A stretch of DNA of 35,842 nucleotides from NCBI GenBank assembly GCA_002709705.1, contig PAQE01000029.1, positions 36,360 through 72,201 of the forward strand. The letters run 5' to 3'. A program made the position numbers and the translations under genes. Every line of letters starts with the position of its first letter. Position 1 is the stretch's first letter. This DNA comes from Methanobacteriota archaeon (GTDB taxonomy: Archaea > Thermoplasmatota > Poseidoniia > Poseidoniales > Poseidoniaceae). The notes below the pieces were generated by a model. The model did no database searches. It was not told the origin of the DNA and saw only the letters and a list, made by a program, of their open reading frames with translations. Positions 1-35,842 of this stretch are shown here, piece after piece.

Positions 1-204
1 CTTATTCATGGCAATGTGCTGTAAATTACTCTTTGGATGAGTGGGTTTAACTTCCGTATTTTCTTTGTGCTTATTTTGCATCTTTCCAGAGTCGTTTTTG
101 CTTTTCTCCTCTGAATTTTCACTATCGTAATACTTCTCCTTCCACTGGCGCATGGCTTTGGATTTTGTTTTGAAATTTCGAGACTTGGCATCACCCGATT
201 TCAT
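1..204 (-). CDS. Partial lysine-rich basic protein (N-terminus only)
   Basis: An open frame of 68 codons starts at ATG 204 and runs off the left edge with no stop, so only the N-terminus is visible. A strong Shine-Dalgarno sequence (AGGAGGGG) lies a few bases upstream of the ATG, which is the main reason to accept this frame. A slightly shorter frame overlapping it on the same strand has no such signal. The visible part begins MKSGDAKSRNFKTK and is rich in Lys, Asn, Ser and Glu, with no cysteine pair, membrane segment or recognised motif. It looks disordered and may be nucleic-acid binding, but that is only composition. Function unknown. Confidence 0.6.
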   Translation of the reverse strand, partial: MKSGDAKSRNFKTKSKAMRQWKEKYYDSENSEEKSKNDSGKMQNKHKENTEVKPTHPKSNLQHIAMNK

Positions 205-276
205 ATCAAACACCCCTCCTGTCTTGTGTCTAATTTGGTCCTGAGATATTTAATTAAAATCCCGGAATTTAAAGAT

Positions 277-1071
277 TCATAGAAAATTGAGAATTTGGTC
301 CCACTTGAAAGACGAACCCCTTCTGAATAACTTCTCATGAAATTCCGTTTGTGGATAGTGCGCACATCGAACAATTCTTCCTCGGCTGTTGTAGCAGCCT
401 GAGCGGGTATTGATTGGAATCATAATTGAGGATAAATCTAGAGCAGGGCCATTAGAGGCTGGTAAATCTGCCTCGACCTTTTCTTCTATTCCATTCCATG
501 AAATTTCTTCAATGGTTGGTGGCATTAAATTCATGTCATTCTCCAATCTAATCACGCCTTCAGCAAGGCGCTTAGGAGCCCATGTGTTCGAATTTGGACC
601 ATCAAGCCAAGCAACTAATCTCTTCATGTCAGGTAACTCTAGCAAAGTAATGAAAGAGCGCTCCCACCATCCTGGTGATCTAGCCAATGTTACATGGTGT
701 ATACCTGGTTGAATCTCTCTAGCGTCTAGATTATCGGCCCATGTTCTGCATATACCTTCCAACCTAACTGGAATAATTGGCATGTCTGGAGCCATAATAT
801 CACATAAGCGGTACGGGTTCGCTAATTCTCCAACAATTAGCAATGGTCTACGTTTTTCCAAATCGATAACGTCCTTGACCGTTTTACCATTTTCAAGTGT
901 GAATTTCCCGATATATTCTTTCAGGCCCCCCAAGTCTAAACTATCAGTTTCCGGCATTGCAGGAAACGACATATCGCTTAATTCTCTAGACGTGAAAAAC
1001 ATCGGCTGCGAAGGTAATGGGAGTGGCGAGTTACCCGGTGGATTTGCCCATAATCTAGGAGAGCTCGCCAT
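277..1071 (-). CDS. Hypothetical protein, 264 aa
   Basis: A full frame from ATG 1071 to TGA 277 encodes a soluble-looking protein with no signal peptide or membrane helix. The first 30 residues are Pro/Ser rich. Residues about 55-165 look like a folded alpha/beta domain, with a hydrophobic strand RPLLIVGEL at about 75-83, a WW pair at 135-136 and LLELPDMKRLVAWLDG near 143-158. A Cys/His cluster lies near the C-terminus (C226, C236, H238), too sparse to call a zinc finger. It is divergent from the zinc-ribbon gene at 1179 across a 107 bp gap and may share a control region with it. I do not recognise the family. Confidence 0.7.
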   Translation of the reverse strand: MASSPRLWANPPGNSPLPLPSQPMFFTSRELSDMSFPAMPETDSLDLGGLKEYIGKFTLENGKTVKDVIDLEKRRPLLIVGELANPYRLCDIMAPDMPIIPVRLEGICRTWADNLDAREIQPGIHHVTLARSPGWWERSFITLLELPDMKRLVAWLDGPNSNTWAPKRLAEGVIRLENDMNLMPPTIEEISWNGIEEKVEADLPASNGPALDLSSIMIPINTRSGCYNSRGRIVRCAHYPQTEFHEKLFRRGSSFKWDQILNFL

Positions 1072-1178
1072 AATTGCCCCACCATCGAGATGTTGTTGAA
1101 ACTTGCTAACAACAAGAACCTACCAATAGAGATGCAGTTGAAACGAACCTTCAATGGGAATGAGGTCAACGCGCTTTC

Positions 1179-1610
1179 ATGGCGCTTCCACAAGATGTAC
1201 TGGCTCGTCTAGCAAGCCTGACTGGCTATGACCAAATGTTGGAGATGGATACTGTAAGCAGAACTCATGGGGTTGGGCTGGCTGAAATCGAATCGCAACT
1301 TGCAGCATACAAAGCAGGGGCAATGCAACCTGAAGCGAATGCCCCAGTGGCAGATTTTGACCCGGTTGCAAGTAAGGAATTAGTGGACTTAGAAAATGCA
1401 CAACCAGTCAACACTGGGCCCAATTACATCGATAATCCAGACCAATTTCGAATGAAATACGATCCGTCTGCTAGAGGCCAGGCCAATCAATCTCAAGTCA
1501 ATCAAGCGATAATGTGCCCAGCTTGTTCGGCACCGCTTGGTATACCAGACATTAGGCCAATCAAGGTAACATGCCCGCAGTGCATGCACGAAGCGGTGTT
1601 CCATTCTTGA
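1179..1610 (+). CDS. Small protein with C-terminal zinc ribbon
   Basis: This 143-residue protein has three visible parts. Residues 1-48 are helical. Residues 50-110 are low-complexity, rich in Ala, Asn, Pro and Gln. A C-terminal zinc ribbon has C113-x2-C116 and C132-x2-C135. Four cysteines with a 15-residue gap are typical of a rubredoxin-like zinc knuckle used for protein or nucleic-acid contacts. The ATG at 1179 was kept because the helical segment follows it directly; an SD-like GAGGT is present but about 12 bases away. The TGA stop at 1608-1610 directly abuts the TAA of the convergent DUF373 gene (TGATTA), with no base between. Specific role unknown. Confidence 0.75.
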   Translation: MALPQDVLARLASLTGYDQMLEMDTVSRTHGVGLAEIESQLAAYKAGAMQPEANAPVADFDPVASKELVDLENAQPVNTGPNYIDNPDQFRMKYDPSARGQANQSQVNQAIMCPACSAPLGIPDIRPIKVTCPQCMHEAVFHS

Positions 1611-2729
1611 TTAGATTCCCCAGTATCTTTCAGATTGGGCTTGCCTTGCCTGTACAGCACGAACAATTGTGGTAGTAACCCACAGTACTGCGATCCACAT
1701 TAGAGGCTCAAGCATATCTTCCCATATCTCTTGGACTGTGAAGTTGTAACCAACTCCAGTCAATACATCCATTGCAATCAACAGACCTTGGTCTAGGAAT
1801 GAATAGACAACCATGCCGAATACAGCTAGGATGATCAGTCTTCCAGAGAATGAACCCTTCTTCAAACGCAGTAACATGAATCCAGCAGTAGAGGTAAGGA
1901 ATGCAATAACAATCCATGCTAGTGCTGAGTGAACAACACCAATCCATACAACGGAGGTATTGGTAGTAGCTTCCAATTCGATGTATTTGTCATAGCCCAT
2001 TGCTACAGCAAATATTGCGCTGAATACCGTAGTTGTCCACAGTAGAGAGGAGAACATAGCAGCGTCTGCGTTTTCTCGCATCTCTTGGGCGATTCTTCCA
2101 ACAGTAGCTTCCAGTCCAAGTCCCTTGGAGAGGATAAACAGGCCGAAGACAAGAGGAAGAGCACCAATTACAATTCCACCAAGAGTATCAGGGAGCATTA
2201 CACCAAGACCGAAAATCGCCATGATGGTGCCCAGGGGAACCAACATCTTTGCCCGCCATTTAGGGTCTTCAAGCGCCTTTACGATGTAGTAGTACGTTCC
2301 TTCGATACCCTTCGATTGCTTGACAATAATCTTCTGCACATGGTCGATTCTGACTTGGCTTTGGATAATTGGCAGAACGGATTCATCTTCTGCACCATCA
2401 GTTACCAATATCGCTTGGTCAGGCTGAAATTCAGTCACAACTTCTTCTAATTGTGCTGCAATAGACCTGTCTGAGCGTACACCGACCTTTTCATCACCGG
2501 TTAAGATTGCAACTTCAACCTCGTCATTTTCACCATTGGTTTCATCGAGATTATCGTGTTGATGTAGTGCGCCAAGGATTGCATTTGTATCGCTTTCTTC
2601 TGGGTCAGCAATACCTAATTTTAGTGCAGCGGTTAGAACCTGCTTTCGTCCAACGACAGGGCCGCGTATCGCTGTTTTTTGACCAAGATCGTTATCTCGG
2701 TCTACAGTTAACACTAGTGTCCTTGTCAC
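1611..2729 (-). CDS. DUF373 family archaeal membrane protein
   Basis: The N-terminus (TRTLVLTVDRDNDLGQK) and the following soluble domain match the archaeal DUF373 family as I know it: a cytosolic alpha/beta domain of about 150 residues followed by a multi-helix membrane domain. Here the soluble part is residues 1-155, and about six membrane segments fall near 162-180, 183-203, 225-245, 262-288, 298-322 and 342-358. The biochemical function of the family is unknown. The start is GTG 2729, backed by GAGGTG eight bases upstream. It follows priL on the same strand after 45 bp, so the two could be co-transcribed. Its stop abuts that of the convergent zinc-ribbon gene. Confidence 0.85.
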   Translation of the reverse strand: MTRTLVLTVDRDNDLGQKTAIRGPVVGRKQVLTAALKLGIADPEESDTNAILGALHQHDNLDETNGENDEVEVAILTGDEKVGVRSDRSIAAQLEEVVTEFQPDQAILVTDGAEDESVLPIIQSQVRIDHVQKIIVKQSKGIEGTYYYIVKALEDPKWRAKMLVPLGTIMAIFGLGVMLPDTLGGIVIGALPLVFGLFILSKGLGLEATVGRIAQEMRENADAAMFSSLLWTTTVFSAIFAVAMGYDKYIELEATTNTSVVWIGVVHSALAWIVIAFLTSTAGFMLLRLKKGSFSGRLIILAVFGMVVYSFLDQGLLIAMDVLTGVGYNFTVQEIWEDMLEPLMWIAVLWVTTTIVRAVQARQAQSERYWGI

Positions 2730-2774
2730 AGATTCCCACCTCGGCTACGATTGCGCTGACGCGCTTCCTGTTCA

Positions 2775-3956
2775 TCAACCATCGCCCGGTTTGGGCGACT
2801 CAACAGCCACTTCCAGACTTTCTTGTCGCTTTCGCCGCCTTTGTTTTGCACGAATGTACTTCAGAGGGTGATCCATCCATGGCTGGTCACACAATTTGTC
2901 ATCACCTGTTCGCACAGCACAGTTGTGGTTGACTTTTAATTTCGAACATCCCGAAGGCGTATACTCTCTTTCGTAAAGGTGGTTCACCTGGTAACTTGTT
3001 GTACTTTCATTGAAATCTGGAGCGCCTCTGAAGAAATCCACTGTTGTTTCTTGGGGCAGGCCTATGCACCTAGACATCGAACCAAGGAATACTCTCCCGA
3101 AGTGATTTACATTCACTCCTTCAGCAAGTTCGCCCACAATCTTTCTCATGCAAGGCGGCCAATCTTCTTCACCAGCGCCAATCAGAGCAATTGTTTCAGC
3201 AGTTTTTGATGCTACTAAGCCCCTAATCATCCCAACTGGTTCGGACAATCTAATCAGAAGGCTTTCATCCATCTTAGTCATCTTTTCAAGCGCGTCGATT
3301 TTGATGTCTTCCTTCATTCTTTCACGCAACAATCTAGCAACTTTAGCCCTTGAAGAATAACGGTCTCCTTCATCGTGTAAAGTAACCCATCCGTCGTTGA
3401 TTTCGCAATTAGGTAATCTCCATCGGGAACCGGTAATTCCTGTACATAATTCGATAAAATCCGAAAGACCAATTTTCCAAATGCCTTTCTCGTCACACGA
3501 GATTTCAGAGAGGTAAGTGTTAGCTATTACTTGAATAGAATCGTCCCTTTCTAGGATACGTTGGGCGCGTTCTGCCTCGGCTTGAGCCCATCTAGAAATC
3601 AATCGCTCATCTTCGCTGGCTCCCACAACCAGTCTAGCATAATAGAACGAAAAAGCCTCGAGTAACCTTCCTTCCTCAGTATGGATGTCCCCTATTGAAG
3701 CAACTTCTACGCCATCTTTGCTATCAACAGAGTCAACTAACCGTGATCTAGCTCTGATTCGCGCTCTATCCATCATGCCTCCATCAAGTAGTTCATCGAT
3801 ATCGATTCCATGTTTCACAGCCATGCTAGTAATCCAGGATTTCGCTTGCGGCAAGAATGGATATCTTGCAAGCGTGACCTCATCAGTGAGGTCTGGAATA
3901 GTCAGTGGCTTTGGCACGATTGAGAATTCTAAGAGGAGGCATTTGAACCCTCTCAT
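2775..3956 (-). CDS. priL: DNA primase large subunit PriL
   Basis: This is the regulatory subunit of archaeal/eukaryotic-type primase, which with PriS makes RNA primers at replication forks. The C-terminal domain carries the expected four iron-sulfur cysteines: C269 (in DWPPCMRK), C337 (YTPSGCSKL), C346 (VNHNC) and C356 (DKLCDQPW). The helical N-terminal domain (about 20-230) has the usual PriL layout, and 393 residues is a normal length. The C-terminus is a basic tail (KQRRRKRQ). ATG 3956 is taken as start, but a GTG at 3917 (residue 14) is possible and would widen the 29 bp gap to the divergent mptE; neither has a convincing ribosome site. PriS is not in this window. DUF373 lies downstream. 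Confidence 0.93.
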   Translation of the reverse strand: MRGFKCLLLEFSIVPKPLTIPDLTDEVTLARYPFLPQAKSWITSMAVKHGIDIDELLDGGMMDRARIRARSRLVDSVDSKDGVEVASIGDIHTEEGRLLEAFSFYYARLVVGASEDERLISRWAQAEAERAQRILERDDSIQVIANTYLSEISCDEKGIWKIGLSDFIELCTGITGSRWRLPNCEINDGWVTLHDEGDRYSSRAKVARLLRERMKEDIKIDALEKMTKMDESLLIRLSEPVGMIRGLVASKTAETIALIGAGEEDWPPCMRKIVGELAEGVNVNHFGRVFLGSMSRCIGLPQETTVDFFRGAPDFNESTTSYQVNHLYEREYTPSGCSKLKVNHNCAVRTGDDKLCDQPWMDHPLKYIRAKQRRRKRQESLEVAVESPKPGDG

Positions 3957-3985
3957 TCATGTGGGACATCGCTGTGGGCTGAGCG

Positions 3986-4624
3986 ATGAAGCCAGTGAAT
4001 CGTGATTTGATTCTCATTCAAGATGAGATCAGGGAATCTTTCGGCTGGGATATCGAATCCGACTATGAAAGCGCCAAATCCTTAGTTTCACAATGTAAAA
4101 ATCCCTCTCCATTATTGCAATTCCAGTCGAAAGTAACAGTAGTTGGTGCTGCTGCACCTTCTGGTATCAATCCGGACTTTCCAACGATAGTTGCTGATGG
4201 GGCAATCGGTGCAATATCGGATCTTTCCAAAGTGGCACTGATTGTCACAGATGGAGATGGCACCCCTCATCTGGAGAAGGCGTTGAATATAGGGATTCCA
4301 ATCTGTTTGCATGCACATGGTGACAATCAAGATTCGTGGGCAAGAATACTATCGATTATTGATGACAAACAAGAAGTTCTTCTGACGCATCAAACTCCAT
4401 ATGTAGTGAATGGAATGTACAACCCAGGTGGATTCACAGACGGCGATAGAGCAGTATGCATTGCATTTGCATTAGGAGCAACTGAAGTGGAATTAATTGG
4501 GTTCTCCACAGATGATGTTGGCCAATGGTCTGGAGTGACAGATGAAAAACGAAAACTAATCAAGTTGAAGTGGATGAGTAGAGTGTTGCAAATTCTTTCC
4601 TTGAGGGTTGATAATGAAGAATAG
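3986..4624 (+). CDS. mptE: 6-hydroxymethyl-7,8-dihydropterin pyrophosphokinase, MptE-like (DUF115)
   Basis: This belongs to the archaeal DUF115/COG1634 family, whose studied members transfer pyrophosphate from ATP to 6-hydroxymethyl-7,8-dihydropterin in pterin cofactor synthesis, replacing bacterial FolK. Supporting motifs, in order, are an acidic TDGDG at 88-92 in the nucleotide/metal region, HAHGDN at 109-114, and a C-terminal GGFTDGDRAV near 148-157 followed by the strand VELIGFSTDD. The length of 212 aa is typical. An in-frame TGA lies two codons upstream, so ATG 3986 is the earliest start. It is divergent from priL and overlaps the frame of the small membrane protein downstream. The family assignment is firm; the exact pterin substrate is inferred. 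Confidence 0.85.
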   Translation: MKPVNRDLILIQDEIRESFGWDIESDYESAKSLVSQCKNPSPLLQFQSKVTVVGAAAPSGINPDFPTIVADGAIGAISDLSKVALIVTDGDGTPHLEKALNIGIPICLHAHGDNQDSWARILSIIDDKQEVLLTHQTPYVVNGMYNPGGFTDGDRAVCIAFALGATEVELIGFSTDDVGQWSGVTDEKRKLIKLKWMSRVLQILSLRVDNEE

Positions 4625-5180
4625 TTACTGGTTGTGGATAATCGCATTGATTGTGGTCAATACAGGTTGGTACACGGTTAGTCAACAAGGTGCAGTCCAG
4701 GAAATAAACAGGCCAGGAGCAGACTTTTCTGAAACACGAAAGGGCGAACTTTCGACTTTATTTGGTTCGGATGTCGATTATGAGATTGAACACTGCTTCG
4801 AATCAATAAACGGAGGAGTTTACAACGCTAGTATAATCGTAGAAACGAAATCAGAAGTTCTCTATTACTGGGAAGGCGATACAGACGAAGGTTGCATAAC
4901 ATATTCCTCTACTGCTGGTGAGGGTGAATTCGTTGTAATTACTATGATTGAAGAGGGTGTAGAAACCACAACTACTTTGACAACATGGCCGATGAAAAGT
5001 GCTTTCGTTTTAGGCTTGATAATATTCTCACTTTGCACCGTAGCGGTTGCCTTTGGTGAGTCTTTTGTTAGAGCATTTGTCAAGAAGAAAATCGATCAAA
5101 ATCACTCCATTCCTAAGCCCAAAATCGACTCGTTCATAGAATCAAATGGGATTTGGCAAGACCCCGTTCGACCAAATTGA
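4614..5180 (+). CDS. Small membrane protein with extracytoplasmic domain
   Basis: This 188-residue protein has a hydrophobic helix at about 4-22 (WLWIIALIVVNTGWY), an external region of about 100 residues rich in Glu, Thr and Val with two cysteines (in EHCFES and EGCITY, a possible disulfide), a second helix near 123-146 (SAFVLGLIIFSLCTVAVAFG) and a basic cytosolic tail. Such a layout puts both termini inside and a single domain outside. A TTG at 4608 gives two extra residues, but ATG 4614 is preferred because GAGGG lies six bases before it. It overlaps the end of mptE by 11 bases, so translational coupling is likely. Its TGA abuts the TGA of the convergent DP2 gene (palindrome TGATCA). No family recognised. 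Confidence 0.75.
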   Translation: MKNSYWLWIIALIVVNTGWYTVSQQGAVQEINRPGADFSETRKGELSTLFGSDVDYEIEHCFESINGGVYNASIIVETKSEVLYYWEGDTDEGCITYSSTAGEGEFVVITMIEEGVETTTTLTTWPMKSAFVLGLIIFSLCTVAVAFGESFVRAFVKKKIDQNHSIPKPKIDSFIESNGIWQDPVRPN

Positions 5181-8100
5181 TCATAAGAAATCAGACAAAC
5201 TTAGCTGCTTAGCATTATCGTTATTGAATAGACTTTCAACACTATCTGCAAGCCACTCAACATTCTGTCTAGTGTATTGGTCTACTCCGTAGGTTTCCAT
5301 TACGTGCTTTGTGACTTTGATATACTTTCGAACTGCGCCTTCAGTTACTGTCAGAGCGAGGTTGCCATTACACATGTCGCCTTCTGATTTTTTGATTCCG
5401 AACGCACTCATTCCCCTTCCAGTTTGTTTTGGTGGCTGGATACACTTAGCAGCCAATGGCATCCTGCGATAAGAATGGCCACATTTCAAACATCGAACCT
5501 TTTGTCTAGTAAATGCTACAAGATTTCCTCTCAAGTCTGGTAAGAAGTGCGAGCGAATAACACTCGATGCCACGGTACGAACATTCACTCCTCTAAGCCT
5601 GTGACCCAAAGAGAGTTGACCATTCATTTTGTCAATCATAGTTTCCAATGTCTTGTAAGCAGACAAAGGAGGGCCTTCTGCCATACTCTTGGTAGAGTGG
5701 GTGAATCCTATTCCACGGACAGCCCCAATGCTGCCCAGCCTGCGCTCGACATAGTCCATTTTTTCTGCAAGGGCCTTAGGGTGTGGCTGTTCGAGGGTTG
5801 CCTCGTAAAACCATCTTTCGTAGTGCCAAGCAGAATCTACATTCAGGGCTTCTTTATCCACTTCAGTTGGATTTAATCTAGTCGTTAGCACCAAAGGCGC
5901 ATCCATCTTTCCGCCACGATTAGACGGCAGAATGTCCCTACTGAAATTTAGCAAGCCGTCCATTAACAGCATGATCGCATCTTCATCGCCGTCACAATTT
6001 CTTCGCTTTGCAGCATGAAATAGAGGGTGCGCATATCCTCCTGAACTGTTTGAGAAACCAATCAGCCTAGAAAGAACTCCTCCCGATGTGTGAGGTGCTA
6101 GAGCGCAGATCAGGTGCCCTACCAAATCTTCAGGTTTATCGACATGGTAGTAAGGATCCATTCCATAAAAACGGACCAACAATTCATCGATATATTGTGC
6201 AGCTCGGACGAAATAATCCGCACCATTTCTTGCCAGAATAAAATCCTGAGGGAAGATTTCTAGCATTTGAGTATCACTTTGCAATTCATTGCCAAAGCAA
6301 TCATGGGTATAGCCAAGGTGTTTCAATTGATTCCAATCAACTCCAACTTCTTCTGGAGTGAAATGGGTTACTGGAACATCACTCATATCGAATCTTATGG
6401 TCCCGTCTCTGAAAACGGGAAGACCATGCTTCGCCCTTAGAATGCCTTTTTCAACGGCTTCCGGGGTTTGATTTTTGCTCATCAATTTCTTTAATCCCTT
6501 CATTTTCTTTGGAACTCGATCTAAACCTAATGATATTCTCGCATCTTCTAACAAATTATCGATACGAATAGTCTGTAATTCCCCCCGTCGTCGAGAGTTT
6601 TGCTTCTCACTAGACCCTCTTAATTCGGTTCTCCCGCCACAAACCTCTCCTGGCTTTTCTTCCCCAAAATCATCCAATTTTCTGTGATGACAGGTTATCA
6701 TTGGAGATTTTTTTTCACAAACTGTACAAAATCTAACACCCATCTCTACACGCAAATCTTGCTGTTCTGCAGAATTTACAATCAATCTCTGATTGCCTCC
6801 TGAAAGAGCTATTGGGAACAATGAATGAACAGTAGGCTTTTCTCTCGGGGCGCTCTTTTCTGGACGCCCCATTCTGCAACCGATTCTAACCGGCGCAGAA
6901 TGTTCCCATCTAAGGCGGGATATTTGCCGAATCTGAGTCAGGATTCCATCTACTTGGTGGTCGTCTTCTAGAATCTGAGATCGAAGGTAGTCGTCGGGAT
7001 TTTTGGGGCCAGGATCTGGTAATTTAAATGCGGCCTCTTTACCAATTTTATCTGTTTCAGCGATTCCTAAACCTCTCTGTCTTGCATCGGTTTCAGCGGC
7101 AATTTTGACTGTTGAACGCTTTTGTTCCAGTTCGTCTTTTCGCACCTTTTCTTCTTCTAGAATAATAGCAGCATCCCGCAATTCAGCGATTCTATTATTG
7201 AAAACTGATTCTGCATCTTCTATTCGCATAGGAGCTTTACCTTTGATTGCGAATCCTAATCCATCCAACATTGCTTCCCAGCCTTCTGTAATAACCAGGT
7301 CATCACCATCATGATGATGTGCCAATCCTAACATTAGAGCACTACCTTTTGCCAAACCATGAATCCTGAGAACCCAACTGTGCGGCACGTAATCAGAAAA
7401 GATTCCATCCTCAACAGGAATATTGGGCCCTGGTATTGAGTCGTAATCTAGTGCCTTTTCTACCTCAGGACGTAATTCGTCCATTTTTTCAGGATTCCAA
7501 CCTTTCACACCACCGATAAAGCGAAGATTTCCATTTCGAACAGTCGCATTTTCTATTGCTTGTAGCAATGCTGGGACCCATTCAATCGGTAAATCGAGCC
7601 ACCATGGGTTGTGAGGGCCAACTAGAGATGTTGCGAATCTGATAGCAATCTCTTTTGCAGATTCCCATGATGGATTTAGCGAAATTAGTGAATCTCTCCA
7701 TATCCTGCGGATGTGGAATCTTTCATCCAAATCTGTAGATTGATTTAAGGGCAAACCAGGTGTTCCTTCAGGCATGTTTTTCCTATCGCTGCCAATTATC
7801 CTACAGAACTCTTCAACAGCTTGCTCACTGTCTAAAGCATCGATTAAATCAGCAGCCCACCAATCGTGCGAATAAGCCGCAGGAACCAGGTTTTTGTTGT
7901 TCTCCATGAACTCGCCATACCCTAAAACGAGCTCCCCATTATCCCATATCGATGATATTTGAGGGCGGTCTTTTTGGAATGACTCAAGATCATTGTATTG
8001 CTTGAAATCACCGTTTCGTAATATCGCCCAAGGGCCTTCTGCAATGTCGCAGGGTGTGATTGCACAAGCCTTTCCAGGCCTCTCTATTTTCATCTGAGTT

Positions 8101-9224
8101 CCTACAGCAATGAAATCATCCATTGCTGCCATCGATGCAGCATTACACGAACCTGCAGCTAGACCTGATGGCCTAGCTCTTCCATATCTTAGTCGAAAAC
8201 CCCCGGGCTCTAATGGGGCTCCAAAAACAGGCCTGCCCGCAATAATATCCTTCATGAATTTTGAAATTTCTGGGACTTTACGGGAAGTAAATCCTCCGCC
8301 GTCTCCTGTGTTTTCCTCGTCTTTGTTCTTATTTGCAAAGGTGGAAATGAAATCCCATCCCGGGACATTTAGACGTTCAGTATGCCTTTGGATTTTTGGG
8401 GCCTTGAGACACAAACCTTCTCCAATGACTAACAAAACACCGCCACGGATTCTTGCCTCGTCAATATTTCTAACTCGTCCATATCCCGCACATTCTATGT
8501 CTTCTGTAGACTCCCCGTTAACCATTACAGGGCACGCCCTTACGATTGTATCAACCTCTTCAGGAGGGGGCCGATACTGTAGGTTTCCTCGGTATAGCCC
8601 GAATTCTTCTTTCACTCTTTCAACTTCATCATCAGTTGGTTTGTATGCATCAACGTTCAACTCTCTTCGAATCATGTCTCCAATTAGTACTGCAAGCGCC
8701 TGTGCGGTACCGCCTGCTGCACGAATAGGTCCTGCAAAGTGAATTGAAAGAAATTGGCTCCCGTCAATATTGGGCAGTAGTCTTACTTCACTAATTCCTT
8801 CTAGTGGTGCTACAAGTACGGCTTCTGTGAGAATAGCAAGTCCTACTCTAAGTCCAACATCTATGCTTTTTTGCAAATCATGGCCATTTTCTCTGAATCT
8901 TTTTGCAACAATTGTTGCCATCTTTATCGAGGTAGTCTCACGATCATTTTCTGCCAACAATTTCCTGATGTCATCTGCAACTTCGGCACCTTCAAGGTGT
9001 TCTACGAGTAATTTTTCCGTGCGGCTAGCCAAATCTGAAGCACGAGGAATTTCTACATCGAGAGAATGGTCTAGCCCCTTTGCTCTAGCTTTCTCAGCGA
9101 TTTTGTACGCTTCTTCAGTTCTCTCATCGAGCCATTCTTCATAGGATTTCATTTCCCTTTCTAGACGCTCGACATCAAGACCCAATAGCGGGTCGTGAAC
9201 ATCTCTTGCGCCCTGTTGACTCAT
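5181..9224 (-). CDS. polC: DNA polymerase D large (catalytic) subunit DP2
   Basis: This is the catalytic subunit of PolD, the replicative polymerase of Euryarchaeota. The 1347-residue product carries the DP2 signatures: CRMGRPEKS (RMGRPEK at 784-790), a Cys zinc site (C833, C836, C845, C862), the active-site segment RRNCDGDED with catalytic acidic residues D1078 and D1080, and a second zinc site (C1245, C1248, C1261, C1285). The last eight residues, QLSLSDFL, match a PCNA-interacting (PIP) box. The insertion hotspot around NCDGDED is uninterrupted, so there is no intein. ATG 9224 opens a canonical DP2 N-terminus. The DP1 proofreading partner is not in the window. It is divergent from pyrE and convergent with the small membrane protein. 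Confidence 0.97.
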   Translation of the reverse strand: MSQQGARDVHDPLLGLDVERLEREMKSYEEWLDERTEEAYKIAEKARAKGLDHSLDVEIPRASDLASRTEKLLVEHLEGAEVADDIRKLLAENDRETTSIKMATIVAKRFRENGHDLQKSIDVGLRVGLAILTEAVLVAPLEGISEVRLLPNIDGSQFLSIHFAGPIRAAGGTAQALAVLIGDMIRRELNVDAYKPTDDEVERVKEEFGLYRGNLQYRPPPEEVDTIVRACPVMVNGESTEDIECAGYGRVRNIDEARIRGGVLLVIGEGLCLKAPKIQRHTERLNVPGWDFISTFANKNKDEENTGDGGGFTSRKVPEISKFMKDIIAGRPVFGAPLEPGGFRLRYGRARPSGLAAGSCNAASMAAMDDFIAVGTQMKIERPGKACAITPCDIAEGPWAILRNGDFKQYNDLESFQKDRPQISSIWDNGELVLGYGEFMENNKNLVPAAYSHDWWAADLIDALDSEQAVEEFCRIIGSDRKNMPEGTPGLPLNQSTDLDERFHIRRIWRDSLISLNPSWESAKEIAIRFATSLVGPHNPWWLDLPIEWVPALLQAIENATVRNGNLRFIGGVKGWNPEKMDELRPEVEKALDYDSIPGPNIPVEDGIFSDYVPHSWVLRIHGLAKGSALMLGLAHHHDGDDLVITEGWEAMLDGLGFAIKGKAPMRIEDAESVFNNRIAELRDAAIILEEEKVRKDELEQKRSTVKIAAETDARQRGLGIAETDKIGKEAAFKLPDPGPKNPDDYLRSQILEDDHQVDGILTQIRQISRLRWEHSAPVRIGCRMGRPEKSAPREKPTVHSLFPIALSGGNQRLIVNSAEQQDLRVEMGVRFCTVCEKKSPMITCHHRKLDDFGEEKPGEVCGGRTELRGSSEKQNSRRRGELQTIRIDNLLEDARISLGLDRVPKKMKGLKKLMSKNQTPEAVEKGILRAKHGLPVFRDGTIRFDMSDVPVTHFTPEEVGVDWNQLKHLGYTHDCFGNELQSDTQMLEIFPQDFILARNGADYFVRAAQYIDELLVRFYGMDPYYHVDKPEDLVGHLICALAPHTSGGVLSRLIGFSNSSGGYAHPLFHAAKRRNCDGDEDAIMLLMDGLLNFSRDILPSNRGGKMDAPLVLTTRLNPTEVDKEALNVDSAWHYERWFYEATLEQPHPKALAEKMDYVERRLGSIGAVRGIGFTHSTKSMAEGPPLSAYKTLETMIDKMNGQLSLGHRLRGVNVRTVASSVIRSHFLPDLRGNLVAFTRQKVRCLKCGHSYRRMPLAAKCIQPPKQTGRGMSAFGIKKSEGDMCNGNLALTVTEGAVRKYIKVTKHVMETYGVDQYTRQNVEWLADSVESLFNNDNAKQLSLSDFL

Positions 9225-9325
9225 GGCTACCCATTCACGCTCCTTGCAGGTGGCTCATAAGGGCTACCACATAATCCACTATCTCCTAGGGAAGGTTCAT
9301 TCCCCTCAAACTGATGGCCTAGTAC

Positions 9326-9919
9326 ATGTCGGTTCCTCAGCAACTACGCAACGACCCACGATGGGCTCGCCTTGTGGATTTAGTCAGAGAGTTAGCATTT
9401 CTCGACGGCGGCAGTGATGAAGCATTCACTTTAGCCAGCGGTAGAACTTCACGTTGGTTTTTCGATATGAAGCCCGTAATGATGCATCCTGAAGCAGGGC
9501 GCCTTGTGGGTCAGTTGATGAATGCACGGTGCGATGAAATCGGAGCCGATTTCGTCGGAGGATTGGAACTAGGGGCTGTTCCATTGGCTGCACTGGTAGT
9601 TGCTACCGATTTTACATCAGATAGACTGGGTTTCATGGTTCGAAAGCAAGCCAAAGGACGTGGCGGTAGAAAGACAAACAACCCACCAGGAATCGAAGGG
9701 GCATCGATTTCAGAAGGCGGTAAAGTGATTATTTTAGAGGACGTTACCACTACTGGAGGTTCTGCAATCCAAGCAGTCAAGAGAATAGAGGAAGAGACAA
9801 CCTGTGAAGTCGTAGCAGTAATCAGTATTCTGGACAGGCAAGAAGGTGGAAAAGAAGCATTTGAAGACGCTGGAATCCAATTCGAGAGCCTATTGGTTCG
9901 CTCCGATATATCAGGGTGA
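9326..9919 (+). CDS. pyrE: Orotate phosphoribosyltransferase
   Basis: The enzyme joins orotate to PRPP, giving orotidine 5'-phosphate in pyrimidine synthesis. The PRPP-binding motif VIILEDVTTTGGS is at 134-146, with the flexible catalytic loop before it (VRKQAKGRGGRK, about 105-116). The early FTLASGRTSRWFFD segment (34-47) matches the OPRT substrate loop (usual F-x-L-x-S-G-x-x-S). At 197 aa it is a normal single-domain type I PRTase, not fused to OMP decarboxylase. ATG 9326 is the first start after the divergent DP2 gene. The gene overlaps the downstream methyltransferase by four bases (GTGA), so the two are coupled. Confidence 0.93.
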   Translation: MSVPQQLRNDPRWARLVDLVRELAFLDGGSDEAFTLASGRTSRWFFDMKPVMMHPEAGRLVGQLMNARCDEIGADFVGGLELGAVPLAALVVATDFTSDRLGFMVRKQAKGRGGRKTNNPPGIEGASISEGGKVIILEDVTTTGGSAIQAVKRIEEETTCEVVAVISILDRQEGGKEAFEDAGIQFESLLVRSDISG

Positions 9920-11145
9920 ATAATTTGGATTTGAATCCTAGTGACGCTGACCTTGACGGCCCTACAGCAAACGATTCTACTGCTCCGGAAGGTTTGGTTT
10001 TTCATTATGCAGATGAGGCCAAACCCCTGGCAACTCCATGGCAGGTTGCAGTCGAGAGAGCTAAGATGATTAGGAAATGCAATTTACCCAGTGGTGCTAT
10101 TTTGGATCCCGCCTGTGGAAGTGGGATTCAGTTAGCAGCCTATTGTGCCATGCTAAACCGTGAAGGCTACGGTATTGAAATGGATAAATCTACAGCAATG
10201 GCTGCAAATTCAAATCTCAAAAGAGTGGCCGATTTTGGATTTGGACAATCGTTGTTATCCTCGACTATCAGAATAGGTGATGGAACAATCGGTGAATCCA
10301 AGCAAAAGTTTGCCATGTTACATCTGGACCCCGCAAGGCCGAGGAATTCTCGTACTCATGGGCTTGATGAAATGGCACCTAAACTGCCTGAAATTTTTGA
10401 AGCTTGGAAAGATAAATTGAATCATGGTGATAGAGGGCCAGCAATTTTGTTAGATTTATCACCTCGATTGGGTGATAGTCAACGCATTGAAGTTGAAGAA
10501 ATAGTCGAAACATTCTGGCCTAATATTGGGAAAACATGGGTGTGGACTAGCCGAGGGAGAGGCCGAGTCGACAGGTTATCATTGTGGGTAGGGCAGTTAT
10601 CCACTCCAAATATATCTCGCAGATATGTTCGTATTCCGCCAGACATCAAAGACAAACCACTGGTCATAGAAGGCGATTTTCAAGAAATATCAAGCCACAG
10701 AAAACCCCCGAGAAAAGGAGAACATGTTAGCATATTGGATGCAGCATTAGTGGAATCAGGCCTTGCGTTAAATTTTCTGAGAGATTTAATCCCTGGACAA
10801 GAGATTTCTTGGAGTATTGTCGAAGGACGCAGGCCACAAATTCATCATCCAGAGCCAATTAATTTTGAGAATAAGCAAGAGAGGATGCTCATTCAGGCCA
10901 CAGGGCGAATTGTGAAATTAGTTCATTCCGATTTGTCTATTGATACAATCTCGCGCCTTGTGGACGCATCTAGAGAGTATGGATTTGGAAAATTGACCCT
11001 ACGGGTCGCACTAGAACCGCAATTACAACCAAGACTTCAAGGAAGCCTAGACAGACAACTTTCTTCCAAGGGGGGCGTGCATGTTGGATTTGTTGCGAAA
11101 CAACCCCACGATTCTATGCTACTTTTGTGCCTTGAAACACAATAG
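9916..11145 (+). CDS. SAM-dependent methyltransferase with THUMP-like C-terminal domain
   Basis: A Rossmann-fold class I methyltransferase domain is clear: motif I ILDPACGSG at 62-70, the acidic end of strand 2 (GIEMD, 86-90) and motif IV HLDPARPR at 136-143. The DPAR motif IV resembles the 'THUMP-like domain' methyltransferases rather than N6-adenine (NPPY) enzymes, and is related to the DPPR motif of RNA m5U/m5C-type enzymes. The C-terminal 200 residues would be the THUMP-like/RNA-binding part. An RNA substrate is inferred; the target is unknown. The GTG start at 9916 overlaps the pyrE stop. The next gene, rps13, begins 144 bp later with its own leader. Confidence 0.75.
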   Translation: MNNLDLNPSDADLDGPTANDSTAPEGLVFHYADEAKPLATPWQVAVERAKMIRKCNLPSGAILDPACGSGIQLAAYCAMLNREGYGIEMDKSTAMAANSNLKRVADFGFGQSLLSSTIRIGDGTIGESKQKFAMLHLDPARPRNSRTHGLDEMAPKLPEIFEAWKDKLNHGDRGPAILLDLSPRLGDSQRIEVEEIVETFWPNIGKTWVWTSRGRGRVDRLSLWVGQLSTPNISRRYVRIPPDIKDKPLVIEGDFQEISSHRKPPRKGEHVSILDAALVESGLALNFLRDLIPGQEISWSIVEGRRPQIHHPEPINFENKQERMLIQATGRIVKLVHSDLSIDTISRLVDASREYGFGKLTLRVALEPQLQPRLQGSLDRQLSSKGGVHVGFVAKQPHDSMLLLCLETQ

Positions 11146-11289
11146 GCTTTTAGCACCACGAACAGAGGGTGAGGAAATAGCGAATCTGTGGCGCAGTCTC
11201 GCGAATGATGAATCGCGGTCTTGATATAGGGGAGGTTTGTCGCAAAGTCGCTCGACATCATGTTGTACGCGTTAATCAGGTGAACTGTA
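11146..11289 (+). promoter_or_regulatory. Candidate promoter/leader of the ribosomal protein-RpoD operon
   Basis: This is the longest gap in the plus-strand run, so a promoter for the rps13 operon is expected here. A weak TATA-like GATATA sits at 11223-11228, about 60 bases before the rps13 ATG. An inverted repeat (CGCGA at 11201-11205, TCGCG at 11214-11218) lies just upstream of it, and AGGTGA at 11279-11284 is a plausible ribosome site. The TATA match is poor, so the promoter position is tentative. Confidence 0.3.
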
Positions 11290-11751
11290 ATGGCTAATGA
11301 ACAAGAATTGGGAGACGACTTCTCCTACATGCTTCGAATGGCAGATACCGATATAGACGGTTTGAGGCCACTTAGGACTGCGCTAACTGCGGTCCGCGGT
11401 GTTGGAGACCGTACTGCAGCTAATATCTGCAGAATAACAGGTTTCGACCCTAGTATGAAGGCTGGACACCTTGATACCGCTCAGCAGGAAACATTGCGTG
11501 AAGCGATTGAGAACTACGCTCAAAATGTCCCATTATGGATGCTGAACCGTCAGCGCGACTTAGAATCTGGAGATGAACTACATCTTTCCGGACAAGATCT
11601 CAAACTCACTCACGAAGACGACATCTCTCGTCTACGTTCAATCAAGTGCTACCGTGGAGTTCGCCATGCTGGCGGCCACAAAGTACGAGGACAGCGCGGC
11701 CGTTCCAACGGTCGTTTTGGTCTGACTCTTGGAGTACAGCGAAAGAAGTGA
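11290..11751 (+). CDS. rps13: 30S ribosomal protein uS13
   Basis: uS13 sits in the head of the small subunit and contacts uS19 and the P-site tRNA. The helix-hairpin region LRTALTAVRGVGDRTAANI (about 28-46) and the C-terminal basic segment RHAGGHKVRGQRGRSNG (about 125-141) are diagnostic. The 153-residue length and the N-terminal extension DFSYMLRMADTDIDG are archaeal/eukaryotic in type. It is the first gene of the set uS13-uS4-uS11-RpoD, the standard archaeal order. AGGTGA upstream of ATG 11290 supports the start. uS4 follows after 15 bp. Confidence 0.97.
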   Translation: MANEQELGDDFSYMLRMADTDIDGLRPLRTALTAVRGVGDRTAANICRITGFDPSMKAGHLDTAQQETLREAIENYAQNVPLWMLNRQRDLESGDELHLSGQDLKLTHEDDISRLRSIKCYRGVRHAGGHKVRGQRGRSNGRFGLTLGVQRKK

Positions 11752-11766
11752 TAGGGGGAATAAGAT

Positions 11767-12426
11767 ATGGGACATCCAAAATTTGCTCGACCTAAATACG
11801 ATACCCCTCCTCACCCTTGGAAGGCTGACAGAATCGAAGAAGAACACGCAATCAAAGCAAACCACGGTCTAAAGAACATGACCGAGATTTGGAAAGCCAA
11901 GTCTGCTCTGCGCCGTATTCGTGGCCAAGCAATGAAGTTGATTGGTCGTGTTGATACTTCTGAAGGCCACTATGCTCGCGAGAAGGATGCTCTGCTTGCT
12001 TCCCTAAACCGCAAGGGACTGATTGCAACCGACGCAATTCTTGACGACATCCTTTCGCTAACTGCTGAAGACATCCTTAATCGCCGTTTACAGGCTCAAG
12101 TCTACTACAAGGGTCTAGCATGCTCGATGAAGCAGGCAAGACAACTAGTAACTCACGGACAGATTTGTATTGGCGACCAGAAGGTCACAATCCCGTCTTA
12201 CCCAGTCACCAGAGACGAAGAAGAATTGATTCGCTACCACCCTCGCTCCAATCTAAACGATGAAAACCACATTATTCGTCAAACAATCTTGGGAGTTCGT
12301 GAATCTGCTGAATACGCAGATGATGAAGTGGATCCTGAATTTTCACAATCCGAAGCATCAGAAGTCAACGAATCGGCTGACGATGCTCCTAAAGCAGAAG
12401 ACACAGTTGTCGGAGGCGGTGAATGA
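11767..12426 (+). CDS. rps4: 30S ribosomal protein uS4 with acidic C-terminal tail
   Basis: uS4 is a primary 16S rRNA binding protein of the small-subunit body. The N-terminus GHPKFARPKYDTPPHPW is the archaeal uS4 signature, and the S4 RNA-binding domain covers about 105-165 (LNRRLQAQVYYKGLACSMKQ followed by TIPSYPV). After about residue 180 the protein continues in an acidic, Ser/Ala-rich tail (ADDEVDPEFSQSEASEV) that is not part of the core fold and looks disordered. An SD (AGGGGG) lies at about 11754-11759, before ATG 11767. The stop overlaps the start of rps11 in an ATGA arrangement. Confidence 0.97.
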   Translation: MGHPKFARPKYDTPPHPWKADRIEEEHAIKANHGLKNMTEIWKAKSALRRIRGQAMKLIGRVDTSEGHYAREKDALLASLNRKGLIATDAILDDILSLTAEDILNRRLQAQVYYKGLACSMKQARQLVTHGQICIGDQKVTIPSYPVTRDEEELIRYHPRSNLNDENHIIRQTILGVRESAEYADDEVDPEFSQSEASEVNESADDAPKAEDTVVGGGE

Positions 12427-12806
12427 TGCGCAAGGCTATCATCAACATCTTCTCTAGTTACAACAACGTGTTGTTAACTGCAACTGACTTGACAGGTGCT
12501 GAAACCATTGCAACATGCTCCGGTGGACAAGTTGTCAAGTCATCCAAGGACTCCGGTGGGCAGTTCGCCGCAACACGCGCAGCTGAGCGAATGGCCGACC
12601 AACTAAAGGAGAAAGAATTCACACAGGTCATCGTCAAGTACCGTGGCCCGGGTGGTAACAAGTCAAACAATACAGGTCCAGGAGCACAGGCAGCAATCCG
12701 TGCTCTAACTCGTGCAGGAGTAACGGTTACTCGTATCGAAGATGTAACTCCGATAGCTCACGATGGTACGAAGAAGAAGGGTGGCCGCCGTGGCCGCCGT
12801 GTCTGA
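12423..12806 (+). CDS. rps11: 30S ribosomal protein uS11
   Basis: uS11 lies on the small-subunit platform near the mRNA exit. Recognisable segments are SSYNNVLLTATDLTG at 11-25, the glycine-rich YRGPGGNKSNNTGPGAQAA, and the archaeal C-terminus TPIAHDGTKKKGGRRGRRV. Length 127 aa is normal. Two ATGs in tandem (12423 and 12426) open the gene inside the end of rps4; either could be used, and translational coupling to rps4 is likely. RpoD follows after 18 bp. Confidence 0.97.
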   Translation: MMRKAIINIFSSYNNVLLTATDLTGAETIATCSGGQVVKSSKDSGGQFAATRAAERMADQLKEKEFTQVIVKYRGPGGNKSNNTGPGAQAAIRALTRAGVTVTRIEDVTPIAHDGTKKKGGRRGRRV

Positions 12807-12824
12807 TTATTTGAGGTGTTGAAA

Positions 12825-13751
12825 ATGAAGGCGCAAGTAGTAGATGGTTGGCCAAAGGACAACAAAATTAGAATTATTCTTTCTGAAACAAATGCCGCTC
12901 AGGTGAACAGTCTTCGCCGTGCAATTTTAGCAGATGTTCCAAAGATGGCTATTACCAAGGTTCGCTTCGAACAAGGTGTAACACAGGATAACCAAGGAGA
13001 GGTCATTGAGTCAGTCAATGTATTGCCGGATGAAGTGCTAGCGCACCGTCTTGCTATGGTTCCTGTTCCTACATTTTTGGAGGAGTTCGTGTTCCCAGAG
13101 GATGACCCAAACAACGAGAATCTTCCGGAAGACCAGTGGGGCTCACCGTTGTCACAGATTATCTATCATCTTTCAATTAGAGGACCTAGCTCTGATTCTG
13201 ATGAAGATTTCAAGACAGTTTATGCTGGTGACTTGAATGTACTTGGAGAAACCAAGTTGCAAATCAAGGATGAGCACAAGCGAATTCCACTAACGATTCT
13301 TTCCAAGGGCCAATATCTAGAATTGTATGCTTACGCTACTTTAGGCCGTGGAAGAGACCACGCAAAGTGGTGTCCAGCAGCTGCAGTAACCTTCCAGCCA
13401 AGGCAGAAGGCGACCCTTGCAAAACCAAAGAAAGCGAAAGTATTGTTTGATCTAAATCTGACTTCAAAGTCTGGACTTGCAATCGATTCCAAGTTGTTCA
13501 CAAACAAGGAATGCACAGATGTTGACGCGGTTCTTGACTTGGAGAGGGCACTTCACCAAGTTGGATATGGAACCGGCCGTGATGAAGCATTCGACAATGC
13601 GATTGTCATGGAGGATATCGAAGGAGAATATGTATTCTCATTCGAATCTGATGGCTCACTTCCTGCTGAAGAAATCTTCAACAGGGCTTGCTCTGAACTA
13701 GTCTCTCGTTTCGAGAAGATTACCAGCGAAGTCGATGCAGCACTTGCTTGA
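12825..13751 (+). CDS. rpoD: RNA polymerase subunit Rpo3 (RpoD)
   Basis: Rpo3 pairs with Rpo11 to form the assembly platform of archaeal RNA polymerase, equivalent to the bacterial alpha dimer and eukaryotic RPB3/RPB11. The motif ETNAAQVNSLRRAILADVP and the segment LPDEVLAHRLAMVPVP are diagnostic of the alpha/D family. The start is set at ATG 12825, six bases after GAGGTG; a GTG at 12816 lies inside that ribosome site and is rejected. The ferredoxin-like D3 region (about 220-265) contains only one cysteine (NKEC) and no CxxCxxC, so an iron-sulfur cluster is not expected. The gene closes the ribosomal cluster, but pantoate kinase follows instead of the usual rpl18e/rpl13/rps9. Confidence 0.96.
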   Translation: MKAQVVDGWPKDNKIRIILSETNAAQVNSLRRAILADVPKMAITKVRFEQGVTQDNQGEVIESVNVLPDEVLAHRLAMVPVPTFLEEFVFPEDDPNNENLPEDQWGSPLSQIIYHLSIRGPSSDSDEDFKTVYAGDLNVLGETKLQIKDEHKRIPLTILSKGQYLELYAYATLGRGRDHAKWCPAAAVTFQPRQKATLAKPKKAKVLFDLNLTSKSGLAIDSKLFTNKECTDVDAVLDLERALHQVGYGTGRDEAFDNAIVMEDIEGEYVFSFESDGSLPAEEIFNRACSELVSRFEKITSEVDAALA

Positions 13752-13795
13752 ATCGACAAAATGAGTTTTGCCGTAATGGCGAATTATCATGACCT

Positions 13796-14737
13796 ATGTC
13801 GTATAGCGTAAGCACGATGAGTGAAGTCACTGTTCAAGTCGGAGGCCACGTGACTCTCCTTTTTTCAGTTCACTCCAAATCTCTACTTGCTAGAAATCAA
13901 GGCTCCAAAGGAGCTGGATTCTGTCTTGAGGACGGCGTTTTATCGACGGTGAAGATTCTGAATAAAGGCCCGGATAAGATTACAGTAACTTCAATGGATG
14001 GCAGTCTGTTCGAAAAGGGGGAACAATTGTACCTTGAGATGTTGAACTCATTTAGGGAGGTATTCAAGATCGAATCAGCAGTAAGCATTGATGTTCAATT
14101 AGAGTTGCCAGTTTCACAAGGCTTTGGAATGTCTGCAGCTGGATTACTAGCGACCAGCCTTGCTCTTGGCGAATTGTTTGACCGCGGAGATGAGGGCCAG
14201 TTAGCAAGATTGGCTCACAGAATTGAAAGAAAGTTTTCTGGAGGCCTTGGAGATATTCTTGGCCTTTGGGCAGGAGGGTGCGAACTGCGAGTTAATCCTG
14301 GTAGTCCTCCATCTCCTGGTAAGGCATACGGATTTGATGTTGGTTGCCCTGCAATTTTAGTTTGGGACCCCGAAGGAGAAAAGCACACCTCGGATTATAT
14401 TGATGACCCTGATTGGAAGATGAAGATAACAAAAGCAGGCGAAGCAGCAGTTGCGAGGTTAGAGAGACTTGATTGGAATCTCGGTGTTTGGGACAAACTA
14501 CTCGAAGAGGCAGACCGTTTTGCATTAGAATCTGGATTGCTTGATGAAAGAGCTAGAGCTAATTTGCTCAACGCAGTTGTCGAACACTCTGATGAGACGA
14601 TGAGTTGTCATTTGTGTATGCTTGGAACTTCTCTGATTGTAGTTCCAAGGAATTTGCAATTGGATTTCGATACTAGTGAATTAGCACAGAAACTAAGGGC
14701 GCTTGGCCTAGGTGTGAGAGAAACTATTCTTCAGTAA
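13796..14737 (+). CDS. Pantoate kinase (archaeal GHMP type)
   Basis: This archaeal COG1829 enzyme phosphorylates pantoate with ATP; phosphopantothenate synthetase then adds beta-alanine, the archaeal route to coenzyme A. The GHMP ATP-binding loop LPVSQGFGMSAAGL is at 104-117, where the archaeal kinases have this S/T-Q-G-[FA]-G-x-S-[AG]-A pattern. The segment RKFSGGLGDILGLWAGG (145-161) and a C-terminal domain near 230-313 complete the fold. ATG 13796 is the earliest start; an in-frame ATG at 13817 is also possible. The 3' end overlaps the convergent TPD nuclease gene by 14 bases. It follows rpoD by 44 bp and may be co-transcribed. Confidence 0.87.
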   Translation: MSYSVSTMSEVTVQVGGHVTLLFSVHSKSLLARNQGSKGAGFCLEDGVLSTVKILNKGPDKITVTSMDGSLFEKGEQLYLEMLNSFREVFKIESAVSIDVQLELPVSQGFGMSAAGLLATSLALGELFDRGDEGQLARLAHRIERKFSGGLGDILGLWAGGCELRVNPGSPPSPGKAYGFDVGCPAILVWDPEGEKHTSDYIDDPDWKMKITKAGEAAVARLERLDWNLGVWDKLLEEADRFALESGLLDERARANLLNAVVEHSDETMSCHLCMLGTSLIVVPRNLQLDFDTSELAQKLRALGLGVRETILQ

Positions 14738-15812
14738 GCTGATTTAATGGCCCTAAATCAAGGGGAGCGCAGTCTAGTAAAACCGTACCAGGTATGTACA
14801 AATTTTCACAGAAGCCATGCCTGAATACCAAAGCCCCTTGGCCCCAAGTGTCAACATATCGGCCCGCCTGTTTCACAATTTTCTTTCTTTGGAAATTGAC
14901 ATCAGCACCATAGAAATGCTTAGCGTCTATCCATGCGACAGGCTCACCGTTAATTTCTACATGATCTAAGAATAGCAAATCTGGAGTATTTACAGGTCTT
15001 CCATGTTCGGCCATTTGTTCTTTGACCATCTCACTTTGCCTTCTCACTCTCACGCCTTGTTCTTCAAACCAATCGGCGAGTATATCTTCGAATATATCTG
15101 CCCTAGAATGAGTTTCAGATTGATCTACATTACTTACTCTGTCAGCAGCTTCTGCAGATTTGAATTCGTTCCTTTCTCTCTCTTTGAATTTCGAAGGTGC
15201 ACGCAATGTTTCTTTGATTCTCGACTTTGACCACCCCATTTCTTTGAGCACCACTCTAAATATATTCATTGGAGGGAAATCGAATTTCTTTGAAAGTTCA
15301 ACGATACTCATCCCTTCTCTGTATAATCTCATAATTGCTTTTCCTCTTGCCTGAAGTTGCCCATGAGAGTAAACAGTTTTTTGTTGCAACAACGCACTTC
15401 TCAGAGACAAAGCTTGGTCCAAAGTCATGTCCAAGTCGCCAACCATCTCTCCAATCTCTGCCACCCTTTCGTCTGAAAGCCATCCGAATTCACCCCTACG
15501 GACTACCTTTGAAGCAAGTACAGATTCAGTCTCTAAAGTTACAGGGTTGTTTTCCCATTTGAATGAGAAGCGTCTTGGCTCTTCAAAATCCTCAGGAATT
15601 GCAATAGGTAGTGGATTTTGTGCAAATCGTTCATTCGCAGCTTTTTTTGCAGCTGTTTCGTATTCTGCATGCCTTTCAATCAACAAATGTTTGGCAGTTC
15701 CACCGTGTTGTTTTGGTTTCTTAGGCCTCTTACCGCGACGGCTATTTTTCCTAGAACTGCCACCCGCCATGGAACCGTCTGGATGCCCCCGTTCCATAGA
15801 TAAACCGGTCAT
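14724..15812 (-). CDS. TPD-motif PD-(D/E)XK nuclease, CDIN1/C15orf41-like, with HTH
   Basis: The C-terminal 130 residues match the pattern of the TPD domain known from human CDIN1 (C15orf41): V-N-T-P-D-L-L-F at 274-281, a strand ending W-I-D-A-K-H at 294-299, then a Gln/Arg/Tyr helix and a hydrophobic strand with GALVFRHGF. D278, D296 and K298 fit the catalytic P-D...(D/E)-x-K triad of this nuclease fold, and E242 in the preceding helix is a likely metal ligand. A helix-turn-helix lies at about 157-193 (REGMSIVELSKKF). The first 45 residues are basic and disordered. DNA cleavage is inferred from the fold. Its start overlaps the stop of the SRPBCC-like gene by four bases; its end overlaps pantoate kinase. 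Confidence 0.75.
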   Translation of the reverse strand: MTGLSMERGHPDGSMAGGSSRKNSRRGKRPKKPKQHGGTAKHLLIERHAEYETAAKKAANERFAQNPLPIAIPEDFEEPRRFSFKWENNPVTLETESVLASKVVRRGEFGWLSDERVAEIGEMVGDLDMTLDQALSLRSALLQQKTVYSHGQLQARGKAIMRLYREGMSIVELSKKFDFPPMNIFRVVLKEMGWSKSRIKETLRAPSKFKERERNEFKSAEAADRVSNVDQSETHSRADIFEDILADWFEEQGVRVRRQSEMVKEQMAEHGRPVNTPDLLFLDHVEINGEPVAWIDAKHFYGADVNFQRKKIVKQAGRYVDTWGQGALVFRHGFCENLYIPGTVLLDCAPLDLGPLNQLTEE

Positions 15813-16282
15813 TCTATGTTAGATAAATCTGAGATGAATTGCTCAGCTTGTTTCTTCATAAACGCATTAATCTGTTTAGAGAATACTGACAGAATTATTG
15901 ATACTTCGCAACTAGCGTGTACTTCAATGCCCCCGTCATCCTGATAGAGGAATGTAATGGAAATTTGCAGATTATTCAATCCCTTAGCAATCGGGCGCTC
16001 ATTCCTGCTTTGTCCCTCTCCCAATAATTCGATTTCACAGAAATCTTCTCCTTCACGAATTGATTTAACCAACCATTTTGTTTCGATTAAGCTGCCTTTG
16101 ATTACTTGGAAAATAGCGATGTGATCCCCTTCATCCATAGATTCAGGTTTGGTTGCTAACATACTCTTAGCACTACTATTCCAGTCCGGCCATTTACTGG
16201 GATTTCTAAATGCAGCCAGTCCCTTTTTGACTTGTTCCGGGGCCATCTCTTCTCTTGCAGTATGTGAGAAAACTCTGCCCAT
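15809..16282 (-). CDS. SRPBCC (START-like) family protein, putative
   Basis: This 157-residue soluble protein has the profile of a START/polyketide-cyclase fold: an N-terminal helix, a segment with P-S-K-W-P-D-W and M-L (about 28-40), alternating beta strands (DHIAIFQVIKG, TKWLVKSIREG, DFCEIELLGEG, LQISITFLYQD, IEVHASCEVSI) and a long C-terminal helix (SKQINAFMKKQAEQFISDL). The assignment rests on that secondary structure, not on a catalytic motif, and the ligand is unknown. The downstream TPD nuclease overlaps its stop by four bases, so the two are very likely translated from one mRNA. It is divergent from the beta-propeller/TSP3 gene across about 80 bp. Confidence 0.6.
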   Translation of the reverse strand: MGRVFSHTAREEMAPEQVKKGLAAFRNPSKWPDWNSSAKSMLATKPESMDEGDHIAIFQVIKGSLIETKWLVKSIREGEDFCEIELLGEGQSRNERPIAKGLNNLQISITFLYQDDGGIEVHASCEVSIILSVFSKQINAFMKKQAEQFISDLSNIE

Positions 16283-16363
16283 GTTTATTCCAGGTTGTGA
16301 TACTGCATTGATGTTGTGGACAGTTATGGCATCAATTCAAGTGAGAGAAGCCGATGGGGGTAT

Positions 16364-19060
16364 ATGCGACGACTGCTGGCATTAGCCGCTGTTTTGATTA
16401 TGGTACTTCCACTCATTTCTGTAGCGGAGGAAAGTCAAGGGCCCTTGGGGTGGGCTGTTTCAGGAGGAGGATTTGATGATGAAATCCTTGCAGGACATGT
16501 GGTTTTAGATGATGGCCAAATCGTAGTAGCAGGCTCTTTTACTTCAGCGGTACTGTTTGACGACATCGGCTTAGGGGCCGTAGGAATGTCTGGAGACGTT
16601 GACATGTATGTTGCAGTAATGAATGCAACTGGAAATTGGACCTCAGCATTCAATTTCGGCAGCATAGGTGCAGACGGAATTGACGCAATCGCTCTCCATA
16701 CATCTGGAGACTTAATCTTAGTCGGTCACTTTTGTCTGGGCACAGCTGGCGAGGCTTGTGGAGTGAACATGTCGTCTTTTACGCTGAACAAATCTCAAGA
16801 TAATCAAGAAGGAGATGCTTTTGTAGGCCGATTTGCTCTTTCTGGAAATGCACTAACTCCAATTTGGGTTAGAACTATTTCGAATCAAGACGATCTTTCT
16901 GGATTTGATGTAGAAGTTGGTCCTAATGGGGGGATATCAGTCGGGATTTTCCACAAGGGTTTCTTATCGGTAGAGGGGGAGTTTTTCCCTGGAGCAGAAG
17001 GAACTAGCATTGCTTTACTTCATTATGACGAAAATGGTCAACTCTTGTGGACGAATGGAATTACTAGCCAAGAAGGTATTGAAGCGTTCGGAGGCATGTG
17101 TTATTCCTCTGATGGATTCCTTCATGTTGTTGGAACATATGTTGGTTCAGTCATGTTCGTAGAGCGAACAGACTCAGAAGGTGAAGCAGATATGTTCGTA
17201 GCACAATTGGACGGCAATGGTAATTTCACATGGACATCATTCGCTGGAGGCACTGGTGAGGATTGGGTTAATGATTGCGCAGTGGATAGTACAGGGACAA
17301 TTCACATCGTAGGACAATTGGAAGGAACTGCGAGTTTTGGTATCATAAATGCTACATCGAATGGTTGGAGAGACATGTTCCATGCAAGTATCAATTCGAA
17401 TGGAATTTGGAATCATGTAAACAACGCTGGCGGTGGAGGTTGGGAATTAATTGAAACATTAATTATCGATTCCAAAGACAATATTCTCGTCACTGGAACA
17501 TACACTTCAACCTTTACTTTAGGCTTAGACCAACTAACCGACAAAGATTCAAATGGCGAAAAGAGAGATGTGTTTGTTGCGCAAATTGACCCTTCCAATG
17601 AATGGGTTTGGGCAGTTTCAGCAGGTGGTTCTGGTGATGATGTAGCTCGGTCGCTTCAATTCGGTCCAGATGAATCGCCAGTCATTGGAATGACTATACA
17701 AAACACTGCAATAATGGGTAATTTCAGCGTTTCAGCAGCAGGATATAGCGATGTTGCATTTTGGAGTTATGCTAGAGACCACGACTCCGATGGCCTCGCA
17801 GATGGCTCGGATAACTGTCCAAGAGTTGCAAACCCTGACCAAATAGATACTGATGGCGATTTGTACGGCGATGCGTGTGATGACGACGACGATGGCGATT
17901 CAATCGGAGATGATTGGGACGACTGCACACCAGGTGAGACCGGATGGATTTCATCTCCAATCACTGACCACGATAGCGATGGTTGTAGGGATGCTTCAGA
18001 AGACTTAGATGATGATGAAGATGGGATTTTCGATCACTATGATGAATGTCCCGAAGGTCCAGTTGGATGGACTTCTACGATTGAAAACGACGAAGACCAA
18101 AACGGCTGCGAAGATGTCGATAGCGATGGCGATGGTTATGTTGACCAGTTAGACAAGTGCCCTGAGATTTCTGATGACCAAGCCGACTTAGATGGTGACG
18201 GAATAGGAGATGCTTGTGAAGATGACACCGATGGCGATGGTATTCTCGATCAATACGATGAGTGTCCATTTGATTCATTCGATTGGGTTAGTGAGCACGA
18301 TATTGACCACGATCAAGATGGCTGTAGAGATGCAGACAGAGATGCAGACGATGACGGGGACAATGTACTGGATTTGTCAGACGATTGCCCTCGTGGTGAA
18401 ATAAATTGGAACGCATCATTCGACCATGATGGTGATGGTTGTCATGATGATTTTGAGGATACAGATGATGATTCCGATGGAGTAGCAGACTCCGAAGATC
18501 TTTGCCCACGTGGTTATGTCGGCCAGGCTGGTGCGGGAATGGACTTGGATCAAGACGGTTGTATCGATACAACTGAGGATAACGATGATGATAATGACGG
18601 AGTTGAAGATTCACGCGATGAGTGTCGATACACTCCAAAGGATATGGATGTAGATTCCGACGGTTGTTCTGGCGTACAATTAGATGATGATGGAGACGGA
18701 GTTCACAACCTAAACGACCTCTGCCCCTCAACTCCAATCGGCGAAATAGTGTCTTCTACCGGCTGTACAGTAGAAACCAATGAAGAAACCAAAACCAGTA
18801 GTGATGAAGAAGAATCATTCCCATTGATTACTATCCTATTCATAATCGCAGGAATATTAGTTGCAGTAGCAGCTTATGTTACTTTCAAGCCACAAGCGCC
18901 TCTACCGCCAAAGTCGATCCCGAAAGTTGGTGAAGAATCCAAATCATCTGTAGACAATAGAGGGGGCCAAGGGGATAGCGGAGCCACTTCTTCCAACATC
19001 AGTGATACCAGCCTCAATGTCGATGCTGGAGAGTCCAAGGTCACTGCAGATGAAGTCTGA
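16364..19060 (+). CDS. Large surface protein: beta-propeller, TSP3 calcium repeats, C-terminal membrane anchor
   Basis: The 898-residue product has a signal peptide (RRLLALAAVLIMVLPLISV, 2-20), an N-terminal repeated beta domain (about 25-465) whose blades share patterns such as GDxxVAGxF and DMFVAQLDxNGNFxW (a propeller of the SBBP/delta-60 kind), a TSP3-like array (about 473-800, HDSDGLADGSDNCPR onward) in which D-x-D-x-D-G motifs and spaced cysteines would bind calcium, a helix at 819-841 (LITILFIIAGILVAVAAYV) and a cytosolic tail of about 55 residues. It should face outward from the cell membrane. ATG 16364 is chosen over GTG 16316 because GGGGGT precedes it and it starts the signal peptide. 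The last 117 bases overlap the convergent leuS gene. Confidence 0.85.
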   Translation: MRRLLALAAVLIMVLPLISVAEESQGPLGWAVSGGGFDDEILAGHVVLDDGQIVVAGSFTSAVLFDDIGLGAVGMSGDVDMYVAVMNATGNWTSAFNFGSIGADGIDAIALHTSGDLILVGHFCLGTAGEACGVNMSSFTLNKSQDNQEGDAFVGRFALSGNALTPIWVRTISNQDDLSGFDVEVGPNGGISVGIFHKGFLSVEGEFFPGAEGTSIALLHYDENGQLLWTNGITSQEGIEAFGGMCYSSDGFLHVVGTYVGSVMFVERTDSEGEADMFVAQLDGNGNFTWTSFAGGTGEDWVNDCAVDSTGTIHIVGQLEGTASFGIINATSNGWRDMFHASINSNGIWNHVNNAGGGGWELIETLIIDSKDNILVTGTYTSTFTLGLDQLTDKDSNGEKRDVFVAQIDPSNEWVWAVSAGGSGDDVARSLQFGPDESPVIGMTIQNTAIMGNFSVSAAGYSDVAFWSYARDHDSDGLADGSDNCPRVANPDQIDTDGDLYGDACDDDDDGDSIGDDWDDCTPGETGWISSPITDHDSDGCRDASEDLDDDEDGIFDHYDECPEGPVGWTSTIENDEDQNGCEDVDSDGDGYVDQLDKCPEISDDQADLDGDGIGDACEDDTDGDGILDQYDECPFDSFDWVSEHDIDHDQDGCRDADRDADDDGDNVLDLSDDCPRGEINWNASFDHDGDGCHDDFEDTDDDSDGVADSEDLCPRGYVGQAGAGMDLDQDGCIDTTEDNDDDNDGVEDSRDECRYTPKDMDVDSDGCSGVQLDDDGDGVHNLNDLCPSTPIGEIVSSTGCTVETNEETKTSSDEEESFPLITILFIIAGILVAVAAYVTFKPQAPLPPKSIPKVGEESKSSVDNRGGQGDSGATSSNISDTSLNVDAGESKVTADEV
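17781..18740 (+). repeat. Degenerate Asp-rich TSP3 repeat array (DNA level)
   Basis: GAT/GAC-rich segments recur with variable spacing, encoding D-x-D-x-D-G calcium loops punctuated by D-[DE]-C-P. The units are divergent at the base level. The array is a protein-coding repeat, not a CRISPR or a transposon footprint. The same kind of array occurs in the protein at 25147-28590. Confidence 0.8.
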
Positions 19061-21760
19061 AGCTGCACTCAGAATTGCAGCCTCGTCCAATCTACCACTG
19101 ATCATCTGCTTTTCTTCATCAGACCATTTGAAGATTTGAGGGAGCATTCTCTTGCCCCAGAATCCCATTATTTCGCCTCGCATTTCACCTTGAGCGAATG
19201 GTAATCCTGACAAAACACCGGCAAATGTTTTGACGTTTTCACCTGAGTTGATGTGCTCAATCGCTGCTTGAGCAAGTTCGCGTTTCCAAGGCCTCGAAAT
19301 GTGCACAGTGGCATGGCTAGGATCGCCACCTATGTGCTTAACAGCAATTTTTGCAACCTTTCTTGCTTGCTCAAGGAATGTACGAAGATATGCTTCAGCC
19401 TCGAGTGCTGCCAATTCTTCATCGCTCAATTCCCCAGGTAAATCGAAGACTCTTCCAGCCATCAAATCGGTATTGCCTTGCATCTTCCACCAATCTTCAG
19501 CTAAGTGCGGTGTAGCAATAGAAATCATGTGTGTCCAAACATTGAGGATTTCTTTCCCGATTTCTGGATTTCCACCACCGCGTCGACGATACCAGTTTAA
19601 ATCCTTCACTAAATCAAAGTGGCTTGCATCCACTGCTCCACGCAGATCGTAATTATCCATAGCGTTCTGCCACTGTAGGCATCTTTGTTTGAGACGAGCC
19701 TGCATCCACAAATCGATTTTACTTGCATCACCATTCCAACCTAAGATGTTAGAAGGCATTCCATACAATTGAACCATTTGTCTATGATTAGCCTCAAGTG
19801 CAGAATCTGACCAATCCATTCCTGCAGTGGGATTTGCTGCAAATAGGATGAACAAGCGGACTGTGTCGGCTCCATATTTTTCAATCATTTCTTCAGGTGA
19901 AACGGTATTCCCGAGGCTCTTACTCATCTTTGCACTTCTCTCGCTCAATATCGAACTGCATTGTGGACATTTTTTGCCAGTGTGTTCAACAGACAATGTT
20001 ATTCCACAAGGTTCACACCATGGCGCTGCTTTGTTCACCATGCCTTGGCATAACAACTCTTCAAACGGCTCGTCGATATTGTGCAAGCCAATGTCACGCA
20101 ATGCCTTTGTCCAGAACCTTGCATAAATCAAGTGCATTTGAGCATGTTCTATACCTCCGCAGTAAAAATCAACATTCATCCAATGGTTGGCGATTTCAGG
20201 GTCGAAGCAATTGTCGGTCTGCATCGGGTCTGTGTATCTTAGGAAGTACCAAGAAGAGTCTACGAATGTATCCATTGTATCAGTCTCTCTTTTTGCAGGC
20301 TTTCCACATTTTGGACAGTTTACATTACAGAAAGACTCACTAGTTTCAAGTGGATTTCCTTTGCCATCAAAAACGACGTCTCTAGGTAATTCCACAGGCA
20401 ATTGGTCCTCGGGAACGGGAACTACTCCACATGTTTCACAATGAATAATTGGTATTGGAGTGCCCCAGTACCTCTGTCTGCTAATCAGCCATGGTCTTAT
20501 TTTCCAATTAATGGTGCCATTTCCAGCTCCTGTTTTTTCTAGCGCTTCACAAACAGCAGATTTGGCTTCTGCACCATATAGCCCATCGAACCCTTCGATT
20601 CCAGAATTTACCATCCACCCTAAATCACATTCAGCAAATTCTAATTCTGCATCACCTGAATCGCCTTCAGACATCACCAATACGCGTTTTATTGGAATAT
20701 CGTACTTCTTTGCAAATTCAAAGTCCCTTTCATCATGACCAGGGACTGCCATAACAGCGCCAGTTCCATATGATGCGATTACGAAATTACCGACCCAAAT
20801 AGGAAGTTTCTCACCGGTTAATGGATGGATAGCAAACGCTCCAGTAGGAACACCCTTTTTCTTACCCATATTTTTGATTCTATCAAACTCACTCATTGCG
20901 ATTATTTCGTCATGAAGAGCTCTCCAATCTTTTTCATATTCAGTCCCAGATACTAGTTTTTCAGCCAATTCATGTTCCGGGGCTAATGTAACGAACGTAA
21001 CTCCAAACAATGTATCTGGTCGTGTTGTGAATACACGAATATTTTCATCCATACCTTCTACTGCAAATTCGATTTCAGCACCTTCAGATCTACCTAACCA
21101 ATCTTGTTGCAGAGCCTTTACATTTTCTGGAAAACTAATCGTTTCCAAACCATCAAGCAACTCTTGCGCATATTTTGTAATGTCCAGGAACCATTGACTC
21201 ATTTCCTTTTGAATTACTGGTGCATTGCACCTCCAACATCTGCCTGCTTTTACTTGCTCATTCGCAAGAACAGTGCTGCATGGTTCACACCAATTTACTG
21301 GGGCGAACTCCTGGTAAGCCAGACCTCTTTCCAAGAATTTTAGGAAAAACCACTGGTTCCATCGATAGTATTGCGGGTCGTGGCTCTTGACTAAACGCCT
21401 CCAGTCGTATGAGAAACCCATGCGCTTGATTTGTTCTGTAATCGATTTCATGTTTCTTTCAGTAATGTCATGGGGATGTCCTCCTTCGGCAATAGCTGCA
21501 TTCTCAGCAGGCATCCCGAACGAATCGAATCCCATTGGATATAGGACATCGAATCCCATCAATCTCTTATATCGAGCAACTGCGTCTCCAATTGAGTAAT
21601 TTCTAACATGCCCCATATGCATTTTTCCAGATGGATATGGATACATTTCGAGGCAATAGAATACTGGATTTTCCTTGTTGTATTCCACATTGAAAATACC
21701 AGAGTCTTCCCAAGCCTTTTGCCAGGATAGTTCTGTATTTTGTGGAATGTAATCCGACAC
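18944..21760 (-). CDS. leuS: Leucyl-tRNA synthetase, bacterial type
   Basis: This class Ia synthetase charges tRNA-Leu and edits mischarged products. The HIGH motif appears as HMGH near 48-51 within YPYPSGKMHMGHVRNYS; KMSKS is near 611-615. The segment PWLISRQRYWGTPIPIIHCE and the sequence after KMSKS are bacterial in style, unlike the usual archaeal LeuRS. Just before KMSKS a Cys4 ribbon (WCEPCG...KKCPQC) stands where the leucine-specific domain inserts in many bacterial enzymes. The C-terminus (about 850-938) instead looks like an archaeal tail. GTG 21760, five bases after GAGGTG, is preferred over TTG 21763. The 3' end overlaps the convergent TSP3 gene by 117 bases. Confidence 0.95.
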   Translation of the reverse strand: MSDYIPQNTELSWQKAWEDSGIFNVEYNKENPVFYCLEMYPYPSGKMHMGHVRNYSIGDAVARYKRLMGFDVLYPMGFDSFGMPAENAAIAEGGHPHDITERNMKSITEQIKRMGFSYDWRRLVKSHDPQYYRWNQWFFLKFLERGLAYQEFAPVNWCEPCSTVLANEQVKAGRCWRCNAPVIQKEMSQWFLDITKYAQELLDGLETISFPENVKALQQDWLGRSEGAEIEFAVEGMDENIRVFTTRPDTLFGVTFVTLAPEHELAEKLVSGTEYEKDWRALHDEIIAMSEFDRIKNMGKKKGVPTGAFAIHPLTGEKLPIWVGNFVIASYGTGAVMAVPGHDERDFEFAKKYDIPIKRVLVMSEGDSGDAELEFAECDLGWMVNSGIEGFDGLYGAEAKSAVCEALEKTGAGNGTINWKIRPWLISRQRYWGTPIPIIHCETCGVVPVPEDQLPVELPRDVVFDGKGNPLETSESFCNVNCPKCGKPAKRETDTMDTFVDSSWYFLRYTDPMQTDNCFDPEIANHWMNVDFYCGGIEHAQMHLIYARFWTKALRDIGLHNIDEPFEELLCQGMVNKAAPWCEPCGITLSVEHTGKKCPQCSSILSERSAKMSKSLGNTVSPEEMIEKYGADTVRLFILFAANPTAGMDWSDSALEANHRQMVQLYGMPSNILGWNGDASKIDLWMQARLKQRCLQWQNAMDNYDLRGAVDASHFDLVKDLNWYRRRGGGNPEIGKEILNVWTHMISIATPHLAEDWWKMQGNTDLMAGRVFDLPGELSDEELAALEAEAYLRTFLEQARKVAKIAVKHIGGDPSHATVHISRPWKRELAQAAIEHINSGENVKTFAGVLSGLPFAQGEMRGEIMGFWGKRMLPQIFKWSDEEKQMISGRLDEAAILSAASDFICSDLGLSSIDIEAGITDVGRSGSAIPLAPSIVYR

Positions 21761-21772
21761 CAAAACACCTCT

Positions 21773-21789
21773 TCGCCCCTACGGGGCGA
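21773..21789 (-). promoter_or_regulatory. GC-rich hairpin directly before the leuS ribosome site
   Basis: A perfect 7-bp inverted repeat (TCGCCCC, 3-nt loop, GGGGCGA) ends next to the GAGGTG ribosome site of leuS, and about 40 bases after the stop of the upstream sensor gene on the same strand. No T-run follows, so a leader structure affecting leuS translation is more likely than a terminator. No T-box or other known leader is recognisable. Confidence 0.5.
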
Positions 21790-21829
21790 GTAGTCGACAC
21801 ATGTAATGGCCTTGAAACCATCTACAGAA

Positions 21830-24343
21830 TCATAGTTCAGTAGTCTCAAGTAAGAACAAAGCTTCTCTAGTCAAGCAGTATCTGTTTCTGACACCACTCT
21901 TCTTTTTCTCGACAAGCCCAAACTTCTGTAGAGTTCGAAGGTGGTGGCTAACGAGTTGTTGAGACCTCTCTAATCGATGTGCAAGTTCAGCCTGAGTTGG
22001 GAATTTATTCATCTGCCCGTCATCATCTAACAAGCGTAGAATCTTTCCTTGCAAACTGTTTGGATCAGGGGAGAGTGGAGGTAGAGGCAAATCTTCGTCA
22101 AGAATCCCTGGATGAAGATTCGAGGTGAATGGATAGAATCTAACCAATCGACCATCGGCTCTTCTCCAGATTCTATCTTCGTCTTCCAAAATCTTCAGGT
22201 GGTGAGTAATCTGCCCGTTTGACATCTCTAAAGCAGCCATTAATGCACGGAAATGGCAGCCAGGGTTAGCGGTAAGATAGCCCATCAAACGCCCTCTTTG
22301 GTAACGACCATCACTTGTTTCGCTAGTTCGTCCAACCAATCCAAGTAGCCAAAGTCCTGCACTAGTTGCAGGAATTCTCCAAGATTCGTTTGTAGCGATT
22401 AGTGCGACTAGAATTGAGAGAATTCCACTGCTGGCGACTACGACACCAACAGTAACTACAACAGGACTGATTTCCTCTTCATTGTTTTCAATTGGTGCGA
22501 TTTCAACAGTTTCAGAATCTTCTTCAACAGTTTCAGAAATTACTTGCTGTGAATATACTTCTTCGACAGTAAATGAAAGTGCAGCAAAATCAGAACATTC
22601 TACAGCGGCCTCAGATTCGTATACTAGGTACTCACCCGTTGCGCCACGCTCCGGTGACCAAGTTGCAAGTCCCTGAGAGCCAGCAAGAGTTAGGATCCCT
22701 TCATCAGGGGTGTTTAGTAACCAGCAGGTTCCCAAATCGTTAGAAGTTGAACTCCACGTTCCTGAGACGATTCTAGAGACAACAACTTCTGTTTCTTCAG
22801 TAACTTCTTCCTCGTTTGTTTCTTCAGAGATTATTGGCCAATCGAAATTTATTGATGAACGAACTTGTGGATAGGTTGTGGTCTCGAAGAATATAGTGTA
22901 TTCTCCATCATCCATACCCTCCATGTCAAATTCAATAGGGCTCAATTCAATATCAGATGCTTGCAGAGTGATTTGTTCGAGATAATCACATTCAGAGAGC
23001 TGCATATCAATCTGCTCTCCAGCATTAAACAAAGTTGTCTCTAAGCCACAAATTGTAAACCAAGAAATTTCGAAATTTTCTCCCTCAACAGTTGGAATGA
23101 CAGTGAGCAGGTTATCACCACTAACTTCAGCATCGATAGCCAATGCTGAATCTTCACAGTATGTGTCACGTTCTCTTGTTAATGTGATAGACTCGGTAGC
23201 ATACATGTCATGTTCAGGAATTTCCATTACTACGAGCAAATCACCAGGAGGAATATGACAGCCAAACATATCGATGAAATTCCACTCTGGTTGCGAGAAG
23301 GACCTAGTTGTATCTGGCTGCAACTGGTATTCAACTTCAATCTCAGAACATTCCTTCATCGAACGAGAATCCATTACGACATTGCCTGATGAATCCACGA
23401 CCCATATTTCTCCACGACACGAGGTAGTGAAATCAAATGCGACATCATTTGGTCCATTATTGAATATCGATATATCGGGGCTGAATGCTTCCATTTCTCC
23501 GAATAGACTATCTCCTTCTAGAACCAAATTTAGAGAAATTGTGTCTACATTGCCTGAATTAATTCCTTGATCAGAATCGGGAACAGCATCGAGTATGATA
23601 GTTTGAGAAAGAGTGGTATCTCCTATCGAGACTGTGAACTCATTAATCCCAGAATCAAGTGAGAATGGAATCTGAGCAATTGTAACAATTTGGTTAGCTA
23701 GCAAATTGTTTGGCCCACATTCATCGAATAGCTCTGAATTGATGATTAATCTACACTCTCCAAAATCAAGTGCGATATTCTCACTCAAGGAATTGTGAAG
23801 TCTTATCGACATAATACTCGGTTCTGCCTCAGAGTATACACCTTCGCGCGCAGTAGCGACAACACTCATCTCTAATCCATCAGGAACATCAAAAGGCGAT
23901 TGAACATGGACTTCAAGAGATGATGACAGGCCTTCACCAGGAATGAAATACTCAACAATGTAATCGCCTGAAGGGACGATTTCACCATCGGAATTAGTTA
24001 GATCCCAAGTTAATGAATCAAAATTAGTAGTTGAGAATGCGTCGATATCTAGTCCACGACTTTGACCGAGGCACGCTTCAGTTCCGTCATACACTAGGTT
24101 AGTTTGACTCCACACCTTGAGAACCTCGTCGCATGAAGGGTCGACTACTATGCTGGTTGAATCACCATCATTGGAGAGTATGGCAGAGATTTCAACAATG
24201 TCGCCACTACCGTACCAACCTTTGTCAGGAGCATCGATAATTGTCGCATTTAGACTCAGATTTTCGTTATCTGCAAATGCACTAGGGGCCATAATTGCCA
24301 GCAGCCCGGCAAGCATAACAGCCAGCATTCGCTCCCTGCCCAT
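21830..24343 (-). CDS. Membrane-anchored one-component regulator: external BsuPI-like domains, one TM helix, two winged helices
   Basis: The N-terminus is a signal peptide (RMLAVMLAGLLAIMAPSAFA, 5-24). The long external part (about 25-620) contains beta-sandwich units resembling BsuPI domains, the clearest near 38-147 with WDLTNSDGEIVPSGDYIVEY and another near 285-385. A hydrophobic helix spans about 626-650. The cytosolic end has two winged helix-turn-helix domains: residues about 683-738 (NPGCHFRALMAALEMSNGQ then HHLKILED and RFYP), matching the archaeal membrane-HTH pattern, and about 763-835 (TQAELAHRLERSQQLVSHHL). A regulator that binds DNA from the membrane after sensing an outside cue is the natural reading; cue and targets are unknown. 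A perfect palindrome covers its start codon. Confidence 0.8.
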   Translation of the reverse strand: MGRERMLAVMLAGLLAIMAPSAFADNENLSLNATIIDAPDKGWYGSGDIVEISAILSNDGDSTSIVVDPSCDEVLKVWSQTNLVYDGTEACLGQSRGLDIDAFSTTNFDSLTWDLTNSDGEIVPSGDYIVEYFIPGEGLSSSLEVHVQSPFDVPDGLEMSVVATAREGVYSEAEPSIMSIRLHNSLSENIALDFGECRLIINSELFDECGPNNLLANQIVTIAQIPFSLDSGINEFTVSIGDTTLSQTIILDAVPDSDQGINSGNVDTISLNLVLEGDSLFGEMEAFSPDISIFNNGPNDVAFDFTTSCRGEIWVVDSSGNVVMDSRSMKECSEIEVEYQLQPDTTRSFSQPEWNFIDMFGCHIPPGDLLVVMEIPEHDMYATESITLTRERDTYCEDSALAIDAEVSGDNLLTVIPTVEGENFEISWFTICGLETTLFNAGEQIDMQLSECDYLEQITLQASDIELSPIEFDMEGMDDGEYTIFFETTTYPQVRSSINFDWPIISEETNEEEVTEETEVVVSRIVSGTWSSTSNDLGTCWLLNTPDEGILTLAGSQGLATWSPERGATGEYLVYESEAAVECSDFAALSFTVEEVYSQQVISETVEEDSETVEIAPIENNEEEISPVVVTVGVVVASSGILSILVALIATNESWRIPATSAGLWLLGLVGRTSETSDGRYQRGRLMGYLTANPGCHFRALMAALEMSNGQITHHLKILEDEDRIWRRADGRLVRFYPFTSNLHPGILDEDLPLPPLSPDPNSLQGKILRLLDDDGQMNKFPTQAELAHRLERSQQLVSHHLRTLQKFGLVEKKKSGVRNRYCLTREALFLLETTEL

Positions 24344-24357
24344 GGTAAACCATGGGC
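24338..24357. promoter_or_regulatory. Perfect 8-bp inverted repeat over the sensor start codon
   Basis: GCCCATGG-TAAA-CCATGGGC reads the same on both strands apart from the 4-base centre. The sensor ATG (24343) lies within the left arm. The arrangement could be an operator for autoregulation or an mRNA hairpin that hides the start codon. It lies in the 59 bp gap and first codons between the divergent sensor and MBL-hydrolase genes, so it could affect both. Confidence 0.55.
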
Positions 24358-24402
24358 GTCATCCCTTAGAAGTGATGCGGTTCATGCCATTGGTGAGCGA
24401 AG

Positions 24403-25146
24403 ATGGCAGATTGCATTCTAGAAACCCCAAAAATGTTAGTTTTGCAAGCGCAGTTGGGCGATTGGGATAATCTAAATCACCTCTTAGTTTGTAAGAAAAC
24501 CAAAAAGGCAGTTATTGTGGATCCCTTCTTCGCAGATTACTGGTCTAATTTATGCAAAGATAACGGATGGGAGTTAGAACAAGTATGGCTTACACACTCT
24601 CACTGGGATCATTCAAAGGCCGTTGAAGGCCTTCAAGAAAAGCAAGTTTGGGTTCATGCAAATGAGGCTTTACGGGGCTGGGATGGCCCTTCAAACAACG
24701 AATGGAATAACAAAGCAAATTCATTTGTTATTCAAAAGATAGGCGAATTAGAATTAGAAGCCCATTGTACTCCAGGCCACACTCCTGGGCACATGACCTT
24801 CATAGGAGAAGGCGTAGTAATCAGCGGAGATTGTATGTTCTTGGGCCGTTGTGGAAGAACTGATTTATTCGGCGGAGATGCTAATGCACAACGTAATTCG
24901 TTGTTTCATCTGAGAGAGCGGTTGAATGATTTGCCAAACGATTGGTTAGTTCTTCCTGGCCACCAATACCAGTTATTGGATGGGACAAATCCTACATTTA
25001 TCACGGTAGAAAAATTGCTTAGTGATAATGAGGCCCTTGCAGCGCTTGATGACGATGAAGATTGGAATGGTCTTGATTTCTTAGCATTTGATGATAGCCT
25101 TGCGGAGAAAGCGCGCAGACAAAAAGCAAAGTCCCAGCAGAAATGA
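24403..25146 (+). CDS. MBL-fold hydrolase, glyoxalase II/ETHE1-like
   Basis: The metallo-beta-lactamase metal motif THSHWDH is at 64-70, followed by HTPGH (H126 and H130), D143 in SGDCMF and H187 in PGHQY, a complete set for a di-metal or mono-iron site. The segment GRCGRTDLFGGD (148-159) recalls the GCGRTDF signature of ETHE1 persulfide dioxygenases; glyoxalase II (hydroxyacylglutathione hydrolase) is the alternative. The substrate cannot be decided from sequence. After about 205 the C-terminus is acidic, then basic. Start ATG 24403 is the longest; M11 is also possible. It is divergent from the sensor gene and its stop abuts that of the giant TSP3 gene (TGATCA). Confidence 0.85.
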   Translation: MADCILETPKMLVLQAQLGDWDNLNHLLVCKKTKKAVIVDPFFADYWSNLCKDNGWELEQVWLTHSHWDHSKAVEGLQEKQVWVHANEALRGWDGPSNNEWNNKANSFVIQKIGELELEAHCTPGHTPGHMTFIGEGVVISGDCMFLGRCGRTDLFGGDANAQRNSLFHLRERLNDLPNDWLVLPGHQYQLLDGTNPTFITVEKLLSDNEALAALDDDEDWNGLDFLAFDDSLAEKARRQKAKSQQK

Positions 25147-28100
25147 TCACACATCATCTAGGCTAAACATCGTAGGTACAGCTTCTTGCTGAGCCTGTTC
25201 TTGTTGCATCTGATGTTGTTGCCATTGTGGGACCTCTGCAGGAGGTTGCCAACCCAATTCCATCGCTTTGGCGGTATCTCCTTGAGCGACGTAATAGTCA
25301 ATCCATTCAAGTCTCCTAGCCTCTTCTTCTTGGAACATAGCGGAAACTTTCATCTCTTCTGCTCGGTTGTATGCAGCCTTCCTTCTACCAGCTTGCTTTG
25401 CAATCATAGCAACAGATATGACTGCTAGAAGGAATACGACTAATGCGATTAACACGATTATTTCAGTGTCTAACCCCATACTATCATCTTCACTACCTGC
25501 TACATAATCTGCATCATATTTGTTCGGAATTCCATCATCATCGTGGTCATCGAAAGATGCACATTGGACTTGACCTCTCAATCCCGAGCTGATGCTTGAA
25601 TCGTAAGGGCAAGGGTCGGTTTGGTCAGAAACTCCGTCCTTGTCTGTGTCGGTGCATCCAAAGTAATCAATGTAGGATTCACCATACTTCAAATTACATT
25701 CATCAGGTTGCCAAGACCCCAATTTTTGATTGTCCCCATAACCATCACCATCAGTGTCGGCCCACTGTGAAACTCGAACAGGGAAAGCGTCAGGCAACCT
25801 CCCTGTACTGTTATCTCCCCATCCATCGCCGTCGGTATCTGACCATTGGCTAGGGTCTAGAGGGAATGCATCTCCCCACTGATCACGAATTGTGATTAGG
25901 GCACCTATGTCTTGCTCATCTGCGATTGTTGTGTTGACCCAGCCATAGTTGTCTCCCCATCCATCCAGATCGGTATCTTCCCATTGTAGAGGGTCTTCAG
26001 GGAAATCATCGTCTACATCGGCCCATGAATCATTATCAGCATCAGGACATCCTTGCCGTGAGTTGTTAGTGCTCGTACCGTATTCATCTGGGCACTCATC
26101 ACCGTTAGGGACAGCTTGGTTGTCTCCCCATCCGTCTCCATCTTTGTCAGTTTGCTGATAGAAATCCTCAGGGAAGGCATCGAATGGATCTACTACCCCA
26201 TCATTATCAGAATCAGGACATCCTCTTGCCGCAGGTATTGTCGATTGACCGAACAATTCAGGGCATTGATCTCCATTATTGCCATCAGAGTTGTCACCGA
26301 AACCATCGCCGTCGAAATCACTCCACTGAGTTGGATCATTCGGGAAGAAATCTCCATTCGGGAGAATTGGTCTATCTCCGTAACCGTCTCCATCAGTATC
26401 AGCCCATTGACTTGAATCGTCTGGGAAAGCATCTGGGTTGTTTCCTAACGGGTTGTCGCCGTAATTGTCTCCATCCCTGTCTTCCCACTGAGTCCCATCT
26501 GTTGGGAATGGATCTCCTGCGTTTGACCATCCGTCTCCATCAGCATCTGGGCAACCTACTCTGTCCATTGATGAAGTTCCGTATTCACCAGGACATTCGT
26601 CAGGGTTGTTTCCAGAGGTATTGTCTCCAAATCCGTCTCCATCACTGTCACGCCACTGAGTCGGATCGTCAGGGAATGCATCAGCATCCCCTGTCGGGTG
26701 AGCCGGCCAGTCAGGCGTGGCATCAGACCATCCGTCGCCGTCAGTATCTCTGCATCCGATACGGTCCTCTGTAGAATTGCCCCAAGTGTTAGGACAACCG
26801 TCAGATAGAGGAGTATTTGGCTCATCACCAATCCAGTCGCCATCGCTGTCAGCCCATTGATATCTGAATAGAGGGAATTTGTCGACTTGTGTAGCCGTTG
26901 AATCATATTCTCCAGGCCAACTTTCATCTTCTTCAGTAGTTGAAGGGTCGTCTACAGGTCTGATTGAAGTCCAAGACGCATTGTCATAATTATCTCCCCA
27001 TCCATCACCATCAGTATCATTCCATTGTGACGGGTTCATCGGGAATGCATCGCCCCTTTGATTAATGTGTAATTCAGTCAATGGTTGTACATCGTAGTAG
27101 TAATTGTCTCCCCGCCCATCTGAATCAGAATCAGCCCACTGTTCGGGGTCTGCTGGGAATACATCGCCTTCATTTGAGTATCCATCGCCATCGCCATCCG
27201 GGCAACCGAATCTATCTTGGAAACTTGTCCCATATGTGTTGGGACACGCATCGCCTTGAGATGCAGGGAGAGGATTGTCTCCATATCCATCATTGTCTGT
27301 ATCGTTCCACTGGGTCCCATCATCAGGGAATGCATCGGTTTTACCGTCACCTTGGTCAGATGTATTCCATCCATCATTGTCAGGGTCTAGGTCTGCGAAC
27401 CAAATGTAGAAACCTTCGTCGTTTCTACCGAATGCCTGAGCAATTCTTGAACCATCTGGAGACCATGATAATCCATTATTTTCCCCACAGTTGTTATTAC
27501 TGCCAGAACTGCAGTTACCAGGTCTGGGTTGAACAATGTTGTCTATGCTATTTCCTGTTGAAACTTCGTAAATCCTAGCTGTAGCTCCATCGCCTTGGTA
27601 CCAACCCATCCCGAAGATAACTTGTCGACCATCAGGTGAGAAATCTGAGGCATAGCAAGAAGTGGAAGTCGACTTACTCCATTTTTGTGTCCAAGAACCA
27701 GCAGCATATACTCGAATAGTAGCGCCTCCGCCATCCCATCCTTCACATATTGCCATGTGCTTTCCATCGTGCGACCAGTCTACGGAATTAACAGCACCAT
27801 TCGGTGCCGATTCAGATCTCACTGTTGACCATGAAGAAGTCTCAACAACGTAGAAATCATTGTTGCTTCCAATTAGTAAATGGCTTCCGGTTGGGGAAAA
27901 CTCGACTGAATAAAATCTATCTTCGCCACCAGGATTCAGATTTTGAATTACCGAACCATCGGTCATGTTAATCATTCTTACAACACCGTTGGTGCCACCA
28001 TTACCAGAACGCCCGATTGCAATTGCAGCCATTTCTCCATCAGGTGAAATGTCGATATCGTAAGGGTAATCTCCTCCTCCAACATCAGCACTGATTGTTC

Positions 28101-28590
28101 CATGAACGGTTGATAGATTATTTGCATAGTACACGTGAGCAGTATCATCACTCTTGGTAACTCCAACGAATCTGCCATCGCCAGACCAAGAAACGCTGGA
28201 CAATTCTCCTCCAACATTCACAGATTGGAAATTAGTACCAGACGTAGCATTCCATAATCGCAAATACCCATTTTCATCACTGCTAGCGATTGCAGTACCG
28301 TCGGGGGAGTGGTCAACATCGGTAAAATCATAATTTTGAGTAATTGCAACATCTTTTGCAAAATTCGGATTTGAGGAAGTCCACCCGTCATTGAAATCAG
28401 AAGTCCCATCGCCATCTCTATCGGGGCAACCGGTCCTATCAACCGTTGAGTTTCCTGCAGCATAAATGCAATCATCAACGGAATCATCGACTCCATCACC
28501 GTCGATATCGGCTCCAGACGCAAGCGTAAGCATACTCATTGATACCATCAAAAATATCAGAGAAAACGCTCGGCGATTGGCGCTTGCCAT
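25147..28590 (-). CDS. Giant surface protein: WD40-like propeller, long TSP3 array, membrane anchor and Gln-rich tail
   Basis: This 1147-residue protein starts with a signal peptide (FSLIFLMVSMSMLTLASG, 9-26). A short TSP3 segment follows (27-70), then a WD40-like propeller (about 75-400) with blades such as DVDHSPDGTAIASSDENGYL and VDWSHDGKHMAIC. Residues about 400-1035 are a long array built on D-x-DGDG-x-GDN alternating with PDxFPxDxxQWxD, which should bind many calcium ions and form a rigid stalk. A helix at about 1043-1064 and an 83-residue cytosolic tail with a coiled, Gln-rich end (QWQQHQMQQEQAQQ) close the protein. GGAG four bases before ATG 28590 supports the start. Its role is probably surface binding or adhesion (inference). 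It is divergent from the STAND regulator. Confidence 0.85.
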   Translation of the reverse strand: MASANRRAFSLIFLMVSMSMLTLASGADIDGDGVDDSVDDCIYAAGNSTVDRTGCPDRDGDGTSDFNDGWTSSNPNFAKDVAITQNYDFTDVDHSPDGTAIASSDENGYLRLWNATSGTNFQSVNVGGELSSVSWSGDGRFVGVTKSDDTAHVYYANNLSTVHGTISADVGGGDYPYDIDISPDGEMAAIAIGRSGNGGTNGVVRMINMTDGSVIQNLNPGGEDRFYSVEFSPTGSHLLIGSNNDFYVVETSSWSTVRSESAPNGAVNSVDWSHDGKHMAICEGWDGGGATIRVYAAGSWTQKWSKSTSTSCYASDFSPDGRQVIFGMGWYQGDGATARIYEVSTGNSIDNIVQPRPGNCSSGSNNNCGENNGLSWSPDGSRIAQAFGRNDEGFYIWFADLDPDNDGWNTSDQGDGKTDAFPDDGTQWNDTDNDGYGDNPLPASQGDACPNTYGTSFQDRFGCPDGDGDGYSNEGDVFPADPEQWADSDSDGRGDNYYYDVQPLTELHINQRGDAFPMNPSQWNDTDGDGWGDNYDNASWTSIRPVDDPSTTEEDESWPGEYDSTATQVDKFPLFRYQWADSDGDWIGDEPNTPLSDGCPNTWGNSTEDRIGCRDTDGDGWSDATPDWPAHPTGDADAFPDDPTQWRDSDGDGFGDNTSGNNPDECPGEYGTSSMDRVGCPDADGDGWSNAGDPFPTDGTQWEDRDGDNYGDNPLGNNPDAFPDDSSQWADTDGDGYGDRPILPNGDFFPNDPTQWSDFDGDGFGDNSDGNNGDQCPELFGQSTIPAARGCPDSDNDGVVDPFDAFPEDFYQQTDKDGDGWGDNQAVPNGDECPDEYGTSTNNSRQGCPDADNDSWADVDDDFPEDPLQWEDTDLDGWGDNYGWVNTTIADEQDIGALITIRDQWGDAFPLDPSQWSDTDGDGWGDNSTGRLPDAFPVRVSQWADTDGDGYGDNQKLGSWQPDECNLKYGESYIDYFGCTDTDKDGVSDQTDPCPYDSSISSGLRGQVQCASFDDHDDDGIPNKYDADYVAGSEDDSMGLDTEIIVLIALVVFLLAVISVAMIAKQAGRRKAAYNRAEEMKVSAMFQEEEARRLEWIDYYVAQGDTAKAMELGWQPPAEVPQWQQHQMQQEQAQQEAVPTMFSLDDV
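25590..27390 (-). repeat. Degenerate TSP3-type repeat array (DNA level)
   Basis: On the plus strand, blocks like CCATCNCCATC and CCACTGAGTCGG recur every 60 to 150 bases through this stretch. They encode the D-x-DGDG-x-GDN and FPxDxxQW units of the giant surface protein. The units vary in spacing and sequence, unlike CRISPR repeats, and could promote slippage or recombination that changes stalk length. Confidence 0.75.
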
Positions 28591-28671
28591 AGTTCTCCGG
28601 TGTCTTCCTTACAAAAGGATTTACGGTCAAGATGTTCGCGGATATTTTAGGCAATAAAGGGGAATCGTTGA
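28591..28671. promoter_or_regulatory. Divergent control region between giant surface protein and STAND regulator
   Basis: This 81 bp gap must hold promoters for both genes. An AT-rich ATATTTTA (28642-28649) is the only TATA-like element. It sits about 27 bases before the STAND ATG, a spacing that would give a leaderless mRNA, and about 55 bases before the surface-protein ATG if read on the other strand. The match to the archaeal TATA consensus is only partial. Confidence 0.3.
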
Positions 28672-30246
28672 ATGTCATACCGTAATAGGAAAGTCGTGGC
28701 CGGTGATATCCCTCGGGTGAATATAGCGGTCAAAGACCGTATACTGCTCCATCTTTTGGATGAAGACGAGCAGGCAGATCGCTATGTGGTATCTTCAGCA
28801 TTAACGCGACCAGGTATAGCAGAAGCATGTGCCCAACACCCTCCTAATGTAAGTAGAGCCATGCGAACCTTGTTGAGAAAGCGATTGGTTAGCGAACACT
28901 CTCGCTCAATACGTGGCGATGACAGGAGACAAAAAACTTGGCAACTAACAGATGAGGGGCGAGCAGAAGCCAAGGAACGTTTAGGCGAATTATCAGATCT
29001 CAAGGTCCTAATCCGCGACGAGACAGATACTTTGTTAGAAATTGAAGCTAGCCAAGCAGCCAATCGTTTACAAGCAGATTTATCGGTATTACAAATTCTT
29101 CTTCATGCGCAGCACGAAGGAGTTCTAACTTTCGGAGATATTCGTTTCGGACTGGTTACAAAGAAAGACGAGGACTCAGATTTACCTCCTCCCGGCAGGC
29201 TAAAACTGCTAGCAGGCGCTCATGCAACATATCATACATCGCCTCCAAAAACACGCCCAGTGCATGGCAGAACAGATTCTATCCAAGGACTGAATTCTTG
29301 GTTTGAAAAAGGCTCACCGTGCATGGTCATTCATGGTATCGCGGGTATAGGCAAATCGACTTTAGTGGCGAATTGGCTTGGAGAGCACATGACCGAAGTT
29401 CCACATCTGTCAGTATGTTGGTATCCTTGTCAGCCTTGGGATAAAGCGGTGGGATTGGCAGTATCATTGTTGCATAGATTTGGCGTTGATGATAAGCACG
29501 ATCCATATCAATTAATGGAAACATTACCTCTGGCGCCTGGTGCAGAATTCGATGTTGACTCTTGGCGTCGTAGGCTTTTGGCATACCTTACAGATGCACA
29601 GGCCATACGTGAGAGATTTGTCGGCGAATCAGGCGGCCCGCCCCCATATTGGCTGATTGTGTTAGACGATGTCCACCATGTTGCAAAAGATGCTAAAGAT
29701 TTGTTAGGAGCACTATTGGATATCTCAAAGAAAGCCCCGTTGCGATTGATTTTTATTTCAAGAACCACTTTGAATGTGTATGATAGAAGGGATGTACACA
29801 CTAGAGATTTGGTAGAGGAACTTCCTCTTCAAGGACTGTCTATTGATGAGATTAGCGATTGGGTCGAAAACATGGAAGGGGATCCACCAAATCCTGAAGA
29901 CGTACATCGACTAACAGGAGGTCACCCACTGGCTTTAGAACTTCTAGAAATCTACGGTCAAGCCACACATGGAGATTGGTTAAAATTCCTTGATGAGGAG
30001 ATTATTGATCACATGCCGGAAGAGGAGCATGAATTGTTAGCAACGCTCGCCGTGGCAGAATCTCCAGTACCATGGAGCAAACTGTCTTCTGCAGTAAATT
30101 GGGAAGGCAATCCTCCTGAGAGGCTACTAACATACGGACTACTGATAGAATTAGAAGAAGGTATGTGGTTGCATGAAGCGCTTAGAGAGCGATTCCTGCG
30201 AGAGGTAGGGAGCGCTTCTGCGAAGCGTAAAGACCGTCTAAAGTAA
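28672..30246 (+). CDS. Winged-helix STAND/NB-ARC-like ATPase regulator
   Basis: The 524-residue protein has an N-terminal winged helix (about 20-100; PGIAEACAQHPPNVSRAMRTL followed by the wing KTWQLTDEGRAEA), a helical linker, then a STAND-type P-loop ATPase: Walker A GIAGIGKST at 222-230, Walker B LIVLDDVHH at 328-336, a sensor strand LIFISR at 359-364 and the GGHPLALEL motif at 416-424. STAND ATPases switch state on ligand binding and nucleotide exchange; the winged helix suggests transcription control. No TPR, LRR or WD repeats follow the ATPase, only a C-terminal helical region. It is divergent from the giant surface protein, which is a likely target (inference). Its TAA abuts the TGA of trxA. 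Confidence 0.82.
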   Translation: MSYRNRKVVAGDIPRVNIAVKDRILLHLLDEDEQADRYVVSSALTRPGIAEACAQHPPNVSRAMRTLLRKRLVSEHSRSIRGDDRRQKTWQLTDEGRAEAKERLGELSDLKVLIRDETDTLLEIEASQAANRLQADLSVLQILLHAQHEGVLTFGDIRFGLVTKKDEDSDLPPPGRLKLLAGAHATYHTSPPKTRPVHGRTDSIQGLNSWFEKGSPCMVIHGIAGIGKSTLVANWLGEHMTEVPHLSVCWYPCQPWDKAVGLAVSLLHRFGVDDKHDPYQLMETLPLAPGAEFDVDSWRRRLLAYLTDAQAIRERFVGESGGPPPYWLIVLDDVHHVAKDAKDLLGALLDISKKAPLRLIFISRTTLNVYDRRDVHTRDLVEELPLQGLSIDEISDWVENMEGDPPNPEDVHRLTGGHPLALELLEIYGQATHGDWLKFLDEEIIDHMPEEEHELLATLAVAESPVPWSKLSSAVNWEGNPPERLLTYGLLIELEEGMWLHEALRERFLREVGSASAKRKDRLK

Positions 30247-30576
30247 TCAGAAGTCACTAGCAGACATTTGCTGGTTCAGCCAATTTGTTAGTGCTGGCTT
30301 TGGAACCATGCCGGCTTGGTTTGCAACCATCTTGCCGTTGTGGAAAAGGAATAATGCTGGAATGCCACGAACTCCTAAGCGTGCAGCGTTCATAGAATCT
30401 GAATCGGTATTCACTTTGGCGATAGTAACTGGCATTTCCGATGCGACTTGTTCCAAAATAGGACCCAGTGCTTTACATGGACCGCACCATGGCGCCCAGA
30501 AGTCCACAAGAACCCACTCATTTCCATTTATTGCATCATCAAATTCAGCATCGCCTACGGATATGACTTCACCCAC
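30247..30576 (-). CDS. trxA: Thioredoxin
   Basis: A canonical cytosolic thioredoxin of 109 residues with the active site WCGPC at 30-34, the preceding FWAPW, the conserved KVNTDSD strand and the cis-proline segment GIPALFLF. It reduces protein disulfides; the electron donor is not in this window. The start is GTG 30576 with AGGTGA four bases before it; no other in-frame start is available nearby. It is divergent from rpe and its stop abuts the STAND gene. Confidence 0.95.
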   Translation of the reverse strand: MGEVISVGDAEFDDAINGNEWVLVDFWAPWCGPCKALGPILEQVASEMPVTIAKVNTDSDSMNAARLGVRGIPALFLFHNGKMVANQAGMVPKPALTNWLNQQMSASDF

Positions 30577-30602
30577 ACTCTCACCTAAGTTGCGGATTGT
30601 GG

Positions 30603-30618
30603 ACCCTCCTATGAGGGT
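30603..30618. promoter_or_regulatory. 6-bp inverted repeat between trxA and rpe
   Basis: ACCCTC-CTAT-GAGGGT lies 27-42 bases upstream of the trxA start and 58-73 bases before the rpe start, inside the divergent promoter region. It could be an operator, but a 6-bp repeat may also arise by chance. Confidence 0.3.
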
Positions 30619-30675
30619 TTGTACACCCCAATACTCATGACTTGCCTCCTTCTCGGGGTTAATGGGAGAGTAACG

Positions 30676-31347
30676 ATGATTATCGCACCATCGGTACTGA
30701 CGGCCGACCTTGCAGACCTAGGAAACGCTTGCAGCGAGGCTATTGGTGCAGGCTTAGATCGAATCCACCTCGATGTTATGGATGGTAATTTTGTACCAAA
30801 TCTTACCTTCGGGCCGCCAGTAATTGCAAGGTTGCGTAAGGTGCTGGGAGATGAACCAATTTTTGATGCTCATTTGATGGTTGAGAACGCAGAAGAATCG
30901 TTCCAGCAATATATCGACGCGGGTTGCAATCATATTTCTGTCCATGCTGAAGCGGTTAAGCATCTACACAGGTGCGTTACCGCAATCAGAGAAGCAGGAG
31001 CTACCGCCGGAGTCGTTTTGAATCCAGGCACTCCAGCCGAAGCGGCATTAGAAGTGCTATCTGAAATCGATTTGGTGCTCGTCATGAGTGTAAATCCTGG
31101 TTTTGGCGGCCAATCATTCATTCCTAGTGTCGAATCAAAAATTCGAAGATTGAAAGAAGCAATCGATGCTCAAGTTGCTGCTGGTGGCAGGCCAGTACAA
31201 ATTCAAGTTGATGGTGGAGTAAAAGCTCACAATATCGCAATGTTGCGCGACTGGGGAGTCGCGAATTGCGTAGTAGGGTCAGGTATATTCAATGACAAGG
31301 CTAGCGTAGCCGACAATCTTGCAATAATCCGTAAGGCACTAGAGTGA
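30676..31347 (+). CDS. rpe: Ribulose-phosphate 3-epimerase
   Basis: The enzyme interconverts ribulose 5-phosphate and xylulose 5-phosphate in the pentose phosphate pathway. The 223-residue TIM barrel begins IIAPSVLTADLADL and carries the HLDVMDGNFVPNLTFG motif with the metal-binding His/Asp (about 31-46), the MSVNPGFGGQSF phosphate region and the DGGV motif near the C-terminus. ATG 30676 is preferred over ATG 30619: GGGAG precedes it, and family members start with this very sequence. Rpe is more common in bacteria than in archaea. It overlaps or abuts the start of the glycosyltransferase (GTGA), so the two are coupled. Confidence 0.94.
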   Translation: MIIAPSVLTADLADLGNACSEAIGAGLDRIHLDVMDGNFVPNLTFGPPVIARLRKVLGDEPIFDAHLMVENAEESFQQYIDAGCNHISVHAEAVKHLHRCVTAIREAGATAGVVLNPGTPAEAALEVLSEIDLVLVMSVNPGFGGQSFIPSVESKIRRLKEAIDAQVAAGGRPVQIQVDGGVKAHNIAMLRDWGVANCVVGSGIFNDKASVADNLAIIRKALE

Positions 31348-31352
31348 TCTCG

Positions 31353-32360
31353 ATGCGTATATTGCTGGTTACCCGGCTTTTCCCTCTACCGGGAAATGTG
31401 GCTCGTGGTACTTTTGTTTGCGACCACGCTGAATTGCTAACATCGCTCGGACATGAAGTAAAAATCCTCAACGTTTTACCTAGAATGCTCAGGATGAATG
31501 AAGCAAGAAGGTCGACTATGGAAGGTGTTGCTAAAGCACCTAAATCATTCACCCATGGCGATTTTGAAGTTACGGTAAAACGGCATTGGGAGTTGCCAGA
31601 TTTCCTTGCAGTTACAGCCTTTAGCACCTCAAGAATCCGTAGTAATTGGGAACCTGATGTAGTAATCTGTCACACTATTTGGCCTGCAGCATATGCTGCC
31701 AAATCAATCGCGAAAAAGTATGGCGTTCCATGGATAGCAGTCGTACATGGGCACGACTTTGATGTGGCATTAAACGATCACCGCGGTAAAAGAATCGAAT
31801 CTCTTGCTCGCTCAGCAGATCGTTTGGTTGTAGTTTCAGATTCATTGTCAAGATTCGATTCGATCACCATTCCATGCCATCTCAACGTTGATGATGAATG
31901 GTTGAAGCCCATGAAGAAATTCAACGGATTATTCAGAAAATCGAAAATCGATATACTGTTTCCAGCAGATCCTCGTCGCCCAGAAAAGAATCATTTGTTG
32001 GCCCTCAGAGTGGGCGAAGAGCTAGAAACTCGGGGCTGGAAAGTAGGAATAACCACTCTAAAGAAGCAACCGCGCTCTATGGTGTGGGACAGAATGCTGG
32101 CTGCAGATGTTTGCCTCATTACTTCAATTCGTGAATCAGGACCTTTGGTTGCGAAGGAATCGATAGCCTGTGGATGCCCAGTTGTTGCAGTTGACGTCGG
32201 CGATATGGCTCAATGGATGGATGTATGTAATTCAGAAGTTTCTGAATTAGCCGATGCAATAGAGAGTAGACTATCAAATGGCCAAGATGTCACTCTTCCT
32301 GCAAATAGTCAATTTGAGAACGTAAGAACTCAATGGAATTCTTTGCTGGAATCAATGTAA
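31353..32360 (+). CDS. Glycosyltransferase family 4-like protein
   Basis: A GT-B fold transferase of about 335 residues. The N-terminal domain starts MRILLVTRLFPLPGN, typical of GT4 enzymes, and includes VVHGHDFD near 131-138. The C-terminal domain has FPADPRRPEKN (about 203-213) and the retaining-GT E-x7-E motif (E261 and E269 in RESGPLVAKE) before GCPVVAVDVGD. It probably adds a sugar from a nucleotide donor to a surface glycan or glycolipid; donor and acceptor are unknown. A GTG at 31344 overlapping the rpe stop is possible, but ATG 31353 fits the family N-terminus. The last 71 bases overlap the convergent flippase gene. Confidence 0.85.
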   Translation: MRILLVTRLFPLPGNVARGTFVCDHAELLTSLGHEVKILNVLPRMLRMNEARRSTMEGVAKAPKSFTHGDFEVTVKRHWELPDFLAVTAFSTSRIRSNWEPDVVICHTIWPAAYAAKSIAKKYGVPWIAVVHGHDFDVALNDHRGKRIESLARSADRLVVVSDSLSRFDSITIPCHLNVDDEWLKPMKKFNGLFRKSKIDILFPADPRRPEKNHLLALRVGEELETRGWKVGITTLKKQPRSMVWDRMLAADVCLITSIRESGPLVAKESIACGCPVVAVDVGDMAQWMDVCNSEVSELADAIESRLSNGQDVTLPANSQFENVRTQWNSLLESM

Positions 32361-33669
32361 GTAAACCGATTAAGGCTAGAGCGCTCCCTATCGACAATAA
32401 ATAGCATATTGCTACACAGAACAGTGCCAGACCATCACTGAGTTTATCTTCGTCTCCGCATAGAAGTTTGGAGAATGAAAGCATTATTGAACAGCCAATG
32501 ACGCTAGCCCAAGCGGCTCCCATCACTCCATATTCGGGGATCAGTAACCATCCAGAAACTCCAGCTGCCAAAACAACGAGTAAAATCAGCGCAGTAAACC
32601 TCCATGGATTATGACCTGCTTGCAGGGCTACATACCAAGGAATCGCCAGTAGGGTCATCGCCCAACCTGCTAGCAGTATGTCGAAAACCTGAACTGCATC
32701 AGCATAATTTGAATCAAAGAATTTGGGGATTGATAGAGAAACGATTAGGTGACCTGCAATTAGGCCAACGGGCAAGATTACAATGGTCCAATGATGAGCA
32801 GTAAGCATTCTAGAAGAAAATTTGCCTGGTTCTTCCCTCGCTTCACCTAAGTACGGCAATAATGCAGCTCGCATTGCTTGTGGTAGCATAAGGCCCGCAA
32901 TCCATGCCAATTGTGCAACATGATACAAACTTACATCGTCATAAGAAGATAATCCCGCAAGAAGGAATTTTTCCAACTTAGTAACATATGGTAAGATGCC
33001 CAGTGTTACAGCAAATGGTAGAGCCGAAATTAGCAGGGTTTTACTCGATGCCCAATCTTTTGGTAATTCGTCATTTCCATCTCTAGCAAACCTTTCTCCT
33101 ATCCAAAAAGTTCCAATTAGAGAAATTAAAACTCCAATTGAAAATCCACATGCATAAATCGTGGGAGAATCGTAGCCACTTACTAGGAAAAGATAGTAAA
33201 ATCCGGTGGTGATTACTCGCTCAATTAATTTGAGAATCGACTCGATTCTAGCCTCACCTAAAGCTCTCAACATCGCCTTGTGCGGATAGGACATAATGTG
33301 GCCAAAAGCAACGGCAGCACAAGCCATCAGCAACCCCAAAGGAGCATCATTCCAGATGGAGGTTGAAACAATTACGCTACCGAGTAAGAAAGGAATAGCG
33401 ATTAGCGTTTGCAACTTTAGTACACGCCTCACTGCCTTTCGACTTGCTCCCGGAGAGCGAGGAACATCTCGGGCAATGATAGTAGGAAGCCCAGCATCGA
33501 TCAGAATGTACATTGTTGCAAAGGCATCCAATATGACAACAAGTAAGCCATAATCGGACTGCAGTAAGGCTTTAGCTAGTATAACTTGGCCAATTAATCC
33601 GAAGATGATTGCAAGACCATCAGATGAGGCCAGCCACACGGTATCACGTGCTAATTTTGGCCTCCGCAT
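32290..33669 (-). CDS. Polysaccharide biosynthesis flippase (MOP/Wzx-like)
   Basis: A 459-residue protein with about 12 to 14 membrane helices and the pattern of the polysaccharide flippase family: an N-terminal helix with S-S-D-G-L-A-I-I-F-G, then LAKALLQSDYGLLVV and a LIDAGLPTIIARDV motif near 55-70, the segment best conserved in this family. It would move lipid-linked sugar across the membrane. Gene context (glycosyltransferase, ABC exporter) fits surface glycan assembly. ATG 33669 is the first start and lies 52 bp from the bolA start chosen here. The 3' end is nested in the GT gene by 71 bases. Confidence 0.85.
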   Translation of the reverse strand: MRRPKLARDTVWLASSDGLAIIFGLIGQVILAKALLQSDYGLLVVILDAFATMYILIDAGLPTIIARDVPRSPGASRKAVRRVLKLQTLIAIPFLLGSVIVSTSIWNDAPLGLLMACAAVAFGHIMSYPHKAMLRALGEARIESILKLIERVITTGFYYLFLVSGYDSPTIYACGFSIGVLISLIGTFWIGERFARDGNDELPKDWASSKTLLISALPFAVTLGILPYVTKLEKFLLAGLSSYDDVSLYHVAQLAWIAGLMLPQAMRAALLPYLGEAREEPGKFSSRMLTAHHWTIVILPVGLIAGHLIVSLSIPKFFDSNYADAVQVFDILLAGWAMTLLAIPWYVALQAGHNPWRFTALILLVVLAAGVSGWLLIPEYGVMGAAWASVIGCSIMLSFSKLLCGDEDKLSDGLALFCVAICYLLSIGSALALIGLLTLIPAKNSIEFLRSQIDYLQEE

Positions 33670-33721
33670 GGTTGGTCCAGTAGGACAATGGTTGAAAGCA
33701 CAGCGCCTTCTGCGCTATACC

Positions 33722-34045
33722 ATGGTGACCTGTGAGTGGCTGGAAGAGGAAATACGTGGAGTGATTCCAGATTGCGATGTTGAAGCAGTTGACCTCAACG
33801 GTACTCAGGACCATTTCCACATTCGCGTGATATCAGAATCATTTGAAGGAATGCGCCCACTGCAACGCCAAAAAATAATTTTGAATCATTTCAAACCTTA
33901 CATCCCAAGACCGATTCATGCAATTGACATCAAGTGCATGACTCCTGCACAAGCAGAAACTGCAGGAGATACAGTATTCCATCCACATGCTGGAGGAACA
34001 GGAATCCACATTAAGCGGATTCAAAAACACCAAAACAAGGAGTGA
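33722..34045 (+). CDS. BolA family protein
   Basis: BolA proteins bind [2Fe-2S] clusters jointly with CGFS monothiol glutaredoxins. The 107-residue product shows the family core at 1-74, including DHFHIRVISESFEGMRPLQR and PIHAIDIKCMTP with the invariant histidine (H66). A tail of about 30 residues (ETAGDTVFHPHAGGTGIHIK) is longer than usual and His rich. ATG 33722 gives the normal BolA N-terminus; ATGs at 33668 and upstream would add an extension running into the flippase start. The next gene is the CGFS glutaredoxin, after a 5-bp gap. Confidence 0.85.
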   Translation: MVTCEWLEEEIRGVIPDCDVEAVDLNGTQDHFHIRVISESFEGMRPLQRQKIILNHFKPYIPRPIHAIDIKCMTPAQAETAGDTVFHPHAGGTGIHIKRIQKHQNKE

Positions 34046-34050
34046 GACAA

Positions 34051-34368
34051 ATGGACTGGACACCTGAAGAATTGCAAGCAATAGTAGACGAGCACGCACT
34101 TGTGCTATTTATGAAAGGAGAACCTGGAGCTGCCCAATGCGGCTTCTCAAACAGAGCATCACAGGCACTACAAGCGTTTGGTGAGCCTTTCGCATCTGTC
34201 AATATTCTAAGCGACCCACGCGCAATCCCTTCAGTTTGCTCTTGGTCTGATTTTCCAACAATGCCACAGATTTTCGTTCATGGTGAACTGATTGGCGGTT
34301 CAGACATAGTTCTTGAAATGTTGAACGATGGCAGCCTTCGTGAAATGTTCGATGCTGGACGACAATGA
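34051..34368 (+). CDS. Monothiol glutaredoxin, CGFS type (Grx4/GrxD-like)
   Basis: This 105-residue protein has the CGFS active site at 30-33, K22 upstream (FMKGEP), the WSDFPTMPQIFV strand with the cis-Pro, and GGSDI at 82-86, all features of CGFS glutaredoxins that hold a bridging [2Fe-2S] cluster and hand it to targets, often paired with BolA. AAGGAG eight bases before ATG 34051 supports this start over the GTG at 34042, which overlaps the bolA stop. The bolA-grx pair is a coherent iron-sulfur trafficking operon. Such pairs are common in bacteria and eukaryotes, less so in archaea. Confidence 0.93.
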   Translation: MDWTPEELQAIVDEHALVLFMKGEPGAAQCGFSNRASQALQAFGEPFASVNILSDPRAIPSVCSWSDFPTMPQIFVHGELIGGSDIVLEMLNDGSLREMFDAGRQ

Positions 34369-34393
34369 ACTAGTCTCAAAAGCACAACTAAGC

Positions 34394-34441
34394 CATTTTA
34401 TGGCGGTTTCATTGAAAAGGTAGTTTGACTCAGGAGATTGT
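34394..34441 (+). promoter_or_regulatory. Candidate promoter and ribosome site of the ABC exporter genes
   Basis: A CATTTTAT element at about 34394-34401 is TATA-like and lies about 45 bases before the permease ATG. AGGAG is placed five bases before that ATG, a strong ribosome site. The TATA call is weak; the ribosome site is clear. Confidence 0.4.
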
Positions 34442-35299
34442 ATGGGCGTTTCAGAGAACAAGGTTCTCCGAAGAGACGGGAAACTCCCATTCCTTTCAGC
34501 ACCTGTAAAAATAATGCAAAATTTGTACAACTACAGGCAATTACTCAAGCATTTCATAGGACGTGATTTGAAGGTAAGATATCACAACTCAATTTTGGGT
34601 TATGGTTGGTCGGTTTTGGAGCCGCTAGCTCTTACTGTAACGTTTTACATTTTGTTCGCTATTTTATCCGATAGTGAAGATCCTTACAGGCCGCTGACCA
34701 TTTTACTGGGAATATTAGCATGGTCTCTATTTGCTAAGACCTTTTCAAACGGTACAACTTGTATCCAACGTAATTCTTCGCTAATACAGCGTGTATATTT
34801 CCCTCGCGAAATATTTTTGTTTTCGAAATCAGGTTACAACATGTTCCATTTCATCCTTAGCTTGCTTGTAATCATACCGTTGTTGATTCATTATGAATTG
34901 ATGCCTACTCAGCAGATATTCTTACTGCCAATTGCACTAATTATGATACTAATGCTGGGCACTGGTTTAGCATTCTTCACCAGTATACTGCAAACCAAAG
35001 CCCGGGATGTTGAGCACATTGTTACTATTGGTTTAAGAATCAGTTTTTACCTCTCACCAGTATTCTATCCATTGGAGATGATTACAGGAGGCAGAATACC
35101 TGAACAATACGCAGAAGCATACCTCATTGTAAATCCAATGGCGACATACATCACGATGATTCGCTCGGCGTTTACAGGAGCGCCCTTGGACATTCCAACA
35201 ATCAACCTAATCATTACATTCACTACCACCATAGCAATTTTCTGGATTGGTTCAATTTACTTCATGCGTAAAGAGAGAAAGGCGGTGAAATTCATATGA
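34442..35299 (+). CDS. ABC-2 type polysaccharide export permease (Wzm/TagG-like)
   Basis: A 285-residue membrane protein with about six helices. The N-terminal amphipathic segment [29 protein letters not shown] is the hallmark of Wzm/RfbA/TagG permeases, and [19 protein letters not shown] near 115-135 is the conserved coupling region that contacts the ATPase. The C-terminal half includes [14 protein letters not shown] and [14 protein letters not shown]. It forms the channel for lipid-linked glycan export. The stop overlaps the next ATG by four bases (ATGA), and the ATPase follows directly. Confidence 0.92.
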
Positions 35300-35842
35300 A
35301 CGATTCTGCCATTTCCATTAAGGATGTAGCACTTGATTATCCTCGCAAGAAAAAAGGTGTTGGGTTGCTTCGTGAATTCATTACAGGGCGATTCAAGAAA
35401 ATCCCGCGCAAAGATAGATGGTTTAGGGCACTGAAGAGAATAAATCTAGAGGTCAAGCGAGGAGAAGTTGTTGGTATAATGGGACCCAATGGATCGGGTA
35501 AGAGCACATTACTCCGAGTTATTGCAGGAATCTACGCTCCAGATGAGGGTTTAGTTGAAGTTGAGGGCAGAATTACTCTACTAGCTGGAATTGGAACCGG
35601 TTTTAATCAGGATTTAACCGGGCGAGAAAACATCAAACTAACTGGAAGCATTTTTGGTTTTGATTCTAAATCAATAAGCGATATGGAAGAAGGAATAATT
35701 GATTTTTCTGGAATTAGAGAATTTATTGATGACCCGATTAGAACATATTCCGCCGGGATGAGGGCTAGGCTTGGTTTTGCGATTATATCGAATCTCGAAC
35801 CAGATATTTTGTTGCTTGATGAAGTAATGAGCGTTGGCGATT
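35296..35842 (+). CDS. ABC exporter ATPase (Wzt/TagH-like), partial
   Basis: The first 182 codons of the ATPase partner are present; the gene runs off the right edge with the last codons VMSVGD. Visible motifs are Walker A GPNGSGKS at 63-70, the Q-loop region [15 protein letters not shown], the ABC signature YSAGM at 151-155 and Walker B ILLLDE at 171-176. The GIGTGFNxDLTGREN sequence is typical of polysaccharide-exporting Wzt. A C-terminal carbohydrate-binding domain, found in some Wzt proteins, would lie outside the window. The ATG overlaps the permease stop, so the two are coupled. Confidence 0.93.

Follow-up and report, generated by a model that had tools for sequence, protein, structure and literature searches.

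The window analysed here, a stretch of 35,842 nucleotides from the genome of an uncultured marine archaeon (Candidatus Poseidoniaceae, Marine Group II), carries a gene for a TPD-domain protein that lies between an upstream gene on the same strand and a convergent gene at its 3' end. The genes and the features of the encoded protein are as follows.

14724..15812, minus strand: TPD-domain (PF14811) protein of 362 amino acids, with an open reading frame at exactly these coordinates and a possible alternative start at Met15 (15770)
15678..15812, minus strand: basic, partly disordered N-terminus, residues 1-45, with 11 K/R against 2 D/E and a pLDDT below 50 at residues 1-30
15240..15344, minus strand: helix-turn-helix-like segment, residues 157-191, seen as helices in the model and including P181, invariant in 68/68 homologues
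14793..15179, minus strand: TPD / PD-(D/E)XK nuclease domain, residues 212-340, placed by the PF14811 alignment and by the core order in the models
15087..15089, minus strand: E242, glutamate of the active-site helix (AxxxE), E in 68/68
14979..14987, minus strand: T276-P277-D278 motif with the predicted catalytic Asp, 68/68
14919..14933, minus strand: W294-I-D-A-K298, the (D/E)xK motif, with W and K in 68/68
14856..14870, minus strand: Q315-x-x-x-Y319, a RecB-type fourth motif, with both residues in 68/68
15809..16282, minus strand: upstream gene of 157 amino acids, called SRPBCC-like in the sequence-only reading of this DNA, overlapped by 4 nt (ATGA) by the TPD open reading frame as called
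13796..14737, plus strand: convergent pantoate-kinase-like GHMP kinase, overlapping the 3' end of the TPD gene by 14 nt; NF040725 match of 83.9 bits, below the cut-off of that model

Family membership was computed directly: the protein matches PF14811 over residues 212-340 with 66.3 bits (E = 3.4e-18) against a curated cut-off of 27 bits, and all 55/55 sequences of an alignment of Poseidoniaceae homologues match this family as well. The closest named relatives are 87-91% identical and include a MAG labelled MGIIa-K1 (Marine Group II), and the source genome, which is 77% complete, holds a single TPD gene. The start of the gene is uncertain. Because the first Met of most relatives aligns at Met15 (15770) and not at 15812, translation may begin there; the upstream gene and TPD would then be separated by about 38 nt instead of overlapping.

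Conservation was assessed in two homologue alignments, a broad one of 26 sequences and a larger one of 68 archaeal sequences from many families. E242, T276, P277, D278, W294, K298, G302, Q315, Y319, G324, G326 and G333 are invariant in both, among homologues that share as little as 17-25% identity with the window protein, and position 296 is always acidic (D in 28 and E in 40 of the 68): Poseidoniales have Asp there, and almost all other sequences have Glu. The V-N-T-P-D and W-I-D-A-K motifs with D278, D296 and K298, the upstream acidic helix with E242 and the basic N-terminus, all proposed in the sequence-only reading, are present, and the helix-turn-helix it proposed is backed by model helices at 157-165, 170-177 and 181-191 together with the invariant P181. 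As seven residues are identical in 68/68 homologues spanning many families, the agreement in active-site motifs is not a matter of chance. GxxxE, D, (D/E)xK and QxxxY, in that order, is the motif arrangement of RecB-type nucleases, and all four elements occur in 41/41 non-Poseidoniales sequences.

The Poseidoniales proteins depart from this canonical archaeal form in several respects. Position 238, four residues before E242, is G in 41/41 non-Poseidoniales sequences and A in 19/19 Poseidoniales, so that AxxxE and WIDAK stand in place of GxxxE and WIESK; the Poseidoniales proteins also share an insert before TPD, a spacing between K298 and Q315 that is longer by one residue, and an N-terminal extension of about 100 residues with a basic tail that is absent in the non-Poseidoniales homologues. 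Their PF14811 scores of about 67-82 bits compare with 126-168 bits in other Thermoplasmatota, and in a tree they form one clade with a support of 1.0. Judged from these sequence traits, the Poseidoniales TPD proteins are a divergent subfamily. Family f3, which shares its class with Poseidoniales and is, by inference, probably Marine Group III, keeps the canonical form, and the variation therefore most likely arose within Poseidoniales.

The AlphaFold2 model of the full-length protein, built with 55 Poseidoniaceae sequences, has a pLDDT of 86 and a pTM of 0.81, and that of the isolated domain a pLDDT of 81. Both models present the core order helix-strand-strand-strand-helix-strand, which is the PD-(D/E)XK order, and this core carries the acidic residues and the lysine; in domain-model numbering, DSSP assigns helices at 28-47 and 101-119 and strands at 75-83, 86-94, 122-126 and 139-143. 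The N-terminal half is mostly helical and contains the helix-turn-helix-like segment. A Foldseek search of viral models matched the TPD protein A0A167RJG3 of Powai lake megavirus (E = 4.8e-13, probability 1.00) and the CDAN1-interacting nuclease 1 A0A2L2DJP4 of a mimivirus (E = 5.6e-9, probability 1.00). The predicted folds of these giant-virus proteins match over most of their length, although identity is only 18-21% and, at 209-270 amino acids, they are too short to include the whole N-terminal extension. A further unnamed viral protein in BFVD, A0A8F8SNR0 (E = 1.1e-25, 29% identity, TM 0.66/0.78), resembles the Poseidoniales TPD model more closely than do the CDIN1 proteins of giant viruses. 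Among solved structures, a PDB search with the TPD models gave no match at E <= 0.001, and phmmer and profile searches found none related by sequence. The weak, non-significant PDB matches are mostly PD-(D/E)XK enzymes, namely Bax1, RecB, Can2 and BbvCI for the full model and BsaWI, Hef, Vsr, XPF and BamHI for the domain model, with tRNA splicing endonuclease also among the latter.

The gene is a genuine but divergent relative of human CDIN1, as had been proposed from the letters, and the proposal was right in family, domain, active-site residues and helix-turn-helix, with the PF14811 match and the PD-(D/E)XK core both found. Human CDIN1 is essential and is mutated in congenital dyserythropoietic anaemia type I (CDA-I), to which C15orf41 was reportedly linked in an earlier report. 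To our knowledge, neither a substrate nor a nuclease activity of the human protein is known. By published description, human C15ORF41 has a predicted helix-turn-helix and PD-(D/E)XK domain with similarity to archaeal Holliday-junction resolvases (PMC7261414); on this account the Poseidoniaceae protein shares with CDIN1/C15orf41 the TPD domain, the helix-turn-helix-bearing N-terminal half and the PD-(D/E)XK active site. Orthologues in Euryarchaeota have been described, with a human-archaeal E value of 1e-34 (PMC7092493), and homologues in archaea and viruses have been mentioned (PMC6519365). Since archaeal homologues were published before, the Poseidoniaceae protein adds a divergent member to a family already known, and the suggestion that it could reveal the ancestral role holds in part: the archaeal homologues themselves are not new (PMC7092493; PMC6519365), but that role is constrained by the failure to detect histones in Thermoplasmatota that carry TPD. 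What our analysis adds is this histone absence and, as a suggestive pattern drawn from few independent lineages, the retention of TPD in all 14 tested genomes that lack matches to both Hjc and ERCC4.

Within the phylum Thermoplasmatota, TPD occurs in 160/293 genomes, with 41/43 in family f1, 39/39 in f2 and 5/6 in f3, and in 80/82 of the Poseidoniales genomes sampled; nearly all genomes with a match have a single copy. Giant viruses do carry members of the family, as the Foldseek matches indicate; at the sensitivities used, no relatives were found in plasmids, phages or IMG/VR viral contigs, and PADLOC returned no match for TPD. For these reasons a mobile or defence gene is unlikely, and such an origin was rejected.

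A search for the histone fold (PF00808) found it in 0/22 of the TPD-bearing Thermoplasmatota genomes tested, and the TPD family therefore needs no histones in these genomes; a link to histones was rejected on this basis. This sets these archaea apart from the CDIN1-Codanin-1-ASF1 assembly, which is a eukaryotic context and not a defining property of PF14811. Methanosarcina acetivorans has both TPD and a histone-fold protein. Full conservation of the nuclease residues in archaea without detectable histones suggests that the family first served to process DNA and not to handle histones.

The distribution of branched-DNA nucleases was tallied in genomes at least 90% complete, using PF01870 for Hjc and PF02732 for ERCC4/XPF/Hef. 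In families f3, f30, f37 and f38, all 15/15 tested genomes are TPD-positive and without an Hjc match, and ERCC4 is likewise absent from 14 of them, so that TPD is carried by 14/14 tested genomes lacking both; no genome tested for all three lacks Hjc, ERCC4 and TPD together. Hjc is found in 45/46 TPD-negative genomes and also in 57/74 TPD-positive ones. Among the control genomes, only that of Methanosarcina acetivorans has TPD over the cut-off, and it gives no Hjc match. The sample was enriched for Hjc-less families and the pattern amounts to about two independent losses in the phylum plus Methanosarcina, for which reason it is not statistically secure; it fits a role of TPD that overlaps with branched-DNA nucleases, and we regard it as a lead. 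A separate question raised by these four families (e.g., G062, G174, G177, G095), which have no detectable Hjc and nearly all of which are without ERCC4/XPF/Hef, is which enzyme resolves their recombination junctions.

TPD is nevertheless not a member of the families it resembles. Its predicted PD-(D/E)XK fold is also that of Hjc, and the ExK motifs of the two align weakly but in the correct register (E = 0.06-0.11); unlike Hjc, TPD gives no PF01870 match among the Pfam results for the window protein, and the two genes coexist in Poseidoniales. With RecB/Cas4-type nucleases it shares the motif order, but TPD has no helicase and no significant profile similarity to the Cas4-like family of the phylum. 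Membership in the Hjc, ERCC4 or Cas4-like families was rejected, as hhalign found no significant homology to any of the three (probabilities below 1%), and because this includes the Cas4-like profile we describe TPD as working like a RecB-type enzyme without filing it as one.

The gene neighbourhood is conserved only locally. The sequence-only reading had TPD coupled to an SRPBCC-like gene, a claim that fared poorly: the upstream gene is present at 65/91 Poseidoniaceae loci, at 0/9 loci of the sister Poseidoniales family and in no other lineage, its ATGA overlap with TPD recurs in 18/65 pairs when the longest open reading frame is used, none of 9/9 homologues has a Pfam match, and the NCBIfam match lies far below threshold (19.7 bits against a cut-off of 100). 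Synteny and the absence of family matches led us to reject this coupling as ancestral. The SRPBCC assignment itself is not supported. The pantoate-kinase-like gene adjoins TPD in 97/99 Poseidoniales loci; as the pair is convergent and confined to Poseidoniales, we read it as frozen gene order and rejected a functional link. Poseidoniales TPD often lies near a leucyl-tRNA synthetase gene, with an S13-S4-S11-rpoD cluster on the other side. Elsewhere the neighbours vary by clade, with a CoA-disulfide-reductase-like flavoprotein gene preceding TPD in family f17 and a Cas4-like gene following it in 10 non-Poseidoniales loci. No neighbour is common to TPD loci across the phylum, nor is there a conserved repair-gene neighbourhood, so the function cannot be read from the genes around TPD.

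Several genes around these loci merit mention in their own right. The Cas4-like PD-(D/E)XK protein, which has membrane-like hydrophobic segments, is encoded directly 3' of TPD on the same strand (L154-L157, L159, L160, L162, L164, L167 and L170; e.g., L159:8480-9469, TIGR00372 65.4 bits, cut-off 65). In the window, the leucyl-tRNA synthetase at 18944-21763 (minus strand) is of bacterial type (TIGR00396 leuS_bact, 893 bits, cut-off 548), scores 273.6 bits against the archaeal TIGR00395 (cut-off 648.5) and aligns with the archaeal model in its C-terminal part, and the Poseidoniales enzyme is possibly an inter-domain transfer or a hybrid. The gene at 16316-19060 (plus strand), whose 3' end overlaps this convergent synthetase gene by 117 nt, encodes a secreted or surface protein of 914 aa whose Asp-rich repeats resemble those of thrombospondin type 3. 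At 9916-11145 (plus strand) lies a 409-aa methyltransferase-like protein with only weak MTase matches, whose place between the pyrE and S13 genes is conserved in Poseidoniales.

The reading we prefer, and to which we give about an even chance, is that TPD is a chromosomal, conserved, single-copy housekeeping nuclease acting in DNA repair or recombination. Computation shows that it belongs to the family, has the invariant active-site residues and the core fold, is conserved on the chromosome and occurs in tested Thermoplasmatota without a detectable histone; its metal dependence, its DNA substrate, its branch specificity and its role in repair are what we infer. In this proposed mechanism the helical N-terminal half, with its helix-turn-helix and basic tail, would most likely bind DNA. 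In the C-terminal PD-(D/E)XK domain, E242, D278 and D296 would hold a divalent metal, K298 would serve phosphodiester hydrolysis, and Q315 and Y319 may place the strand or act as its gate, like their counterparts in RecB-type nucleases. The likely work of the enzyme would be to cleave damaged or branched DNA during repair and recombination linked to replication, overlapping with Hjc and XPF/Hef. Against this reading stand the negative nuclease assays of the human protein (PMC7261414), the small number of lineages behind the Hjc/ERCC4 pattern, the presence of Hjc in most TPD-bearing genomes, the negative profile comparisons and the absence of a conserved repair-gene neighbourhood.

Other explanations deserve weighing against this one. 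An RNA-processing nuclease engaged in tRNA, rRNA or mRNA turnover, with the helix-turn-helix-like helices binding RNA or a protein partner, is unlikely but worth keeping in mind, since PD-(D/E)XK-like folds include RNA enzymes, tRNA splicing endonuclease is among the weak domain matches, Poseidoniales TPD often sits beside the ribosomal protein and rpoD cluster, and the Codanin-1 scaffold is CNOT1-like, which has prompted an analogy with RNA decay (PMC11911400). However, that ribosomal neighbourhood is specific to Poseidoniales, the adjoining gene is convergent and hence not co-transcribed with TPD, the QxxxY motif is a signature common to RecB-like DNA nucleases (PMC4454674), and the human protein was inactive on RNA as well (PMC7261414). 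Somewhat less probable still is a catalytically silent factor that binds DNA or protein and uses the nuclease fold as a scaffold. Assays of human C15ORF41, by itself or together with a fragment of Codanin-1, detected no nuclease activity on a wide set of DNA and RNA substrates, both linear and branched (PMC7261414), and a 2026 paper still records no published activity for CDIN1 (PMC13370696), repeated failures that speak for such a factor; yet the complete PD-(D/E)XK set, including the acidic residue at 296, and QxxxY persist in 68/68 homologues down to 17-25% identity, a degree of conservation not easily reconciled with an inactive scaffold.

A narrower version of the preferred reading, in which TPD is a structure-specific resolvase, redundant with Hjc and able to take its place, seems to us doubtful. 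The Hjc-less genomes of f3, f30, f37 and f38 that keep TPD, the TPD-positive and Hjc-negative M. acetivorans and the near-universal Hjc of TPD-negative genomes all agree with it, but most TPD-positive genomes have Hjc too, profile similarity does not go beyond the weak ExK alignment, and the human complex left Holliday junctions uncut (PMC7261414). That TPD serves anti-viral defence is very improbable: the combination of helix-turn-helix and PD-(D/E)XK is common among restriction enzymes and a Cas4-like gene follows TPD in several non-Poseidoniales families, but vertical conservation, a fixed position and a near-universal single copy in Poseidoniales, together with the absence of plasmid copies and of a PADLOC match, largely refute it.

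Taken further, the preferred reading of a DNA repair nuclease leads to a more tentative proposal, which we think could be correct but would not expect to be: TPD would be an ancient archaeal branched-DNA nuclease able to stand in for Hjc and XPF/Hef, the animal CDIN1-Codanin-ASF1 system a later eukaryotic take-over, and the Poseidoniales form a separate subtype, set off by an N-terminal extension of its own that binds DNA. Our findings highlight that archaeal TPD has retained a complete active site in cells where no histones are detected, and the original activity of the family is therefore open to study without Codanin-1, ASF1 or eukaryotic chromatin. The TPD-positive genomes without Hjc and XPF/Hef are natural test places for this activity, and the genetically tractable archaeon Methanosarcina acetivorans carries a TPD gene.
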